A stretch of 51,040 bases of DNA from a virus: IMG/VR virus record IMGVR_UViG_3300020410_000017, positions 1-51,040 of that record; one strand, written 5' to 3'. The notes beneath the pieces are model-generated. The model saw only the letters and a program-made list of their open reading frames with translations, was not told where the DNA came from and made no database searches. A program made the translations under genes and the position numbers. Below, piece after piece: positions 1-51,040 of the stretch (its first letter is position 1; each line of letters starts with the position of its first letter).

Positions 1-142
1 CAAAAAAGAGCATAAAGGCAAAAATAACTAATAGGCACATGCTTCCCCTTTTGGTCGGGTGATAATGGTTTGGGCTTCCCCATCGCGTTGGCCGTGGTCT
101 TTAACCGTGGCCTTTAAAACGCCGTTAAAATCCTTAGTGAAC
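1..142. repeat. Left copy of 142-bp terminal direct repeat
   Basis: The first 142 bases match 50899-51040 without gaps and with two mismatches: T at 49 versus C at 50947, and T at 88 versus C at 50986. Both fall in third codon positions of the leftward gene that ends here and are silent (Lys AAA/AAG, Gln CAA/CAG). The simplest reading is the overlap of a circular or circularly permuted phage map. The silent differences suggest strain mixture or two real copies rather than random sequencing error. Confidence 0.9.
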
Positions 143-876
143 CACTTGGGGCTGGATCCCGTAAACCAAACCAGCAAATTCCCGTCAGTATCTTCAAATT
201 TTCGGACCCATGAAGTCCCCCATTGGGTCTCGTAAGAAAATGATCCAATGTGGCGGGCCTGTACTTCGATTTTTGCGCCCACGGTGCCCACATGGCTTTT
301 ATGGCGTTTTTTAGCGGATTCGAGTTCGGCGTTGGCCAAATCTTGCACATGCTTTTTTGCCAAATCAATAATCTCGCTTTTAATGCGCCATGCTTGATTT
401 TGAATTTCTAAGGAAACTCGACGGCCATGAAGATACTCCTCCATGCACACCACCGCGAATGAGCGAAGCGCATCGAAATTGGTGATGAAAGATCCATCCC
501 GTTCAATACGCCCAAAAAACTCCCCTGCTCGATTTTGAGCGTATTTTTCAAGTTCCGCTGTCATGGCTGCGAATTTCTCTTGTTTGGCCTTATATGCAGC
601 CGTGCGCTTTTCTCGCTGGATTGCCAGGCGCATTTCCTTCATTTCGCTGGCCAATGCCGAATCCACTTTTGCCACACATGAAGATCCCACTTTAAACTTT
701 TCACCGCATGATCCCTGAATCCAATACGCATGACGAATCGAAGTCCCACAATAATCGCATTGCCCCCCAGCCCTAAAAATAACCCCCTGGGGCGTTTTAA
801 GTTCGTGTACCAATTCTTGGTATTGCGTTGCAGTGAAAGGCGCGATTCCGAGTTGGGCTTTTTCAAAGGCGTGCAT
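28..876 (-). CDS. Cys-cluster (zinc-finger-like) phage protein, 282 aa
   Basis: Function is not known. The N-terminal third (about residues 38-67) has a Cys pattern CxxC followed by SCG and SSC, of the type seen in small zinc-binding domains of phage early proteins. The middle (about 75-200) is charged and helical. The C-terminal 75 residues are rich in aromatic residues and beta-type sequence (GTSW, VWFTGSSP, TVKDH), like a small OB-type nucleic-acid-binding domain, but this is inference. The start is supported by CGGAGATC just upstream and by a sigma-70-like promoter at 908-936. It heads the leftward early transcript, and on the circular map the next gene is the one at 50575-50838. Confidence 0.8.
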   Translation of the reverse strand: MHAFEKAQLGIAPFTATQYQELVHELKTPQGVIFRAGGQCDYCGTSIRHAYWIQGSCGEKFKVGSSCVAKVDSALASEMKEMRLAIQREKRTAAYKAKQEKFAAMTAELEKYAQNRAGEFFGRIERDGSFITNFDALRSFAVVCMEEYLHGRRVSLEIQNQAWRIKSEIIDLAKKHVQDLANAELESAKKRHKSHVGTVGAKIEVQARHIGSFSYETQWGTSWVRKFEDTDGNLLVWFTGSSPKWFTKDFNGVLKATVKDHGQRDGEAQTIITRPKGEACAY

Positions 877-907
877 GATGATCTCCGTTTTTTTTGGTGT
901 TAAGTGT

Positions 908-936
908 TATTTAGCGAGCCACGCCCATGGCTGCAA
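908..936 (-). promoter_or_regulatory. Leftward sigma-70-like promoter (TTGCAG-17-TAAATA)
   Basis: Read on the minus strand, TTGCAG (931-936), a 17-base spacer and TAAATA (908-913) precede the gene that starts at 876. The same arrangement (TTGCAC-17-TAAAAG) sits at 50870-50898 before another early gene. Both are preceded by the same T-rich stretch (TTTTTTGTTGCA) and followed by an A-rich leader ending in CGGAGATC. Recurrence of the whole block supports a functional promoter. Confidence 0.6.
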
Positions 937-1012
937 CAAAAAAGAACATAAAAACAAAAAAGAATACACACAAGAATGTAAGTTATTGATTTTAAACGCA
1001 AGTACCACGCAA

Positions 1013-1324
1013 GATCCACGCAAGATCCACTTTGTGAGGGGTGAGATCCACTTTTAAGGGGGTGAGTACCGGTGAACACCACTTAGGTGGATCGCAGAAA
1101 GCTTTTTGTTTCCATGCGGTTAGGCCGTAAATGGGGGGTGAGATCCACTTTTTTCCAAACATATATATCTTTTATCTATAGGGGGCAATTAAGGCCATGG
1201 AAGGGGGTGTTGTCAGAAGTGATATATATAATTCTTAAAAGTGGATCTATAGTATAATTATATAAGTAAGTGTTAATAAATAAAGGCTTTTCTGCGATCC
1301 ACTTAGGTGGATCTTAGGTGGATC
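1013..1324. repeat. Iteron-like array: nine GATCCAC/GTGGATC units around an AT-rich core
   Basis: The 7-mer GATCCAC occurs at 1013, 1024, 1045, 1142 and 1296, and its complement GTGGATC at 1087, 1241, 1307 and 1318. Nine copies in 312 bases compare with a chance expectation well below one. Most extend to AGATCCACTT. The units at 1296 and 1307 form GATCCAC-TTAG-GTGGATC. A longer inverted repeat (GTGGATCGCAGAAA and complement) at 1079-1102 and 1286-1310 brackets a very AT-rich stretch (1150-1285). The design fits an iteron-type replication origin or a multi-operator control region. No initiator gene is adjacent, so the choice is open. Confidence 0.7.
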
Positions 1325-1450
1325 TTAGTGTTACTCGGCTGATTTTAAACGGTTTTTTATTTTGCGACCAACTGGTCATGGTTTGATGGGAGAGCCGTCT
1401 TTCTATGTACCTAATATATAAAGACTTTTTATAAGCAAAAAAAACAACTT

Positions 1451-1465
1451 TGGCACGCTTCTTGC
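1451..1465 (+). promoter_or_regulatory. Sigma-54-type -24/-12 promoter
   Basis: TGGCAC-N5-TTGC, with GG at 1452-1453 and GC at 1464-1465 separated by exactly 10 bases, is a near-perfect match to the RpoN consensus. It points rightward into the control region and the cassette at 2240. A second TGGCAC at 1523-1528 has its GC one base too far, so it is not called. Sigma-54 promoters need host RpoN and an enhancer-binding activator, neither of which is encoded here. Confidence 0.55.
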
Positions 1466-1614
1466 GTACTGAACAGATGTTTAGCCATAAAAGTGTAAGT
1501 CTATATGCTACTTTTGCCATTTTGGCACAACTTTATGCAGTGTATGGTATTTTTACCGCATAAGGACTCGGCACCACTACCATGGCCGAAACCATGACCG
1601 AGTAGTCACGTTTT

Positions 1615-1663
1615 GAAAAAACTTTTAAAAGGGGGGACTGAAAAAAACTTTTAAAAGGGGGGG
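1615..1663. repeat. Two tandem CTTTTAAAAG elements (GA6-7 CTTTTAAAAG G6-7)
   Basis: Copies at 1615-1636 and 1640-1663 have the form GAAAAAA-CTTTTAAAAG-GGGGGG, the same element found in the same orientation at 45108, 45656, 47831, 48965 and 50540. Here it lies outside any gene, so it is not only a leader of small early genes. The core is a perfect 10-bp palindrome. Confidence 0.75.
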
Positions 1664-1721
1664 TCTGAATTATTGATAGATCCCCATCGCCCCCAGCCTC
1701 CCGCAGCCGCCGAAATTGGCC

Positions 1722-1795
1722 GGCACGGATCGTGCTATTGCAAGCGCTATGCCAAACGCCTTGGCACGGATCGTGCTATTGCAAGCGCTATGCCA
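1722..1795. repeat. 33-bp direct repeat, period 41
   Basis: Two identical 33-base units (1722-1754 and 1763-1795) are separated by 8 bases. Each holds the inverted repeat GCACG-GAT-CGTGC and ends with AGCGCTATGCCA. The spacing GG-N10-GC inside each unit also resembles a weak sigma-54 element, but the palindrome may explain that. A binding site for a dimeric regulator is plausible. Confidence 0.75.
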
Positions 1796-2176
1796 GCCCG
1801 TTTGGATCGAATTCTGCAAATGCAATTGGCATGCCAAAATCCCAGCCCCACCGCCGGCCAGCATGCCCGATGGGCTGCCGGTGCCCGATGTAGGCAATCG
1901 CCCACACCCGCCCACACTTGCCGCCCCTTTTCTATATATAGGGCCACGGCTGGCGCTCTTGCTTTGCTTTTTGTCGACGTGTGACGACGTCATTTGTTAC
2001 CCTTTTGCGCTTGGCCCTGGTTCGGGCCTGGTTTGGCTGGGATCGTGATCCCTGGCTTGGGATCAAATTTATCAGCTTTCGGCCCGATCTCCTACCGTTG
2101 GCCCAGATCTGACCCCCTCAAATTCGAGGTGCTAAGGGTGCTTAAACTGCTTTTTTTGTTTATTTGTGTTTTTATA

Positions 2177-2205
2177 CTGACAAACGCTTTTCTGGTCCTT
2201 ATTGT
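2177..2205 (+). promoter_or_regulatory. Sigma-70-like promoter for the GC-rich cassette
   Basis: CTGACA (2177-2182), a 17-base spacer and TATTGT (2200-2205) lie 35 bases before the start codon at 2240. The -35 matches the consensus at 5 of 6 positions and the -10 at 4 of 6. This is the only AT-rich stretch directly before the cassette. Confidence 0.4.
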
Positions 2206-2239
2206 GTAAACACAAACCAAGCACGAAAAGGATCACATT

Positions 2240-2668
2240 ATGAACACCGAAAAAACCATCACCCTTCACGATATCACTAACGCAACCGATGCTGAAATTG
2301 ATCAGCTCCTCGGCACCTCCGAGCCCGAGCCCGAGCCCCCCAAGGGCTCGGCAAATCCCTTTTGGGCTGGCGTTGAGGAAATGGCCGTGGCCGCCATGAC
2401 CAAAGCCCTTGTTGACGCTGGCAAGGGTTATGCAGCCCCCAGGGCTCTTGAGGCCTGGACCGGTCCCAAGAGCTGGAGCGGTCGCCAGGTGGTCAAGGCC
2501 TTTCACGGCATCGACTCGACCGGCGGGCACAACGGCTGCTTTGTTGTTGTCGTCGACCTCGAACACCCACGGGACGCGATTGACGAAACTTCCAGGGACT
2601 TCACCGGCTTCACCGTCACTGTCCTCAAAACTCGCGATCTTAAAATTCTCATTTACACCGCCGAATAA
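2240..2668 (+). CDS. Unknown protein of GC-rich cassette, 142 aa
   Basis: Not recognised. The acidic N terminus contains a Glu-Pro run (about residues 28-34), followed by an alpha/beta-looking region with FVVVVDLEHP near the middle and LKILIYTAE at the end. The start has AAAAGGAT eight bases upstream and is the first gene after the 2177 promoter. Third codon positions are mostly G or C, unlike the head genes. It is followed by a 57-base leader with a perfect hairpin before the next gene. There is no signal peptide or membrane segment. Confidence 0.75.
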   Translation: MNTEKTITLHDITNATDAEIDQLLGTSEPEPEPPKGSANPFWAGVEEMAVAAMTKALVDAGKGYAAPRALEAWTGPKSWSGRQVVKAFHGIDSTGGHNGCFVVVVDLEHPRDAIDETSRDFTGFTVTVLKTRDLKILIYTAE

Positions 2669-2693
2669 GCCCCAACCAAACACCAAACACAGC

Positions 2694-2712
2694 CCGCCGT
2701 CACGGCGGGCAA
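2694..2712 (+). promoter_or_regulatory. Leader hairpin before cassette gene 2
   Basis: GCCCGCCG-TCA-CGGCGGGC is a perfect 8-bp stem with a 3-base loop, 13 bases before the start codon and immediately before AAAGGAG. No T run follows, so it is not a typical terminator. The same leader (AACCAAACACCAAACACA plus hairpin) recurs before cassette gene 3. It could stabilise or process the transcript or modulate translation. Confidence 0.6.
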
Positions 2713-2725
2713 AGGAGCCCGAACC

Positions 2726-3076
2726 ATGACCACAGCCACCACACCCGCCGCCGCCACGATCCCCATTTACGCCACCGGTTACATTGAGATCGCCCGTCAC
2801 GGGCGGATCGTTTTAACCGTCCGCCCTGGCATGATCCACGGTCCCGAATTCGCCACCTTTACCATGGCGAATTCTTATGACCCCAGCGCTGGGGTTTACT
2901 GGGGACGATACACCCGAGGCGCTGCAACCGCTCTCTTGGCCTTTGCCGAGCGTGCTTACCTCCCGCATCACGAGGCGCTTGAACTCGCCGCAGCGGGCAT
3001 CCTGCGCCTTGCCAGGGTCAACGCCGTGGCTGCCGATACCCTTGAGGCGCTTTCCATCGATCTTTTGAGTTCCTAA
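2726..3076 (+). CDS. Unknown protein of GC-rich cassette, 116 aa
   Basis: Not recognised. It is Ala/Thr-rich, with a predicted beta-rich first half (GYIEIARHGRIVLTV) and a helical second half rich in Ala, Leu and Glu. The start ATG has AAAGGAG nine bases upstream, right after a GC hairpin. GC-rich codon use matches the other cassette genes. No motif indicates function. Confidence 0.7.
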   Translation: MTTATTPAAATIPIYATGYIEIARHGRIVLTVRPGMIHGPEFATFTMANSYDPSAGVYWGRYTRGAATALLAFAERAYLPHHEALELAAAGILRLARVNAVAADTLEALSIDLLSS

Positions 3077-3097
3077 CCCCAACCAAACACCAAACAC

Positions 3098-3113
3098 AGC
3101 CCGCCGTGGCGGG
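3098..3113 (+). promoter_or_regulatory. Leader hairpin before cassette gene 3
   Basis: GCCCGCC-GT-GGCGGGC forms a shorter version of the hairpin at 2694-2712 within an otherwise duplicated leader. It is followed by GAAAGG and the start codon at 3134. Confidence 0.5.
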
Positions 3114-3133
3114 CATTTTGAAAGGCCAACACC

Positions 3134-3679
3134 ATGCAAACGAAGACAACACATCGCCCCCAATACACCACACGCGAGCGCCTCACGGTGACCCGCTTAT
3201 ATGCCCGCAATTACGGCGGGACGGCCACACCCGAAAGCCTTGAAGGCTGGGAGGCCTTGAGCGCCATGGTTCACCGCGCCGCCGTGGCTGTGTCTCAGTT
3301 GATGCGGATCGAGCGCAAGCTTCGCCGCCATTATGAGGACGCCGCCAACGGTTGGCCCACACCGATCCGCGAAACCCGTTTTGATGCCCAGGGCCGCCCA
3401 CGGGTCTTTACATACAGCATTGAAGACACAGATCGCCGCGCACGCTCCGAGGTTGCCACGGCCAAGCTTGAAGCCAAAGCCACCGCCCTTGCTGCTGAGT
3501 ACGGATTTGAGATTCGGATCAATTCCGACCCTCGAGGGGCCGCCATCAAGCTGAATGTGATTCCACAGCCCAACCCTAGCGCGGCTGATTCGATTGAATA
3601 TGCCGGCATGGACACCGATCTTCTTTGTGACGACGTGGGCCGCATCGAAGATCGCAATTCACGCCTTGTCAGCCAGTAA
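3134..3679 (+). CDS. Unknown protein of GC-rich cassette, 181 aa
   Basis: Not recognised. The protein is rich in Arg, Ala and Glu with long helical stretches (residues 45-75 and 95-125) and a more acidic C terminus. It has no Cys cluster or membrane segment. The start has GAAAGG upstream and sits behind the duplicated leader. It could be a small DNA- or protein-binding accessory factor, but nothing in the sequence proves that. Confidence 0.7.
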   Translation: MQTKTTHRPQYTTRERLTVTRLYARNYGGTATPESLEGWEALSAMVHRAAVAVSQLMRIERKLRRHYEDAANGWPTPIRETRFDAQGRPRVFTYSIEDTDRRARSEVATAKLEAKATALAAEYGFEIRINSDPRGAAIKLNVIPQPNPSAADSIEYAGMDTDLLCDDVGRIEDRNSRLVSQ

Positions 3680-3707
3680 CCCCAACCCCCAGCAAAAGGA
3701 TCCAACC

Positions 3708-4157
3708 ATGACGAACCGAACCGAAATCGCCGCCTTGATCACTAACCTCCATGCCGCCCAAGCCCAGGCCATGGCCGCCGCCGTTGCCGTTGATGCTGCG
3801 CACGCTCGGCTTAAATCGCTGCAAGCCCCAAGCCCAGCCGAACGGGCTACGCTCCAAGCGCTTGACGCTCTCAAGGCCGCACACGAAGCCGTTGCCGATC
3901 TTGAGGGTGTTAAAAAGGACGTTTGCCCACGGTGGGCCCGCGCCCTTGGCCCTGGCCATAGCGTGTGCACGACTGCGGGAACCTTCTCAACGACCGAGCG
4001 CACCGCATGGAAAGGCGTTGCCCAAGAACTCTTGAACCAATGGGATCCCGTTGCGGCCCACAAGCTTGTTCAACGCCACACAAAGCCCAGCCACCGCCTA
4101 ACGATGGCCAAGCAACGCACCGCCCAAATCGCACACCTGGCACGCTTGGGGGCGTAG
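3708..4157 (+). CDS. Unknown Ala-rich protein of GC-rich cassette, 149 aa
   Basis: Not recognised. The first 75 residues are almost pure Ala/Leu/Gln helix, likely a helical hairpin or coiled coil. The second half is basic and contains two Cys. The start at 3708 is preceded by AAAAGGATCC; a longer frame upstream overlaps the previous gene and has no such site. It is the last cassette gene and is followed at once by a strong intrinsic terminator. Confidence 0.7.
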   Translation: MTNRTEIAALITNLHAAQAQAMAAAVAVDAAHARLKSLQAPSPAERATLQALDALKAAHEAVADLEGVKKDVCPRWARALGPGHSVCTTAGTFSTTERTAWKGVAQELLNQWDPVAAHKLVQRHTKPSHRLTMAKQRTAQIAHLARLGA

Positions 4158-4185
4158 CCACCGGCCACCGCTGCCAACGCCCCAG

Positions 4186-4210
4186 GGGCCCCAAATGGGG
4201 CCCTTTTTTT
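4186..4210 (+). terminator. Intrinsic terminator of the GC-rich cassette
   Basis: GGGCCCC-AAAT-GGGGCCC followed by seven T gives a perfect 7-bp GC stem, a 4-base loop and a U tract, 29 bases after the stop codon. It closes the rightward cassette 2240-4157. Confidence 0.85.
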
Positions 4211-4414
4211 GTGCCCTAGGCCACCGGCCACCCACCCACACCACGGCCACCACGGAGCTGCCCACAGCCCCACAGCCCACGGCAACCCCACACACAAGGC
4301 ACGCACGGCCCCCACAGAGGCCAAATTTGAATTTTGTTAGGATAGAGGGGCCCCCAGGGGGTGCCCTAGCCCCACCGAACGCCAAAATAACCCCTCATCA
4401 TATCCCACCTTTGA
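4211..4414. other. GC-rich non-coding stretch
   Basis: Nothing gene-like is seen. The sequence is C-rich with many CCAC and GCCAC runs. A G4C5/G5 self-complementary segment at about 4348-4368 could form a hairpin downstream of the leftward gene at 4415-4660. Short frames on both strands have no start signals. Confidence 0.5.
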
Positions 4415-4660
4415 CTACACGGAGGAGTCGTCGATGATGACCTTGTTTTGAGTTTCAATCCACACCCGAGCGCCACACCCCAGCGGCTTGTGCGGACTAT
4501 AGATAACTCGCGCCGCCACGTCGCCACCGGAGTCAAGTATGATGGCCTGATACCCGTAGTCGTTGCTTTTGTATGTCTTAACCGTGAGCACGGGTTCGGG
4601 ATCTTTTTTGTTGATATTGCATCTTATTTTGTTTTGGTTGACGTGTATTATTGTTTTCAT
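4415..4660 (-). CDS. Unknown small protein, 81 aa
   Basis: Not recognised. It is a beta-rich, soluble-looking protein. The start at 4660 is supported by AAGGGAT six bases upstream; a longer frame reaches 4702 but would cross a terminator-like hairpin. Composition is closer to the phage backbone than to the GC-rich cassette beside it, and it runs opposite to the cassette. Confidence 0.55.
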   Translation of the reverse strand: MKTIIHVNQNKIRCNINKKDPEPVLTVKTYKSNDYGYQAIILDSGGDVAARVIYSPHKPLGCGARVWIETQNKVIIDDSSV

Positions 4661-4670
4661 GTTATCCCTT

Positions 4671-4700
4671 AAAAAAAGGCCGCCCTCCCGAGCGACCCGC
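4671..4700 (-). terminator. Terminator-like hairpin in the leader of the gene at 4415-4660
   Basis: On the minus strand GGTCGC...GCGGCC forms a 6-bp stem followed by seven T, ending directly at AAGGGATAACATG. A terminator this close upstream of the ribosome-binding site suggests attenuation or insulation from upstream transcription. Confidence 0.5.
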
Positions 4701-4962
4701 AAGCCCGATGCTATGTGGTTTAATACAGGCTTAAAGCATTAAGAGCATGAAAAACCATGCAGGCCAAGTTTTATTTTCTAAAAATTACCAAGGCCCAAAA
4801 GTCAAAACGTCAATTTTATAAAAAAAAGATAACGCATTGCGTCAAAAACAGCCTTGCCTTTCGCCATTTTCACCACTACAATTCTCGTATGCATAAAAAA
4901 ATGCAGGGCGGTTTTTAATATCCCTTTTGCGCCGCTTTGCACTTCTTTTTTTGTTTGGTGTT
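4701..4962. other. AT-rich non-coding stretch
   Basis: No gene is called. It holds AT-rich sequence with loose -35-like TTGAC motifs on the minus strand at about 4800-4820 that could drive the gene at 4415-4660, and a short repeat GGGCGGTTTTTAAT (4907-4920) that resembles the T-tailed half of the terminator at 4963-5002. Confidence 0.4.
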
Positions 4963-5002
4963 CCGCCCTTCATGGATCCTTACCCGTGGAGGGCGGTTTT
5001 TT
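4963..5002 (+). terminator. Probable intrinsic terminator
   Basis: CCGCCCT (4963-4969) and AGGGCGG (4990-4996) pair across a 20-base loop and are followed by six T. It lies 15 bases before the start codon at 5018, another hairpin placed right before a start. Confidence 0.5.
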
Positions 5003-5017
5003 ATTGGACGGGTGTTT

Positions 5018-5449
5018 ATGCTTAGATTTATCGTTCCGGCACTAGGCTGGTTTTGCGCATGGGTAATCATAGGGCTTCAAATCACGCCCTTCATGGACGG
5101 CTCCAAGCTTGTTGATTCGGATCGCGCCGCAACCTATTTATCGCTCACGCCCTACGGGCCTTCGGAGGAAGATGTTGACTACTATGTCTACACAACTCTT
5201 TATTCGGTATATAATCCCGAAACGGGCATGCACACTGGCGGCGAGGCCATTGTTGGTCAAAATATTGCGATGGTCATCATATCGGCTTGCAGCGAGCGGC
5301 GTCGGCTCACCATTCGCCGTGCTGACATTTCTCCTGACGGCGGTGCTCGGGTTTTGATGAGCGATTTTTCGTCTTGCGTTGTCGATATATCGGGCCGTGA
5401 CTTCCAGATTTTTTTGGAGGAAATACTTGCGCTGCCGGAACGACTGTGA
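5018..5449 (+). CDS. Unknown protein with N-terminal membrane anchor, 143 aa
   Basis: Not recognised. Residues 3-24 (LRFIVPALGWFCAWVIIGLQI) form a single hydrophobic helix without an obvious cleavage site, so the protein is probably anchored in the inner membrane with its C-terminal 115 residues outside. Two Cys in that part could pair. It is followed by a strong terminator, so it is probably a single-gene unit. Proteins of this form in phages often alter the host surface, but this is inference. Confidence 0.6.
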   Translation: MLRFIVPALGWFCAWVIIGLQITPFMDGSKLVDSDRAATYLSLTPYGPSEEDVDYYVYTTLYSVYNPETGMHTGGEAIVGQNIAMVIISACSERRRLTIRRADISPDGGARVLMSDFSSCVVDISGRDFQIFLEEILALPERL

Positions 5450-5480
5450 TCTCATGCACTTAGCGACCCTTAGTGTGCGT

Positions 5481-5540
5481 GGCGGTCCTAGACACTGCTC
5501 CCCCTAACCAACATCATCCGTGTCTAGGGCTGCCTTTTTT
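5481..5540 (+). terminator. Long-stem intrinsic terminator
   Basis: GGCGGTCCTAGACAC (5481-5495) pairs over 15 positions, with two G-U pairs, with GTGTCTAGGGCTGCC (5520-5534), followed by six T (5535-5540). It ends the gene at 5018-5449. The T run abuts the CGGAG ribosome-binding site of the next gene, so it may attenuate read-through into it. Confidence 0.8.
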
Positions 5541-5550
5541 CGGAGTTTGA

Positions 5551-5745
5551 ATGATTATCGGCTGCATTTTGTTTTTGTTGTTTTTCGGCGGCCTTCCGTG
5601 GGTATTGTTTTCGTATCTACCAATATGGGGCGCGATTCCGGTGAACTTGCTGGTGTCGGCATTTTTACTGTCTGCCGTCGCCAACAGCCGCAAGAAGTCC
5701 CAGCCGATGACCACCGAAGAAATCATCGCGCTGATGAAAAAGTAG
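5551..5745 (+). CDS. Small membrane protein, 64 aa
   Basis: Two hydrophobic segments (about residues 2-19 and 23-45) are followed by a short polar tail (SRKKSQPMTTEEIIALMKK), a layout shared by small phage inner-membrane proteins. The start has CGGAG seven bases upstream. It sits directly behind a strong terminator and faces the leftward lipoprotein gene. It is far from the lysis genes, so holin function is unlikely but not excluded. Confidence 0.65.
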   Translation: MIIGCILFLLFFGGLPWVLFSYLPIWGAIPVNLLVSAFLLSAVANSRKKSQPMTTEEIIALMKK

Positions 5746-5767
5746 CCTGCTCCCATCACAGACCTGT

Positions 5768-5787
5768 TGCTCACCATCGAGCAACCC
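5768..5787. terminator. Hairpin between convergent genes
   Basis: GTTGCTC-ACCATC-GAGCAAC is a perfect 7-bp stem between the end of the small membrane protein (5745) and the end of the leftward lipoprotein gene (5845). There is no clear T run on either strand, so terminator function is only suggested by position. Confidence 0.35.
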
Positions 5788-5844
5788 ACCCTCCATTGGC
5801 GGCTCGTCAGCCAGCCGGATTCCAACCAGGGACTTCATTTGGTA

Positions 5845-7008
5845 TTAGTTACAGTCAACCGCCAGCAGCGCTAAGATATCCTCAACCATCCACACCGATG
5901 GCCCCAGCAGTATTATTTCTCCGCCTGTGGGGTGAACTAGATCTTGGTAGTCACCAACAACGCCAACAATAGTAGCTGCATAAACAATAATACCAGCATC
6001 GATACACGCCGTAATAGCGTCTTGAACCGTGTTGCCTTCAATGCTCTGCGGTGCTTCATCCGAAAATACAATAATTGCTTTTGTCGAGTCTGTTCGCCAC
6101 GAGACTTCCGCACCGATACAGGTATTGTAAACGGCATCAATAGTCGGCTCAGAGCCTCCTCCAACACTTGAAACATTTGTAATAACCCCCTGAAAAGTTG
6201 CTGCATCCACAAGGTCGCTTATGAGCAACATGTTGCTGTATGTATAGGTTTCCGGCACCACGCCCCCAGGAACCCGAGCCGCACCAAAAAGACTGTCGGT
6301 GTCTTCCAGTGATCCGGCTATTCGATACGCAGTGGTTACGGACTCGCCGGTAAGGACTCCCATGGAGCCGCTCGCGTCAATGATAAAGAAAACATCGAAT
6401 TCTGACGACAAGTCTTCGTCAACAAACCCATCGCAATCATTATCTAGGCCATCGCAAATTTCTGTGGTTGGCACGCGCTCATACATGCACACAAGTTCGC
6501 CGCTCACGCACTCCATCATCCCTGCGCGGCATTCGCCATGGGCTAAAGTCTCAGGATCCGCAGTATAACAAAGCTCCATGCCATCAAGGTTATCAACCAG
6601 GCCGTCGCAATCATCATCGATGCCGTTACACTGCTCTGGTGATCCGTCTTCTCTTCCGTTACAGATTTTTTGTCCTTCATAACAAATCTCCCGTCCCGCT
6701 TGGCATGCTCCAACATCAATACCGCAAGCTTGACCCACCCACTCTTCGGCAATGTTGTTGTCCGTTGTGCCATCGCAATCATTATCGATCATGTCGCACA
6801 ATTCATCCTCGGGCGTTACCTGGCCCTCGCAATCAACCACAACGTCATTCTCGTCGCACAATGTCACCCCAGCCTCACAGATACCCTGTCCAGCCGTACC
6901 TGTGGGGCCAGTGTAACATGGCAAATTGCAGACACGGGAGACCATTACAATGTCATCATCGCATGCCTGCAAAAACATAAAAAACAATAAAAACAACACA
7001 GCTTTCAT
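5845..7008 (-). CDS. Lipoprotein with MopE-type repeats and a VWA domain, 387 aa
   Basis: The N terminus is a signal peptide with lipobox LQAC, so Cys16 is probably lipidated and the protein is exported to the cell envelope. Three repeats of the type CDGLDNDCDGFVDED (about 69-84, 126-140, 184-199) match the Asp/Cys-rich putative metal-binding motif common in MopE-like and myxobacterial surface proteins. Residues 204-387 form a von Willebrand A domain: DASGS at 211-215 is the MIDAS core, with T289 and D317 as likely further ligands. The Cys-rich linkers suggest disulfides outside the cytoplasm. It is translationally coupled (ATGA) to the gene at 7005. Such a protein is not a usual virion part; a surface-modifying or exclusion role is inferred. 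Confidence 0.85.
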   Translation of the reverse strand: MKAVLFLLFFMFLQACDDDIVMVSRVCNLPCYTGPTGTAGQGICEAGVTLCDENDVVVDCEGQVTPEDELCDMIDNDCDGTTDNNIAEEWVGQACGIDVGACQAGREICYEGQKICNGREDGSPEQCNGIDDDCDGLVDNLDGMELCYTADPETLAHGECRAGMMECVSGELVCMYERVPTTEICDGLDNDCDGFVDEDLSSEFDVFFIIDASGSMGVLTGESVTTAYRIAGSLEDTDSLFGAARVPGGVVPETYTYSNMLLISDLVDAATFQGVITNVSSVGGGSEPTIDAVYNTCIGAEVSWRTDSTKAIIVFSDEAPQSIEGNTVQDAITACIDAGIIVYAATIVGVVGDYQDLVHPTGGEIILLGPSVWMVEDILALLAVDCN

Positions 7009-7274
7009 GCGAGCACACCCATATTTTCAAGCAATCGATCTACAAGTCCTCGCGTGGCGTTTGCCATAAGGGCGATGTCGTACAGCTCGTCCCTAGAGAT
7101 GAAGCCGCGCTGAAAAACGCCGATGCCATAAAAGAACAGCCTTGCACGGCGCTTGTCGCCATTGAAATACATGTCCACTACTTCTTGCATGGGCGTATAC
7201 TGAGCCCGCTCAATCCCTAAGATCTGCTCAAGCTCGTGTATTTTTTCCTCTATAAGTTCTTCCACGTCCTGCAT
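7005..7274 (-). CDS. Small helical protein, 89 aa
   Basis: Not recognised. It is almost wholly helical and acidic at the start (VEELIEEKIHELEQIL, likely coiled coil), followed by residues typical of a small helical bundle (YFNGDKRRARLFFYGIGVFQRG). The start has GAAGG about nine bases upstream. Its stop overlaps the start of the lipoprotein gene by four bases, so the two are probably translated together. Confidence 0.65.
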   Translation of the reverse strand: MQDVEELIEEKIHELEQILGIERAQYTPMQEVVDMYFNGDKRRARLFFYGIGVFQRGFISRDELYDIALMANATRGLVDRLLENMGVLA

Positions 7275-7355
7275 GCTGCTGCCTTCGCCACAAAAAAACC
7301 GCCCCTACGGATAAAGATTCCGCAGGACCGGCAATGTGTTAAGCTTCAATTTATC

Positions 7356-7661
7356 TTAGATCATATAATCGGGCAAGCCACCAGTGCCTTTCTCTATATA
7401 ATAATTAACTCGTATCGGCACTCGGGCTAAGGCAGCAGCGGCTTTTTGAGATATGTTAAGAGCTTTTGCAATCTGCTCAACGCTGCGGCCTGCTTTTACC
7501 ATTGCCGTTACGCGCTCGCCTTCACACAAGTATCGCCGCACGTTTCGCGCAGGTATTTTTAGCCTAACGGCTATTGACAGAATGCCGATGCCGTTTAAAT
7601 GCATCCTTGTTACTTCTTCGTGCGGAAAATCTTGATCGTAATGTCGAACGCCCCTGCCCAT
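7356..7661 (-). CDS. Helix-turn-helix protein, 101 aa
   Basis: Two HTH-like segments are visible: about residues 15-42 (VTRMHLNGIGILSIAVRLKIPARNVRRYL) and 56-80 (GRSVEQIAKALNISQKAAAALA). This resembles a small DNA-binding regulator or a diverged small-terminase-type protein. The start has AAGGGG upstream. Only 39 bases separate it from the divergent small terminase gene, so it could control that shared region. The fold is clear but the target is unknown. Confidence 0.65.
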   Translation of the reverse strand: MGRGVRHYDQDFPHEEVTRMHLNGIGILSIAVRLKIPARNVRRYLCEGERVTAMVKAGRSVEQIAKALNISQKAAAALARVPIRVNYYIEKGTGGLPDYMI

Positions 7662-7700
7662 TTAGTCCCCTTTCTGCGAAATGTGTGATATTGTTGATTT

Positions 7701-8192
7701 ATGACTGATATTATTGCCATTCGCAATGGTTTAGCGCAGAGGACCGTTGCAAGCAACATTCTACGTCTGCGAAAAATGGGTTACGATGCTCAGCGCATTT
7801 CCGATGAGCTTGATATACCTTTGGACCGTGTTAGTAATATCATAAAAAGTGCGCTCAAGAAACTAACAAAAGAAATGAAGGGTGCCGCCGAGGAAATTCG
7901 ATGCTTGGAATTGTCACGGCTTGATGAAATGCAGACCGCGATCTGGCAAGACTGCATGGACGGCAAACTTACGGCCATTGATCGAGTGTTGAAGATAATG
8001 GAGCGCAGATCCAGGCTTGTTGGGTTGGACGCGCCCGAGCGACTAAATATTAAAACTGATATTAAAATCGAACAAATGAACGAGGCAAAAGATCGATTAA
8101 TGTCAAAAATACTAGACATGGTACCAGAAGATGAGGCAGAAGAACCTGAGCCTGTTATGGTTTTGCCTGCACCAGAGGTAGATGAGGACTGA
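7701..8192 (+). CDS. terS: Terminase small subunit, 163 aa
   Basis: This protein binds the packaging start site and loads the large subunit. Residues 20-50 (ILRLRKMGYDAQRISDELDIPLDRVSNIIKSALKKL) form an HTH. The helical middle with IDRVLKIMERRSRLVGLDAPE is a hallmark of small terminases just before their oligomerisation or portal-binding tail, and the C terminus is acidic. The gene overlaps the large subunit gene (TGATG). There is no Shine-Dalgarno sequence before the ATG; a TATTGT seven bases upstream could be a -10 box giving a leaderless transcript. Confidence 0.85.
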   Translation: MTDIIAIRNGLAQRTVASNILRLRKMGYDAQRISDELDIPLDRVSNIIKSALKKLTKEMKGAAEEIRCLELSRLDEMQTAIWQDCMDGKLTAIDRVLKIMERRSRLVGLDAPERLNIKTDIKIEQMNEAKDRLMSKILDMVPEDEAEEPEPVMVLPAPEVDED

Positions 8193-9544
8193 TGGCAACC
8201 CGTATAAAAAAACCAAAACAAGAAAAGCCGTCCACTATGGAAAAAATCCAGGCGCTTCCCGACCAAACCAAGCGTGAAATCCTTGGAACCCTGACAACCG
8301 AGCAACTCGCAGAGATGGACTACATGTGGGAAATGTGGGCTCGGCCAAAACAAATCATGCCCAAGGGTGATTGGTTTGTATGGCTGATATGTGCAGGCCG
8401 TGGCTTCGGCAAGACCCGCAGCGGCGCTGAGTTTGTTCGCATGATGGTTGAAAAGGGCCGCGCCAAGCGAGTTGCGCTCGTAGGTCGTACCGCTGCGGAC
8501 GTGCGCGATGTTATGATTGAAGGCGAGTCGGGCATCTTGGCGTGCTGCCCGCCCTGGAACCGGCCTGAGTACATTATCACTAAGCGCAGGCTCGTGTGGC
8601 CCAACGGCGCAATGGCGACCACTTACTCGTCCCAGGAGCCCGATATGCTTCGTGGCCCGCAGCATGACTTGGCTTGGTGTGATGAACTCGCAGCGTGGCA
8701 ATATGACGAGACTTTTGATCACTTGAAGCTAGGTTTGCGCTTAGGGCGCAAGCCGCGCATGTGTATAACCACCACACCAAAACCGAGCATGATGATGCGC
8801 CAGCTGTTAAAATCACAAGGCGTGCATGTCACCACCGGCTCGACCTACGAAAACAAAAGCAACTTATCGAATAATTTCTTTCAGGAAGTTGTTGGCAGAT
8901 ACGAGGGCACGTCTTTAGGGCGGCAGGAAATTTACGGTGAGCTTTTAGAAGACCTTCCAGGCTCGCTGTGGCGTTTTTCAACCATTGAACGCGCACGAGT
9001 TTCGAGGCTGCCCGAAATGCGCCGCATCGTAGTTGGCGTTGATCCGGCGATCAAATCAGACAAGGATGAGACCGGCATTGTTGTCTGCGGACTTGGCGAA
9101 GATGGGCATGGCTACATCATCGCTGATCTATCTTGCAAAGAAAGCCCGCAGAACTGGGCTCGAATTGCAATTAACGCTTTTTTTGAGTATGGTGCTGATC
9201 GTATAGTAGCTGAATCAAACCAAGGTGGTATGATGGTCGAAGAGGTAATAAAAACCGCGAACGCCAATGTGCCAGTAAAGTCTGTATGGGCCACTAAATC
9301 AAAAGCATCGCGGGCTGAACCTATTTCTGCTCTTTATGAGCAGCAAAGAGTTTTTCATGTTGGAATCTTCGAGGAGCTTGAAGACCAAATGGTGACCTAT
9401 CAGCCTGGGCAACGGAAATCTCCAGATCGACTGGACGCTATGGTTCACGCAATGACTGAGTTAATGCTGAAGCGAAAAGCACCCCTTGATCTGGCGCAAT
9501 TTAATTGGGGTTTTGGAAAACGCGACAACCCCTGGAGACTTTAA
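8192..9544 (+). CDS. terL: Terminase large subunit, 450 aa
   Basis: This is the ATPase-nuclease motor that packages DNA into the prohead. The Walker A motif is GRGFGKT at 69-75, and Walker B is DLAWCDE at 159-165 with the catalytic acidic pair at its end. The nuclease domain starts at about 280 with VVGVDPAIKSDKDETGIVV, the RNase H-like first Asp, and continues with AESNQGG near 350. Length is normal for the Terminase_6-type family. It is coupled to the small subunit by TGATG and to the portal by TAATG. Confidence 0.95.
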   Translation: MATRIKKPKQEKPSTMEKIQALPDQTKREILGTLTTEQLAEMDYMWEMWARPKQIMPKGDWFVWLICAGRGFGKTRSGAEFVRMMVEKGRAKRVALVGRTAADVRDVMIEGESGILACCPPWNRPEYIITKRRLVWPNGAMATTYSSQEPDMLRGPQHDLAWCDELAAWQYDETFDHLKLGLRLGRKPRMCITTTPKPSMMMRQLLKSQGVHVTTGSTYENKSNLSNNFFQEVVGRYEGTSLGRQEIYGELLEDLPGSLWRFSTIERARVSRLPEMRRIVVGVDPAIKSDKDETGIVVCGLGEDGHGYIIADLSCKESPQNWARIAINAFFEYGADRIVAESNQGGMMVEEVIKTANANVPVKSVWATKSKASRAEPISALYEQQRVFHVGIFEELEDQMVTYQPGQRKSPDRLDAMVHAMTELMLKRKAPLDLAQFNWGFGKRDNPWRL

Positions 9545-10896
9545 TGCCACGTTCCCCTAATTTGGATGTTTTAGGATATTCCGGCCTCAATCAAACCGGT
9601 GGAAATATTTATGAAGAATGGCTGAATAAGCTATCTGGCGACCGCGCAACCCGAGTATATCAGGAAATGCGCGACAACGACGCAATTATCGGAGCGATTC
9701 TATACGCCATCAAAGCGCTGGTTCGACAAGTCCCGTGGGCGGTTGCGGAAAATCATTCCGGCCACCCGCAGGCCGAACGCGCAGCAGAGTTTTTGCGTGA
9801 GTGCGCGTTTGATGACATGTCGCTGACTTGGGAAGACTTGATATCGGAAATCTTGAGCATGTTGGTTTTTGGGTACTCGGCTTTTGAGATTGTATATAAA
9901 ATCCGGCGCGGCCCCAGCTCTAGGAGTTCTAAGTATAAGTCTAAGTATACAGACGGGCTCATTGGATGGCGAAAGATCGCTATGCGCGGCCAGGATTCAA
10001 TTTCCCGCTGGGAGATTGATGAGGATGGCGGCATCAGGGGTTTTTATCAAAACGGTGGCCCTGATTTTCAGACCGTGTTTATTCCCATGCAAAAAGCACT
10101 GCTGTTTCGGACAGAGGTCAACAAAAACAATCCCGAAGGACGGTCGCTGCTGCGGAACGCCTATCGGTCCTATTTTTTCTTAAAGCGCATCCAGGAACTC
10201 GAAGCCATCGGAATTGAGCGTGAGCTTGCAGGCCTGCCTGTGTTGCAGGTTCCGCCAGAAATCATGATGCCCAATGCAAAGGCGGAGCAAAAAACTCTTC
10301 GCAACAACCTTGAAACTCTAATCCAGCAAATCCGGCGCGACGAACGAGAAGGCGTTTTAATGCCTTCCGAAGTGGACTCTGACAACCGGCCCACAGGGTT
10401 TAAGTTGTCGCTTTTGTCCACCGGTGGCCGCCGTCAAATTGACACCAACGAGACCATTAAGCGGTACGAGTCCCGTATTGCCATGTCTGTACTGGCCGAG
10501 TTTATTTTGCTTGGTACCGACTCCCACGGCTCCTTCGCCCTGGCGTCATCTAAAACTGAGCTTTTTGCTGCGGCACTGGGCGGGATATTGGACTCTATTG
10601 AGGCGGTCATGAATCGGTTTGCCGTTACACGGCTCATGCAGCTTAATCCGGTTTTTCCTCCCGAGGCATGGCCTCGATTTAAGCACGGCGACATTGAAAA
10701 GGCCCCATTGGATGAGATTGGCACTTTTATTCAGCGTGTTGCTGGCGCAAACCTAATCACGCCTGATGCGGCCATTGAGGCAAAAATAAGAGAAATTGCC
10801 GGACTGCCCGAGGCTGGACCCGAAACCGCATTGATTGAAGAAGATGCAGAGGAAGACATGTTGCAGGAGGAAGAAGATGCCCTACAAGACGCCTGA
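9544..10896 (+). CDS. Portal protein, DUF935 (Mu gp29-like) type, 450 aa
   Basis: It forms the dodecameric DNA gate at one capsid vertex. The pattern RVYQEMRDNDAIIGAILYAI near the N terminus, VFGYSAFEIVYK in the middle and the acidic C terminus are typical of DUF935 portals. The start at 9544 overlaps the terminase stop (TAATG) and has TGGAG upstream; a longer frame from 9505 lies inside the terminase gene. The last 20 codons overlap the next gene in another frame. Confidence 0.85.
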   Translation: MPRSPNLDVLGYSGLNQTGGNIYEEWLNKLSGDRATRVYQEMRDNDAIIGAILYAIKALVRQVPWAVAENHSGHPQAERAAEFLRECAFDDMSLTWEDLISEILSMLVFGYSAFEIVYKIRRGPSSRSSKYKSKYTDGLIGWRKIAMRGQDSISRWEIDEDGGIRGFYQNGGPDFQTVFIPMQKALLFRTEVNKNNPEGRSLLRNAYRSYFFLKRIQELEAIGIERELAGLPVLQVPPEIMMPNAKAEQKTLRNNLETLIQQIRRDEREGVLMPSEVDSDNRPTGFKLSLLSTGGRRQIDTNETIKRYESRIAMSVLAEFILLGTDSHGSFALASSKTELFAAALGGILDSIEAVMNRFAVTRLMQLNPVFPPEAWPRFKHGDIEKAPLDEIGTFIQRVAGANLITPDAAIEAKIREIAGLPEAGPETALIEEDAEEDMLQEEEDALQDA

Positions 10897-12517
10897 GCAG
10901 GCCTACGCCGTAGCGCGGTCAATGGGATGTGATTCAGTACATAAAATGCCGAACGGGTCATATATGCCCTGTGGCTCGAACGAGGAATATCAGAGGATGA
11001 AAAAAGATGGAATCGATAAGGCGAATAATTCAATACCGCTGCCTGTTGAGAATGCTTTGCGTAGAAAAATGCGATCCCACAACAAAAGGTTCGGAGAGAA
11101 TAAAGAAACTCGTACAACTCTTGGAGCTTTAAAGTCTGTGTACAAGCGCGGGCTCGACACCTATAAGCCTAATCGCGCTCAAACGCCCGAGAAGTGGGCC
11201 ATGGGATATGTCAACTCATACCTGAACCGGCTCGGCCCAAAAAAAATGGAAAAAACCAGCGATATTTTTAAGGCCCGTGAGGCATTCAATGGACTCTACC
11301 CGCTCATGGTTTCCGCAGACGGCCAGCACCCGTCCGAGGCTCGCTCATGGCAAGACTTTGTGATGCTTGCGAAGTCCTGCACAAAAGCCTTCGCGAGCAT
11401 TGATGATAGGCCATTTTTTATTTTCAATCGAGCCCCTCAAATTGTGCTGAAGGTAGACGAGAAGAAAAATCATTCTTTATTTCCTGGGAAGCACCGATAC
11501 CGTCTTGTGGACAACGAGGGCAACACCATTGAAACGGGCTGGGTTGATGAAGACTTTAGTATAGCGGATCATGTTAGGGTTGATGGGGTTGATGAGGAAA
11601 TTACATCGGTAACAAGCACCACACTAACCGACGAAGACAGCATTATCGAAGATATTGCAACCGTTATCTCAGAGGCAACGACGACAGAAGAATATTTGGG
11701 CGGAATTATTCCCAACAAGGTTGAAAAAAACGCCACCATTGTCTTTTTGTCTTTGATGCCGACTCTTGACGAGAAAAACGCAGGCCGTGCTCTTGCTGGC
11801 AGTATTGAGAAGAATTTGACGGAACAAATTATTGACCCCATTGAGGCTGACTTGTCCCAGGTAAGCTTTGTCAACATTGTCCCTTTTGAGACCCTTGATG
11901 CAGGCGGAAAGAGATCTACCCCCTCTCGGGAACTTGTCGAGCAATGGTCACCGGTGGTGCTTGACGCCATTGGCAAAGCCGACCACCGCGCCGTTGTTGT
12001 GGCGCTGGGCAAGGACACCGCAGAGCATTACGCCGATGTGGTTGATTTTGTTATGCCGCACCCATTTTCAAAGTCCAAATACAGCCTTCCTCGAAAAGTC
12101 GAAGAGCTTAAAAAAACATATTCCAGCAAGTTTGATCGACAGGTTAAAATTGCCAAAAGCGACATTGACAGACGTTTAGTTTACGGTGTTGTTTTGGAGC
12201 CAGAAGTAATTGATGCACATAATGACATTGTTTCGATTGACGAAATCGAAAACGCAGCGCATAATTACCTCATAAAGTCTCGAATGATTGGCGATCAGCA
12301 CAGCAAGCCAGCCAAAGCAGACATAGTAGAAAGTTACATTGCACCCGCCGATCTGGATATAGGTGGTCAGCAAATCAAAAAAGGCTCTTGGGTCATGGTT
12401 ACGAAAGTACACGATGACAACATGTGGAGCGGGATCAAGAAGGGTGCCTATACAGGTTACTCTATTGGTGGCTACGCAGTAAAAGAGCCGATTGAAGACG
12501 GGCGTTTAGCACAGTAA
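10877..12517 (+). CDS. XkdF-type head maturation protein with an internal UDG-like domain, 546 aa
   Basis: The C-terminal 110 residues (434-540) match the XkdF putative prohead protease family, with GDQHSK (H475) and YTGYSIGG (S529) in the usual places. Residues 286-400 resemble a uracil-DNA-glycosylase-type fold: LMPTLDEKNAGRALAGS, then VNIVPF...RSTPSRELVEQW, then VVVALGKDTAEHY, and MPHPFSKSK at the position of the HPS loop. The N terminus (1-45) is a small conserved phage-type module. The start at 10877 has GGAGG six bases upstream and lies within the portal gene's end. The glycosylase activity is untested; the domain may be structural. Confidence 0.75.
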   Translation: MPYKTPEQAYAVARSMGCDSVHKMPNGSYMPCGSNEEYQRMKKDGIDKANNSIPLPVENALRRKMRSHNKRFGENKETRTTLGALKSVYKRGLDTYKPNRAQTPEKWAMGYVNSYLNRLGPKKMEKTSDIFKAREAFNGLYPLMVSADGQHPSEARSWQDFVMLAKSCTKAFASIDDRPFFIFNRAPQIVLKVDEKKNHSLFPGKHRYRLVDNEGNTIETGWVDEDFSIADHVRVDGVDEEITSVTSTTLTDEDSIIEDIATVISEATTTEEYLGGIIPNKVEKNATIVFLSLMPTLDEKNAGRALAGSIEKNLTEQIIDPIEADLSQVSFVNIVPFETLDAGGKRSTPSRELVEQWSPVVLDAIGKADHRAVVVALGKDTAEHYADVVDFVMPHPFSKSKYSLPRKVEELKKTYSSKFDRQVKIAKSDIDRRLVYGVVLEPEVIDAHNDIVSIDEIENAAHNYLIKSRMIGDQHSKPAKADIVESYIAPADLDIGGQQIKKGSWVMVTKVHDDNMWSGIKKGAYTGYSIGGYAVKEPIEDGRLAQ

Positions 12518-12552
12518 GCCTGCGGTAATCATAAAATTACTAATTGCGAGCG

Positions 12553-12567
12553 TGTCTATTTTAGACA
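12553..12567 (+). promoter_or_regulatory. Leader hairpin TGTCTA-TTT-TAGACA
   Basis: A perfect 6-bp stem with a 3-base loop lies just before AGGAG and the start codon at 12583. Similar TGTCTATTT or CTAGACAC sequences occur in the leaders before 20427 and 5551. Confidence 0.4.
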
Positions 12568-12582
12568 GTGCTAGGAGTTCTT

Positions 12583-13437
12583 ATGACAATTAAACGATTA
12601 AAAGAACTGGAAACCCACGAGGTTAGCTTGGTCGATAGGCCTGCAAACCGTCGTACGTTTTTAGTTCTGAAAAACGAAACCTCTCTTGAAGGAGAAAAAG
12701 ACATGGAAGATAAAATTCTTAGTCTTCTGGATACGCCCTTTGAAAACGAAGAGCAGTATTTAGAGACACTGAAGAAGAATGAAATGTCTGATGACGCCGT
12801 CCAGGCCATCGCGGCTGCAATGCGACTTTTGAAGCCTCACCAGGAAACACTTACCGGTGAGAATATCAATGTCGTAAAGGAGTTATTGGGCATTGAAGAA
12901 GAAGCGCCAGTTGTCGAGAGCAACGAAACAGATAATGATACCGAACTCAATATTGAGAAAGTACCAGAAGATGTTCGTGCTCAGGTGGAGGGCCTTTTTA
13001 AAAGTCAATCTGAGGCCATTCAAAAGGCTGAGGAACTGGAAAAGGAAATCAATGTGATGAAGGCCGAAAAAAATCGGGCTGAGTTCATTGAAAAGGCTGA
13101 GAGCAATTTCGGCAGCGTTCCTGGAACCACTGCTGTTGACCTTGGGGTTTTGCTCCAAGAGCTGACGGTTGCGGCACCGGAAGCGGCTGGAAAAATTGAA
13201 GCCATCCTGGAATCCGTAAACAAAGCAATGGAAACCTCTGAAGTGCTGGAAGAAGCCGGTCAAGCGACCGTCGAAGAAACCGGCTCTGCATGGGACAAAG
13301 TTGAGGCGCGTGCTGCCGAATTGCGAAAGGCCAATCCTGATCTTTCTGTATATCAAGCTCGGGCAAAGGTGCTGGAAGGCAACTCTGAACTTTTTCAAGC
13401 TTATAACAATGAATTTGAGTCCAACAAAAGGAGCTAA
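12583..13437 (+). CDS. Scaffold-like head assembly protein, 284 aa
   Basis: The N terminus (KELETHEVSLVDRPANRRTFLVLK) is the conserved start seen in phage head proteins linked to XkdF-type proteases, often a protease-cleavage or scaffold module. The remainder is highly acidic and helical with long Glu/Lys coiled-coil stretches, as in scaffolding proteins that are removed during maturation. The start at 12583 has AGGAG upstream. Position before the decoration and major capsid genes supports a scaffold role. Confidence 0.7.
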   Translation: MTIKRLKELETHEVSLVDRPANRRTFLVLKNETSLEGEKDMEDKILSLLDTPFENEEQYLETLKKNEMSDDAVQAIAAAMRLLKPHQETLTGENINVVKELLGIEEEAPVVESNETDNDTELNIEKVPEDVRAQVEGLFKSQSEAIQKAEELEKEINVMKAEKNRAEFIEKAESNFGSVPGTTAVDLGVLLQELTVAAPEAAGKIEAILESVNKAMETSEVLEEAGQATVEETGSAWDKVEARAAELRKANPDLSVYQARAKVLEGNSELFQAYNNEFESNKRS

Positions 13438-13439
13438 TT

Positions 13440-13823
13440 ATGGCAACTCAAGAAAGTTTAACGTGTATTACGCTTGAAGCAGGCGCAGACCTCTCCGGCG
13501 ATCAATACAAATTGGTAACCCTTAGTGCTGGCAAGGCTGTTCTTTGCTCAGCGGCAACTGATGCCCCAGTCGGCGTGCTGCAAAACAAGCCTGCCTCTGG
13601 GCAAGCTGCAACCGTGTGCATTAGCGGAGCGTCAAAGCTTCTCGCTGGCGGAACCATCGCTTCTGGCGACCTGGTGGGCACTGATGCGTCTGGAACGGCA
13701 GACAAGAAAATTGCTGGCACTGACACCACGGAATATGTCGTAGGCCGAGCCCTTACAGGCGGAGCGTCTGGTGAAGTTCTCACCGCTTTGATCAACACTG
13801 AAGCACCTCACCGTGCCTCATAG
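13440..13823 (+). CDS. Capsid decoration protein, DUF2190-like, 127 aa
   Basis: A compact, beta-rich, Ala/Gly/Thr-rich protein with the family signature: a start of ESLTCITLEAGADLSGDQYKLV, then PVGVLQNKPASGQAATVCISGASKLLAGGTIASGDLVGTDASG. DUF2190-type proteins sit on or between capsomers, sometimes as the base of head fibres. AAAGGAGC precedes the start. It lies immediately before the major capsid gene, as is usual for this family. Confidence 0.8.
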   Translation: MATQESLTCITLEAGADLSGDQYKLVTLSAGKAVLCSAATDAPVGVLQNKPASGQAATVCISGASKLLAGGTIASGDLVGTDASGTADKKIAGTDTTEYVVGRALTGGASGEVLTALINTEAPHRAS

Positions 13824-13838
13824 AAAGGAGTACATAAC

Positions 13839-14816
13839 ATGCCTTTACCTACTGCAAGTGATGTACATGTAAATGCGGCGCTGTCGAATATCAGCATCGC
13901 GTATATGCAAGAGGCTGCTGGTTTTGTGGCCGATAAAGTGTTTCCAGTCGTTCCTGTTCAAAGACAGGGTGATCGGTATTTTGTTTATAACCGTGGTGAC
14001 TTGCTGCGCTCTGAAGCTCAGTTGCGTGCTCCTGGCACCGAGTCTGCTGGTGGTGGTTTCCGTTTGGACAACACTTCTTCGTATTTCTGCGAAGTATACG
14101 CCATCCACAAAAACATTGATGACCAAGTTCGCGCTAACGCTGATGCAGCCGTTAATGTTGAGGCTGACTCAGCACGTTACGTAACTCAACAATTGATGAT
14201 GAAGCGTGACCGTGTGTGGGCTGATGGCTTCTTCAAGACTGGTATCTGGGATATCGATCTTGACGGCGTTACTGGTGTTCCTGGCGCTGGCGAATTCAAG
14301 CGTTGGGACGAATCTGGCGCTACGCCAATCGACAACATCATGCAACAATCAGAAGCAATCATGGAAAAAACTGGTAAGCGACCCAACACCTTGGTGCTGT
14401 CCGCTCCCGTTTACCGTGGTCTTCGTAACAACGATCAAGTTCTTGAGCGCATCAAGTATACTCAGCGTGGCATTGTCACCACTGATATCCTGGCTGCATT
14501 GTTGGACTTGGACAAAGTTATCGTTGCCTCTGCTACGAATAACACCGCCGCTGAAGGCGCTGCGACTGCAACGAGTTTTATTCTCGGAAACAGCGCGTTG
14601 TTGACCTACTCAGCTCCAAACCCAAGCCTGTTGACGCCTTCTGGCGGGTACATGTTCTCCTGGAACGGCTTGACTGGCGCTGGCCCTGAAGGCAACCGCA
14701 TCAAGCGTTATCGCATGGAGCACCTCGCTGCCGACCGCATCGAAGGCGAAATGGCTTTTGACGCAAAATTGGTTGCGACCGAATGTGGCGCTTTCTTTGA
14801 AGACGCTGTAAGCTAA
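13839..14816 (+). CDS. Major capsid protein, 325 aa
   Basis: It forms the icosahedral shell. The sequence has the layout of a short HK97-fold capsid protein of the type without an N-terminal delta domain: an N-terminal arm, a beta-rich E-loop region (RYFVYNRGDLLRSEAQLRAPG), a long spine helix (AVNVEADSARYVTQQLMMKRDRVWADGFFKTG) and a P/A domain with PNTLVLSAPVYRGLRN and VIVASATNNTAAEG. Very regular codon use and a strong AAAGGAG site fit high expression. The next gene follows a GC hairpin. Confidence 0.85.
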   Translation: MPLPTASDVHVNAALSNISIAYMQEAAGFVADKVFPVVPVQRQGDRYFVYNRGDLLRSEAQLRAPGTESAGGGFRLDNTSSYFCEVYAIHKNIDDQVRANADAAVNVEADSARYVTQQLMMKRDRVWADGFFKTGIWDIDLDGVTGVPGAGEFKRWDESGATPIDNIMQQSEAIMEKTGKRPNTLVLSAPVYRGLRNNDQVLERIKYTQRGIVTTDILAALLDLDKVIVASATNNTAAEGAATATSFILGNSALLTYSAPNPSLLTPSGGYMFSWNGLTGAGPEGNRIKRYRMEHLAADRIEGEMAFDAKLVATECGAFFEDAVS

Positions 14817-14825
14817 TCAAAACAC

Positions 14826-14854
14826 GGTCCTCCTTTTTCATGAGGGGGGCCGTC
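14826..14854 (+). terminator. Hairpin after the major capsid gene
   Basis: CGGTCCTCC and GGGGGGCCG can form a 9-bp stem with G-U pairs around a T-rich loop. It is followed by TCCTTTAAGGAG, which includes the next ribosome-binding site. With no long T run it may be a partial terminator or an mRNA-end stabiliser that limits downstream expression after the capsid gene. Confidence 0.45.
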
Positions 14855-14870
14855 CTTTAAGGAGCCGAAC

Positions 14871-15203
14871 ATGTACAAAGCTTTAAGAACTTTGAAAATT
14901 AACGGTCAGATGGTTTACCTTGGCGATAACTTGCCAGAAAATGCATCCGATTTTATTGATGTTGACGTATTCGTCACCAAGGGCTGGATTGAAGTCGCAG
15001 GCGAAGTTAAGACTAAGCCCGCTGTAAACAAGACCACCACGGGAAAAGTAGACATTGTTGACGCAATGCCCCCCACCAACCACTCCAAGAAAAAGAAAAA
15101 GACAAAGAAAAAAATCAGCTCTATTCTTTCTTCTAAAACCAAAGAGCCTGTTGTTGAGAGCACGCTTGAGGCTGCTGTTTTACCAAAGCCTGATATGGAT
15201 TAA
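14871..15203 (+). CDS. Unknown head-module protein with Lys-rich linker, 110 aa
   Basis: Not recognised by family. The first 45 residues (YKALRTLKINGQMVYLGDNLPENASDFIDVDVFVTKGWIEVA) resemble short beta domains encoded between capsid and connector genes in many siphoviruses. A Lys tract at about residues 66-81 is followed by an extended tail. AAGGAG precedes the start. A minor head or connector-associated role is inferred from position. Confidence 0.65.
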   Translation: MYKALRTLKINGQMVYLGDNLPENASDFIDVDVFVTKGWIEVAGEVKTKPAVNKTTTGKVDIVDAMPPTNHSKKKKKTKKKISSILSSKTKEPVVESTLEAAVLPKPDMD

Positions 15204-15205
15204 AA

Positions 15206-15634
15206 ATGGCCTTCACATACACGTCTGATCCTGAAAACTCTAAACGCGATGCTGTTAGACTTCTTACGGGCGACACGGACAGTGCGGACGCTCTTTTGCA
15301 GGATAGCGAAGTGGATTATTTCCTTTCGCTATACTCCGATACGGTTTATCCGGCAGCGGCGGCAGCGTGTGACGCGATCTCGTCGAAGTATGCGCGTCAA
15401 GCGGACACGACTAATGGTCGCCTTTCAGTCAGGGCCTCGCAAAGATCGTATGCTTACGCGCAAAAAGCCAAAGAGCTAAGACGCGACACCCTACTGGGCG
15501 CAGAAGTATTTGCTGGCGGCCTGACGATTTCAGGCAAGAACACGCTTGACGACGACACTGATGCCGTACAGCCTGCCTTTAGCGTGGGCATGGACGATTA
15601 TGACTCCGCCGACAACACCGACGAGGATTGCTAA
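15206..15634 (+). CDS. Head-tail connector (gp6-like adaptor), 142 aa
   Basis: A helical protein starting FTYTSDPENSKRDAVRLLTGDTDSADALLQDSEVDYFL, the pattern of gp6-type adaptors that ring the portal base. YPAAAAACDAISSKYA forms the central helix. The acidic C terminus is typical. Its stop overlaps the next start (TAATG). Confidence 0.75.
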   Translation: MAFTYTSDPENSKRDAVRLLTGDTDSADALLQDSEVDYFLSLYSDTVYPAAAAACDAISSKYARQADTTNGRLSVRASQRSYAYAQKAKELRRDTLLGAEVFAGGLTISGKNTLDDDTDAVQPAFSVGMDDYDSADNTDEDC

Positions 15635-15963
15635 TGGCCGATCCGCAACTCGCAGGGCAATTCAAGCAAACTATGTACTATGCGGCCCCTACAGGGGTTG
15701 GCGCTGATGGGGAGCTGACCTATGGCCGATCTTTTCCTATGCCAGCTCGCGTAGAGCCTGTCGAGCGAACCCGCGAGCTTGGGCGAGGTACGCGACTTGA
15801 TACAACTTACAGGGTTTACACTGAGACCGAAATAAAAATGGATTATCGAGTATGGCTCCCTGGCACGTTGCCACTGAATGCCACCTTGGCCCGCCGCCCA
15901 AAATTCATACTAGAGCTGGTTGATGAAAACGGTGATTTGGACCATTACGAAATAGAGGTCTAA
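15634..15963 (+). CDS. Head-tail joining (head closure-like) protein, 109 aa
   Basis: A small beta-rich protein with PARVEPVERTRELGRGTRLDTTYRVYTETEIKMDYRVWLPG, like head-closure proteins that form the next ring below the adaptor. The start overlaps the previous stop (TAATG), and the next gene begins directly after the stop. Assignment rests on size, fold type and gene order. Confidence 0.7.
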   Translation: MADPQLAGQFKQTMYYAAPTGVGADGELTYGRSFPMPARVEPVERTRELGRGTRLDTTYRVYTETEIKMDYRVWLPGTLPLNATLARRPKFILELVDENGDLDHYEIEV

Positions 15964-16434
15964 ATGCTTAAATTTGACGCCAGTGATTTCCTGTCTAAGA
16001 CCAACAAGATCGCAGAAAATCTTGAGAAATCATCCGAGGAGATAACGCATTTTGGCGCACTAGAGGTTTGGCGTAAATCCCAGCAAATAGTTCCCGTTGA
16101 TACGAGGCTGTTAAAGTCAACTGGGTATTTGGCGACCAGGGCCACCGGCACTCGCGCTACGGTCGAGATTGGATATGGCGGCCCTGTTGCTGGCTTTGAG
16201 GACGACTATGTTTTTTATGCGGCCACACAGGAGAGAAACCGTAAGTATCTGGCGAATTCTGTGAGCAACGAAATATTTAAGCGCGGCCTTGTCAGCGCAA
16301 TAAAAACTTTTCTTCGCAAGCCATCGCAAGTGTTTTTTCACCGTCAAGAGAATCCTCCGTATGACTCCCAGAGCAATAACCGATCACAGGCCCTGGTTGT
16401 CAAAAAGGCGCAGCAAGACGGTAGAGAGGTCTAA
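15964..16434 (+). CDS. HK97 gp10-like neck protein, 156 aa
   Basis: N-terminal helix, then ALEVWRKSQQIVPVDTRLLKSTGYLATRATGTRATVEIGYGGPVAGF: the PVDTG-like motif with TLK or SG is the signature of the HK97 gp10 / phage-tail-component family, which acts at head-tail completion. The following YVFYAATQE.. segment corresponds to the usual YA..vE..t motif. The basic C-terminal tail is longer than usual. Confidence 0.8.
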   Translation: MLKFDASDFLSKTNKIAENLEKSSEEITHFGALEVWRKSQQIVPVDTRLLKSTGYLATRATGTRATVEIGYGGPVAGFEDDYVFYAATQERNRKYLANSVSNEIFKRGLVSAIKTFLRKPSQVFFHRQENPPYDSQSNNRSQALVVKKAQQDGREV

Positions 16435-16436
16435 AA

Positions 16437-17165
16437 ATGCCAACACCTGATTTAGATTTAGCAACGCACCTCGACACCCAGTCGGTGGGCACCCTGGGCA
16501 CGGACATTTTTCGTGGGCCTGTTAGGGCACCGTCAGAATACATACCGGACAGAGGGATCTTTTGCTTCACCCAGAGCGGTCCACCGCCGATTCCGCTTTT
16601 TGGCGCGGCAAAAACAGATGTTCGCGAGGCTCGGGTCAGCATTTACATACGTGGAAACATTGGTACTTATTCGGCCACTGCTTCGCTTGCTCGAATCGTT
16701 TATGACGCCGTGGAGCGAGCATCTATTGCTGGTTATGTTTCTGTTTTGTCTGGCGCTTCAGAGCCGCTGTACATTGGGCTTGATCCCACCGAGCATCCCG
16801 TATTCAATCTCGACGTTATGATGATCTATTCAAGCGATGGAACGTCCAACCCGATCCCGTCTTACGCGCTGGAAACAATAGATGTTACCAATGCAATGTC
16901 GCCATACGCCGTTAAGGTTTCCGATAGGATACTTAGCTGTCAGACCTCAACTGGCGCGATCACTCTGCAATTACCTGCCGCAAATTTTGCTGGCGACGGA
17001 AAGCTGTATATAATGAAGGACGAAGATGGGAGCGCAGCGACGAACAACATCACTATTTTGCCTGCTGCGGGCGAAACGATAGATGGCGAGGCATCTCTTG
17101 TCGTAAGCAACGACGATGGATCTGTTTCTATCTATTCTAATGGTGAGAACTTCTTTATTTTCTAG
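16437..17165 (+). CDS. Tail terminator-like protein fused to a fibre-type beta domain, 242 aa
   Basis: The first 145 residues look like a tail-completion or terminator protein: LDLATHLDTQSVGTLGTDIFRGPVRAP, then TYSATASLARIVYDAVERAS. The last 80 residues (TGAITLQLPAANFAGDGKLYIMKDEDGSAATNNITILPAAGETIDG) match a beta-repeat motif usually found in tail fibres and other surface-exposed phage proteins. Standalone terminators are usually about 130-150 aa, so the extra domain is unusual and may project from the neck. Confidence 0.7.
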   Translation: MPTPDLDLATHLDTQSVGTLGTDIFRGPVRAPSEYIPDRGIFCFTQSGPPPIPLFGAAKTDVREARVSIYIRGNIGTYSATASLARIVYDAVERASIAGYVSVLSGASEPLYIGLDPTEHPVFNLDVMMIYSSDGTSNPIPSYALETIDVTNAMSPYAVKVSDRILSCQTSTGAITLQLPAANFAGDGKLYIMKDEDGSAATNNITILPAAGETIDGEASLVVSNDDGSVSIYSNGENFFIF

Positions 17166-17172
17166 GTGAAAA

Positions 17173-17418
17173 ATGTCTTACTTAATTGGAAAATCTATGG
17201 CGAAGCCTGATAATGTACAAACCGGTGACATTCCGGTTTTTGATGACTCGGGCAACGTGCAAAGCCTCTCCCCAACCGAAACCTACATTGAAACAAAGCC
17301 AACCCCCACGTCCCCTGGCGTCAGGGGGCAGCAATATTTTGACGGAGTTCATATTTATGTCTGTGTGGCTGAAAACATGTGGCGACGGTATCACGTGGAG
17401 GCAGAGTGGGATAGCTGA
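17173..17418 (+). CDS. Small virion-module protein, 81 aa
   Basis: Not assigned. The C-terminal 35 residues (SPGVRGQQYFDGVHIYVCVAENMWRRYHVE) match a short motif common at the ends of phage fibre or surface proteins. The start has AGGTGAAAA upstream and its stop overlaps the next start by one base, so it is coupled to the large Ig-like protein and may be its partner. Confidence 0.6.
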   Translation: MSYLIGKSMAKPDNVQTGDIPVFDDSGNVQSLSPTETYIETKPTPTSPGVRGQQYFDGVHIYVCVAENMWRRYHVEAEWDS

Positions 17419-20201
17419 TGACTCACATATCGAATAGCACCATCCTCGTCGTCGGCGGTCAAATATTGACTACCGGCGATTTTGTTTTTAAGGCGCGTCA
17501 AGAGTCAGTTGATGATGTTATTGACGACTTTGGCCCGCCAATCATTAATTTTATTGCCCCTGTATATATTATGGAGGGCGAAGAAAGAGAAATAATTATG
17601 TCTGGAAACAGAACTTATAACCCGCTTGCGCTCGCTATTAGTGGTGCTGGCGTTACCGTCGAAGACGTTTATGTCGATAACGATGGTCAAATTACCGCTC
17701 GTGTAGAGGTTGCCCCTGGTGCCTCCGGTGGCGCTGGCGACATGCGTGATATTGTTATCACGACACTCCCTGGTCAAGCCGATTCTGACGGCAACTCCGT
17801 TGAGCAGACTGCGACCTTTAACAGTCAATTGCGAGTTTACTTTGGTGCCCCTGCCTTGGCTGGTATTACCTATGCCGATGCTGGAAGCAGCAACATCGTA
17901 AACCAAGGCGATACGGTAACTGCAACCCTTAATGGTGCAAAATTTTACGATCAGGACTGGGACGAGAACGAAGCAATGACTTCAACGCTTGGCACCCTCG
18001 CGGGCCAAGGCCTTACCCTTACCGGAATGACTGTTGATAGCCCCACTCAGGCCACTGCTACTTTTACTGTTGCGGCTGACGCTCAGCGATTGTCTCACTC
18101 AATCAAGGCAACGACTCACTCCGGTGACTCCAACGAGCTTGCCTCCAACTTGACCGTTTATTACAGCGCACCAACCATTGCTACTTTAACGCAGCAAAGC
18201 GGTGCAGATATGGCATCAATTGCTGCTGGCGAAACCAAAAGTTTGCGATTGTCCGGCAGCCGTCTTGAAGGCGTTGACGCCGCTAATCGCATTGAAGTCG
18301 GACAGGTTGACGCTGGCGGAAACTTTAACCCTAGCCCAACACAAGAAGATGGCAGTGGAAATGTTGTTCTCAGCAGCTTCGCGACCATTAGCAATGTTTC
18401 AGCAACCACTCCGGCTGGCACTGGCGCAAATCACACTGTTGATTTTGACTTGGCTATTGCCCAGGGCATCCCGAGCGATTTAGCGAACATTGGTTTTCGC
18501 ATTACTGCTCTTGATGCTGGCGGATCTCTTAGCACGGTCCTGTCTTTGGCAGAAGCTTTTAGTATTGATGCTGCCGAGCCTACCATCACCTCCATTTCTG
18601 TTGCGAATCGTCCTGCTGGCGATGACAGATCTATGTTTGAATTCATGCAGGAAGTGGTTACGATCACCGGTGCAAATTTTTATGGCAACCTGACCTCAAT
18701 CGAGCTGGCTGGCAACCCCACGGGAATCTCCCTTGGAAGCGCACAGAAAAACAGCGACACTGAAGTGCAAGTGCATGTGTCGATTGCCGACACTGCAAGC
18801 CTTGGCGTGCATAACTTTGTTGTGACCACCGAAGGCGGCACTGCAACAAGCGCAAATGCTGACGAGAAGCTTGAGATCATTTTACCTGCTCCTACGTTGT
18901 CCACAGACCCAGCCCAGAACAACTTGTTCTTGGATCGTCCTGCCTCGGGCACGCAACAGCATACGTTCACCATTGACGGCACGAACCTGATGAATATTTG
19001 GGACGCTGGAAACACTTCCGACGGCCTTCGCGCTACTGATGGCGACTTTGTGAACTATTATCAGACAGCGGATACCATGTCTGCGGCTTTGACCTCGGGC
19101 GGGAATCCTGCTTCTGGCCTTACCGGCTTTAGCCTGACCGCTACGAGCGCCACAAAGGCAACCGGTACTGTTACTGTTGCCCACAATGCTCCTCTGGGGT
19201 TGGTTGACCTGCAAGTAACGACTCGTTCTGGTGCTACTGCTGTTTTGGGCGGCGTGTTGGATATTATTCCTGCCGATCCTACTCTCGCAACTGTTGCTCC
19301 TGATCATGTTATGGAGGGCTCCGGCGACGTTGTTCTTACCCTTTCAGGTGCGAACTATCACCCTGCTGGCGATGGCGCAATTGCAGGCTCGACCCTGTTG
19401 GCCCCATGGGACCTCGGTTTTAACCAAGCAATGGACCCTCTGACGTTTACTGCGTTGCCGGTCGGAAACGACCCTGTGGTTGGTGATGCTCGCGGAATCC
19501 ATGTGAATAGATTTGCCAACGCAGTCGGTGGTGAGCTTGTTGATGCAAGCGTTGATGCTTCCGGCAGCTTTGAGATCGCGCTCATGCAAGCAGATCCAAA
19601 TGACATACCAGCCTATAATGCCAGAATGATTTCCTATCAGGCTAATGAAACTCCCGATAGCGCGTGGGGATCTTCCCTGACCGGCATCAAGGCCGATGAG
19701 TTTATTCTTGTTCGACCAAAAGACGGACTGGCCGCTGCCACGCACACTGACGACTTGACGGTTTCGGCGCTGGGCACTCCTAGCCCGACCACCGGCGGTT
19801 TGTCATTCTGGGTTATGACGGCCAATGAGGCTTATGTCGCCCAGCAAGAGACCGATGCTTACATGGGCAGCCTTTTTGCTCAGGGCCTCGGCGAGTATGT
19901 TGCTAACGGCGTTGCCAACGGAACGGGCATTTCTGGGCTCTCCCATGCATACATTTCTACGTATGTAAATTTTGTGCACGGATACACTCCAAACTATGGC
20001 GCTATTGTAAATGCAGATGTTCAGTCAACATCGGCTGCCATCTCTGCCATGGCTGCTAATGCAATCATCAGCATTCAAGCGCAGATCGATACTGGAAACT
20101 ACTCTGCGGGACAGGCAACTGCCCTTCAAGCAGTTCAGACATCCTTGCAGTCATCCATTGACGCTGCCGCAGCGTTAGATCTTGACTCTAATAACTGGTA
20201 A
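17418..20201 (+). CDS. Large six-repeat Ig/IPT-like virion protein, 927 aa
   Basis: Six repeats of about 100-120 residues begin near 39, 150, 252, 390, 493 and 617. Each opens with P-x-I/L then a segment like GE..TLSG.NF and closes with a strand such as GVHNFVVTTEGG, the layout of IPT/TIG or bacterial Ig-like domains. The N-terminal 35 residues differ and may be the virion anchor. Residues 760-927 are a separate, partly helical domain rich in Ala, Ser and Gln. It sits between the tail terminator and tail-tube genes, an unusual place for a protein of this size. A head or tail surface decoration protein is inferred. Confidence 0.7.
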   Translation: MTHISNSTILVVGGQILTTGDFVFKARQESVDDVIDDFGPPIINFIAPVYIMEGEEREIIMSGNRTYNPLALAISGAGVTVEDVYVDNDGQITARVEVAPGASGGAGDMRDIVITTLPGQADSDGNSVEQTATFNSQLRVYFGAPALAGITYADAGSSNIVNQGDTVTATLNGAKFYDQDWDENEAMTSTLGTLAGQGLTLTGMTVDSPTQATATFTVAADAQRLSHSIKATTHSGDSNELASNLTVYYSAPTIATLTQQSGADMASIAAGETKSLRLSGSRLEGVDAANRIEVGQVDAGGNFNPSPTQEDGSGNVVLSSFATISNVSATTPAGTGANHTVDFDLAIAQGIPSDLANIGFRITALDAGGSLSTVLSLAEAFSIDAAEPTITSISVANRPAGDDRSMFEFMQEVVTITGANFYGNLTSIELAGNPTGISLGSAQKNSDTEVQVHVSIADTASLGVHNFVVTTEGGTATSANADEKLEIILPAPTLSTDPAQNNLFLDRPASGTQQHTFTIDGTNLMNIWDAGNTSDGLRATDGDFVNYYQTADTMSAALTSGGNPASGLTGFSLTATSATKATGTVTVAHNAPLGLVDLQVTTRSGATAVLGGVLDIIPADPTLATVAPDHVMEGSGDVVLTLSGANYHPAGDGAIAGSTLLAPWDLGFNQAMDPLTFTALPVGNDPVVGDARGIHVNRFANAVGGELVDASVDASGSFEIALMQADPNDIPAYNARMISYQANETPDSAWGSSLTGIKADEFILVRPKDGLAAATHTDDLTVSALGTPSPTTGGLSFWVMTANEAYVAQQETDAYMGSLFAQGLGEYVANGVANGTGISGLSHAYISTYVNFVHGYTPNYGAIVNADVQSTSAAISAMAANAIISIQAQIDTGNYSAGQATALQAVQTSLQSSIDAAAALDLDSNNW

Positions 20202-20223
20202 TATTTTACCTCTCGCAAGTGCT

Positions 20224-20325
20224 CCTTCTTCGGAAGGGGCCTTGCCCTTATGAGGAGGTTGGGATATGCCGGTTTTCTCCCCTTTCCGGCAGTGGGGTTC
20301 GACTCCCTGCCCTTCTCTTTTTTTT
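20224..20325 (+). ncRNA. tRNA-like structured RNA ending in a T8 run
   Basis: The T-arm (20293-20309) and a 7-bp acceptor-like pairing (20232-20238 with 20310-20316) look tRNA-like over 85 bases, but no proper D-arm or 7-base anticodon loop can be drawn and no CCA is encoded. The T run directly after makes a terminator or a small structured RNA more likely than a working tRNA. Confidence 0.3.
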
Positions 20326-20351
20326 AGATCTATAAAAATGGCTCGCGATAA
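20325..20351 (+). promoter_or_regulatory. Possible FliA-type (sigma-28-like) promoter before the tail-tube gene
   Basis: TAGA-N15-CGCGATAA resembles TAAA-N15-GCCGATAA, matching at 9 of 12 fixed positions. It lies in the only sizeable gap of the late block, 76 bases before the tail-tube gene. The phage encodes a FliA-like sigma factor, so the match is of interest, but one site is weak evidence. Confidence 0.25.
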
Positions 20352-20426
20352 CAGATCTATTTGTTTTTTAGGTGTTTGATCTGTTAATTTACACCCTGAA
20401 ACAATGTCTATTTGGAGGACACTAAT

Positions 20427-20885
20427 ATGGCTTTAGCAGCACATGAGATTATCTTGCGCACTTCTAGCGCAGGTTCTACCCCATTCGTCACCAATTACTC
20501 AACCGCCGAGGCGGCTGGCACTGATATGGCCGGAGCAAAAGATGTCACGCTGAGCAACAGCGCAGACATTCTTGACACAACCGCTTTTGATGACAGCACC
20601 TCTTTCCGAACCAAGCTTTCGGGCCTTAAAGACGCATCCATGTCTTTTAGTGCTAACTTTGAAGCAGGCACAGGCGACGGCTCTGTAAAGGATATTTTTG
20701 ACGCTCTTTCGGCAGGCGGAACTCGTCATTACTTTATCGGCCTCACTGGCGCGGGCGCTGCTACCGAGGCAGGCTTTGCAGCATCCGGCGTTATCGAGTC
20801 TGTAGAGATCACTGGCGCAGTGGACGGTCTAGTGGAGGCATCTATCTCGGTCCAGCTCTCCGGCGCACCTGAATTTTTAAGCTAA
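20427..20885 (+). CDS. Major tail tube protein, 152 aa
   Basis: It forms the rings of the tail tube. The pattern TLSNSADILDTTAFDDSTSFRTKLSGLKDASMSFSANFE and the closing SGVIESVEITGAVDGLVEASISVQLSGAPEF match lambda-type/YqbM-type tube proteins. The start at 20427 has TTGGAGGAC upstream. It is preceded by a structured intergenic region, fitting independent high-level expression. A paralogue follows. Confidence 0.85.
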   Translation: MALAAHEIILRTSSAGSTPFVTNYSTAEAAGTDMAGAKDVTLSNSADILDTTAFDDSTSFRTKLSGLKDASMSFSANFEAGTGDGSVKDIFDALSAGGTRHYFIGLTGAGAATEAGFAASGVIESVEITGAVDGLVEASISVQLSGAPEFLS

Positions 20886-20897
20886 TAGGAGGTCAGC

Positions 20898-21596
20898 ATG
20901 GCCGCTATTGCTGCACATTTATGCCGTCTTTATATGACGGGCACGTCTTCTCCTGCTACGTCTGGAGCTTTAAACGACCTGGGCGGTGGAACCTCTTGGC
21001 AAATTCCAAAATCGGGAAACCAGCAAATTCTAGATCCGTCACAGGCGCAATTGTTTGACGATGGGGCAACTACTGTTCCCCATACGACTATCGACCACCT
21101 TTTCGGGATTGTTAATTTCGATCCTGCTGAGGCGACCGTAGAGATTCAGAGCATTAAATACCTTCCAAAATACGAAGTGGGAACGGTTACGGATTTTTCC
21201 ATTAGCGTGTCCTCCGACATCCTTGACCGATCTACCATGGACGGCGGTGCTTTCAGAGATAAGATGAATGGACTGGTTGACCTGAGCGGCTCGCTGACAT
21301 TGCTTGAAACCCCTAATCAGGACTACAACACAACAGTGACTCCTCCTCCCGAACTGGGCGAAATCAAGCTTTTTGATTTGCTGTCAGACGGTACGCCGAA
21401 GGTGCTTGAGATTAAGTTTGATCCCGACTCCGACCAGGTCTTCAGGGCTTTTATCGTTATTGAAAGCTATGAAAATACGGGCTCTGTTGACGGACTTGTT
21501 GAAACCAGTATATCATTCCAGGGCGCTCCACAGAGCACAACCGAAACTGGAACAACTACTGGCTCCGCATACTCATTTGGAGATATCGGAAGCTGA
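20898..21596 (+). CDS. Second tail tube-like protein, 232 aa
   Basis: A longer paralogue of the preceding tube protein: it shares SSDILDRSTMDGGAFRDKMNGLVDLSGSL and ENTGSVDGLVETSISFQGAP with it, and has an extra N-terminal region of about 90 residues. AGGAGGT precedes the start. With no tail-sheath gene present, it is probably a specialised tube ring, for example at the tail tip or terminator end, or a decorated version of the main tube subunit. Confidence 0.75.
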   Translation: MAAIAAHLCRLYMTGTSSPATSGALNDLGGGTSWQIPKSGNQQILDPSQAQLFDDGATTVPHTTIDHLFGIVNFDPAEATVEIQSIKYLPKYEVGTVTDFSISVSSDILDRSTMDGGAFRDKMNGLVDLSGSLTLLETPNQDYNTTVTPPPELGEIKLFDLLSDGTPKVLEIKFDPDSDQVFRAFIVIESYENTGSVDGLVETSISFQGAPQSTTETGTTTGSAYSFGDIGS

Positions 21597-21608
21597 TAAG
21601 GGGACAAC

Positions 21609-21974
21609 ATGTCAGAAAACAACATCCGTAATTTAATCCGTACAGCAACTTTGGGAACTGGGGCCGAGCGAGCCTCAACTTTATTGCCAGTCAATGGCCA
21701 AGACGTTGAAATCCGTCAGCCCACCGTAGGGCAGCGCAGCAAGATTTTGACTGCCGCAGGCGGTGGCACCACCGGCGAAATCAAAGACTTCTCTAAGCTT
21801 CAAATCGCTGCCATTATGCACTGCTGCTACGTTCCAAATACGGAAGAACATATTTTCGAGAAGGCTGATGAGGCCACGCTTATGAACATGCCGTCCGGTG
21901 GATGGGTTGATGAGCTTGCGGCAGAAGCCGTTCGGTTGATGAATACCGAAGCGGAGCAAGACGCAAAAAACTAA
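21609..21974 (+). CDS. Tail assembly chaperone, short form (gpG-like), 121 aa
   Basis: A small helical protein between the tube and tape-measure genes with LPVNGQDVEIRQPTVGQRSKIL and a helical C terminus, the usual form of gpG-type chaperones that coat the tape measure during tail assembly. Its last codons GCA AAA AAC TAA carry the slip site that produces the long form. Confidence 0.8.
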   Translation: MSENNIRNLIRTATLGTGAERASTLLPVNGQDVEIRQPTVGQRSKILTAAGGGTTGEIKDFSKLQIAAIMHCCYVPNTEEHIFEKADEATLMNMPSGGWVDELAAEAVRLMNTEAEQDAKN

Positions 21975-22180
21975 AGCAAGACGGCGAGCGCCAATTTCTG
22001 TTTTTCTTAGCAGAAACACTGGGCACCACCGTCAATGACTTGGCCGAGCGTCTATCCGTTTCAGAATTTTTGGAGTGGCACGAATACTTCAAAATAAAGA
22101 ATGAGGCGGAAAAGAAGGCCATGGATAAAGCAAAAGCCAAAAACAATACGCGCTCTCCTCGTTCATTTAGGAGGCGCTAA
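21609..22180 (+). CDS. Tail assembly chaperone, -1 frameshift long form (gpGT-like), 190 aa
   Basis: At 21965-21971 the heptamer A-AAA-AAC lies in the correct phase (X-XXY-YYZ) right before the zero-frame stop. Slipping back one base continues for 69 codons to 22180. The extension reads LKQDGERQFLFFLAETLGTTVNDLAERLSVSEFLEWHEYF, then a Lys/Ala/Arg-rich tail; this is the typical gpT-domain sequence. The product ends with TAATG overlapping the tape-measure start. No other start signal exists for the extension. Confidence 0.85.
21965..21971 (+). other. -1 ribosomal slippery heptamer A AAA AAC
   Basis: Seven bases in the phase X-XXY-YYZ, immediately before TAA at 21972. The downstream open frame of 70 codons in the -1 phase encodes a tail-chaperone domain. 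Placement between tube and tape-measure genes is the conserved location of programmed frameshifts in long-tailed phages. Confidence 0.85.
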
Positions 22181-25100
22181 TGGCTGGTGACGCAGCAGGT
22201 CAAATCACAGCGTCGTTGACGCTTGATATTAAGGGTTTTACTGACGCCATAAAAAAGGCGCAAGATGCGCTGGATAAGCTTAATGGTCGCACTGGTGGCG
22301 GCGGTGGCGGCGGTGGCGGTGCATCAAAACCCAAGATACCTGGCACGGAAAAGAAAACCCTTAAAGCAATTAGGGAGACCATCAAAAACGTCAAAAGCCT
22401 GTCGGACCAAATTAAGGGCAACAAGGCTACGACTGAACAAGCTAAGCAGGCACTTGCTGGGTACGAAAAGTCTCTTGAACGCCTAGGCGCTACAGTAAAG
22501 AGAGACACCGAGGAATTCAGACAATTCAACAAGGGCATAGCCGCCGTCGGCGGCATGAAGTCGTTTATCAACGTATCAGATACCGCTTCGTCAAAAATGA
22601 GTAAGCTCACCAGTCAGGTTGAAAATGGCGGCAGTAAAATGTCCAATGTTTTTGCCGCAATGTCCACGGGCGGCTCGGGCGCAATGCGGGCCACTGTGAT
22701 GAGTTTTACGAACATCACCGAGGCCTTTCAGAAGGGCCTTATGGGCGGGCGGCAGTTCGCTATGTTCTTCATGGGCGACCTTAGTGATGCTATGATGATT
22801 GGTTCTTTCCACGCATCCGGCTTTGCCAAGGCCGCTGCGGTGGCGACAGGATCCACCAAGGCGCTTCTTATGGGCATGGCCAGGTGGGTAATTCCGGCCC
22901 AGGTAGCCATCACTGCGCTGATGGGCGTTCTTGGTTTGCTCGCCGCGAAGATGGGTTGGTTTGGCGCAAAAACCAAGGGTGCCAAGGAGGAGGTCGCCAA
23001 AGCGACTGCGGTATTTAAGCGTAGCGCAGATCAATTAACGGTCTTAGAGGCCGAGGTTTCAATGGTCGGCGTTGCTTTTTCAGGCTTCATAAAAAGAGCC
23101 AATGAGCTGGAAAAGATTGACATAAACAAAGCGCTAGACCCTATGCAGGCTCTCGCGAGCGCAGCGAATGAGCTAAGCCGAATAAAGCTTGGCAAGTTTG
23201 GTGTTCAAATTCTTCAGATTGCAAATTTTATCACCGAAGCCACGACTGAGGTGGAAAAACTTCGCCAGCGTGTCCTCGACCTTCAGGATGCTTTTGCGAT
23301 GGCCAGGGGCAGTGGTGAACTGCTGCAAGCACAAAAAGAGCTTTCAGGCTTACTCCAAGAGCGCTTGCAGCTTACCAATATGCTTGCGCTCACTGAGGCC
23401 CAGCAAATAGCGAAAAAAGCACTGTCCGAAGATTTGGATAAAAAAATAAACGCCGCAAGAGCGAGAAGAAATTCGCTTGCGAATCACGAGCTTGAACTTA
23501 TTGAAAAGATTAAGGACACCGGCGACAGGGTGGTGGCCCAGGAAAAGATACTTTTAAAAGGCCAGGAAGACAAGCTCAAGTTCGAGAAGGAAATCGCCAA
23601 AATTAAGGCGGAGAACGCAAAAAAAGACACCGCCAAAGACACCGAGAAAAAAGTTGACGAGGCAGCGCAGCAGATGGCAAAAGATTTCGTTGCTGCGACT
23701 CGCGAGTCCATTGCTACGGTCAAGGTTCTTGAAAAACGTATTGAAGAGCTTTACGCCCGCATCAAGGCTGCGCCAACCGCCCAGCAAGAGGGGCTCCTTG
23801 GCGCGCTAGGGGTGAAAAAAACAGAAAAGCAACTCGATGACTTAAACAAGAGCATCGAAAAACGCATAAGCAAAGCGGTCTTTATAGATCCAAAGCTGGC
23901 CCTTGAGCTTGAAGGCATGAAAAATGCCGCAGAACTTCAAAAACAAATGGCGCAAAACGCCGCACTCCAGGCTCGTGAGGCCGAGCGCGTGAAGGACGCC
24001 ATGCTGGTCGCTGCCGCTGCAACAAGAGTAGGTATAAGATTCGGCACCAGTAAAAAATCCCACAGTCAGGCCGCCGTCGCCATGACTCCCTCTCAGATTG
24101 CCGGAGCGAAAAAAGACATCGCTGGGCGCGAAAACATCGCCAGCTTTATGGCCCCCTTGGTCGGTGGCGCAGAAAATGTTTCGCGGATGTTTAAAAAAAT
24201 AGGCCGTGGATCCAGGGACATTGTCAAGTCCATGGGTGACTGGGGGGCCCAGGTTGACGGAACCGCAGAGTCACTCACGCGACTTGGGATGGCCGCAGTG
24301 ACGGCAGCCTCGGTGATGACGGCAACATTTGGACAGGCGGCCATGGGAGATTTTGGGAATTTCATGGCTGGCGCAGGCGGTGCCGCTGGCGCTGGGGTCG
24401 GCGTTGCTATGGGAGTAGATCCCGCAACCGGTCAGGCTGTCGGCGGCGCAATTGGCGGGTTTGCTGACATGCTATTAGGCAAAATGCAGATATCTACTGG
24501 CGGGATGAATGATGACGGCACGGCAGAGACCGTCGGTTTGATGCAAATAATTTCAGACACTTTTGAGCAAAATTTGCTTCCCGCAATAGAGGCCATGAAG
24601 CCATTCGCGTCGGTTTTGTTTTTTGTTGCATCAAGGATGTCCTCTCTTTTTGGAATGATGTTTGACGCTCTTGGTCCACTGATAGACGTATTGGCATCGC
24701 TATTTTTAGACCAACTAAGGCTGGCCATGGCATTCGTTGTTGCCTGGATACCCTTGTTTCAGATGGTTGGGGCCGTGTTTGAGGGATTAGGCCCAGTCAT
24801 AAAAGGATTGTCTCGCGCCCTGATTAATGTGGTGATGATCGTCGCCTTTATTCAGTTAATTATCTCCCAGTTTGTCAGCGCAGTCGTTGGCGGCATTGGC
24901 ACCCTTCTTACCTTCTTGGGGGCGCTTACAGGGGAGCAGGCCTGGGCGACAAAGGTCATGGAAGGCTTCAGCACTGTGGTAATTGACGTTGTTGATGGCC
25001 TGCACGCTTTTCTGTCAGGCATTGGCAACTTTCTGGTTTTTCTTGCCGGTGACAATCCGTTGCTGTCGGCGATGAAAGATCTGGGGAACGATCTCGTAAG

Positions 25101-25446
25101 CACCGCAGATGCATTCAGGGATGCTTTCACTGCCGACCTCGGAGAACTGGGCAAGGAAATTGAGAACGCCGCAGGAAATTATAGAACGCAAAACGATCAA
25201 ATGAAGGAAACAAACAAAGAAGCCTCAAAAGTCCTCAACGCGCCTAAAGGCTTCAAGGTCGAGAAGTATCGTTACGAGGCTATGAATCCCAATCAAACAA
25301 ACCCCTTCACTGGTGCTAGTCTCGACGGCCAGTCCGGCACCGTTATAAACATCGAGAATCTTTTTGTTGATAATTTTACCGATCTTGAACAAGAAATCAG
25401 CAAGCAAAACCAGACAGGCGGAGTCGGGCCGCTTGGGGGATTTTAA
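22180..25446 (+). CDS. Tail tape measure protein, 1088 aa
   Basis: It sets tail length and is ejected with the DNA. A Gly-rich spacer (about residues 38-49) follows the first helix. Long Lys/Glu/Ala coiled-coil stretches cover about 280-600. A Gly/Ala-rich region at about 710-760 and hydrophobic segments (for example around 240-262 and 835-925) would insert in the host membrane. At about 0.15 nm per residue the length predicts a tail of roughly 160 nm. Both ends are TAATG-coupled to neighbours. Confidence 0.9.
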   Translation: MAGDAAGQITASLTLDIKGFTDAIKKAQDALDKLNGRTGGGGGGGGGASKPKIPGTEKKTLKAIRETIKNVKSLSDQIKGNKATTEQAKQALAGYEKSLERLGATVKRDTEEFRQFNKGIAAVGGMKSFINVSDTASSKMSKLTSQVENGGSKMSNVFAAMSTGGSGAMRATVMSFTNITEAFQKGLMGGRQFAMFFMGDLSDAMMIGSFHASGFAKAAAVATGSTKALLMGMARWVIPAQVAITALMGVLGLLAAKMGWFGAKTKGAKEEVAKATAVFKRSADQLTVLEAEVSMVGVAFSGFIKRANELEKIDINKALDPMQALASAANELSRIKLGKFGVQILQIANFITEATTEVEKLRQRVLDLQDAFAMARGSGELLQAQKELSGLLQERLQLTNMLALTEAQQIAKKALSEDLDKKINAARARRNSLANHELELIEKIKDTGDRVVAQEKILLKGQEDKLKFEKEIAKIKAENAKKDTAKDTEKKVDEAAQQMAKDFVAATRESIATVKVLEKRIEELYARIKAAPTAQQEGLLGALGVKKTEKQLDDLNKSIEKRISKAVFIDPKLALELEGMKNAAELQKQMAQNAALQAREAERVKDAMLVAAAATRVGIRFGTSKKSHSQAAVAMTPSQIAGAKKDIAGRENIASFMAPLVGGAENVSRMFKKIGRGSRDIVKSMGDWGAQVDGTAESLTRLGMAAVTAASVMTATFGQAAMGDFGNFMAGAGGAAGAGVGVAMGVDPATGQAVGGAIGGFADMLLGKMQISTGGMNDDGTAETVGLMQIISDTFEQNLLPAIEAMKPFASVLFFVASRMSSLFGMMFDALGPLIDVLASLFLDQLRLAMAFVVAWIPLFQMVGAVFEGLGPVIKGLSRALINVVMIVAFIQLIISQFVSAVVGGIGTLLTFLGALTGEQAWATKVMEGFSTVVIDVVDGLHAFLSGIGNFLVFLAGDNPLLSAMKDLGNDLVSTADAFRDAFTADLGELGKEIENAAGNYRTQNDQMKETNKEASKVLNAPKGFKVEKYRYEAMNPNQTNPFTGASLDGQSGTVINIENLFVDNFTDLEQEISKQNQTGGVGPLGGF

Positions 25447-26273
25447 TGGCTTTTTGCACCATCAACGGATTCAACATCCCCATCGAGGACCGTGCAGCGG
25501 GTTCGGATATCGACCTCATAGGCCGTCCTCAGCGCGGAATAACGGGCACCGGCGACGGGTCTTTTTTTACCAGCAAGCGCACGTTCAACCTCAAGACTCC
25601 GGTGGTGGAAAACGCTGACTTTTTAGCGTATCAAGGCTTGATCAACGGCGAAGGTCACGTCATACCGCTTCAGGAAAATCTTTACACTGCCGACGGGATC
25701 GGGCCCACAAGGGGCGGCGCTCTAGTCCCTACGTTTGTGGCCACCGCTAACAAATTTGATGGCGGCGATTATTATGTTGAGTATGGTGGCTTTTCTGTGT
25801 GGAGCGCGGAGCAGATAAACCATACTGCCGCAAGCGATTTTACGGTTTGCTGGGTAACTGAAAAATCTCCTTCTGGCCATCATATTCTTGCGATAACCGG
25901 CACCGGCGCAACGTCTGACCCTTCCGTGTCAAAGTATAAGGATGGCACCACGTCCACTGGCTCCGAGTTTAACAACGTCCAGCTTTCCGCTGACGGGCTC
26001 CTTATTTTTGCTGTAAGCGGCGCTGCTGAGTATAAAAAAATTCACGAAATTGTTTATCTGCCCTTTAAGCTCACCGCATCGCAAATGGAAACCATCACAA
26101 CCCGCACTAAACGCTTCAGTGCGTTGCCGTACATTGCGGTGTCAGGAGATATGGTTGGCGATGAAACAGTGACTTGCGCGGGCACGTCTGGTACATCGGA
26201 TTTTGTACCTTCAAGCTTTTCAGGCACATTCGGTGCCAACAACAGCCTTTCGTTTACCTTGCGGGAAAAATAG
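25446..26273 (+). CDS. Distal tail protein paralogue 1, 275 aa
   Basis: A beta-rich protein directly after the tape measure, where distal tail proteins are encoded. It shares the pattern FLAYQGLINGEGHVIPLQENLYTADGIGPTRGG with the next protein (GLILGRGHSFSFNEGMYSSRGLGPNR), so the two arose by duplication. The start overlaps the tape-measure stop. A role in the tail-tip ring is inferred from position. Confidence 0.65.
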   Translation: MAFCTINGFNIPIEDRAAGSDIDLIGRPQRGITGTGDGSFFTSKRTFNLKTPVVENADFLAYQGLINGEGHVIPLQENLYTADGIGPTRGGALVPTFVATANKFDGGDYYVEYGGFSVWSAEQINHTAASDFTVCWVTEKSPSGHHILAITGTGATSDPSVSKYKDGTTSTGSEFNNVQLSADGLLIFAVSGAAEYKKIHEIVYLPFKLTASQMETITTRTKRFSALPYIAVSGDMVGDETVTCAGTSGTSDFVPSSFSGTFGANNSLSFTLREK

Positions 26274-27106
26274 TGGCGTTTTTAAAGTTGAATAATTACC
26301 TGGTGCCGGTGGCTGCCGAGTCGGTTAGTATCCAGCGCTCCAGCATTGGCCGCACAGGCCGCTCTTACGGCGGAACTTATACGTCGGCTGAAAAATATAG
26401 CAAACGCACCATTTCTGGGTCCACAACGCCCATGAGTTATGCCGACGCGATGGCGACCGAAGGCCTTATTCTTGGTCGCGGGCATTCTTTTAGTTTTAAC
26501 GAAGGAATGTATTCGTCGCGTGGCCTTGGGCCGAATCGCTCCTACGCATCCATTTGGCATCCGACTGGCGGTGAGGACAACGGTCCATATCTGGAAACAA
26601 AAGGCACGACACTGGAGCTGGAATGGAGAATCCCATCTATGTTTTCCGGTGACTGGTGCGTTTCTTTTTTCTATTATGACGCCGCAATTCCAGAGTGGCA
26701 GGGCTGGGCGGCCCTGGGCAATGGGGCAGCAACACAAAAATTTTACAGATGGGGAACCGGATACAGCGGACTCCAGGGCTCGACTGCCGCCTTTGATTCA
26801 GAGTTTGCCGTAGACAGTGCGGGCTATTTTACATGCGCCACGGACAGCAAAATAGATGACATGCAATTTTTTCCATACCACCCCACTGTAAACATGCTGG
26901 AGTCATGGAAGGACGTGCGCACGGCAGGAACCCATACAAACCCCTTCAGCCCATTGCCAAACCTTTATCTTTCGGGTGACTGTGTTCCCGAAGATCAGAT
27001 CGAAGTTTTCGGCACGGTCACAGCGATTGATTACGTGCAGGGCGCGATCGACGGCTCGTTTCAAAGCAATCTCATCACGCTTGAGTTTACATTGGAGGAG
27101 GTATGA
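26273..27106 (+). CDS. Distal tail protein paralogue 2, 277 aa
   Basis: The start is GTG at 26273, overlapping the previous stop (TAGTG); the aligned N termini (MAF..NGFNIPI and MAFLKLNNYLVPV) confirm it. The first 100 residues are clearly homologous to the preceding protein, while the C-terminal parts differ more. Its stop overlaps the tip protein start (ATGA). Two tandem paralogues suggest a hetero-oligomeric ring between tube and tip. Confidence 0.7.
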   Translation: MAFLKLNNYLVPVAAESVSIQRSSIGRTGRSYGGTYTSAEKYSKRTISGSTTPMSYADAMATEGLILGRGHSFSFNEGMYSSRGLGPNRSYASIWHPTGGEDNGPYLETKGTTLELEWRIPSMFSGDWCVSFFYYDAAIPEWQGWAALGNGAATQKFYRWGTGYSGLQGSTAAFDSEFAVDSAGYFTCATDSKIDDMQFFPYHPTVNMLESWKDVRTAGTHTNPFSPLPNLYLSGDCVPEDQIEVFGTVTAIDYVQGAIDGSFQSNLITLEFTLEEV

Positions 27107-30100
27107 GAATATTCACCAACGCTCGCGGCGTTCCTCCGAAGCTTCGCGCTACCACTATTCGTGCGTTTGCGCCCGATAAGGATTACAGTTCCTTCGGCGG
27201 CATTAAAGATCTTTTAAGCACCAAGGAGCTTGGTTTTGCCTCGACACCAACTACGACCGCAGACTGCCCAGTTTCCGGTGCTCGCGTTTTCGATGGCACC
27301 AATTACGCTTACGACTCGGCAGCGTCAGGAGATCACGCATCCTTAACCGGTGAATGCACCTGGCAAGCTTGGGTTTATATCGACAGTGTTCAAGTAAAGA
27401 ATTCTGCTTATGCTTTTTCGTACTCTGCATCAAGCGAGACATCCGCCACCAACATTATGCTCTCCATTAAGGTGGCGTCATCAGGCGGAACACCTGCGAC
27501 ATTGCGTTCATTTTGGGAGTACGGCAGCGGATCGAACCAAGAAGCCCAGTCTGATCAAAAACCGCCCACAGACGAATGGTGCCACATCGCCATGGTGCGA
27601 GAAGACGATCCTGATAACGCTGGCAAGTGCCGTATGAAATTTTACATCAACGGCTGCCAGACTCGTGACTCGGACGGCGCTTTGGAGGTTTTTGATAACA
27701 GCGGCGCGGGCTACGAGTACCCCACGGGCGGATCCAGTGCTCGGTGGACCTATGGGAACGTACACGGCGCAACTGGCAATTATTTTACGGGCCGTGTTGG
27801 CCCTGCCACGGCGTGCTCTGAGGCCTTGACGGACGCCGACATACAGGAAGATTACCGGCGTGGCTTGGGGTGGGCGACTGGCAACAGGGCTCATGTGCGT
27901 GTTCTCGTCGAGGACAATTTTGGCAACATGCAAGATTTAAGCAAGGTGCCATCTCCTGACGGCGGCACGGTGGACATGCTTCAGGGCGTCCGCATTGACG
28001 ACAGCGTTGACAAGCGTGTAACCACCGGCACCGTTAGTATTTTTAGGGCCCACGGCAGAGTGAACCTGTCCCCTCTTATGTCTGAGAGTTATCTAAACCG
28101 AGCCACCGCCGCCAATACCCTGTCGAATAGAACATACCCAACCCAGACTGATACTTCATACACCGCCCCTACCGCAGCTGATCCAACAACCTTCTTGAAC
28201 ATCGGGCGATCAATAAAAATACAAATGTCAAGAATGCCCTACGGGCTATATCCCGACGAGGTAACAAGTTTTTCGGATACAGGATCGGATTGGTATAATT
28301 TGCTAGTTGGCTATGTTGACGTGGTTGATTTTGGTAAAGACGTTATCTCGATCAATATCAGAGACCAGGGCGCGTTACTGGCAGATGCTTTTATCGAAGC
28401 AGATGATGATGAGAGTGATGAACGGTTTGTTCCCGATAACACTTCCCTGTACGACGCAATAGATAATGTGGTTGACGAGAACTGGAAAAGCCCATTCGGA
28501 ATAACGAGCCACCCAGTTCTTTACGAGCCCGTTGGCGCGGATTGGCTGTTGTCGGAAGGCACCATCGCTCGTGACTTGGTTTTGTCGGCCATCAACAAAT
28601 TGGCATCTCAAATCGCGTGGATGGTTCGCTACAAATGGGATAAAGGTTTCGGCACAGACCGGCAAGATTTCAGGCTGACGCTACACGAGCCAGACCGCGA
28701 AAAAGTCTTAGCGGATAGTTTTATTTCAGCAGACGACTATGTAGATTTATCCAAACTAAGTCTCGATATTTCAGGCGTTAGAAATGCGGTAAAAATTGCC
28801 TATTATGCGCTGAAGTTTGACACCACATTGCCGCTTGGGCGGCGCGGGCCGAATGACTTTCCTGCAATAACCCACCCGTCCTCCCTCGCTCCCGTTCAGA
28901 ATACTCTTACATATGAAGACCCAGAATCTATAAGCAAGTATGGGCGCAGATACATGGAGCTGCAAGAGTCTGCGGAAGACCTTATTGATAGCAGCATCGA
29001 GGCCGCCCGAATGGGCAATGGTATTCTTAACGACCTAAAAGAGCCATTGGCCCACACCAGCCTTAATGCCAAGGATCTGGTCGAGGTTGAGCTTAATGAC
29101 ATGTTGTCCATCGAGGCCAACGATCAATCTTTTGACTCAGATCAAAATTACGCCGTGTCTACCATAAACATGGACATGAAGAATGGATTTGTAGATGTAT
29201 CCTTTGGCCTGCGCGGCACCCCCTCATCGGGTTCAAACCGCCACATAAGCATGCAGCGAACAAGCAACACCGGCCCGCAGGCTCCCTTTAGCGCTCGCGA
29301 CGGCACCCGCCCCACTCTGACTGCCCTCATGGAGCAAATGCGCCCCCTGGAGGCGCTGGGGGCTTTTGGCGGCCAAGACCCAGCCATCCCAAACCAAGGC
29401 TTTGAACAGTGGGGTGGTGGTCACGGCGGAAACCTTTCAGAGCCCATAGGGTGGACGACCACTGGCGGAACATGGGGGTCTGCGGATGATGTTTACGTTA
29501 AGGCCATTGGCGACGGTGCTGTGACTGGTCAAACGGGAAGTTTTTTGATTGATTTAACTGACGCTGCGGGCGCGATAACCTCTGAGTTTTTTGCGATAAG
29601 AGCGGGCGTCCCATATGTTATAAAGCTGCGGGCCGCCACAACAAACATCGCAAACACTGTCGGCGGAACGATTAGCTATTATCTCACCAGAAAAGACACA
29701 AGCGCTGTTTCCACTGCGTCGTTGTCTGCCACTGCCCTTAGCGCGATTGATCTTGTCGAAGAAAAACAATTTTATGTTACTGCGCCATCGTCGGGCGTTG
29801 CCTTTGCCCGTGTGGAAATCTCGCCAGGATCCGTTGCGGCATCTTCAAGCGTGTACTTAGACATGGTTCGCCTGACAGAGTGCGAGCCCTTTTTGCGGGC
29901 CACGACTGCCGGATACCAGCTTTTCACGACAGGAAAAACAGCCTTTGACGAGTTTACAAAGATAAACCTTGATAGTGTAACCCTAGACATTGGAGACAAC
30001 TTCACCGGCGGTCCCGCACATCAATACGTCGCGCCAGAAGACGGCCTGTATGAAGTATCGGCATGTGTTGACTTGACCCTGGTGGCCGACTCCGACCCAA

Positions 30101-30411
30101 GTTTTTCAATCACTGGAACAACTTATTCTTTCAGCAGAGGCGGCCACGGCATATCGTGCATTGTTAGGCATAACTCAGATCGCTATGCCGTTGGGCAAGT
30201 GGGAGCGCCTTTAAGGTACGATCTTGATGGAACGGACTACTCCTATTCGGCCACCAGCAGCGTCACCACAAAGCTGAAAATGAACAAAGGCGACACGATA
30301 GACATGGGCTACGCAGGGCTTATATATTTTAGCGAAACCGGTGCCGCATTTTCCGTAAACCCGAATTCGACATTTCTAACCGTAACCCTTTTAAACGGAG
30401 AGAAAAGATGA
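27103..30411 (+). CDS. Mosaic tail-tip protein: LamG-like, hub, carbohydrate-binding-like and C1q-like domains, 1102 aa
   Basis: Residues 45-260 form a LamG/concanavalin-like domain (ARVFDGTNYAY, TWQAWVYID, DEWCHIAMVRE, KFYINGCQ). Residues 270-710 contain hub-type sequence (VGYVDVVDFGKDVISINIRDQG and a helical segment with YGRRYMELQESAEDLIDSSIEAARMGNGIL) like receptor-binding tip proteins. Residues 765-930 resemble a jelly-roll carbohydrate-binding module (IPNQGFEQW, IGWTTTGGTWGS). The last 160 residues (AFDEFTKINLDSVTLDIGDNF, YVAPEDGLYEVSACVDL, LKMNKGDTI) match C1q/TNF-like trimeric tips. It is probably the main host-recognition protein. Confidence 0.75.
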   Translation: MRIFTNARGVPPKLRATTIRAFAPDKDYSSFGGIKDLLSTKELGFASTPTTTADCPVSGARVFDGTNYAYDSAASGDHASLTGECTWQAWVYIDSVQVKNSAYAFSYSASSETSATNIMLSIKVASSGGTPATLRSFWEYGSGSNQEAQSDQKPPTDEWCHIAMVREDDPDNAGKCRMKFYINGCQTRDSDGALEVFDNSGAGYEYPTGGSSARWTYGNVHGATGNYFTGRVGPATACSEALTDADIQEDYRRGLGWATGNRAHVRVLVEDNFGNMQDLSKVPSPDGGTVDMLQGVRIDDSVDKRVTTGTVSIFRAHGRVNLSPLMSESYLNRATAANTLSNRTYPTQTDTSYTAPTAADPTTFLNIGRSIKIQMSRMPYGLYPDEVTSFSDTGSDWYNLLVGYVDVVDFGKDVISINIRDQGALLADAFIEADDDESDERFVPDNTSLYDAIDNVVDENWKSPFGITSHPVLYEPVGADWLLSEGTIARDLVLSAINKLASQIAWMVRYKWDKGFGTDRQDFRLTLHEPDREKVLADSFISADDYVDLSKLSLDISGVRNAVKIAYYALKFDTTLPLGRRGPNDFPAITHPSSLAPVQNTLTYEDPESISKYGRRYMELQESAEDLIDSSIEAARMGNGILNDLKEPLAHTSLNAKDLVEVELNDMLSIEANDQSFDSDQNYAVSTINMDMKNGFVDVSFGLRGTPSSGSNRHISMQRTSNTGPQAPFSARDGTRPTLTALMEQMRPLEALGAFGGQDPAIPNQGFEQWGGGHGGNLSEPIGWTTTGGTWGSADDVYVKAIGDGAVTGQTGSFLIDLTDAAGAITSEFFAIRAGVPYVIKLRAATTNIANTVGGTISYYLTRKDTSAVSTASLSATALSAIDLVEEKQFYVTAPSSGVAFARVEISPGSVAASSSVYLDMVRLTECEPFLRATTAGYQLFTTGKTAFDEFTKINLDSVTLDIGDNFTGGPAHQYVAPEDGLYEVSACVDLTLVADSDPSFSITGTTYSFSRGGHGISCIVRHNSDRYAVGQVGAPLRYDLDGTDYSYSATSSVTTKLKMNKGDTIDMGYAGLIYFSETGAAFSVNPNSTFLTVTLLNGEKR

Positions 30412-30908
30412 TTAAAAGCATCGCGCTTTTCGTTTTAGGTGCGATGTTGTGTTGCGTATATGTAGCGATCTTTCGAGCACCCGTCAGGGCGGTCATGATT
30501 GAGGACATTTCCTACGCTGAGCTTTCTGGCTCAGAGATCAGATATGATATAGATCTCTACAACTCGGCAACGGGAATATGGGTTGGGGCCATCAGCGATG
30601 TTTTATTCTTTGATCCTCGTGTAAATTTTGAAATTTTTTATGTGCCATGCGAAAAAGAAATAGGCGACCTTTGCGAAGCTCCTCCGGCTGTTTTTTGGGC
30701 GAGATATATTCACAAAAAGCACCCAATGGAATTTAAGCTGACTCAGTATTTCCTGGAGGATGGTCCGCATAGCATGCCGCCCGACCACCCCTTTTTTTTA
30801 AAGCTAAAAAAGGAGGTTTTTAATCATTTTTGCCGAAAAACACAGCTTTGCGTAGGAAAAGAAAAATATGGATCTGGATATAAAATTTTTAATTTCGATT
30901 TTGACTAG
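30408..30908 (+). CDS. Unknown protein with N-terminal membrane segment, 166 aa
   Basis: Not recognised. Residues 3-24 (KSIALFVLGAMLCCVYVAIF) form a signal anchor or signal peptide; the remaining 140 residues carry five Cys and would lie in the periplasm. The start overlaps the tip gene stop (ATGA). It opens the lysis block, so a spanin-like or envelope role is possible, but the sequence alone does not show it. Confidence 0.65.
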   Translation: MIKSIALFVLGAMLCCVYVAIFRAPVRAVMIEDISYAELSGSEIRYDIDLYNSATGIWVGAISDVLFFDPRVNFEIFYVPCEKEIGDLCEAPPAVFWARYIHKKHPMEFKLTQYFLEDGPHSMPPDHPFFLKLKKEVFNHFCRKTQLCVGKEKYGSGYKIFNFDFD

Positions 30909-31128
30909 CGGCGCTGGGATTGGGGCGGCATGGGGTCATTCTCAGTCAAAAATCCAGGCTCTTACTTCTCGCGTGGAAGAGATAAAAAAAGAAAAAGCTT
31001 CGCTCGAAAAAGTTGAAAATGTGTTAGAAAGATTAGTCGGAATTGAGGAACGGCTTGTGGATAGGATCACTGCCGTGGATGAAAACCTCAAGGAAGTAAA
31101 AGAAGACATAAAAGCATTAAGGGGATAG
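30868..31128 (+). CDS. Membrane-anchored coiled-coil protein, 86 aa
   Basis: A short hydrophobic segment (residues 6-21) is followed by a 60-residue coiled coil (SRVEEIKKEKASLEKVENVLERLVGIEERLVDRI). This form fits a small lysis-associated protein of the XhlA or spanin type. It overlaps the previous gene by 41 bases, with AGGAAAAG as its binding site, an arrangement typical of compact lysis cassettes. Confidence 0.6.
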   Translation: MDLDIKFLISILTSGAGIGAAWGHSQSKIQALTSRVEEIKKEKASLEKVENVLERLVGIEERLVDRITAVDENLKEVKEDIKALRG

Positions 31129-31136
31129 GAGTAGAG

Positions 31137-31421
31137 ATGGAACCAGCAACCCATTCACTTTTAGCCGCTGGTGCAATTGCGGCGTTTATCAGGGCTTTTG
31201 TGCCCGTTTTAAAGAGCAAGAGATTTGGCGAGGTCTGGCAAAGATCCCCCAAGTGGCTGCGGCCTGCTATTTTGATGGTGTTCGCAGCGGCCCTTGCGCT
31301 TTGTGACTCTTTTCTGTCCGGCATGCCTGTCTCTAGCGCACTGCTTGCTGCCCTGGCCGCGCTCGGCGGTGCCGTGGGCACATACGAGACCCAAAAGGGA
31401 GTCTCGAAAAGTGGGGGATAA
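31137..31421 (+). CDS. Holin-like protein, 94 aa
   Basis: Two hydrophobic segments (about residues 7-22 and 46-60, then an Ala/Leu-rich stretch at 66-82) surround a basic loop (KSKRFGEVWQRSPKWLRP). Size, topology and position just before the amidase support a holin that opens the inner membrane. GGAG lies eight bases before the start. The amidase start lies inside the end of this gene. Confidence 0.65.
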   Translation: MEPATHSLLAAGAIAAFIRAFVPVLKSKRFGEVWQRSPKWLRPAILMVFAAALALCDSFLSGMPVSSALLAALAALGGAVGTYETQKGVSKSGG

Positions 31422-32052
31422 TACTCCAATCGACGACGACATACAGCGCCGTGTGCTGGAATCTGATTATCGCGTAAACATAAACTCTCTTCGGCCTGTG
31501 CGGCAAAGCACCAAGTACGTTGTCTTGCACCGAATCGGCGTGGGTCGATGCGCTATTGATGTTGAGCGTTTTTTTACCGAAACACCGGAAGGCGTAGCCA
31601 CGGTTACGGTGCGCCCCCAGCGCATTGCTGAAACCATAAAAAAATGGAAGCTAAACGGCATACCGGAGCGCTACAAAGCACGGGCGTTTGTTCCTTATCA
31701 TTTTGTCATTGGGTTAAATGGCCAGATCACGCAGTTTCTTGATCATGACGCTCGCGGTGCTCACTGCTACGGGTTCAACAGTCACAGCGTTGGCGTTGCG
31801 TGCATTGGCGATTTTCGGATTGAAAAGGCCACCGACGCACAAATGTATGCCTCAATGGTTCTTTGCAGGGATCTTTTGTTTAAATATGGGGACACTGTTC
31901 GCATAAAAAGACATGACGACTTGCGCCGCGCCAACAACCAACGTATCAAGGGCTGCCCAGGGCGGAACTTCCCTTTTGAGCGGATCAAGAAATGGTCAGA
32001 AACAGCATTAAAAAACAAAATGCAGCTTGACGCAGAGATCGACAAAGAGTAA
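31411..32052 (+). CDS. Endolysin: N-acetylmuramoyl-L-alanine amidase (Amidase_2), 213 aa
   Basis: It cuts the amide bond between MurNAc and the stem peptide. The zinc ligands are H40 (YVVLH), H168 (RHDDL) and C182 (GCPGRNF); Y96 (PYHFVI) fits the catalytic Tyr of T7-type amidases. GAHCYGFNSHSVGVACIGDF is the conserved middle. The start is GTG at 31411 with AGGGAG upstream, overlapping the holin end. There is no signal peptide, so release depends on the holin. Confidence 0.9.
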   Translation: MGDNTPIDDDIQRRVLESDYRVNINSLRPVRQSTKYVVLHRIGVGRCAIDVERFFTETPEGVATVTVRPQRIAETIKKWKLNGIPERYKARAFVPYHFVIGLNGQITQFLDHDARGAHCYGFNSHSVGVACIGDFRIEKATDAQMYASMVLCRDLLFKYGDTVRIKRHDDLRRANNQRIKGCPGRNFPFERIKKWSETALKNKMQLDAEIDKE

Positions 32053-32084
32053 AATATAAGCAACCAACAAAAAAGGAGAGCTAA

Positions 32085-33155
32085 ATGGTTGATTTACAAG
32101 GCCAATCCATAGGGGCGACAAGGATCACCGCTATCGCGGGAATTAATCCGTATGCAAAGCCAATAACAGTATGGTCTGAAATAATGGGCATCAGTGATGG
32201 CTTTTCAGGCAATGAGGCATCGAGGCTAGGGTTGCAATTAGAGCCCACTGTCGCAAAAGACTATGCCATGAAAAATGGCTATGCGTTCAACGTAGATGAT
32301 TATGTTTATGATGGCCTTGGGAACAATTCTTATGTTGGCCATAAAGAGCTATTTTCTCCAGATGGAAAAATTGCGCTTCAACCAGGGGACAAAATTTACC
32401 ATCCCGACGTAGCGTATTTTCACTGCACCCCTGATTTTCTGATCCCCAACGAAAAAGGCGATATAGTCAAGATCTTGGAAATTAAAACATTTGGACTTCT
32501 TAGCGGCGGTCGTGGCGCAGGCGAGGTTTGGGGGTCTGAGCACACCGATGAAGTGCCATCATGGTACTTTGCCCAGGTTCAGTGGCAGATGTATATCGTT
32601 GGCCCGCAAGTAAAAGAAGTTGATCTGCATGTGATGGTGCCAGGGTTTGGCGATAAGCTTTTTTATACATATACCATTAAGCGTGATGACGAACTTATAG
32701 AGATCCTTGCAACAAAGGCCCATGAGTTTTGGAACGAGTACGTGCTGAAAGAAGTTGCGCCGCCCGTAGATGGCAGCGATGGCTACAAAGACTATCTGGC
32801 CGAGCGCTTCCCTCAGAACAATAAAAAATTAAAATCCGATGATGGCTCTGCTTATGCGCTAGTCCAGGAGCGTGCTCGCGGAAAAGCCATGATGGACGAA
32901 GGCAAGGCCATTGCGCAGGAAGCAGAAAACAAATTAAAACAGATGATTGGTGGCGATAGCGGACTCAAGGGCGACTGGGGGTATGTTTCCTGGAAGGCCA
33001 TTAAAGATGGTCAAAAAACAGATTTTGAGGCGGCCTTTCACGCATTGTGTGAAAAGTTAAACGCGAAAGAAAACGAGGCAGAAAAAATTCTGTCTCAAAA
33101 CACGGTGGTGAAAAAAGGTTACCGCCGTTTTATGGTGAAAAATGACAGAAAATAA
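32085..33155 (+). CDS. YqaJ-type viral exonuclease, 356 aa
   Basis: It resects DNA ends to give single strands for annealing. Motifs of the PD-(D/E)XK fold are in order: E53 (LQLEP), D117 (CTPDFLI), E132-x-K134 (LEIKT) and Q164 (AQVQWQMYIVG). The C-terminal 130 residues are helical and resemble those of other YqaJ proteins. AAAGGAG precedes the start. It is paired with a RecT-like annealase. Confidence 0.85.
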   Translation: MVDLQGQSIGATRITAIAGINPYAKPITVWSEIMGISDGFSGNEASRLGLQLEPTVAKDYAMKNGYAFNVDDYVYDGLGNNSYVGHKELFSPDGKIALQPGDKIYHPDVAYFHCTPDFLIPNEKGDIVKILEIKTFGLLSGGRGAGEVWGSEHTDEVPSWYFAQVQWQMYIVGPQVKEVDLHVMVPGFGDKLFYTYTIKRDDELIEILATKAHEFWNEYVLKEVAPPVDGSDGYKDYLAERFPQNNKKLKSDDGSAYALVQERARGKAMMDEGKAIAQEAENKLKQMIGGDSGLKGDWGYVSWKAIKDGQKTDFEAAFHALCEKLNAKENEAEKILSQNTVVKKGYRRFMVKNDRK

Positions 33156-33183
33156 GAAAAAAGAACAGCAAAAGGGAGTAGCT

Positions 33184-33867
33184 ATGGTTCTACATAAACA
33201 AGAAGAAGTTGGTGCGCGTGGCATTGTGTTGCATTCGTTTGAAGACTTAAAACGGTTTTGCAGTGCAACCACAGCATCGGGATATTTTAAGGACGCACAA
33301 GACGTGGCAAAGGCCATTGTAAAAGTGCAGGCAGGCATGGAGCTTGGCGTTCCGCCGATTGCGAGCATGGCAGGTATTCACATCGTGGAGGGAAAGCCCA
33401 CGTTGTCCTCAGGCCTTATTGCGTCGCGCATCAAGGCGAGTGGCAAGTATCGATTTGTCGTCAAAAAGCACACTGAAACCGAGTGCGAGCTTGAGTTTAA
33501 AGAAAAACTTGACGGCGCATGGGAAACCGTTGGCGTGTCTGCGTTTACGATGGCCGACGCATCAAAGGCTGGCATTGGTGGCCGACCAAACTGGAAGCGC
33601 TATCCTAAAAACATGCTTTTTGCGCGTGCGATTAGCAATGGCGCTAGATGGTACTGTGCTGATATTTTTACTGGGGCCATTTACACTACTGAGGAAATTC
33701 AGGATGATATTAGCATCGTCCAGACCGATCCCGCGCCCGTGCCCCAGGAGTCAGCCCATGAAGCGGCTGAGCCCGAAGTTGTTGAGGAAAAACAGCCTGT
33801 AAAAAAGGTAAACCCTAAAAAGTTAAAAGGTGCAAAGGCCATTAAGGACGCACTTAAAAATGCCTAG
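33184..33867 (+). CDS. RecT-like single-strand annealing protein, 227 aa
   Basis: The pattern AIVKVQAGMELGVPPIASMAGIHIVEGKPTLSSGLIASRIK, then ASKAGIGGRPNWKRYPKNMLFARAISNGARWYCADIFTGAIYTTEEI, matches RecT-type phage annealases. The tail is acidic, then Lys-rich. The ATG at 33184 has AAGGGAG upstream; an earlier in-frame ATG at 33142 overlaps the nuclease gene. With the YqaJ nuclease it forms a two-component recombination system. Confidence 0.75.
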   Translation: MVLHKQEEVGARGIVLHSFEDLKRFCSATTASGYFKDAQDVAKAIVKVQAGMELGVPPIASMAGIHIVEGKPTLSSGLIASRIKASGKYRFVVKKHTETECELEFKEKLDGAWETVGVSAFTMADASKAGIGGRPNWKRYPKNMLFARAISNGARWYCADIFTGAIYTTEEIQDDISIVQTDPAPVPQESAHEAAEPEVVEEKQPVKKVNPKKLKGAKAIKDALKNA

Positions 33868-34123
33868 CCATGCAGGGCGTTGCTCTGCGTGCGGCATTGA
33901 GTGCTTTACGCAGGGCGGCGAGGATCCGATTTGTCCAGACTGCTACATTCCCGACAATCCCACTTTTGGGTGGAAGGTTAGGCGATGGCGCGAGACAAAA
34001 AACGGCAACCCCTCAGAGCTTAGACAGTTTGCGACGACGGCGCAAAAGGAAAAATTTCTAAATCGCGAACTGGGCCTTAAAATAAAAAAAACCAAACCAA
34101 AAGAAGAAAAAAATGACAGATGA
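33860..34123 (+). CDS. Small zinc-ribbon-like protein, 87 aa
   Basis: CSACGIEC and CPDC (about residues 8-34) form a four-Cys zinc knuckle, followed by a basic tail (KIKKTKPKEEKNDR). It overlaps the annealase stop and the helicase start (ATGA), so it is translated with both. A nucleic-acid-binding accessory of the recombination module is likely but unproven. Confidence 0.65.
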   Translation: MPSHAGRCSACGIECFTQGGEDPICPDCYIPDNPTFGWKVRRWRETKNGNPSELRQFATTAQKEKFLNRELGLKIKKTKPKEEKNDR

Positions 34124-35613
34124 AACAATCACTACGTCCCTACCAGCAGGAGGCAGTTGATAGGTGCAGAGAGGCCGCAGCAAAGCACAAAAGAGTGCTG
34201 TTGCAGCTTCCGACTGGCGGTGGCAAAACCACTATCGCTGCTGAAATTATATTCCTTGCCGTTTCAAAGGGAAAAACAGTGTTATTTCTGGCTCACCGGC
34301 GCGAGCTTATATTTCAGGCCTATGATCGCTTTAGCGGCTTCGGGCTTGATTGCTCTATCGTTTTAGCTGGCGACAAAAGATGCATATCCGAAAAGCCAGT
34401 CCAGGTAGGGTCTGTTCAGACTTGCGTGCGACGAAAAAAATACATGGCATCCCTGTCGCCCGATCTCATAATTGTTGATGAGGCCCACCACGCAGTGGCC
34501 AACAGCTATGTCATCATATTAAAAATGTACCCAGACGCCGTAGTAATGGGCTTGTCGGCCACGCCATATCGCGCAGACGGTAAAGGCCTGGGGTCGATTG
34601 ATGACTATACTCTCTTTAAGGGTCTCGTTGCGGTTGAGACCACGGGCTCGCTGGTCGAACAGGGGTACTTGTCGCCATGCGAGGTCTGGGTTCCTCAGAT
34701 GATAAACTTTTCCAAGATCAAGATCGAAAAAGGTGATTTTGCCAAAAAAGAACTTGAACAAATTTTTGTAGACCGCGATCTCATGGAGAACGTAGCCCGA
34801 GACTGGAAAAAATATTGTAATGGTATGCAGACTCTTGTTTTTGCGTCTTCGGTGCAGCACAGCATTTCTTTGTGTGCGGTTTTTAACGAAAAAGGCATTT
34901 CCGCCGCCCATATTGATGGCACCACGCCCAAGGCAGAAAGAGAAAAAATTCTTCAAAAACTAGGGAACGGGAGCGTGCGGGTGGTTTCGAACTTCGGCGT
35001 GCTAACGGAGGGCTTCGATTGCCCTGCTGTTTCTGCTCTCATTTTGGCGCGGCCCACGATGTCAATGGCGCTATACAAGCAAATGGTGGGGCGAGGACTA
35101 CGAATAAACGCCGGAAAAGAGCGTGCAGTGATGCTGGATTACGGTAAAAACGTAACCCGTCACACATGGCCCACAAACGATCCTGCTGCGGACTTGTCCG
35201 CTGGCCTCTCAAGCAAGCCTTTGATGAAGAACAGAAAAGATGGCGAAAACGGTGCGTGGGTTTGCCCAAGGTGTCTTGCGGCGGTGCCGATCGAGTCCGT
35301 GAAATGTAAATGTGGTTTTAAAAAAGAAGAAAAAGAAACCAAAGCGAGAAAAAAAGAATATAGTTTAAAAAGACTACGAGAAGACCAAGCAAGAATACCC
35401 TTGACACAAGGCGAGATAATTAAGAGAAGGATGAAGTTCTTTGAGCTTGAGGAGCGGGACAAAAAAACTGGCAGAAGCAAATGGGTTTCCTGCTACAAAT
35501 ATAAACATTTATATGGGAAATATCCACACGAAGATGGTATTCTCAGCGGTGGCGAAACCTTTGAGTATTGGCGTCTAAGAAAAAAAAGGAGTGGCAATGG
35601 GGCAAAATCTTGA
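34120..35613 (+). CDS. SF2 DNA/RNA helicase with C-terminal Cys cluster, 497 aa
   Basis: Motif I is LPTGGGKTT (30-38), motif II is DEAHH (120-124), motif III is GLSATPYRADGKG, and motif VI is QMVGRGLRINAGK at about 325. This is the UvsW/RadD-like or type III restriction-like helicase class. A C-terminal CPRC...CKCG at about 386-405 is a zinc ribbon. It probably remodels forked or recombination intermediates. It sits between the annealase and primase genes. Confidence 0.85.
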   Translation: MKQSLRPYQQEAVDRCREAAAKHKRVLLQLPTGGGKTTIAAEIIFLAVSKGKTVLFLAHRRELIFQAYDRFSGFGLDCSIVLAGDKRCISEKPVQVGSVQTCVRRKKYMASLSPDLIIVDEAHHAVANSYVIILKMYPDAVVMGLSATPYRADGKGLGSIDDYTLFKGLVAVETTGSLVEQGYLSPCEVWVPQMINFSKIKIEKGDFAKKELEQIFVDRDLMENVARDWKKYCNGMQTLVFASSVQHSISLCAVFNEKGISAAHIDGTTPKAEREKILQKLGNGSVRVVSNFGVLTEGFDCPAVSALILARPTMSMALYKQMVGRGLRINAGKERAVMLDYGKNVTRHTWPTNDPAADLSAGLSSKPLMKNRKDGENGAWVCPRCLAAVPIESVKCKCGFKKEEKETKARKKEYSLKRLREDQARIPLTQGEIIKRRMKFFELEERDKKTGRSKWVSCYKYKHLYGKYPHEDGILSGGETFEYWRLRKKRSGNGAKS

Positions 35614-38599
35614 CCAAAAAGCCAAAAAAGAGATTGCAAAATTTTTAGGTTTTTTAAAGTCTTTGGATGGGGGGAATTATCATGAGGTCAGGTTTTTGGG
35701 GGCCAAAAAAGAGAGAAGGCCCAGTGGATATTACAATCATTCAAATCACGATTTGCTATTTCATGAAATAAATCGGCTGGATGCTGCTTCTGGATCTTAC
35801 ATAACAATTAATGCGGTAAAAAAGGGCATTGAAAAGCGGTCCCTTGGTCGTTCTGCCCGTGGCGTGAGCATTGAAGATGATGATATCGATCAAATAAGCT
35901 TTATTTTTATAGATATAGATCCAGAGCGGGCGGCAGGAAAAAAGAAACATTGCTCAACCGAGGAAGAGAAAAAATCAGCAAACAAAGTGGCCTATGCGGT
36001 GATCGAATATTTAGATCAACAGGGCTGGCCAGAGCCAGCATGCTTAAATGATTCTGGAAACGGCTATCATATTTTTTACGCTTGTAAATTTCCTATTGGC
36101 TTTTCCCATACCATTCAGGACTTGCTTACTGTTTTGTCCTACAAGCTTGAAACTGCTGACGCAAAAATAGACAAGTCCGTATTCAACCCTGGCCGGATCG
36201 TTAGGATTCCTGGCACCGTAAATGCCAAGGGCGACAACACCCCTGATAGGCCTCATCGGGTATGTAAAAATCTTGTTTACAATGAGTCCCCTCAGCGCGT
36301 TACAGCGCCGATGGTGGAAAAAATTGCGAACATGCTCCCACAAATAAAAGAATTTCATACGCCAAAAGTTATCAATAAAAGCTCTGCAACGATAGATGAG
36401 ATAGAAGAAAAATCCAACATCAGAATAACAAACAAGGCTCACCCAGCGGTTAGTGGCGGTGATTTGGTTTATAAGTTTGCATGCCCAGAGTGCGACAACA
36501 CGGATGTCTCTGGATACATAAGAATGACCGATGCGGGCTTTGCTTATAAGTGTTTTCATAATACTTGCAATGTCAGCACTTCTAAGTTTGCTAAAAAATA
36601 CGGCATTAAAATGAGCCATGAAAGCCCACCGAAGGGCGAGAGCGATGATATGTTGTCGCGAGTGTGGTCTGGCAGCAAATACAATGGCCAGTTCGGCCTG
36701 CGGCTCCCTGATGGCTATGTGTGGGAGGATGGCGGCCTGAAGGTTATGGATGGTCGCCAGGTTAAAGAAATCACACGCCAGCCCATGTACTTTGGTGCCA
36801 TACTGGAGGATATTGAGCTTGGCACCGAAAATGTGCAGCTTTGCTGGTATAAGCGTCGTCGCTGGAACATGCGCGTTGTCGCTCGCGAAGACCTTATGAA
36901 CAGGGCCAAGCTCGTCGGGCTTTCCTCTATGGGGCTCGGCGCGGGCTCCGACAATGCTACGATGCTAACGCACTATTTTAGAAGGTTTGAGGAGCAAAAC
37001 GAAGGAAATTTAAAGTTTGGCACCACAAGCCGAAAAATGGGGTGGAAAACCATTGACGAAAAAAAGGGCTTTTTGCTTGGTGGTCGATATATTTCCGAAG
37101 ACTCCGAGTCTCAAGCCGCCGACCTGTCAAGTGTTCCCGCAAAGGACTGGCCAAAGAACTGTGTGTCATACATGCCGAGTGATGCTGGCGACAAGCAGCA
37201 GGCCGAGTCGATAAGGTCTATGGGAAACAGCGCCGCTTGGGCCGATGCGATGAGCTGGGCAGTAAAGCACCCCAATCTTCTCATAATGATTCTTGCGTCT
37301 TTCTCCTCTCCCTTGTTGCGGGTTTTTAACCAAAGCGGTTTTACGTTGGATTTTTGCAATAAAACTTCAACTGGGAAAACCACTGGATTGAATTTTGCGG
37401 CATCGGTATGGGGGAACCCAGACACAAACGCGAGCGGGTCTTTAATAAAGGGATGGGACAGCACCACCAACAGTGTCGAGCGCGTTGCGGCATGCAGAAC
37501 CGATTTGCCAATGTTTATGGATGACACAAAAACGGCGCGAAGCCCTGAAGATGTCGCACGAACGGTGTTTAAGCTGGCCAATGGCCATGGCCGTGGCCGC
37601 GCCACCATAACCGGACTGGCGAGAGAAATAAGCTTTTTAAATATAACTATTTCCACTGGTGAAGATCCCATTTCAGAATCAGCCCCCTATGGCGGCCTGG
37701 ATGCGCGAAACCTTGAAATATCAGGGCCCATGTTTACCGAGGAATCAAATGCTTTTGCTCATGAGATCGAGGAAAACAAGCAGCAAATAATGGAAAATTA
37801 CGGCTGGGGCGGCCCTGCACTTTTGTCTTATCTTCTCTCGAACAAAGATAGGTGGTCTGAGTGGCGAGAGCTTAGAAAAAAAATCGCCACGAAACTAAAA
37901 ACCCGTCAGGACAACGTGCTGAACCGGCTTGCGAAAAACATGTCCGTTGTCTGGGCTGGTGGGGAAATCATCAGAGAGGCTGGCATTCTTGATGTCACAG
38001 AAAAACAAATTGAAGATGCCATCCTTGGCATTTGGAATGTCTGCATCGAAAACAAAGATCGCACCGAAATGGATATCTCTGCTTTGCGTTGTGCAACCCA
38101 ATTCCTTGCCGCATGGCCCGACCAGGTATTAATTAAGGATGTTGACAGGGAAGGAAAATGGGATGCCACCCTTGCCGACCCAGACGGGCAGGTTGGCATG
38201 TACACCCGCCCAGGCAAGAAGATCGCAAGAATTGATATCAAGAAAGGCGAAGTCATTAAAATATCCATCGAGGGCGGTGCTTTCGACAAGCACCTGGCAA
38301 GCCATAAGTATGTCTCCAGTCAAATAAAGAAGCAGTGGCGGGACCGTGGATGGATCGATGCCCCCAAGGGAAGACTTACGAAACCAACATTTTTAAGCAA
38401 GCATCACCGCCCGCATTGCGTGGTCATAAATAAAGAGGCATGCGAGCTTATTGATATTTATGGCGATGCAGACAAGCAAGAGCGCGAACGCCTATACTCT
38501 CAAAAATCACAGCAAGATCATTTTTCTGATGCCCGCAGGCGCTTAGACCTGGGCTCTGTGACCGAAGAAGAGAACGAAGAAACGCTCGGGTACTACTAA
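35597..38599 (+). CDS. Primase-helicase: AEP primase plus DUF927-type ATPase, 1000 aa
   Basis: The N-terminal third is an archaeo-eukaryotic primase: FIDID with D106 and D108, SGNGYH with H158, and RIVRIPGTVNAKGD at about 200-213. A zinc module CPEC...CFHNTC spans 296-324. The C-terminal helicase has Walker A NKTSTGKTT (588-596) and Walker B MFMDD (639-643), the DUF927 type. It would open and prime the phage origin, possibly the GATCCAC array. The start at 35597 has AAAGGAG upstream. The stop overlaps the next start (TAATG). Confidence 0.85.
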   Translation: MGQNLDQKAKKEIAKFLGFLKSLDGGNYHEVRFLGAKKERRPSGYYNHSNHDLLFHEINRLDAASGSYITINAVKKGIEKRSLGRSARGVSIEDDDIDQISFIFIDIDPERAAGKKKHCSTEEEKKSANKVAYAVIEYLDQQGWPEPACLNDSGNGYHIFYACKFPIGFSHTIQDLLTVLSYKLETADAKIDKSVFNPGRIVRIPGTVNAKGDNTPDRPHRVCKNLVYNESPQRVTAPMVEKIANMLPQIKEFHTPKVINKSSATIDEIEEKSNIRITNKAHPAVSGGDLVYKFACPECDNTDVSGYIRMTDAGFAYKCFHNTCNVSTSKFAKKYGIKMSHESPPKGESDDMLSRVWSGSKYNGQFGLRLPDGYVWEDGGLKVMDGRQVKEITRQPMYFGAILEDIELGTENVQLCWYKRRRWNMRVVAREDLMNRAKLVGLSSMGLGAGSDNATMLTHYFRRFEEQNEGNLKFGTTSRKMGWKTIDEKKGFLLGGRYISEDSESQAADLSSVPAKDWPKNCVSYMPSDAGDKQQAESIRSMGNSAAWADAMSWAVKHPNLLIMILASFSSPLLRVFNQSGFTLDFCNKTSTGKTTGLNFAASVWGNPDTNASGSLIKGWDSTTNSVERVAACRTDLPMFMDDTKTARSPEDVARTVFKLANGHGRGRATITGLAREISFLNITISTGEDPISESAPYGGLDARNLEISGPMFTEESNAFAHEIEENKQQIMENYGWGGPALLSYLLSNKDRWSEWRELRKKIATKLKTRQDNVLNRLAKNMSVVWAGGEIIREAGILDVTEKQIEDAILGIWNVCIENKDRTEMDISALRCATQFLAAWPDQVLIKDVDREGKWDATLADPDGQVGMYTRPGKKIARIDIKKGEVIKISIEGGAFDKHLASHKYVSSQIKKQWRDRGWIDAPKGRLTKPTFLSKHHRPHCVVINKEACELIDIYGDADKQERERLYSQKSQQDHFSDARRRLDLGSVTEEENEETLGYY

Positions 38600-39018
38600 T
38601 GGTTAAGAGAATAAAGCATGGTGGGCGATACCACTTCATGGAGGACTTTGTTGGTGCATTTTTATCTTTTGGCTCAGCGGGATTGATTAAAAAAATAAAA
38701 GAGTGGCCCTGGCCAAAGCAGAAAAAAATTGTTGATGCTGTAATTACGGAAACAATGGATTTTGCGGCCAAGCGCGAGCTGCACAATTTAGATGTCTGGT
38801 ACGAGAAGAAACAAATATTGCATGATAGACCAAAAAGGCTTCCCAAGATCGGAGAAAACCGATACTACAAGTCCACAAGAAAAAAGGACTCGAAGTATGT
38901 ATACTTGAGAATTCCTGTAAATCTTTATTCAGATGAGGGAGGGGGATTTTTTAAGGTCTCCTATAAGGATGAAAAAATAACCATAACAAAGGTTGAGGGA
39001 GATATTTATGCCGAATGA
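38599..39018 (+). CDS. Unknown basic protein, 139 aa
   Basis: Not recognised. It is rich in Lys and aromatic residues, with a helical middle (WPKQKKIVDAVITETMDFAAKRELHNLDVWYEKK) and a beta-rich end. It is TAATG-coupled to the primase-helicase gene, which suggests a replication accessory role. There is no Cys cluster or membrane segment. Confidence 0.65.
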   Translation: MVKRIKHGGRYHFMEDFVGAFLSFGSAGLIKKIKEWPWPKQKKIVDAVITETMDFAAKRELHNLDVWYEKKQILHDRPKRLPKIGENRYYKSTRKKDSKYVYLRIPVNLYSDEGGGFFKVSYKDEKITITKVEGDIYAE

Positions 39019-39319
39019 CAATGCAAAACACGAAGTTCTTACGTTTTTTCACTTGCTGCTGCACAATGGGCAGGCCCGATGCAGTGGGGATGGTGAATTG
39101 ATTCAATTTTTAAGCGATTTTACCGAGGCCGTGGGGTGTGGTTTTTCAAAGCACATTGAGATGATTAAAGATATATATGGCCGAGAAATGGCCGTCCATA
39201 TGCTTATGTCTTTTGTTAATGATGCATGCGCTTTGGATTCCGATTTTTGGGAAATGTTGTTTGATGCCCAGGAGCGAATTTCTGGCGCAAACAACGAAAA
39301 AGAAGAACATGTCAACTAA
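39008..39319 (+). CDS. Unknown helical protein, 103 aa
   Basis: Not recognised. It is mostly helical and acidic, with LTFFHLLLHNGQARC and IEMIKDIYGREMAVHMLMSF. GGGAG lies eight bases before the ATG at 39008, inside the end of the previous gene. It is placed between primase-helicase and SSB. Confidence 0.6.
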   Translation: MPNDNAKHEVLTFFHLLLHNGQARCSGDGELIQFLSDFTEAVGCGFSKHIEMIKDIYGREMAVHMLMSFVNDACALDSDFWEMLFDAQERISGANNEKEEHVN

Positions 39320-39331
39320 AGGAGAGAGAAT

Positions 39332-39685
39332 ATGTCTAGTGTTAATAATGTAGTGCTTGTTGGGAATCTAGGGCAAGACCCGAAGATCCATGATGGCGCG
39401 ATCAAGATTGCTAATTTTAGTATCGCCACCAATGAATTTGTAAAGAAAGAAAAGACCACCGAATGGCACAAGATCGTTGCCTTCGGGAAAACCGCTGAGA
39501 TTTTAGAGGCTTACGCAAAAAAAGGCACAAAGCTTGGAATTATTGGGCGGTTAAGCCAGCGTTCCTATGAAAAAGACGGCCAGACCATATACACTACTGA
39601 GGTATTGGCGAACAGCGTGCAGCTTTTATCCCCTAAAGGCCAGGACTCTGGCAGCTCAAGCAACAGTAATGATATCCCTTTTTAG
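39332..39685 (+). CDS. ssb: Single-stranded DNA-binding protein, 117 aa
   Basis: OB-fold SSB: it starts SSVNNVVLVGNLGQDPKI, then TEWHKIVAFGKTAEILEAYAKKGTKLGIIGRLSQRSY, and ends in the acidic tip NDIPF that recruits partners. The Gly/Ser linker before the tip is short (SSSNSN). AAAGGAGAG precedes the start. It protects single strands made by the nuclease and helicases of this block. Confidence 0.95.
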   Translation: MSSVNNVVLVGNLGQDPKIHDGAIKIANFSIATNEFVKKEKTTEWHKIVAFGKTAEILEAYAKKGTKLGIIGRLSQRSYEKDGQTIYTTEVLANSVQLLSPKGQDSGSSSNSNDIPF

Positions 39686-39724
39686 GCGGCCCGTTGCATG
39701 TGCCACGGCCCGCAGGAGTAGGTC

Positions 39725-39973
39725 GTGGCGCAAACCCTAAAAGAACGAGTGGACGAATTAGAAGAAAAAAACGAGTCCATTGAAAGAGACCTAGAGCACC
39801 TAACGATACGGGCCGAGAGTCTCGAAGAACAACAGCAACCAATACTTGAAAAACTAGCAGCCTATAAGGAATTTGAAGGCCGGATCGATGGGGGTCTTAC
39901 GGCGTTAAAATGGCTTGCTGGAATTTTAACTTTCTTAGCCACACTGGGTCACTGCATTCCTATTGAATATTAA
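39725..39973 (+). CDS. Coiled-coil protein with C-terminal membrane segment, 82 aa
   Basis: The start is GTG at 39725 with AGGAG upstream. Residues 3-45 form a charged coiled coil and residues 58-78 (LTALKWLAGILTFLATLGHCIP) a single membrane helix, a tail-anchored layout. It could tether a cytoplasmic complex to the membrane. Function is not known. Confidence 0.6.
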   Translation: MAQTLKERVDELEEKNESIERDLEHLTIRAESLEEQQQPILEKLAAYKEFEGRIDGGLTALKWLAGILTFLATLGHCIPIEY

Positions 39974-39982
39974 GGAGAAAGC

Positions 39983-40684
39983 ATGACCTGGACACTGAAA
40001 CACGGAGACTGGCGCGACCAGCTCTCTGACGTTGAAGAAGTTGACGCAATTATCACAGATCCACCATTTGGAGCCCGCACCCACAAGGGCGATGTGGCTG
40101 CTGCGGTGCAGCAAAAATCGGCAACGGGCCAAGATATGCGCAGGCCTATATCGTATAAGCATTTTCACCCAGCAGATGTTTTTGAATTTGTTTACGCATG
40201 GCAAAATAGAAACAAGGGCTGGTGGATTTGCATCACTTCGCATGATTTAATTCCCGTTTGGGAGCAGGCCTTCAGAGAAATCGGACTGTACTCGTTCGCT
40301 CCGCTGCCGTTTATTCGCAAAGTGCCGAGGCTTTTGGGCGACGGCCCTGCGTCATGGGCTGATTACATTATGGCGGCGCGACCAAGAAACATTAACTACA
40401 GCAGATGGGGATGCAGGCCTGGTGCGTACGTGCTTGAGAAAGGCCACTACGAGCGTAAAAAGATCGCGGTAGGGGGCAAGCCCATCTGGTTGATGAAAAA
40501 GCTTGTAGAGGACTACACGAAGCCTGGCGACACCGTGTGCGATCCCTTTGCGGGCGGTGCCACAACGCTTGCCGCCGCAACCATGCTTGGACGAAAATCC
40601 ATAGGCTGTGAAATGAGGGAGGAAATTTATCAAAAAGCCCTGGAGCGACTTTCGGCTGTTACGGTTGAGCCCGAAGCCGCATGA
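39983..40684 (+). CDS. DNA methyltransferase, beta-class order with DPPF, 233 aa
   Basis: Motif IV DPPF (26-29) precedes motif I-type sequence DPFAGGATT (187-195), the order of beta-class adenine-N6 or cytosine-N4 methylases. DPPF (rather than SPPY) favours N6-adenine. CEMREEIYQKALERL is the usual end helix. No restriction enzyme is nearby, so protection of phage DNA or a regulatory role is likelier. It is ATGA-coupled to the resolvase gene. GGAG precedes the start. Confidence 0.85.
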   Translation: MTWTLKHGDWRDQLSDVEEVDAIITDPPFGARTHKGDVAAAVQQKSATGQDMRRPISYKHFHPADVFEFVYAWQNRNKGWWICITSHDLIPVWEQAFREIGLYSFAPLPFIRKVPRLLGDGPASWADYIMAARPRNINYSRWGCRPGAYVLEKGHYERKKIAVGGKPIWLMKKLVEDYTKPGDTVCDPFAGGATTLAAATMLGRKSIGCEMREEIYQKALERLSAVTVEPEAA

Positions 40685-41148
40685 TTATTGCAAGCTTCGA
40701 TCCTGGCGCAAAAACAGGATTCTGCGTTCGCGAGGATAAAGATGTTTTAATTTCCGGCACCGAGGGCCGTGAAAAAGCAGTCCAAATCGTCAGAAATTAC
40801 ATCGAGCCTGCCGCTGTTGACATCGTAGTCATTGAGGGGGCCTATGTACCCATGCAGTCGGCGGGTTATATAAGCGGGATCCTAAAGCTTTGCAAAACAG
40901 CCGGATTTATTGAGGGGTATTGCTATTCTTACTGGCGTGACGCGCTCGTATGGCGGCCTCTGCCCACACAATGGCGTGCAGCATTAGGCCTACGCCCAAA
41001 GAACAGAGATGAGGCAAAAGAGGTCGTTCTGGCCTGGGCCGAAGAACACGTCGGGCGGAAGATTGAAGGCCCGAGAGGTGGCGCGGCTCATGATGAGGCC
41101 GAAGCGATTGCGATGGGCGCTGCCGCATTTATAAAGTTCCTAAATTAG
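40681..41148 (+). CDS. RuvC-like Holliday-junction resolvase, 155 aa
   Basis: It cuts recombination junctions before packaging. The RNase H-fold acidic residues are D7 (SFDPGAKTGF), E52 (VVIEGAY), and D138/E141 (AAHDEAEAIAMG). Length is normal for phage RuvC-type resolvases. It ends the rightward block; its stop codon overlaps the end of the convergent leftward gene, with no terminator in between. Confidence 0.85.
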   Translation: MIIASFDPGAKTGFCVREDKDVLISGTEGREKAVQIVRNYIEPAAVDIVVIEGAYVPMQSAGYISGILKLCKTAGFIEGYCYSYWRDALVWRPLPTQWRAALGLRPKNRDEAKEVVLAWAEEHVGRKIEGPRGGAAHDEAEAIAMGAAAFIKFLN

Positions 41149-41298
41149 ATAGCCGCATTCTATGAGCTTTTCTTTGTATTGTGCGTTTTGCTGCATAATG
41201 GTTCTCATTACTTCTTTGCATAAAATTGCTTCCGTATGGGCTTTTTCGGCTTTTTTTTCAACTTTTCTAAGCCTTGCCTCAATTTCCTGATGGGTCAT
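41140..41298 (-). CDS. Small helical protein, 52 aa
   Basis: A short gene not likely to be found by length filters. It is a charged helix throughout (HQEIEARLRKVEKKAEKAHTEAILCKEVMRTIM). GAGG lies five bases before the ATG, which is eight bases after the stop of the previous leftward gene. Its end overlaps the resolvase stop by nine bases. Function is unknown. Confidence 0.6.
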   Translation of the reverse strand: MTHQEIEARLRKVEKKAEKAHTEAILCKEVMRTIMQQNAQYKEKLIECGYLI

Positions 41299-41305
41299 GC
41301 GTGCC

Positions 41306-41821
41306 TCAATAATTTAAAGTTTTTGTTTCAAGATCTTTATGAAACCCACAGTATACGCAACTGTAGTATTTTTCTTTATACCCCACTGCCAAGTGCAAAC
41401 CCATTGAATTGCACTTGGGGCATATTTTCTTAGATCCAGATCTTGAAACCGGCCCGCCAGCGACGTGTCCATAGCTTATTGATTTTTCATCCTTATATGT
41501 TTTTATGCATACAATATTGCTTTTTTTTCGTGGTGTCTCCTCGGCTTTTCTTGGGTATTTTTTTTTAATTTCTTGAACCCTGAATGGGTGCAGCAAGGCC
41601 ATGACCCGATCTAGGGATAAGACCTCTTCGCCCGCCGCGATGCCGATGCGCTCCACCGCCTCTTCTCGGGCCGTTACGTCAGGATCTTTTTTGTATCCTC
41701 TCTTCATTTGAATATTGTAAGAGGCAAACTCCCTGGCAATTGCTGGAGTTTCTTTTTGGTTTTTTTCGGACAATAAAATTGCGTTTAAAATTTTCTTGGC
41801 CAAGGCCTGGCGTGCGGTCAT
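41306..41821 (-). CDS. Unknown protein with C-terminal zinc ribbon, 171 aa
   Basis: The N terminus is helical (TARQALAKKILNAILLSEKNQKETPAIAREF) with HTH-like character, the middle is basic, and the C terminus has CPKC...CVYC (about 135-160), a zinc ribbon like those in transcription or DNA-processing factors. The start has GGAGG upstream and overlaps the previous stop (ATGA). A regulator is possible; this is not proven. Confidence 0.65.
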   Translation of the reverse strand: MTARQALAKKILNAILLSEKNQKETPAIAREFASYNIQMKRGYKKDPDVTAREEAVERIGIAAGEEVLSLDRVMALLHPFRVQEIKKKYPRKAEETPRKKSNIVCIKTYKDEKSISYGHVAGGPVSRSGSKKICPKCNSMGLHLAVGYKEKYYSCVYCGFHKDLETKTLNY

Positions 41822-42036
41822 TGCTCCCCCTCCGGCCTTTCGGCGCAAGAATGTATTTTTACGTCTGCAAGCCCGCAGTGTTCACATTTTAGTTTTATGC
41901 CGCATCGTTGGCAATTTAGCTCTGGTGCGCCACCAAACAGGCTGCATGTAAAGCACCGGTCAACACCGTTGGACATTTTCTTAGGTTTCAAATCTGCCTC
42001 TGCTGGACTCCCCATTTCTTTTCTTATCATAGCCAT
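41818..42036 (-). CDS. Small Cys-rich protein, 72 aa
   Basis: Seven Cys in two clusters (CFTC, then CQRCGIKLKCEHCG, then C) indicate one or two zinc sites. The start is ATG at 42036, or at 42030 with AGGG eight bases upstream; a much longer frame to 42255 would lie wholly across the neighbouring gene and is rejected. It is ATGA-coupled to the zinc-ribbon gene downstream. Confidence 0.6.
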   Translation of the reverse strand: MAMIRKEMGSPAEADLKPKKMSNGVDRCFTCSLFGGAPELNCQRCGIKLKCEHCGLADVKIHSCAERPEGEQ

Positions 42037-42040
42037 TGCC

Positions 42041-42319
42041 CTATGAGAATGTTTCGGAGGCCGGATCGTAAAACCCGATGATTTGATATCCGCCTTCTGA
42101 TACGTAAGAAAAACGAGCAATCGTAACAACACACCCCTTAAATGGCTCCAGGATGTGGCGCGAACAAGAGTCTTTAATCTTCTTAATAAGATCTGAAACA
42201 TTAATTTTGTACGCAGTCTCGCTTTTTCCACTAAACGGTATTCCAAGTTCTTCACAAGTATCTTTTGTGAAAAAAAACACCATGCTCAGATATTCATCTC
42301 GAAACTCTGGTCTATCCAT
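42041..42319 (-). CDS. Unknown protein, 92 aa
   Basis: Not recognised. A soluble alpha/beta protein (EEYLSMVFFFTKDTCEELGIPFSG; the second half ends YQIIGFYDPASETFS). The start overlaps the end of the HTH gene by 34 bases, with GAGG upstream, so it is translated with that gene. Confidence 0.6.
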   Translation of the reverse strand: MDRPEFRDEYLSMVFFFTKDTCEELGIPFSGKSETAYKINVSDLIKKIKDSCSRHILEPFKGCVVTIARFSYVSEGGYQIIGFYDPASETFS

Positions 42320-42519
42320 TTCTCAACCTCTTCTTTTGTTGTCATGTATGGTGCAGCGCCACGCCCGTGACCAAGCCGGATGGCCCTAAGCTTCCCTGCT
42401 TTTATGGCTGTTATTACCTGGCGCTTATTAAGAAAAGAATATTCTTTTTCAATATCCGATGTGGACAGGCCGTTCTCTTCAATTTCTCTTAAAAACTCAA
42501 TCTTTTCATTTTTTGACAT
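42286..42519 (-). CDS. Excisionase/MerR-like HTH protein, 77 aa
   Basis: STSDIEKEYSFLNKRQVITAIKAGKLRAIRLGHGRGAAPYMTTKEEVEKWIDQ is the winged-HTH pattern of excisionase/AlpA-type DNA-binding proteins: a recognition helix, then a basic wing, then a C-terminal helix with a Trp. GGAG precedes the ATG at 42519. Without an integrase nearby it is more likely a transcription regulator of the early region. Confidence 0.7.
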   Translation of the reverse strand: MSKNEKIEFLREIEENGLSTSDIEKEYSFLNKRQVITAIKAGKLRAIRLGHGRGAAPYMTTKEEVEKWIDQSFEMNI

Positions 42520-42520
42520 A

Positions 42521-42823
42521 TTAACACTCCTCAAAATAAAGGGGATTTATCCACCACAGGGCCAGTTCGCCCTCATCGTTTATGCTTACGTTTATGAGCT
42601 TGTCCCCAGAGGACACATTTATGCGCCCGCCGTTTATGGTCGCGTCGAGACCGGTTTCCTCTATGAATTTTTTAGCAACAGACTCTTTCCTGAAGCAACA
42701 CATAAAGCCGTTGTGCCTGGAAATTATATCTCTTACATTTGAAGAATGAATTGGCATCGCCTGCACTTGAGTCTCTTGCCTTGGCAGCATATCCATCCGA
42801 AACGAATCAGTTAAAAATAACAT
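42521..42823 (-). CDS. Unknown protein, 100 aa
   Basis: Not recognised. It has a helical first half with CCFRKESVAKKFIEETG and a beta-rich end (GRINVSSGDKLINVSINDEGELALWW). GGGGAGAG lies eight bases upstream of the start, which overlaps the previous gene by 17 bases. Confidence 0.55.
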   Translation of the reverse strand: MLFLTDSFRMDMLPRQETQVQAMPIHSSNVRDIISRHNGFMCCFRKESVAKKFIEETGLDATINGGRINVSSGDKLINVSINDEGELALWWINPLYFEEC

Positions 42824-43151
42824 CTATTCTCTCCCCTTGAAAAAGCCACTCGGCAACAACCCCAGAACCCTCCTGGGATATATCTACCGAGCGCCACTGG
42901 ACATTGAAAACACCCAGCTCGTTTGAATGTAGAACGAATTGGTTGCCTGGTATTTTTAGCAACACGCCACGGTCTACAAAACTCTCTTTGCACAAATCGG
43001 CAACCTCAAAAACAAAAGCATATCGACTGCTGTCATCAACAGAAAAAGAAACCAAGTCGCACCTATCAGCCGACTGAAAAAATGACACAGGATACCTGTC
43101 TTGAAGATTGGCGGCCTTGGGGTTCATGTAACAAAAAATCTCTGCGTCCAT
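42807..43151 (-). CDS. Unknown beta-rich protein, 114 aa
   Basis: Not recognised. Short strands dominate (CDLVSFSVDDSSRYAFVFEV, GNQFVLHSNELGVFNVQW). GGGAAA precedes the start. It lies in a run of small overlapping genes whose products show no catalytic motif. Confidence 0.55.
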   Translation of the reverse strand: MDAEIFCYMNPKAANLQDRYPVSFFQSADRCDLVSFSVDDSSRYAFVFEVADLCKESFVDRGVLLKIPGNQFVLHSNELGVFNVQWRSVDISQEGSGVVAEWLFQGERIDVIFN

Positions 43152-43152
43152 A

Positions 43153-43605
43153 TTATTTCCCGTAAACCCACATCATCAACACATGCTGCTCTGGCGATAG
43201 CGCTACCTTCAAATTGACACCGAATGAGGTCTTCAGAATGGGGGGGTGCTGATATGCCGCGCAAAGCTCTCGATGGGTGACTAGCTTGTCATCTTGAACG
43301 TATTTCTTGGCAAATTTTTCTGTTTTCATTATGCGGTCTTTTTCGCGCCAGAAAAATATTGAAGCACCGTATGTTTTGCTTTCTTCGTCTTGAAAAATAT
43401 CTGGTGAATATGCGCTGCACCGCCACCACCACGATTCCTGTTTCAGCTTGGTGCCGGTTACCCGCTTGGGTATTTTAAAGGATTTAATGATAATGCTTCC
43501 TTCCTCGAAGTCCACATTGGTGCGCAGGGCCCTGCTTATGACCTCTTGAGGGAAGTCGCCGTAGCGCTCGGTAAACTCCATTACATTTTCAATCATGCTA
43601 CTCAT
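43153..43605 (-). CDS. Unknown protein, 150 aa
   Basis: Not recognised. It has a long basic middle (SIIIKSFKIPKRVTGTKLKQESWWWRCSAYSP) and a helical part with HRELCAAYQHPP. The start at 43605 lies inside the previous gene's last codons; an alternative ATG lies at 43596. A Trp triplet (WWW) is unusual. Confidence 0.55.
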   Translation of the reverse strand: MSSMIENVMEFTERYGDFPQEVISRALRTNVDFEEGSIIIKSFKIPKRVTGTKLKQESWWWRCSAYSPDIFQDEESKTYGASIFFWREKDRIMKTEKFAKKYVQDDKLVTHRELCAAYQHPPILKTSFGVNLKVALSPEQHVLMMWVYGK

Positions 43606-43819
43606 TTGGAATCCACCCAGCCCAGTAGCCAACCTCACCCTGGGCAAAATTAAAAGTTTCATACAGCGTCATGAGTTTAAGCTCGCCCCTGCTCCAGCGA
43701 ATCTCTGAGCGAACAGGCCGCAACAGCATTGTTCTTTTTCCTTTTCTCATGCGTACTTCTTTTACTTCAAGACCGAACTGTGGAATGCGAAGCTCATAAG
43801 GGTCGGTCATATTAATCAT
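43598..43819 (-). CDS. Unknown basic protein, 73 aa
   Basis: Not recognised. It is basic with KEVRMRKGKRTMLLRPVRSEIRWSRGEL and ends EVGYWAGWIPNE. The start may be 43819 or 43810. It overlaps both neighbours by eight bases, a sign of coupled translation. Confidence 0.5.
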   Translation of the reverse strand: MINMTDPYELRIPQFGLEVKEVRMRKGKRTMLLRPVRSEIRWSRGELKLMTLYETFNFAQGEVGYWAGWIPNE

Positions 43820-44036
43820 TAAAATCGCCCCTTCTCAAGAAAAGAGTATCATCAAAATGCGTCACCACCGCATCTTTAGCGCCAATAAAATAATCACAAC
43901 TGCCATCCCTTATGGGGCTAGGCGTCAAATATTCTTGCAGGTGCCTCGGCTCGGTCTTGTACCGGTAGCAGTCGTCGCGTAGGTTGCAATTTTCGCCACG
44001 GCACAGCGGCGTATTTTTATCTACCAAGATTGCCAT
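43812..44036 (-). CDS. Small Cys-cluster protein, 74 aa
   Basis: CRGENCNLRDDCYRY and a later C form a possible metal site similar to short four-Cys phage proteins. AGGAGA lies five bases before the ATG at 44036, inside the previous gene. The end overlaps the next gene. Function is not known. Confidence 0.6.
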   Translation of the reverse strand: MAILVDKNTPLCRGENCNLRDDCYRYKTEPRHLQEYLTPSPIRDGSCDYFIGAKDAVVTHFDDTLFLRRGDFND

Positions 44037-44292
44037 AGTTTCTCCTGAATGACTCCATGACTTCATCGTGAATGGCTTGACAGTGGGCGTCGTTGCGGCC
44101 ATTTACAATAAAATTTCCATCTGGATACACTTCAACAACGGCGTCCTTGTATGGAACGATTCGCCGCTCACCTATATCGCCTGCAAACTTTTTCTTTATT
44201 TTTTCAATGCGCTCAATTTCTTTAATGTGCATACTGTGAGCAATTAACGCTACGACAAACATGACCGCTGAAAAATAAAAATACCATTCCAT
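44017..44292 (-). CDS. Small membrane protein, 91 aa
   Basis: One N-terminal membrane helix (residues 3-20, WYFYFSAVMFVVALIAHS) is followed by a charged helix and a soluble domain (VYPDGNFIVNGRNDAHCQAIHDEVMESFRR). AAGGGG precedes the start. It is probably an inner-membrane early protein; its role is unknown. Confidence 0.6.
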   Translation of the reverse strand: MEWYFYFSAVMFVVALIAHSMHIKEIERIEKIKKKFAGDIGERRIVPYKDAVVEVYPDGNFIVNGRNDAHCQAIHDEVMESFRRNYGNLGR

Positions 44293-44304
44293 AAAAACCC
44301 CTTT

Positions 44305-44859
44305 TTAGACCTCATCATAGGTCATTGCTTGTTTCATTTTATCCAGTGCTTCTTTTCTTATCATTGAAACGCCTGACTCTGTAAGATTCATGCTTTCGCC
44401 AATCTTTTTAAGGGTGTCTCCCCTGTAAAAGCTCAGCCATATTATAGAGATTTCTCTGGCGCTTAACCTAGAAAAACCAAACGCCAGTAAAAGCCTTGTG
44501 TCCACGATATCAAAACCTCGTTCCCTGGTGGGGATTTCTGTGTTTTCAACGCAAAGGCTTTCGGTCATAGGGTCAAGATCCCTGATGACATCCCCAAGAT
44601 AAAGATCTTTGCGGTGGCCAATAATTTTCTTGGCCTTTCGCACTATACGATCTTTTTTTGGGTCTTCTCGACGGATACCATCTATAATGGCGTATTTAAT
44701 TTTCCACTGAGCGTAGCTCTCAAAGCTTATGTTGCTGTTTTCTGGAGAATAAGTTTCAACGGCTTTTTGATATCCGATCCACCCGTAGCCATACAGATCT
44801 CTTTTGTTGTGCGGCAATCTCATTCTCGCAACGGTTGCCCTTATAAGCCTCATCATCAT
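44305..44859 (-). CDS. Phage-encoded sigma factor, FliA/sigma-28-like, 184 aa
   Basis: This would direct host RNA polymerase to phage promoters. Region 2 (about 20-66) reads DLYGYGWIGYQKAVETYSPEN..FESYAQWKIKYAIIDGIRREDP, very close to the FliA/WhiG pattern. Region 4 (131-178) has an HTH (GDTLKKIGESMNLTESGVSMIRKEALDKM). Region 3 is short. The start at 44859 overlaps the previous stop (ATGATG); a longer frame is inside that gene. Lying in the early region, it is well placed to switch on late genes. Confidence 0.85.
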   Translation of the reverse strand: MMMRLIRATVARMRLPHNKRDLYGYGWIGYQKAVETYSPENSNISFESYAQWKIKYAIIDGIRREDPKKDRIVRKAKKIIGHRKDLYLGDVIRDLDPMTESLCVENTEIPTRERGFDIVDTRLLLAFGFSRLSAREISIIWLSFYRGDTLKKIGESMNLTESGVSMIRKEALDKMKQAMTYDEV

Positions 44860-45059
44860 AACAGCGCATGCCTTTCCGCGAAACATTTCGCCAAGGCCAG
44901 CGAATGATGACAGCAAAGATAATCCCATCCGCGCCCGCTGTTGCGATAAACCCAGAAACTCTTGGCCGTCGCTTCATAAATTCTATACTGACAGCCCATG
45001 ATCGATGCCGCCGCACAGCCCTTATCTGTTTTTATGTTTTGCCACGCTGTTAAGGTCAT
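44856..45059 (-). CDS. Small Cys/Trp-rich protein, 67 aa
   Basis: Not recognised. It has LTAWQNIKTDKGCAAAS, FWVYRNSGRGWDYLCCHHSLALAKCFAERHALL and four Cys. It is ATGA-coupled to the sigma factor gene, and the overlap explains the absence of a strong separate start for the sigma gene. A partner or antagonist of the sigma factor is an attractive guess without direct evidence. Confidence 0.55.
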   Translation of the reverse strand: MTLTAWQNIKTDKGCAAASIMGCQYRIYEATAKSFWVYRNSGRGWDYLCCHHSLALAKCFAERHALL

Positions 45060-45107
45060 TTTGTACTCTTTGCATGTTTGATCAATAAAGACAATAAACT
45101 AAGTTTT

Positions 45108-45130
45108 AAAAAAACTTTTAAAAAGGGGGG
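45108..45130. repeat. Dispersed CTTTTAAAAG element (45.1 kb copy)
   Basis: TTTTAAAAAAACTTTTAAAAAGGGGGG, with the palindromic core slightly extended, sits directly after the stop of the gene at 45131-45370 as read leftward and before the small gene at 44856-45059. Confidence 0.65.
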
Positions 45131-45370
45131 TCAGTCTATAAAATTTGCCCAGTGCTTAATGTTTTCAACCAGGTACCGGATTTCTTGTATGTATATGGAA
45201 CGCATCCGCTCATCTTGCTGGGACTCTGCTTTTGCGAGCAGCTTGCGAAGCGCACTGGCCATTATTTCCTGAAAGTTTACAAACGCCATTTGTACGTTTT
45301 TGTCTTCGCATGGGAACCCAGGATAGCGCTCGACTCGATCAATCAAATTCATTACGTCATTTTTTTTCAT
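45131..45370 (-). CDS. Unknown helical protein, 79 aa
   Basis: Not recognised. It is helical throughout (MNLIDRVERYPG, then FQEIMASALRKLLAKAESQQDERMRSIYIQEIRYLVENI). GGAG lies six bases before the ATG at 45370, which overlaps the previous stop (ATGA). It is followed directly by a dispersed repeat element. Confidence 0.6.
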   Translation of the reverse strand: MKKNDVMNLIDRVERYPGFPCEDKNVQMAFVNFQEIMASALRKLLAKAESQQDERMRSIYIQEIRYLVENIKHWANFID

Positions 45371-45636
45371 TGTGTCTCCAGGATGCCGCCAGAAATTTTT
45401 ACTTTTTGAGTCGGTGGAAAATCTTGCGTAACATGCTCCTGCCATGTTTCAATCGTGCATTTCGCACATAAAAAATGAAGCATTAGATCGTCCATCGACA
45501 GGTCGGGTTTTTGGTTGTGGTGTTTTAAGAAAGCAATATAGGCTGAAACTTCTTCTTTTGCTCTGCCCCAGGCCTCGTCAATGGTTGCCCCAGCCCCCCA
45601 GACGTTCATATCTCTCGTGTCGTAAACTGCAAACAT
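45367..45636 (-). CDS. Unknown protein, 89 aa
   Basis: Not recognised. The N terminus (FAVYDTRDMNVWGAGATIDEAWGRAKEEV) resembles small phage alpha/beta domains; a CAKC pair is near residue 58. A GGGACAGGAA leader precedes the start, just after a dispersed repeat. Confidence 0.6.
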   Translation of the reverse strand: MFAVYDTRDMNVWGAGATIDEAWGRAKEEVSAYIAFLKHHNQKPDLSMDDLMLHFLCAKCTIETWQEHVTQDFPPTQKVKISGGILETQ

Positions 45637-45652
45637 TTCCTGTCCCTTTTTT

Positions 45653-46081
45653 TTAGGAAACTTTTAAAAGAGGGGGCCTTATGCCGCGCTCAAGGCCCTC
45701 CAAGAAAAGCTCCATTTGTTCGGTGTTAAATTTAAACCAACCTTTTGATTCGGTTAGGTTCCAGACCCAAAATTTCTTGCAGCCCTGTGTGTAGCAAACG
45801 ATCCATGCTTTACACCCTAGGGCGTCGGCCACATGACGCGCTGTGCGGCCTTGTACGTCTTTTTTTTCGTATCGGTGGATGATGGCATCCAGATAGGGCT
45901 CTGTCGGCGGCCAGTCTGCCAGGGTGATTTCTAGCACCCCTACCGGAACCAGCTCTCCATCAATCAATCGCCATTCCACTAAATCAACGTCAGACGCCAG
46001 CAAGCGGCGACCGAGGGTGCGGTGCCACTGCTGGAATTCTTTTGCACGGTCCTGAGTTTCTGGGCGGTTAATTTTTTTCAT
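45653..46081 (-). CDS. Unknown protein, possibly nuclease-like, 142 aa
   Basis: The segment LLASDVDLVEWRLIDGELVPVGVLEITLADWPP resembles the Asp...Glu-x-Lys core of small PD-(D/E)XK phage nucleases, followed by GCKAWIVCYTQGCKKFWVWNL at the expected place, but Thr replaces the usual Lys. AAGGG precedes the ATG at 46081. A working nuclease is uncertain. The last seven residues are encoded by a dispersed repeat. Confidence 0.55.
   Translation of the reverse strand: MKKINRPETQDRAKEFQQWHRTLGRRLLASDVDLVEWRLIDGELVPVGVLEITLADWPPTEPYLDAIIHRYEKKDVQGRTARHVADALGCKAWIVCYTQGCKKFWVWNLTESKGWFKFNTEQMELFLEGLERGIRPPLLKVS
45656..45676. repeat. Dispersed CTTTTAAAAG element (45.66 kb copy)
   Basis: GGAAACTTTTAAAAGAGGGGG overlaps the last codons of the gene at 45653-46081, encoding its end PPLLKVS, and precedes the start of the next leftward gene. 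Confidence 0.7.
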
Positions 46082-46253
46082 TTTTACCCTTAGCTTTTTT
46101 AAAGATTTCAGCATCGGTTTTATATTTAAAATCGGCCACTGGTGCGTAGTATCTATCGCCTGCGGTATCGGTTAGAATCTTATAAACCGTATACCCACCA
46201 GGCCCAAAGCTTGTGTCGTGATCGTTTTTATGGCGGGTTTCGTATTTGATCAT
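46068..46253 (-). CDS. Unknown small protein, 61 aa
   Basis: Not recognised. It is basic and charged (KNDHDTSFGPGGYTVYKILTDTAGDRYYAPVADFKYKTDAEIFKKAKGKNEKN). The start overlaps the previous stop (ATGA) and the end overlaps the next start by 14 bases. Confidence 0.6.
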   Translation of the reverse strand: MIKYETRHKNDHDTSFGPGGYTVYKILTDTAGDRYYAPVADFKYKTDAEIFKKAKGKNEKN

Positions 46254-46624
46254 ATAATCGCCACCAGGCCCAATGCCTCAGCGGCCTCGGATGCGCATAT
46301 GGCATTAAAAAGATCTTCATCGGTCTTCACGTCATCGTATTTTTTAAGGTCTGCGATTGAAAATTTTTCATAAAGGGGGGTCATGCAGAACCCATCTTTA
46401 TGCTTGAAAAGGCCATAGGTGACGCTTCGCACGCCCAGACCGGAAGTGTCACGCCATGCCCGAAGATGGGCTACCAATTCTTCATCGTCGCAGGGCTCAA
46501 AGGCAAAGTCTGGTATGCCCACACAGCCGCGCACGATAACCCAGCCCAAGTCATCGACCTCAACCGAGTCCATGTTTGGCGTGCGCCACCGAAGGCCCGT
46601 CCATTCTGCAAACTCTAACCCCAT
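46250..46624 (-). CDS. Unknown protein, 124 aa
   Basis: Not recognised. It starts GLEFAEWTGLRWRTPNMDSVEVDDLGWVIVRGC and ends in an acidic helix (EDLFNAICASEAAEALGLVAII). Neither possible ATG (46624 or 46642) has a strong ribosome-binding site, so coupling to the overlapping peptidase gene is likely. Confidence 0.55.
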   Translation of the reverse strand: MGLEFAEWTGLRWRTPNMDSVEVDDLGWVIVRGCVGIPDFAFEPCDDEELVAHLRAWRDTSGLGVRSVTYGLFKHKDGFCMTPLYEKFSIADLKKYDDVKTDEDLFNAICASEAAEALGLVAII

Positions 46625-47448
46625 CGGCTCTTGTCCATGCATTTTTTTATTTTTTGAATAACAGTGTCCGGCTTGGCGCAAACGTCAGGCTCGTGATCGA
46701 TGGCGCTCCAAACCTCATACTGTCGACCCCAATCGCCGTAAGGGAAAGTGCAATGGCCACGCGAGCCCCAATTGTACCCCCATGAATTTCGTATCTGAAA
46801 GCCGTGAAGATCCCAGCCAACAACGGCCATGGCATGGCCGCCCATCTTTTTGTAACCCTGCTCTTTGATCCACATGCGTGAAGGTATGATATATTTTTGG
46901 TGCTCTACGGTTGACGATCCGGTCCACGGTTTTGCATAAACCGGCACCACGATAACACATGGGCCATTAAGGTAAATTGCGCGTTTGGTATCCTGAACAG
47001 TCGTACACTTCGCGAAGCCTTGAATGCGATAAAACTCGGCTTCTTTTTTTAGCTCCGAAGCCATCTTTTTTAGCCCGATGGGCGGTGTGTCTTTCCCTTG
47101 ACGGTAAGGATACGACTTTTCCAGCGGTGCGCCATGTACACGCAAAAATTTCAGGGCATTGCGAACATTCATGCCACGCCCAGATCGGTTTTTTGGGCGG
47201 CAGTCGTAAATAAACTGTGGGCTCAGATAACCTTTATCCAGCAAATGTTTAAGGTTGTTTCGCTCTTGCATCGCCGCAAGGGACTGGGCCACGCATGACC
47301 CTTGTGGCCCCTGGTTGCGGATTCCAAACATATCCTCCCTTAAAGAAAAACTTTCAGGAAGGGGGGGCCTTGTTGCCACTGCTTGATCAAAAAGAAGATC
47401 GCGTTCATCGTAGGGCGATGCCGCGATCATAAAATCTGGATTTTTCAA
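46615..47448 (-). CDS. Papain-like (C1 family) cysteine peptidase, 277 aa
   Basis: The catalytic set is complete: oxyanion-hole Q46 and nucleophile C52 in QGPQGSC, spaced as in papain; H205 in GGHAMAVVGW; N221 in IRNSWGYNWG. There is no signal peptide or long propeptide, so it should act in the host cytoplasm; the first 40 residues may serve as a short regulatory segment. The start is TTG at 47448, overlapping the previous stop, or ATG at 47430. It is encoded among early genes, not virion genes, which suggests cleavage of host or early phage proteins. Confidence 0.9.
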   Translation of the reverse strand: MKNPDFMIAASPYDERDLLFDQAVATRPPLPESFSLREDMFGIRNQGPQGSCVAQSLAAMQERNNLKHLLDKGYLSPQFIYDCRPKNRSGRGMNVRNALKFLRVHGAPLEKSYPYRQGKDTPPIGLKKMASELKKEAEFYRIQGFAKCTTVQDTKRAIYLNGPCVIVVPVYAKPWTGSSTVEHQKYIIPSRMWIKEQGYKKMGGHAMAVVGWDLHGFQIRNSWGYNWGSRGHCTFPYGDWGRQYEVWSAIDHEPDVCAKPDTVIQKIKKCMDKSRWG

Positions 47449-47759
47449 CTTATCACCATATATTCTTCAAGGGCATCAACCGCAAAAACTTCGTCAATCC
47501 CAAGCTTCTTTGTGGCAAATCCCAGTCGTTTATCAAACTCTTTTTCGGCTCCCGAATCTTTGTCGTCATGGGAAAAGACAACAACTTCATTGAACAGCCC
47601 TTCATCGTTCATCTTGCAAAGATGAAAAAGTTCCACGGCTGAATCAAAACTTTCTTTAAGGTAGCCCTCTTTTTCTTCTTCGGGCAAACTTTCGTAAAGT
47701 TTGAAAAATGGGCCAAAAACTTCTTCTGCGTCAACTTTCTCTAAGATCTTTAAAATCAT
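47445..47759 (-). CDS. Acidic helical protein, 104 aa
   Basis: Not recognised. It is strongly acidic (KVDAEEVFGPFFKLYESLPEEEKEGYLKESFDSAVELF). AGGGAG precedes the ATG at 47759. The end overlaps the peptidase start, so it may be a peptidase partner or inhibitor, but that is inference from position only. Confidence 0.6.
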   Translation of the reverse strand: MILKILEKVDAEEVFGPFFKLYESLPEEEKEGYLKESFDSAVELFHLCKMNDEGLFNEVVVFSHDDKDSGAEKEFDKRLGFATKKLGIDEVFAVDALEEYMVIS

Positions 47760-47830
47760 AACTAACTCCCTTTGCTTGTTAAGGATCACGCTTGCACGTT
47801 GCGCCATGCATGTAAAGGCAATATCAACAA

Positions 47831-47852
47831 AAAAAACTTTTAAAAGAGGGGG
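47831..47852. repeat. Dispersed CTTTTAAAAG element (47.83 kb copy)
   Basis: AAAAAACTTTTAAAAGAGGGGG sits right after the stop of the gene at 47855-48124 as read leftward. It is the start of a 95-base gap before the next gene. Confidence 0.75.
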
Positions 47853-47854
47853 TC

Positions 47855-48124
47855 TTAAAGTTTTCTGCTTACGCCTAAAATTTTGTTAGCGGGCACAAAA
47901 ACAAATTCGCCAATTTCATCTTCGTGGGATCCATGTTCTTCGACAAAAATGCAATCCTCAGACTTAACAAGAATGACCGATCCTTGCTCCCCCCAATCCC
48001 AGCCGTTTGATTTGATTATGGTGATTAAAAACATTGTTTGAAGTTGTGAATTTGAATATCGCCCAGAAATTCGTCCTGCAATGGTTCCTGGAATCGGGTG
48101 AATACGTTCGATGAATTTGTTCAT
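47855..48124 (-). CDS. Unknown beta-rich protein, 89 aa
   Basis: Not recognised. Strands dominate (LQTMFLITIIKSNGWDWGEQGSVILVKSEDCIFVEEHGSHEDEIGEFVFVPANKILGV). The start overlaps the previous stop (ATGA) with GAGG upstream. Confidence 0.6.
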   Translation of the reverse strand: MNKFIERIHPIPGTIAGRISGRYSNSQLQTMFLITIIKSNGWDWGEQGSVILVKSEDCIFVEEHGSHEDEIGEFVFVPANKILGVSRKL

Positions 48125-48474
48125 GCCAGAACCTCTTTTTTTGATTCAATCAAGCTTTTTTTCAAAACTTTTTCTATGCCAGCGACAAGCAACCAAGCCT
48201 TGAAGTCGTCCACAAGGTGGCGAGCGTTTTGACGGCAAGATACGCGCATCTGGCCCCATCGACGATAGCAATTGAAGACCATGGATTCGTTATCCGCTAA
48301 AACGAACGTCCAACTTTCATTTTCGTATCCGCTATCGATTTCCATGGGGAACCCAGGGCCAGCATCAAATGTTTGAATCACAAGGTCCAGGTTCTCATCT
48401 AAGAGCCCTGCGAAACTGGTGTGATCAATATCGGCATCGTTATCAAGTTTGAATTGGAGGTTTTTGTAGGTCAT
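48121..48474 (-). CDS. Unknown protein, 117 aa
   Basis: Not recognised. An acidic first half (FKLDNDADIDHTSFAGLLDENLDLVIQTFDAG) is followed by a beta-strand part and a basic helix at the end. The start overlaps the previous stop (ATGA). Confidence 0.6.
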   Translation of the reverse strand: MTYKNLQFKLDNDADIDHTSFAGLLDENLDLVIQTFDAGPGFPMEIDSGYENESWTFVLADNESMVFNCYRRWGQMRVSCRQNARHLVDDFKAWLLVAGIEKVLKKSLIESKKEVLA

Positions 48475-48680
48475 GGCATCACCTCTCCGGTCTCACAGAT
48501 CACCCAGCCATTGGGCCCCCATGTTGATGGTGGTTGTTTGTCGCGCTCCCAGGTCCCAATAATTTTTGCGCCACGAGAGCATGATTTCAAATGGCGCTGG
48601 GCCTCTTTTTTGCTGGAGGCGGTCTTGACGTGCACATAGGTGATTCCGCTGATTTCATAAAAAGTATGGTATTGTTGCAT
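48471..48680 (-). CDS. Unknown small basic protein, 69 aa
   Basis: Not recognised. It contains KKEAQRHLKSCSRGAKIIGTWERDKQPP. The start has the recurrent leader GGAGAAAAACACC directly before the ATG, shared with three other genes of this operon. Confidence 0.6.
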   Translation of the reverse strand: MQQYHTFYEISGITYVHVKTASSKKEAQRHLKSCSRGAKIIGTWERDKQPPSTWGPNGWVICETGEVMP

Positions 48681-48695
48681 GGTGTTTTTCTCCTT
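48678..48695 (-). promoter_or_regulatory. Recurrent leader GGAGAAAAACACCATG (copy 1)
   Basis: The same 13-base leader with the ribosome-binding site precedes the starts at 48947 and 50523, with a close variant at 50205. Here it lacks the CTTTTAAAAG element upstream. Confidence 0.6.
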
Positions 48696-48947
48696 TTACT
48701 GGGTGACTTTATGGGTAACTCTGAGTATTTTTGAATCTGGATAAGCGTTGATGCATTGCTCTTTTGCGTGCTCTATATCTTCGGCTTGGCAATGAAAAAC
48801 ATGGTGTGGCAAGCCTGGCTCGCTATATTCAACAACATAGGGCAATAGCGCTTTTTTTGTGTTTCGGGATTCAATATCCTTCGAGGGGTCTTCTTCGTCG
48901 CCGCCATTAAGATAGTCATAGTTTTTGTTCCATCGATCTTTGTTCAT
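48696..48947 (-). CDS. Unknown acidic small protein, 83 aa
   Basis: Not recognised. It has a charged start (NKDRWNKNYDYLNGGDEEDPSKDIE) and a later YSEPGLPHHVFHCQAEDIEHAKEQCINAYPDSKILRV, resembling small phage proteins of unknown function. It has the recurrent leader preceded by the dispersed element. Confidence 0.6.
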   Translation of the reverse strand: MNKDRWNKNYDYLNGGDEEDPSKDIESRNTKKALLPYVVEYSEPGLPHHVFHCQAEDIEHAKEQCINAYPDSKILRVTHKVTQ

Positions 48948-48987
48948 GGTGTTTTTCTCCCTTTGAAAAAACTTTTAAAAGAGGGGG
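48945..48987 (-). repeat. Recurrent leader plus dispersed CTTTTAAAAG element (48.97 kb)
   Basis: As read leftward: CCCCCTC-TTTTAAAAG-TTTTTTCAAAGGGAGAAAAACACCATG. The stop codon of the upstream gene lies inside the palindrome (CCC CTC TTT TAA). A nearly identical unit is at 50521-50563. Confidence 0.75.
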
Positions 48988-49337
48988 TTGTGCAAAATAT
49001 CATTTTTGATGGCGGCAAGGGCGTCGGTTGCAACACCTTCCCAATACACCCCACTTTTAAACGGGCCTAGTAGGTCGGAGGGCTTTGCCGATTCGATAAC
49101 TGGGGCAAGATCGCCCACATAGGTGCGGGCTCCTCTTATCATTTCTTTATAGGCTGTTTTTTTGTGATCGTGGCCGAACGGTATTTTACCGCGCAGTGTT
49201 AGCTGTTCATCGCGGCTTTCGTTTTTAATAACTATCCGAATGCTAACGGCAGACCCCTCGACTTTGGTGCGCACATCAAATCCAGCCATTTTATAGATCC
49301 GTCCAAGAACTTCGTTTTTTGCTTTTAGTTTATTCAC
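48975..49337 (-). CDS. Unknown protein, 120 aa
   Basis: Not recognised. The start is GTG at 49337 inside the end of the small upstream gene, with GGAG before it. It has a basic N terminus and an alpha/beta body (MIRGARTYVGDLAPVIESAKPSDLLGPFKSG). Its stop codon is part of a dispersed repeat element. Confidence 0.6.
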   Translation of the reverse strand: MNKLKAKNEVLGRIYKMAGFDVRTKVEGSAVSIRIVIKNESRDEQLTLRGKIPFGHDHKKTAYKEMIRGARTYVGDLAPVIESAKPSDLLGPFKSGVYWEGVATDALAAIKNDILHNPLF

Positions 49338-49467
49338 ATTTGGCTCCTTTTTTCTTCGCGTTTTTTTCGCCGTTGATAACTCGCTCTAACAGTTCTTGGC
49401 CGCCCTGCTCCCATAGCATTAACGCAGTTCGGAGGGCTTCTCTCAGTTCTTTATTCTCTTTTTTCAT
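49330..49467 (-). CDS. Small charged protein, 45 aa
   Basis: A short gene: KKENKELREALRTALMLWEQGGQELLERVINGEKNAKKKGAKCE, helical and basic at the end. The start overlaps the previous stop (ATGA) and GGGG lies just upstream. Its end overlaps the GTG start of the next gene by eight bases, which supports both. Confidence 0.6.
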   Translation of the reverse strand: MKKENKELREALRTALMLWEQGGQELLERVINGEKNAKKKGAKCE

Positions 49468-49760
49468 GATACTACCCCAATCGGCAATCCATTCCCCAGG
49501 TGTTTTTGCATTATGACGTTTGATGAAAATTCCGGCCCTTCGATTTTCTCAAAAGACCATTTGTCGGCGCTCAGACTAAAAAACAATTCAACAATTCCAT
49601 CGTGGCACCAAACTTGTGCAACACCCAAATTATCATCACGCAAATGAAATGCCTTCAAACCCCAAAAAAACGTCGGGTCATTAATCCACTTTTCGGCAAA
49701 CCTTTGAAGGCTTTCGATTTTTTTAGGGTCTTGAGTTACTAATTTCGAGAATGTTGGCAT
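49464..49760 (-). CDS. Unknown protein, 98 aa
   Basis: Not recognised. It has a helical start (DPKKIESLQRFAEKWINDPTFFWGLKAFHL) and a beta-rich second half (LGVAQVWCHDGIVELFFSL). It ends in ATGA overlap with the small gene. Confidence 0.6.
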   Translation of the reverse strand: MPTFSKLVTQDPKKIESLQRFAEKWINDPTFFWGLKAFHLRDDNLGVAQVWCHDGIVELFFSLSADKWSFEKIEGPEFSSNVIMQKHLGNGLPIGVVS

Positions 49761-49764
49761 GACG

Positions 49765-49899
49765 CTACCCCTTTACCGCTAAATCGTGATCGCTCAACCA
49801 GGACTCCACATCGGCGCGAGTTTGCTGCACGGTCAAAACAGATTCATTCCACATAATAAAATAGGCTTGATTTACTTTTGAATATTTGATGCTGATCAT
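49765..49899 (-). CDS. Small protein, 44 aa
   Basis: A short gene with AGGGG eight bases before the ATG. The product contains IKYSKVNQAYFIMWNESVLTVQQTRADVESWLSDHDLAV, plausible as a small folded unit. Its ribosome-binding site overlaps the stop of the preceding 30-codon gene. Confidence 0.5.
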   Translation of the reverse strand: MISIKYSKVNQAYFIMWNESVLTVQQTRADVESWLSDHDLAVKG

Positions 49900-49901
49900 A
49901 A

Positions 49902-49994
49902 CTAACCCCTTTGCACTAATGCTTGAATAGCGGTGCCGATATCGGCCACTAATGCGGCCAGTGTGTTTTTGATTTCGATGAAAAGTTTATGCAT
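49902..49994 (-). CDS. Possible very small protein, 30 aa
   Basis: A 30-codon frame (HKLFIEIKNTLAALVADIGTAIQALVQRG), amphipathic to hydrophobic, between two genes with start and stop overlaps. There is no strong ribosome-binding site, but coupling to the previous gene (ATGCATAA) is possible. It may be a small membrane peptide. Confidence 0.4.
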   Translation of the reverse strand: MHKLFIEIKNTLAALVADIGTAIQALVQRG

Positions 49995-50205
49995 TTGATG
50001 GCCCAATTGCGCGAAAAGATTTGCCCGCTTTGGTCAATTCGAGCATTGCTCTGCTATTCCATCTTACAAGCCCCATTGCGCCAAGCACATTGGCGTCATC
50101 CCAACGCCTTGGGCCAAAAAGCCGACTTAGCTGTTTTAATGGCAGCGGAATTTCTGGGCTGGCTTGCATGCTTTCTAGTAGGTATTTTTGACGTTTATTT
50201 AGCAT
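49987..50205 (-). CDS. Winged-helix-like small protein, 72 aa
   Basis: NKRQKYLLESMQASPEIPLPLKQLSRLFGPRRWDDANVLGAMGLVRW resembles a compact winged helix used in phage regulators, though the match is weak. It has the recurrent leader variant GGGAGAAAAATACA before the ATG. Confidence 0.55.
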   Translation of the reverse strand: MLNKRQKYLLESMQASPEIPLPLKQLSRLFGPRRWDDANVLGAMGLVRWNSRAMLELTKAGKSFRAIGPSNA

Positions 50206-50235
50206 TGTATTTTTCTCCCTTTTGAAAAAATTTTA
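50203..50235 (-). promoter_or_regulatory. Recurrent leader variant (50.2 kb)
   Basis: Leftward: GTAAAATTTTTTCAAAAGGGAGAAAAATACAATG. It keeps the T6 and GGGAGAAAAA parts of the shared leader but has lost the CTTTTAAAAG palindrome and the C run. Confidence 0.55.
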
Positions 50236-50523
50236 CTCGCTCAAGGCTTCATATTTAGTGAGCCAAACATATTTGACTTTGATCCCGTTAAAATCCCTGT
50301 CTCCAATTTCTTGAAAAAATTCCACATGGTTTTCGCTGGCGTCGAAAATAGATCTCGCCAGCCATGAAGATTGCCTAGCTTTTTTTGCCGTTACCTCCGA
50401 AGACCTTGTTTGTTCATTGGTCTGGGCTTGTGCCACAATTTTTCCCTGGTCAAGATAGGCTTTGCGCCACGTTGTTTTGATTGATGTGTTTTTGCTTAAT
50501 ACGTTTTTCAATGCTTTGATCAT
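50233..50523 (-). CDS. Unknown basic protein, 96 aa
   Basis: Not recognised. It has a basic start (IKALKNVLSKNTSIKTTWRKAYLDQGKIV), a charged middle (SSEVTAKKARQSSWLARSIF), and an end with strands (GIKVKYVWLTKYEALSE). The shared leader with GGAGAAAAACACC precedes the ATG. Confidence 0.6.
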   Translation of the reverse strand: MIKALKNVLSKNTSIKTTWRKAYLDQGKIVAQAQTNEQTRSSEVTAKKARQSSWLARSIFDASENHVEFFQEIGDRDFNGIKVKYVWLTKYEALSE

Positions 50524-50563
50524 GGTGTTTTTCTCCGTTGAAAAAACTCTTAAAAGAGGGGGG
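50521..50563 (-). repeat. Recurrent leader plus dispersed element (50.54 kb)
   Basis: Leftward: CCCCCCTC-TTTTAAGAG-TTTTTTCAACGGAGAAAAACACCATG, with one change in the palindrome. It lies 12 bases after the stop of the gene at 50575-50838. Confidence 0.7.
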
Positions 50564-50574
50564 TTGTCGGTCTG

Positions 50575-50838
50575 TTAATCAACTGGTTGCTCGTTTTTCC
50601 CCTCGGGCAGCCAACCGCTACTCATATCATGCCCCCACTTCTCCCCAAGGCTATTGTGGAGCTTGGCAAAGGCTTGATGAACAGCAATTCTAAAATGGGG
50701 CGGCGGTGTTTTTGATTTTTTCCGAGCGTTACTAGCGCCAAAAGCAAAGTCATTTTCAATTTCATGATATGCTCTCTCCAGGGCCCCAAGGGCTATTGCT
50801 CGGGCTAATTCTTTGGGTGTTTGGTCATCGTATTTCAT
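50575..50838 (-). CDS. Unknown helical protein, 87 aa
   Basis: Not recognised. Its helices include TPKELARAIALGALERAYHEIENDF and HFRIAVHQAFAKLHNSLGEKW. The start at 50838 is supported by CGGAGATC eight bases upstream and a sigma-70-like promoter at 50870-50898; a longer frame to 50919 would include the promoter. Confidence 0.65.
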   Translation of the reverse strand: MKYDDQTPKELARAIALGALERAYHEIENDFAFGASNARKKSKTPPPHFRIAVHQAFAKLHNSLGEKWGHDMSSGWLPEGKNEQPVD

Positions 50839-50869
50839 TTTGATCTCCGTTTTTTTAGGGTGTAAGGAT

Positions 50870-50898
50870 CTTTTACTAAGCCTTTTGGGCAGGTGCAA
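50870..50898 (-). promoter_or_regulatory. Leftward sigma-70-like promoter (TTGCAC-17-TAAAAG)
   Basis: TTGCAC (50893-50898), 17 bases and TAAAAG (50870-50875) precede the gene at 50575-50838. The unit, with the same spacing and A-rich flanks, is repeated at 908-936. Confidence 0.6.
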
Positions 50899-51040
50899 CA
50901 AAAAAGAGCATAAAGGCAAAAATAACTAATAGGCACATGCTTCCCCCTTTGGTCGGGTGATAATGGTTTGGGCTTCCCCATCGCGCTGGCCGTGGTCTTT
51001 AACCGTGGCCTTTAAAACGCCGTTAAAATCCTTAGTGAAC
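50899..51040. repeat. Right copy of 142-bp terminal direct repeat
   Basis: It matches 1-142 with two silent differences at 50947 and 50986. On a circular map it is the same locus, so the promoter at 50870-50898 would lie between the 282-aa gene and the 87-aa gene. Confidence 0.9.
50926..51040 (-). CDS. 3' end of the Cys-cluster protein gene (partial, truncated by the window)
   Basis: It encodes the last 37 residues of the protein also seen at 28-876, identical in amino-acid sequence (ending RPKGEACAY) and ending at the same relative position. It is either the same gene read across the map junction or a second gene copy. Only the window edge limits it. Confidence 0.75.
   Translation of the reverse strand, partial: FTKDFNGVLKATVKDHGQRDGEAQTIITRPKGEACAY

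Follow-up and report, generated by a model that had tools for sequence, protein, structure and literature searches.

The phage genome analysed here encodes P0001, a lipoprotein in which a stalk of MopE-type repeats carries a C-terminal VWA domain, and this architecture recurs in uncultivated phages. The window, that is, the whole stretch of DNA that was analysed, is a 51,040-bp IMG/VR virus record, with the gene on its minus strand (5845..7008). We consider, with a probability of about 0.4, that P0001 is a lipid-anchored, metal-dependent binder that alters the envelope of the infected cell, superinfection exclusion being its most likely use. In the proposed mechanism, the infected cell would export and acylate P0001, the disulfide-rich Asp/Cys repeat stalk would carry the VWA head, and this head would grip a protein ligand through a MIDAS metal ion. 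The binding of a host envelope protein would then alter the infected-cell surface, and the single most likely use of such an alteration would be the blocking of a phage receptor.

The anatomy of P0001 is secure. Its open reading frame, whose span 5845-7008 takes in the stop codon, encodes 387 aa, and the order signal peptide, three MopE-type repeats and VWA domain is backed by orthologues. The N-terminus reads MKAVLFLLFFMFLQAC16-DDD, a signal peptide with the lipobox LQAC followed by Asp-Asp-Asp (6961..7008, minus strand, as are all the features of this gene); Cys16 would be the acylated residue, and export and lipidation can safely be inferred. The repeats ELCDMIDNDCDGTTD (E69-D83, 6760..6804), EQCNGIDDDCDGLVD (E125-D139, 6592..6636) and EICDGLDNDCDGFVD (E183-D197, 6418..6462) are identified as MopE-type by the PF11617 model, which matches P0001 in three stretches with 46.5 bits against a cut-off of 27. 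In the stalk, acidic residues outnumber basic ones by 46 to 6, the cysteines of the protein number 23, and the Asp/Cys repeats are probably disulfide-rich and calcium-binding, calcium being the putative ligand. The VWA, or I-like, domain occupies residues 203-387 (5848..6402) and is recognised by PF00092 (24.2 bits against a cut-off of 23.8, residues 205-347), by an AF2 model and by fold matches. In its MIDAS motif, D211-A-S213-G-S215 (6364..6378), the D, S, G and S are invariant in 38 phage sequences, as are E287 of the GGGSEP motif (6148..6150) and the MIDAS aspartate D317 in SDEAPQ (6058..6060). The PF00092 score, a fold Z of about 20 and these invariant residues together identify a VWA domain with a MIDAS; E287 probably also serves as a MIDAS ligand, in the manner of integrin beta, and ligand binding via the MIDAS is likely. 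Thus, the sequence-only reading, which had described a lipobox, three Asp/Cys repeats and a VWA domain with an intact DxSxS MIDAS, was correct on all these elements.

The AF2 model of P0001, for which 26 phage homologues were used, shows the VWA head (mean pLDDT 84, pTM 0.55); integrin beta headpieces top the Foldseek list obtained with it (E 4.5e-10), and a profile search of the PDB finds integrin I domains. In VIA-align, the integrin beta headpiece (Z 20.9, rmsd 3.1 over 185 residues) is tied with VWF A2 (Z 20.3). P0001 is therefore like integrin beta I-like and VWF A domains in fold (Z about 20), in its MIDAS and in the probable Glu ligand, and a MIDAS of the beta-integrin type is suggested by the invariant Glu in GG-x-EP, a suggestion drawn from sequence. 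However, P0001 differs from integrin beta in that no hybrid or PSI domain is evident, the integrin beta model PF00362 gives it 13.2 bits against a cut-off of 24.8, and no common function is implied.

Modelled alone, the stalk reaches a pLDDT of 84, and in the PDB it has neither a fold match (best E 1.7) nor a sequence match. MopE of Methylococcus capsulatus, the namesake of PF11617, has in common with P0001 a 30-residue Asp/Cys repeat motif, to which P0001 adds the VWA head. The copper site of MopE requires two His and a kynurenine (PMC3423442), whereas the stalk of P0001 has one His, H157, and one tryptophan noted, W90, the other His of the protein, H359, lying in the head. A copper-binding function was thus rejected for P0001, since a single stalk His makes a two-His site impossible.

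Regarding the genome, the ends of the window overlap by 142 bp with 98.6% identity, so that it is probably complete, and its genes include TerL, a Mu-type portal, a prohead protease, an amidase, RecE/RecT-like proteins, a primase/helicase and a sigma factor; its earlier description as phage DNA is supported, and the capsid-E match is weak, below its cut-off. The same operon lies by the same terminase in a contig of 51,039 bp from another metagenome (L003), whose lipoprotein is 88% identical (Ka/Ks 0.07), and the same context is kept in L038 and L039, with lipoproteins about 55% identical to P0001. Since these three orthologues keep the architecture under Ka/Ks values of 0.07-0.22, it is not due to chance. 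Neither of two objections foreseen in the sequence-only reading holds: the gene is not absent from all related phages, being present in L003, L038 and L039, and a contaminant join was rejected on the grounds of the sibling contig L003, the composition and the 142-bp end overlap. TerL has its best matches in sampled genomes of the phylum Myxococcota (48%), Microcystis phages (52%) and Brevundimonas phages (47%), and it is uninformative about the host because the Myxococcota-phylum match is no closer than those to the phages.

Other genes of these genomes deserve mention. The window encodes, on the minus strand, a phage sigma-70-type factor with Sigma70_r2 and r4 (44305-44928), which could time gene expression, and a papain-family C1 cysteine protease (46615-47448, 71 bits), unusual for a phage. 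A single open reading frame (10835-12517) joins an N-terminal DUF3721, a UDG-superfamily-like middle part and the prohead protease Peptidase_S78_2. A C5 cytosine methyltransferase gene adjoins the lipoprotein gene in L003 (9265-10050) and also in L039, and not in the window.

Upstream of P0001 lies P0002 (7005..7274, minus strand), which encodes an 89-aa soluble protein conserved in L003, L038 and L039, and whose stop overlaps the P0001 start by 4 nt (ATGA). Taking into account this overlap and that no clear ribosome-binding site precedes the P0001 start, the translation of the two genes is probably coupled, and the P0001 start seems to depend on this coupling. Further upstream and in the same orientation, P0003 (7356..7661) encodes a 101-aa helix-turn-helix protein (HTH_7, 25.2 bits against a cut-off of 23.8), and between its end and P0002 there are 81 bp containing a terminator-like hairpin followed by T7 (7303..7327, minus strand). 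The hairpin is conserved: in four related phages the T run and the stem base are kept and the inner stem differs, with a double change at three pairs, in a comparison of four sequences only. Because of the gap and the hairpin, P0003 is not coupled to P0002; thus, of the two small coupled genes proposed from the sequence, P0002 stands and the helix-turn-helix gene has to be set aside. Since the hairpin precedes P0002, P0002 and the lipoprotein gene are probably expressed only under certain conditions. The proximity of the helix-turn-helix gene to the terminase was well observed: P0003 adjoins, and is divergent from, a small-terminase-like helix-turn-helix gene (7701..8192, plus strand), so called by its position (PHROG 645, which it matches, is labelled RNase E), after which comes TerL (8192..9544, plus strand).

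It could be argued that P0001 belongs to the virion, being either anchored to the particle or built into it during assembly, taking into account that the gene follows structural-looking genes in the L020-L035 group. However, only in a membrane protein that is exported would a lipobox serve a purpose, and in the window the gene and the structural genes lie on opposite strands. P0001 is thus probably not a virion part, and we regard this explanation as very improbable.

The family to which P0001 belongs is found in uncultivated phages. A search of IMG/VR with the full-length alignment gave 218 related loci, the top 80 of these being retained, and further loci were reached via the VWA part. A lipobox, at least one repeat and DxSGS were recognised by pattern in 67 of the 71 non-redundant loci examined, and a lipobox-like N-terminus in 70, the lipobox pattern used for these counts being permissive. 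The contigs of IMG/VR are predictions, and phage hallmark genes were checked in the window and its group. Repeat number ranges from 1 to 8 and protein size from 387 to about 750 aa, the order from lipid anchor to head being constant. The invariant positions of the 38-sequence alignment include D-x-S-G-S, one Glu, D-E and the last Cys, whereas residue +2 after the lipobox Cys varies across the family. The stalk changes about as fast as the head, so that no rapidly evolving binding face stands out clearly. Long branches are numerous in the VWA-domain tree, and only two features were taken from it: a group formed by the window, L003, L038 and L039 (support 100/100) and the split that sets generic bacterial VWA domains apart (89/88). 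Three family members had no match among 50,697 GenBank phage records (INPHARED), nor did P0001 among plasmids. An unnamed viral protein in BFVD (A0A516KYY5), 51% identical over 266 aa, is of the same family, its entry being shorter (266 aa) and unannotated. In the literature searched, no paper on phage MopE/VWA lipoproteins was found. As a separate observation, L004 (1036-7606) encodes a run of proteins with a common N-terminal MKLLFENWRxYLxE-like leader, possibly a targeting signal, and similar leaders occur in L102 and L232.

In bacteria, the closest repeat proteins are mostly from Myxococcota, with a match that covers the repeats only, in agreement with the Myxococcota-like link that had been suggested for these repeats. 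Most hits of the VWA profile in about 960 bacterial genomes, drawn largely from three phyla, were weak, and the ones looked at lacked repeats; one bacterial open reading frame of 1,230 aa (L182) combines one repeat with a VWA hit that is weak. The full architecture was found in two contigs only. The first, from G233, is a 35-kb contig with many genes common to the phages, and is phage-derived; the second, from G462, encodes a protein of 409 aa with ordinary chromosomal genes on both sides. This chromosomal protein (L236:1173-2402, G462:C516) has the exact phage architecture and is a single case in 147 genomes of its class. Thus, the architecture is rare yet present in bacteria, and the joint search of phages and bacteria advised in the sequence-only reading does not support its view of the combination as typical of bacteria and foreign to phages, with 67 of 71 IMG/VR loci against two contigs in about 960 genomes.

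The likeness of the repeats to Myxococcota proteins and the existence of this chromosomal gene would suit a recently captured host gene, carried as a passenger without phage function. This is extremely improbable, however, given the Ka/Ks of 0.07, the phage-like GC3 of the gene (0.48 vs 0.51), its fixed position beside the terminase in four related phages and its tens of carriers. The presence of the family in dozens of uncultivated phages and its rarity in sampled bacteria rather suggest that this lipoprotein serves phages to modify the surface of their host cells during infection.

The neighbours of the gene across the family bear on how this change might be used. Among non-redundant neighbour genes, those at most two positions from the target are signal-peptide-like, by a simple heuristic, in 21 of 121 cases against 28 of 457 far ones (Fisher p 2e-4). 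An SLT transglycosylase, VanY, Amidase_3, trypsin-like protease or Zn-protease lipoprotein is encoded at most three genes away in 30 of 71 loci, a count biased by the choice of enzyme families, which was made with the neighbours already known; only six such genes lie elsewhere in the same loci, and several separate lineages are involved. The main rival explanation is that of an accessory to lysis or egress, in which the lipoprotein would act late in infection as a partner of exported proteases and peptidoglycan hydrolases. It might, for instance, tether or steer these enzymes to envelope proteins, or help to breach the outer membrane. In L062 and L080, the gene sits between an amidase and a tyrosine recombinase, and in L080 a further small lipoprotein lies between amidase and target, but any late accessory gene may sit at such a spot. 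A non-redundant Pfam scan gave 6 of 103 near families against about 2 of 102 far ones. Moreover, a lysis-cassette location, true of many relatives, is not that of the window, where the amidase endolysin lies at 31.3-32.1 kb, 24 kb off and on the other strand, and the hydrolase/protease pairing is absent. This role is accordingly judged unlikely, although the hydrolase and protease neighbours in many other phages fit lysis too.

A conserved exported cassette has also been observed about 1-3 kb upstream of the target in L036, L048, L054 and L067: a trypsin-like lipoprotein is divergent from a membrane-anchored protein of ~155 aa that directly precedes the VWA lipoprotein, and in L048 an M50 protease adjoins the cassette.

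It might also be thought that P0001 is the product of a conversion gene, an integrin-like adhesin by which the infected or lysogenic cell would aggregate or attach to surfaces, aiding spread. VWA/MIDAS domains are classic adhesion domains, and a precedent of this kind exists in Myxococcus CglB and CglD, VWA lipoproteins drawn at the cell surface of myxobacteria (PMC4488436); these are like P0001 as VWA-bearing lipoproteins, a comparison of architecture only, and differ from it in being host chromosomal, gliding-motility proteins. Some carriers look temperate, since the genes of L062 and L080 adjoin tyrosine recombinases. However, the window ORFs that were scanned included no recognisable integrase. 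Many carriers also combine a large genome with genes for DNA polymerase, GroEL and nucleotide metabolism, a combination suggestive of lytic phages. An adhesin is therefore rather improbable.

Envelope modification with superinfection exclusion is favoured because it fits known phage lipoproteins such as Llp (PMC9586334), and the bacterial CglB and CglD count for it as well. Of the roles offered in the sequence-only reading, surface remodelling, a block of superinfection and cell contact may each apply. Llp of T5 blocks the receptor FhuA, an established mechanism also for the Cor family; it is small and acts on FhuA from the periplasm (PMC9586334). Like Llp and Cor, P0001 is phage-encoded, would be made in the infected cell and bears a lipoprotein signal (LQAC), but these proteins are small and, as far as known, have neither VWA nor MopE repeats, whereas the P0001 family is much larger, and a PHROGs scan of P0001 gave no Llp or Cor match. 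It has to be noted that P0001 has Asp residues at +2/+3. According to the E. coli rule, Asp at these positions after the lipobox Cys would lead to retention in the inner membrane, so that surface display of P0001 is no more than a possibility.

Tentatively, it can be proposed that phages of several lineages own an integrin-like lipoprotein family that would grip a host envelope protein via a beta-integrin-type MIDAS and, as part of the same tentative reading, that this family is now commoner in uncultivated viruses than in sampled bacteria. If true, this would be a mode of surface takeover or superinfection exclusion based on a large lipoprotein, with no described counterpart, and many uncultivated phages would recode the infected-cell surface with a receptor-like protein instead of a small blocking lipoprotein. 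Laboratory models would miss the family, since the members tested have no match in INPHARED. With its lipid anchor and metal-dependent head, this family would offer a defined and testable handle on envelope contacts, exclusion and lysis in poorly studied hosts.
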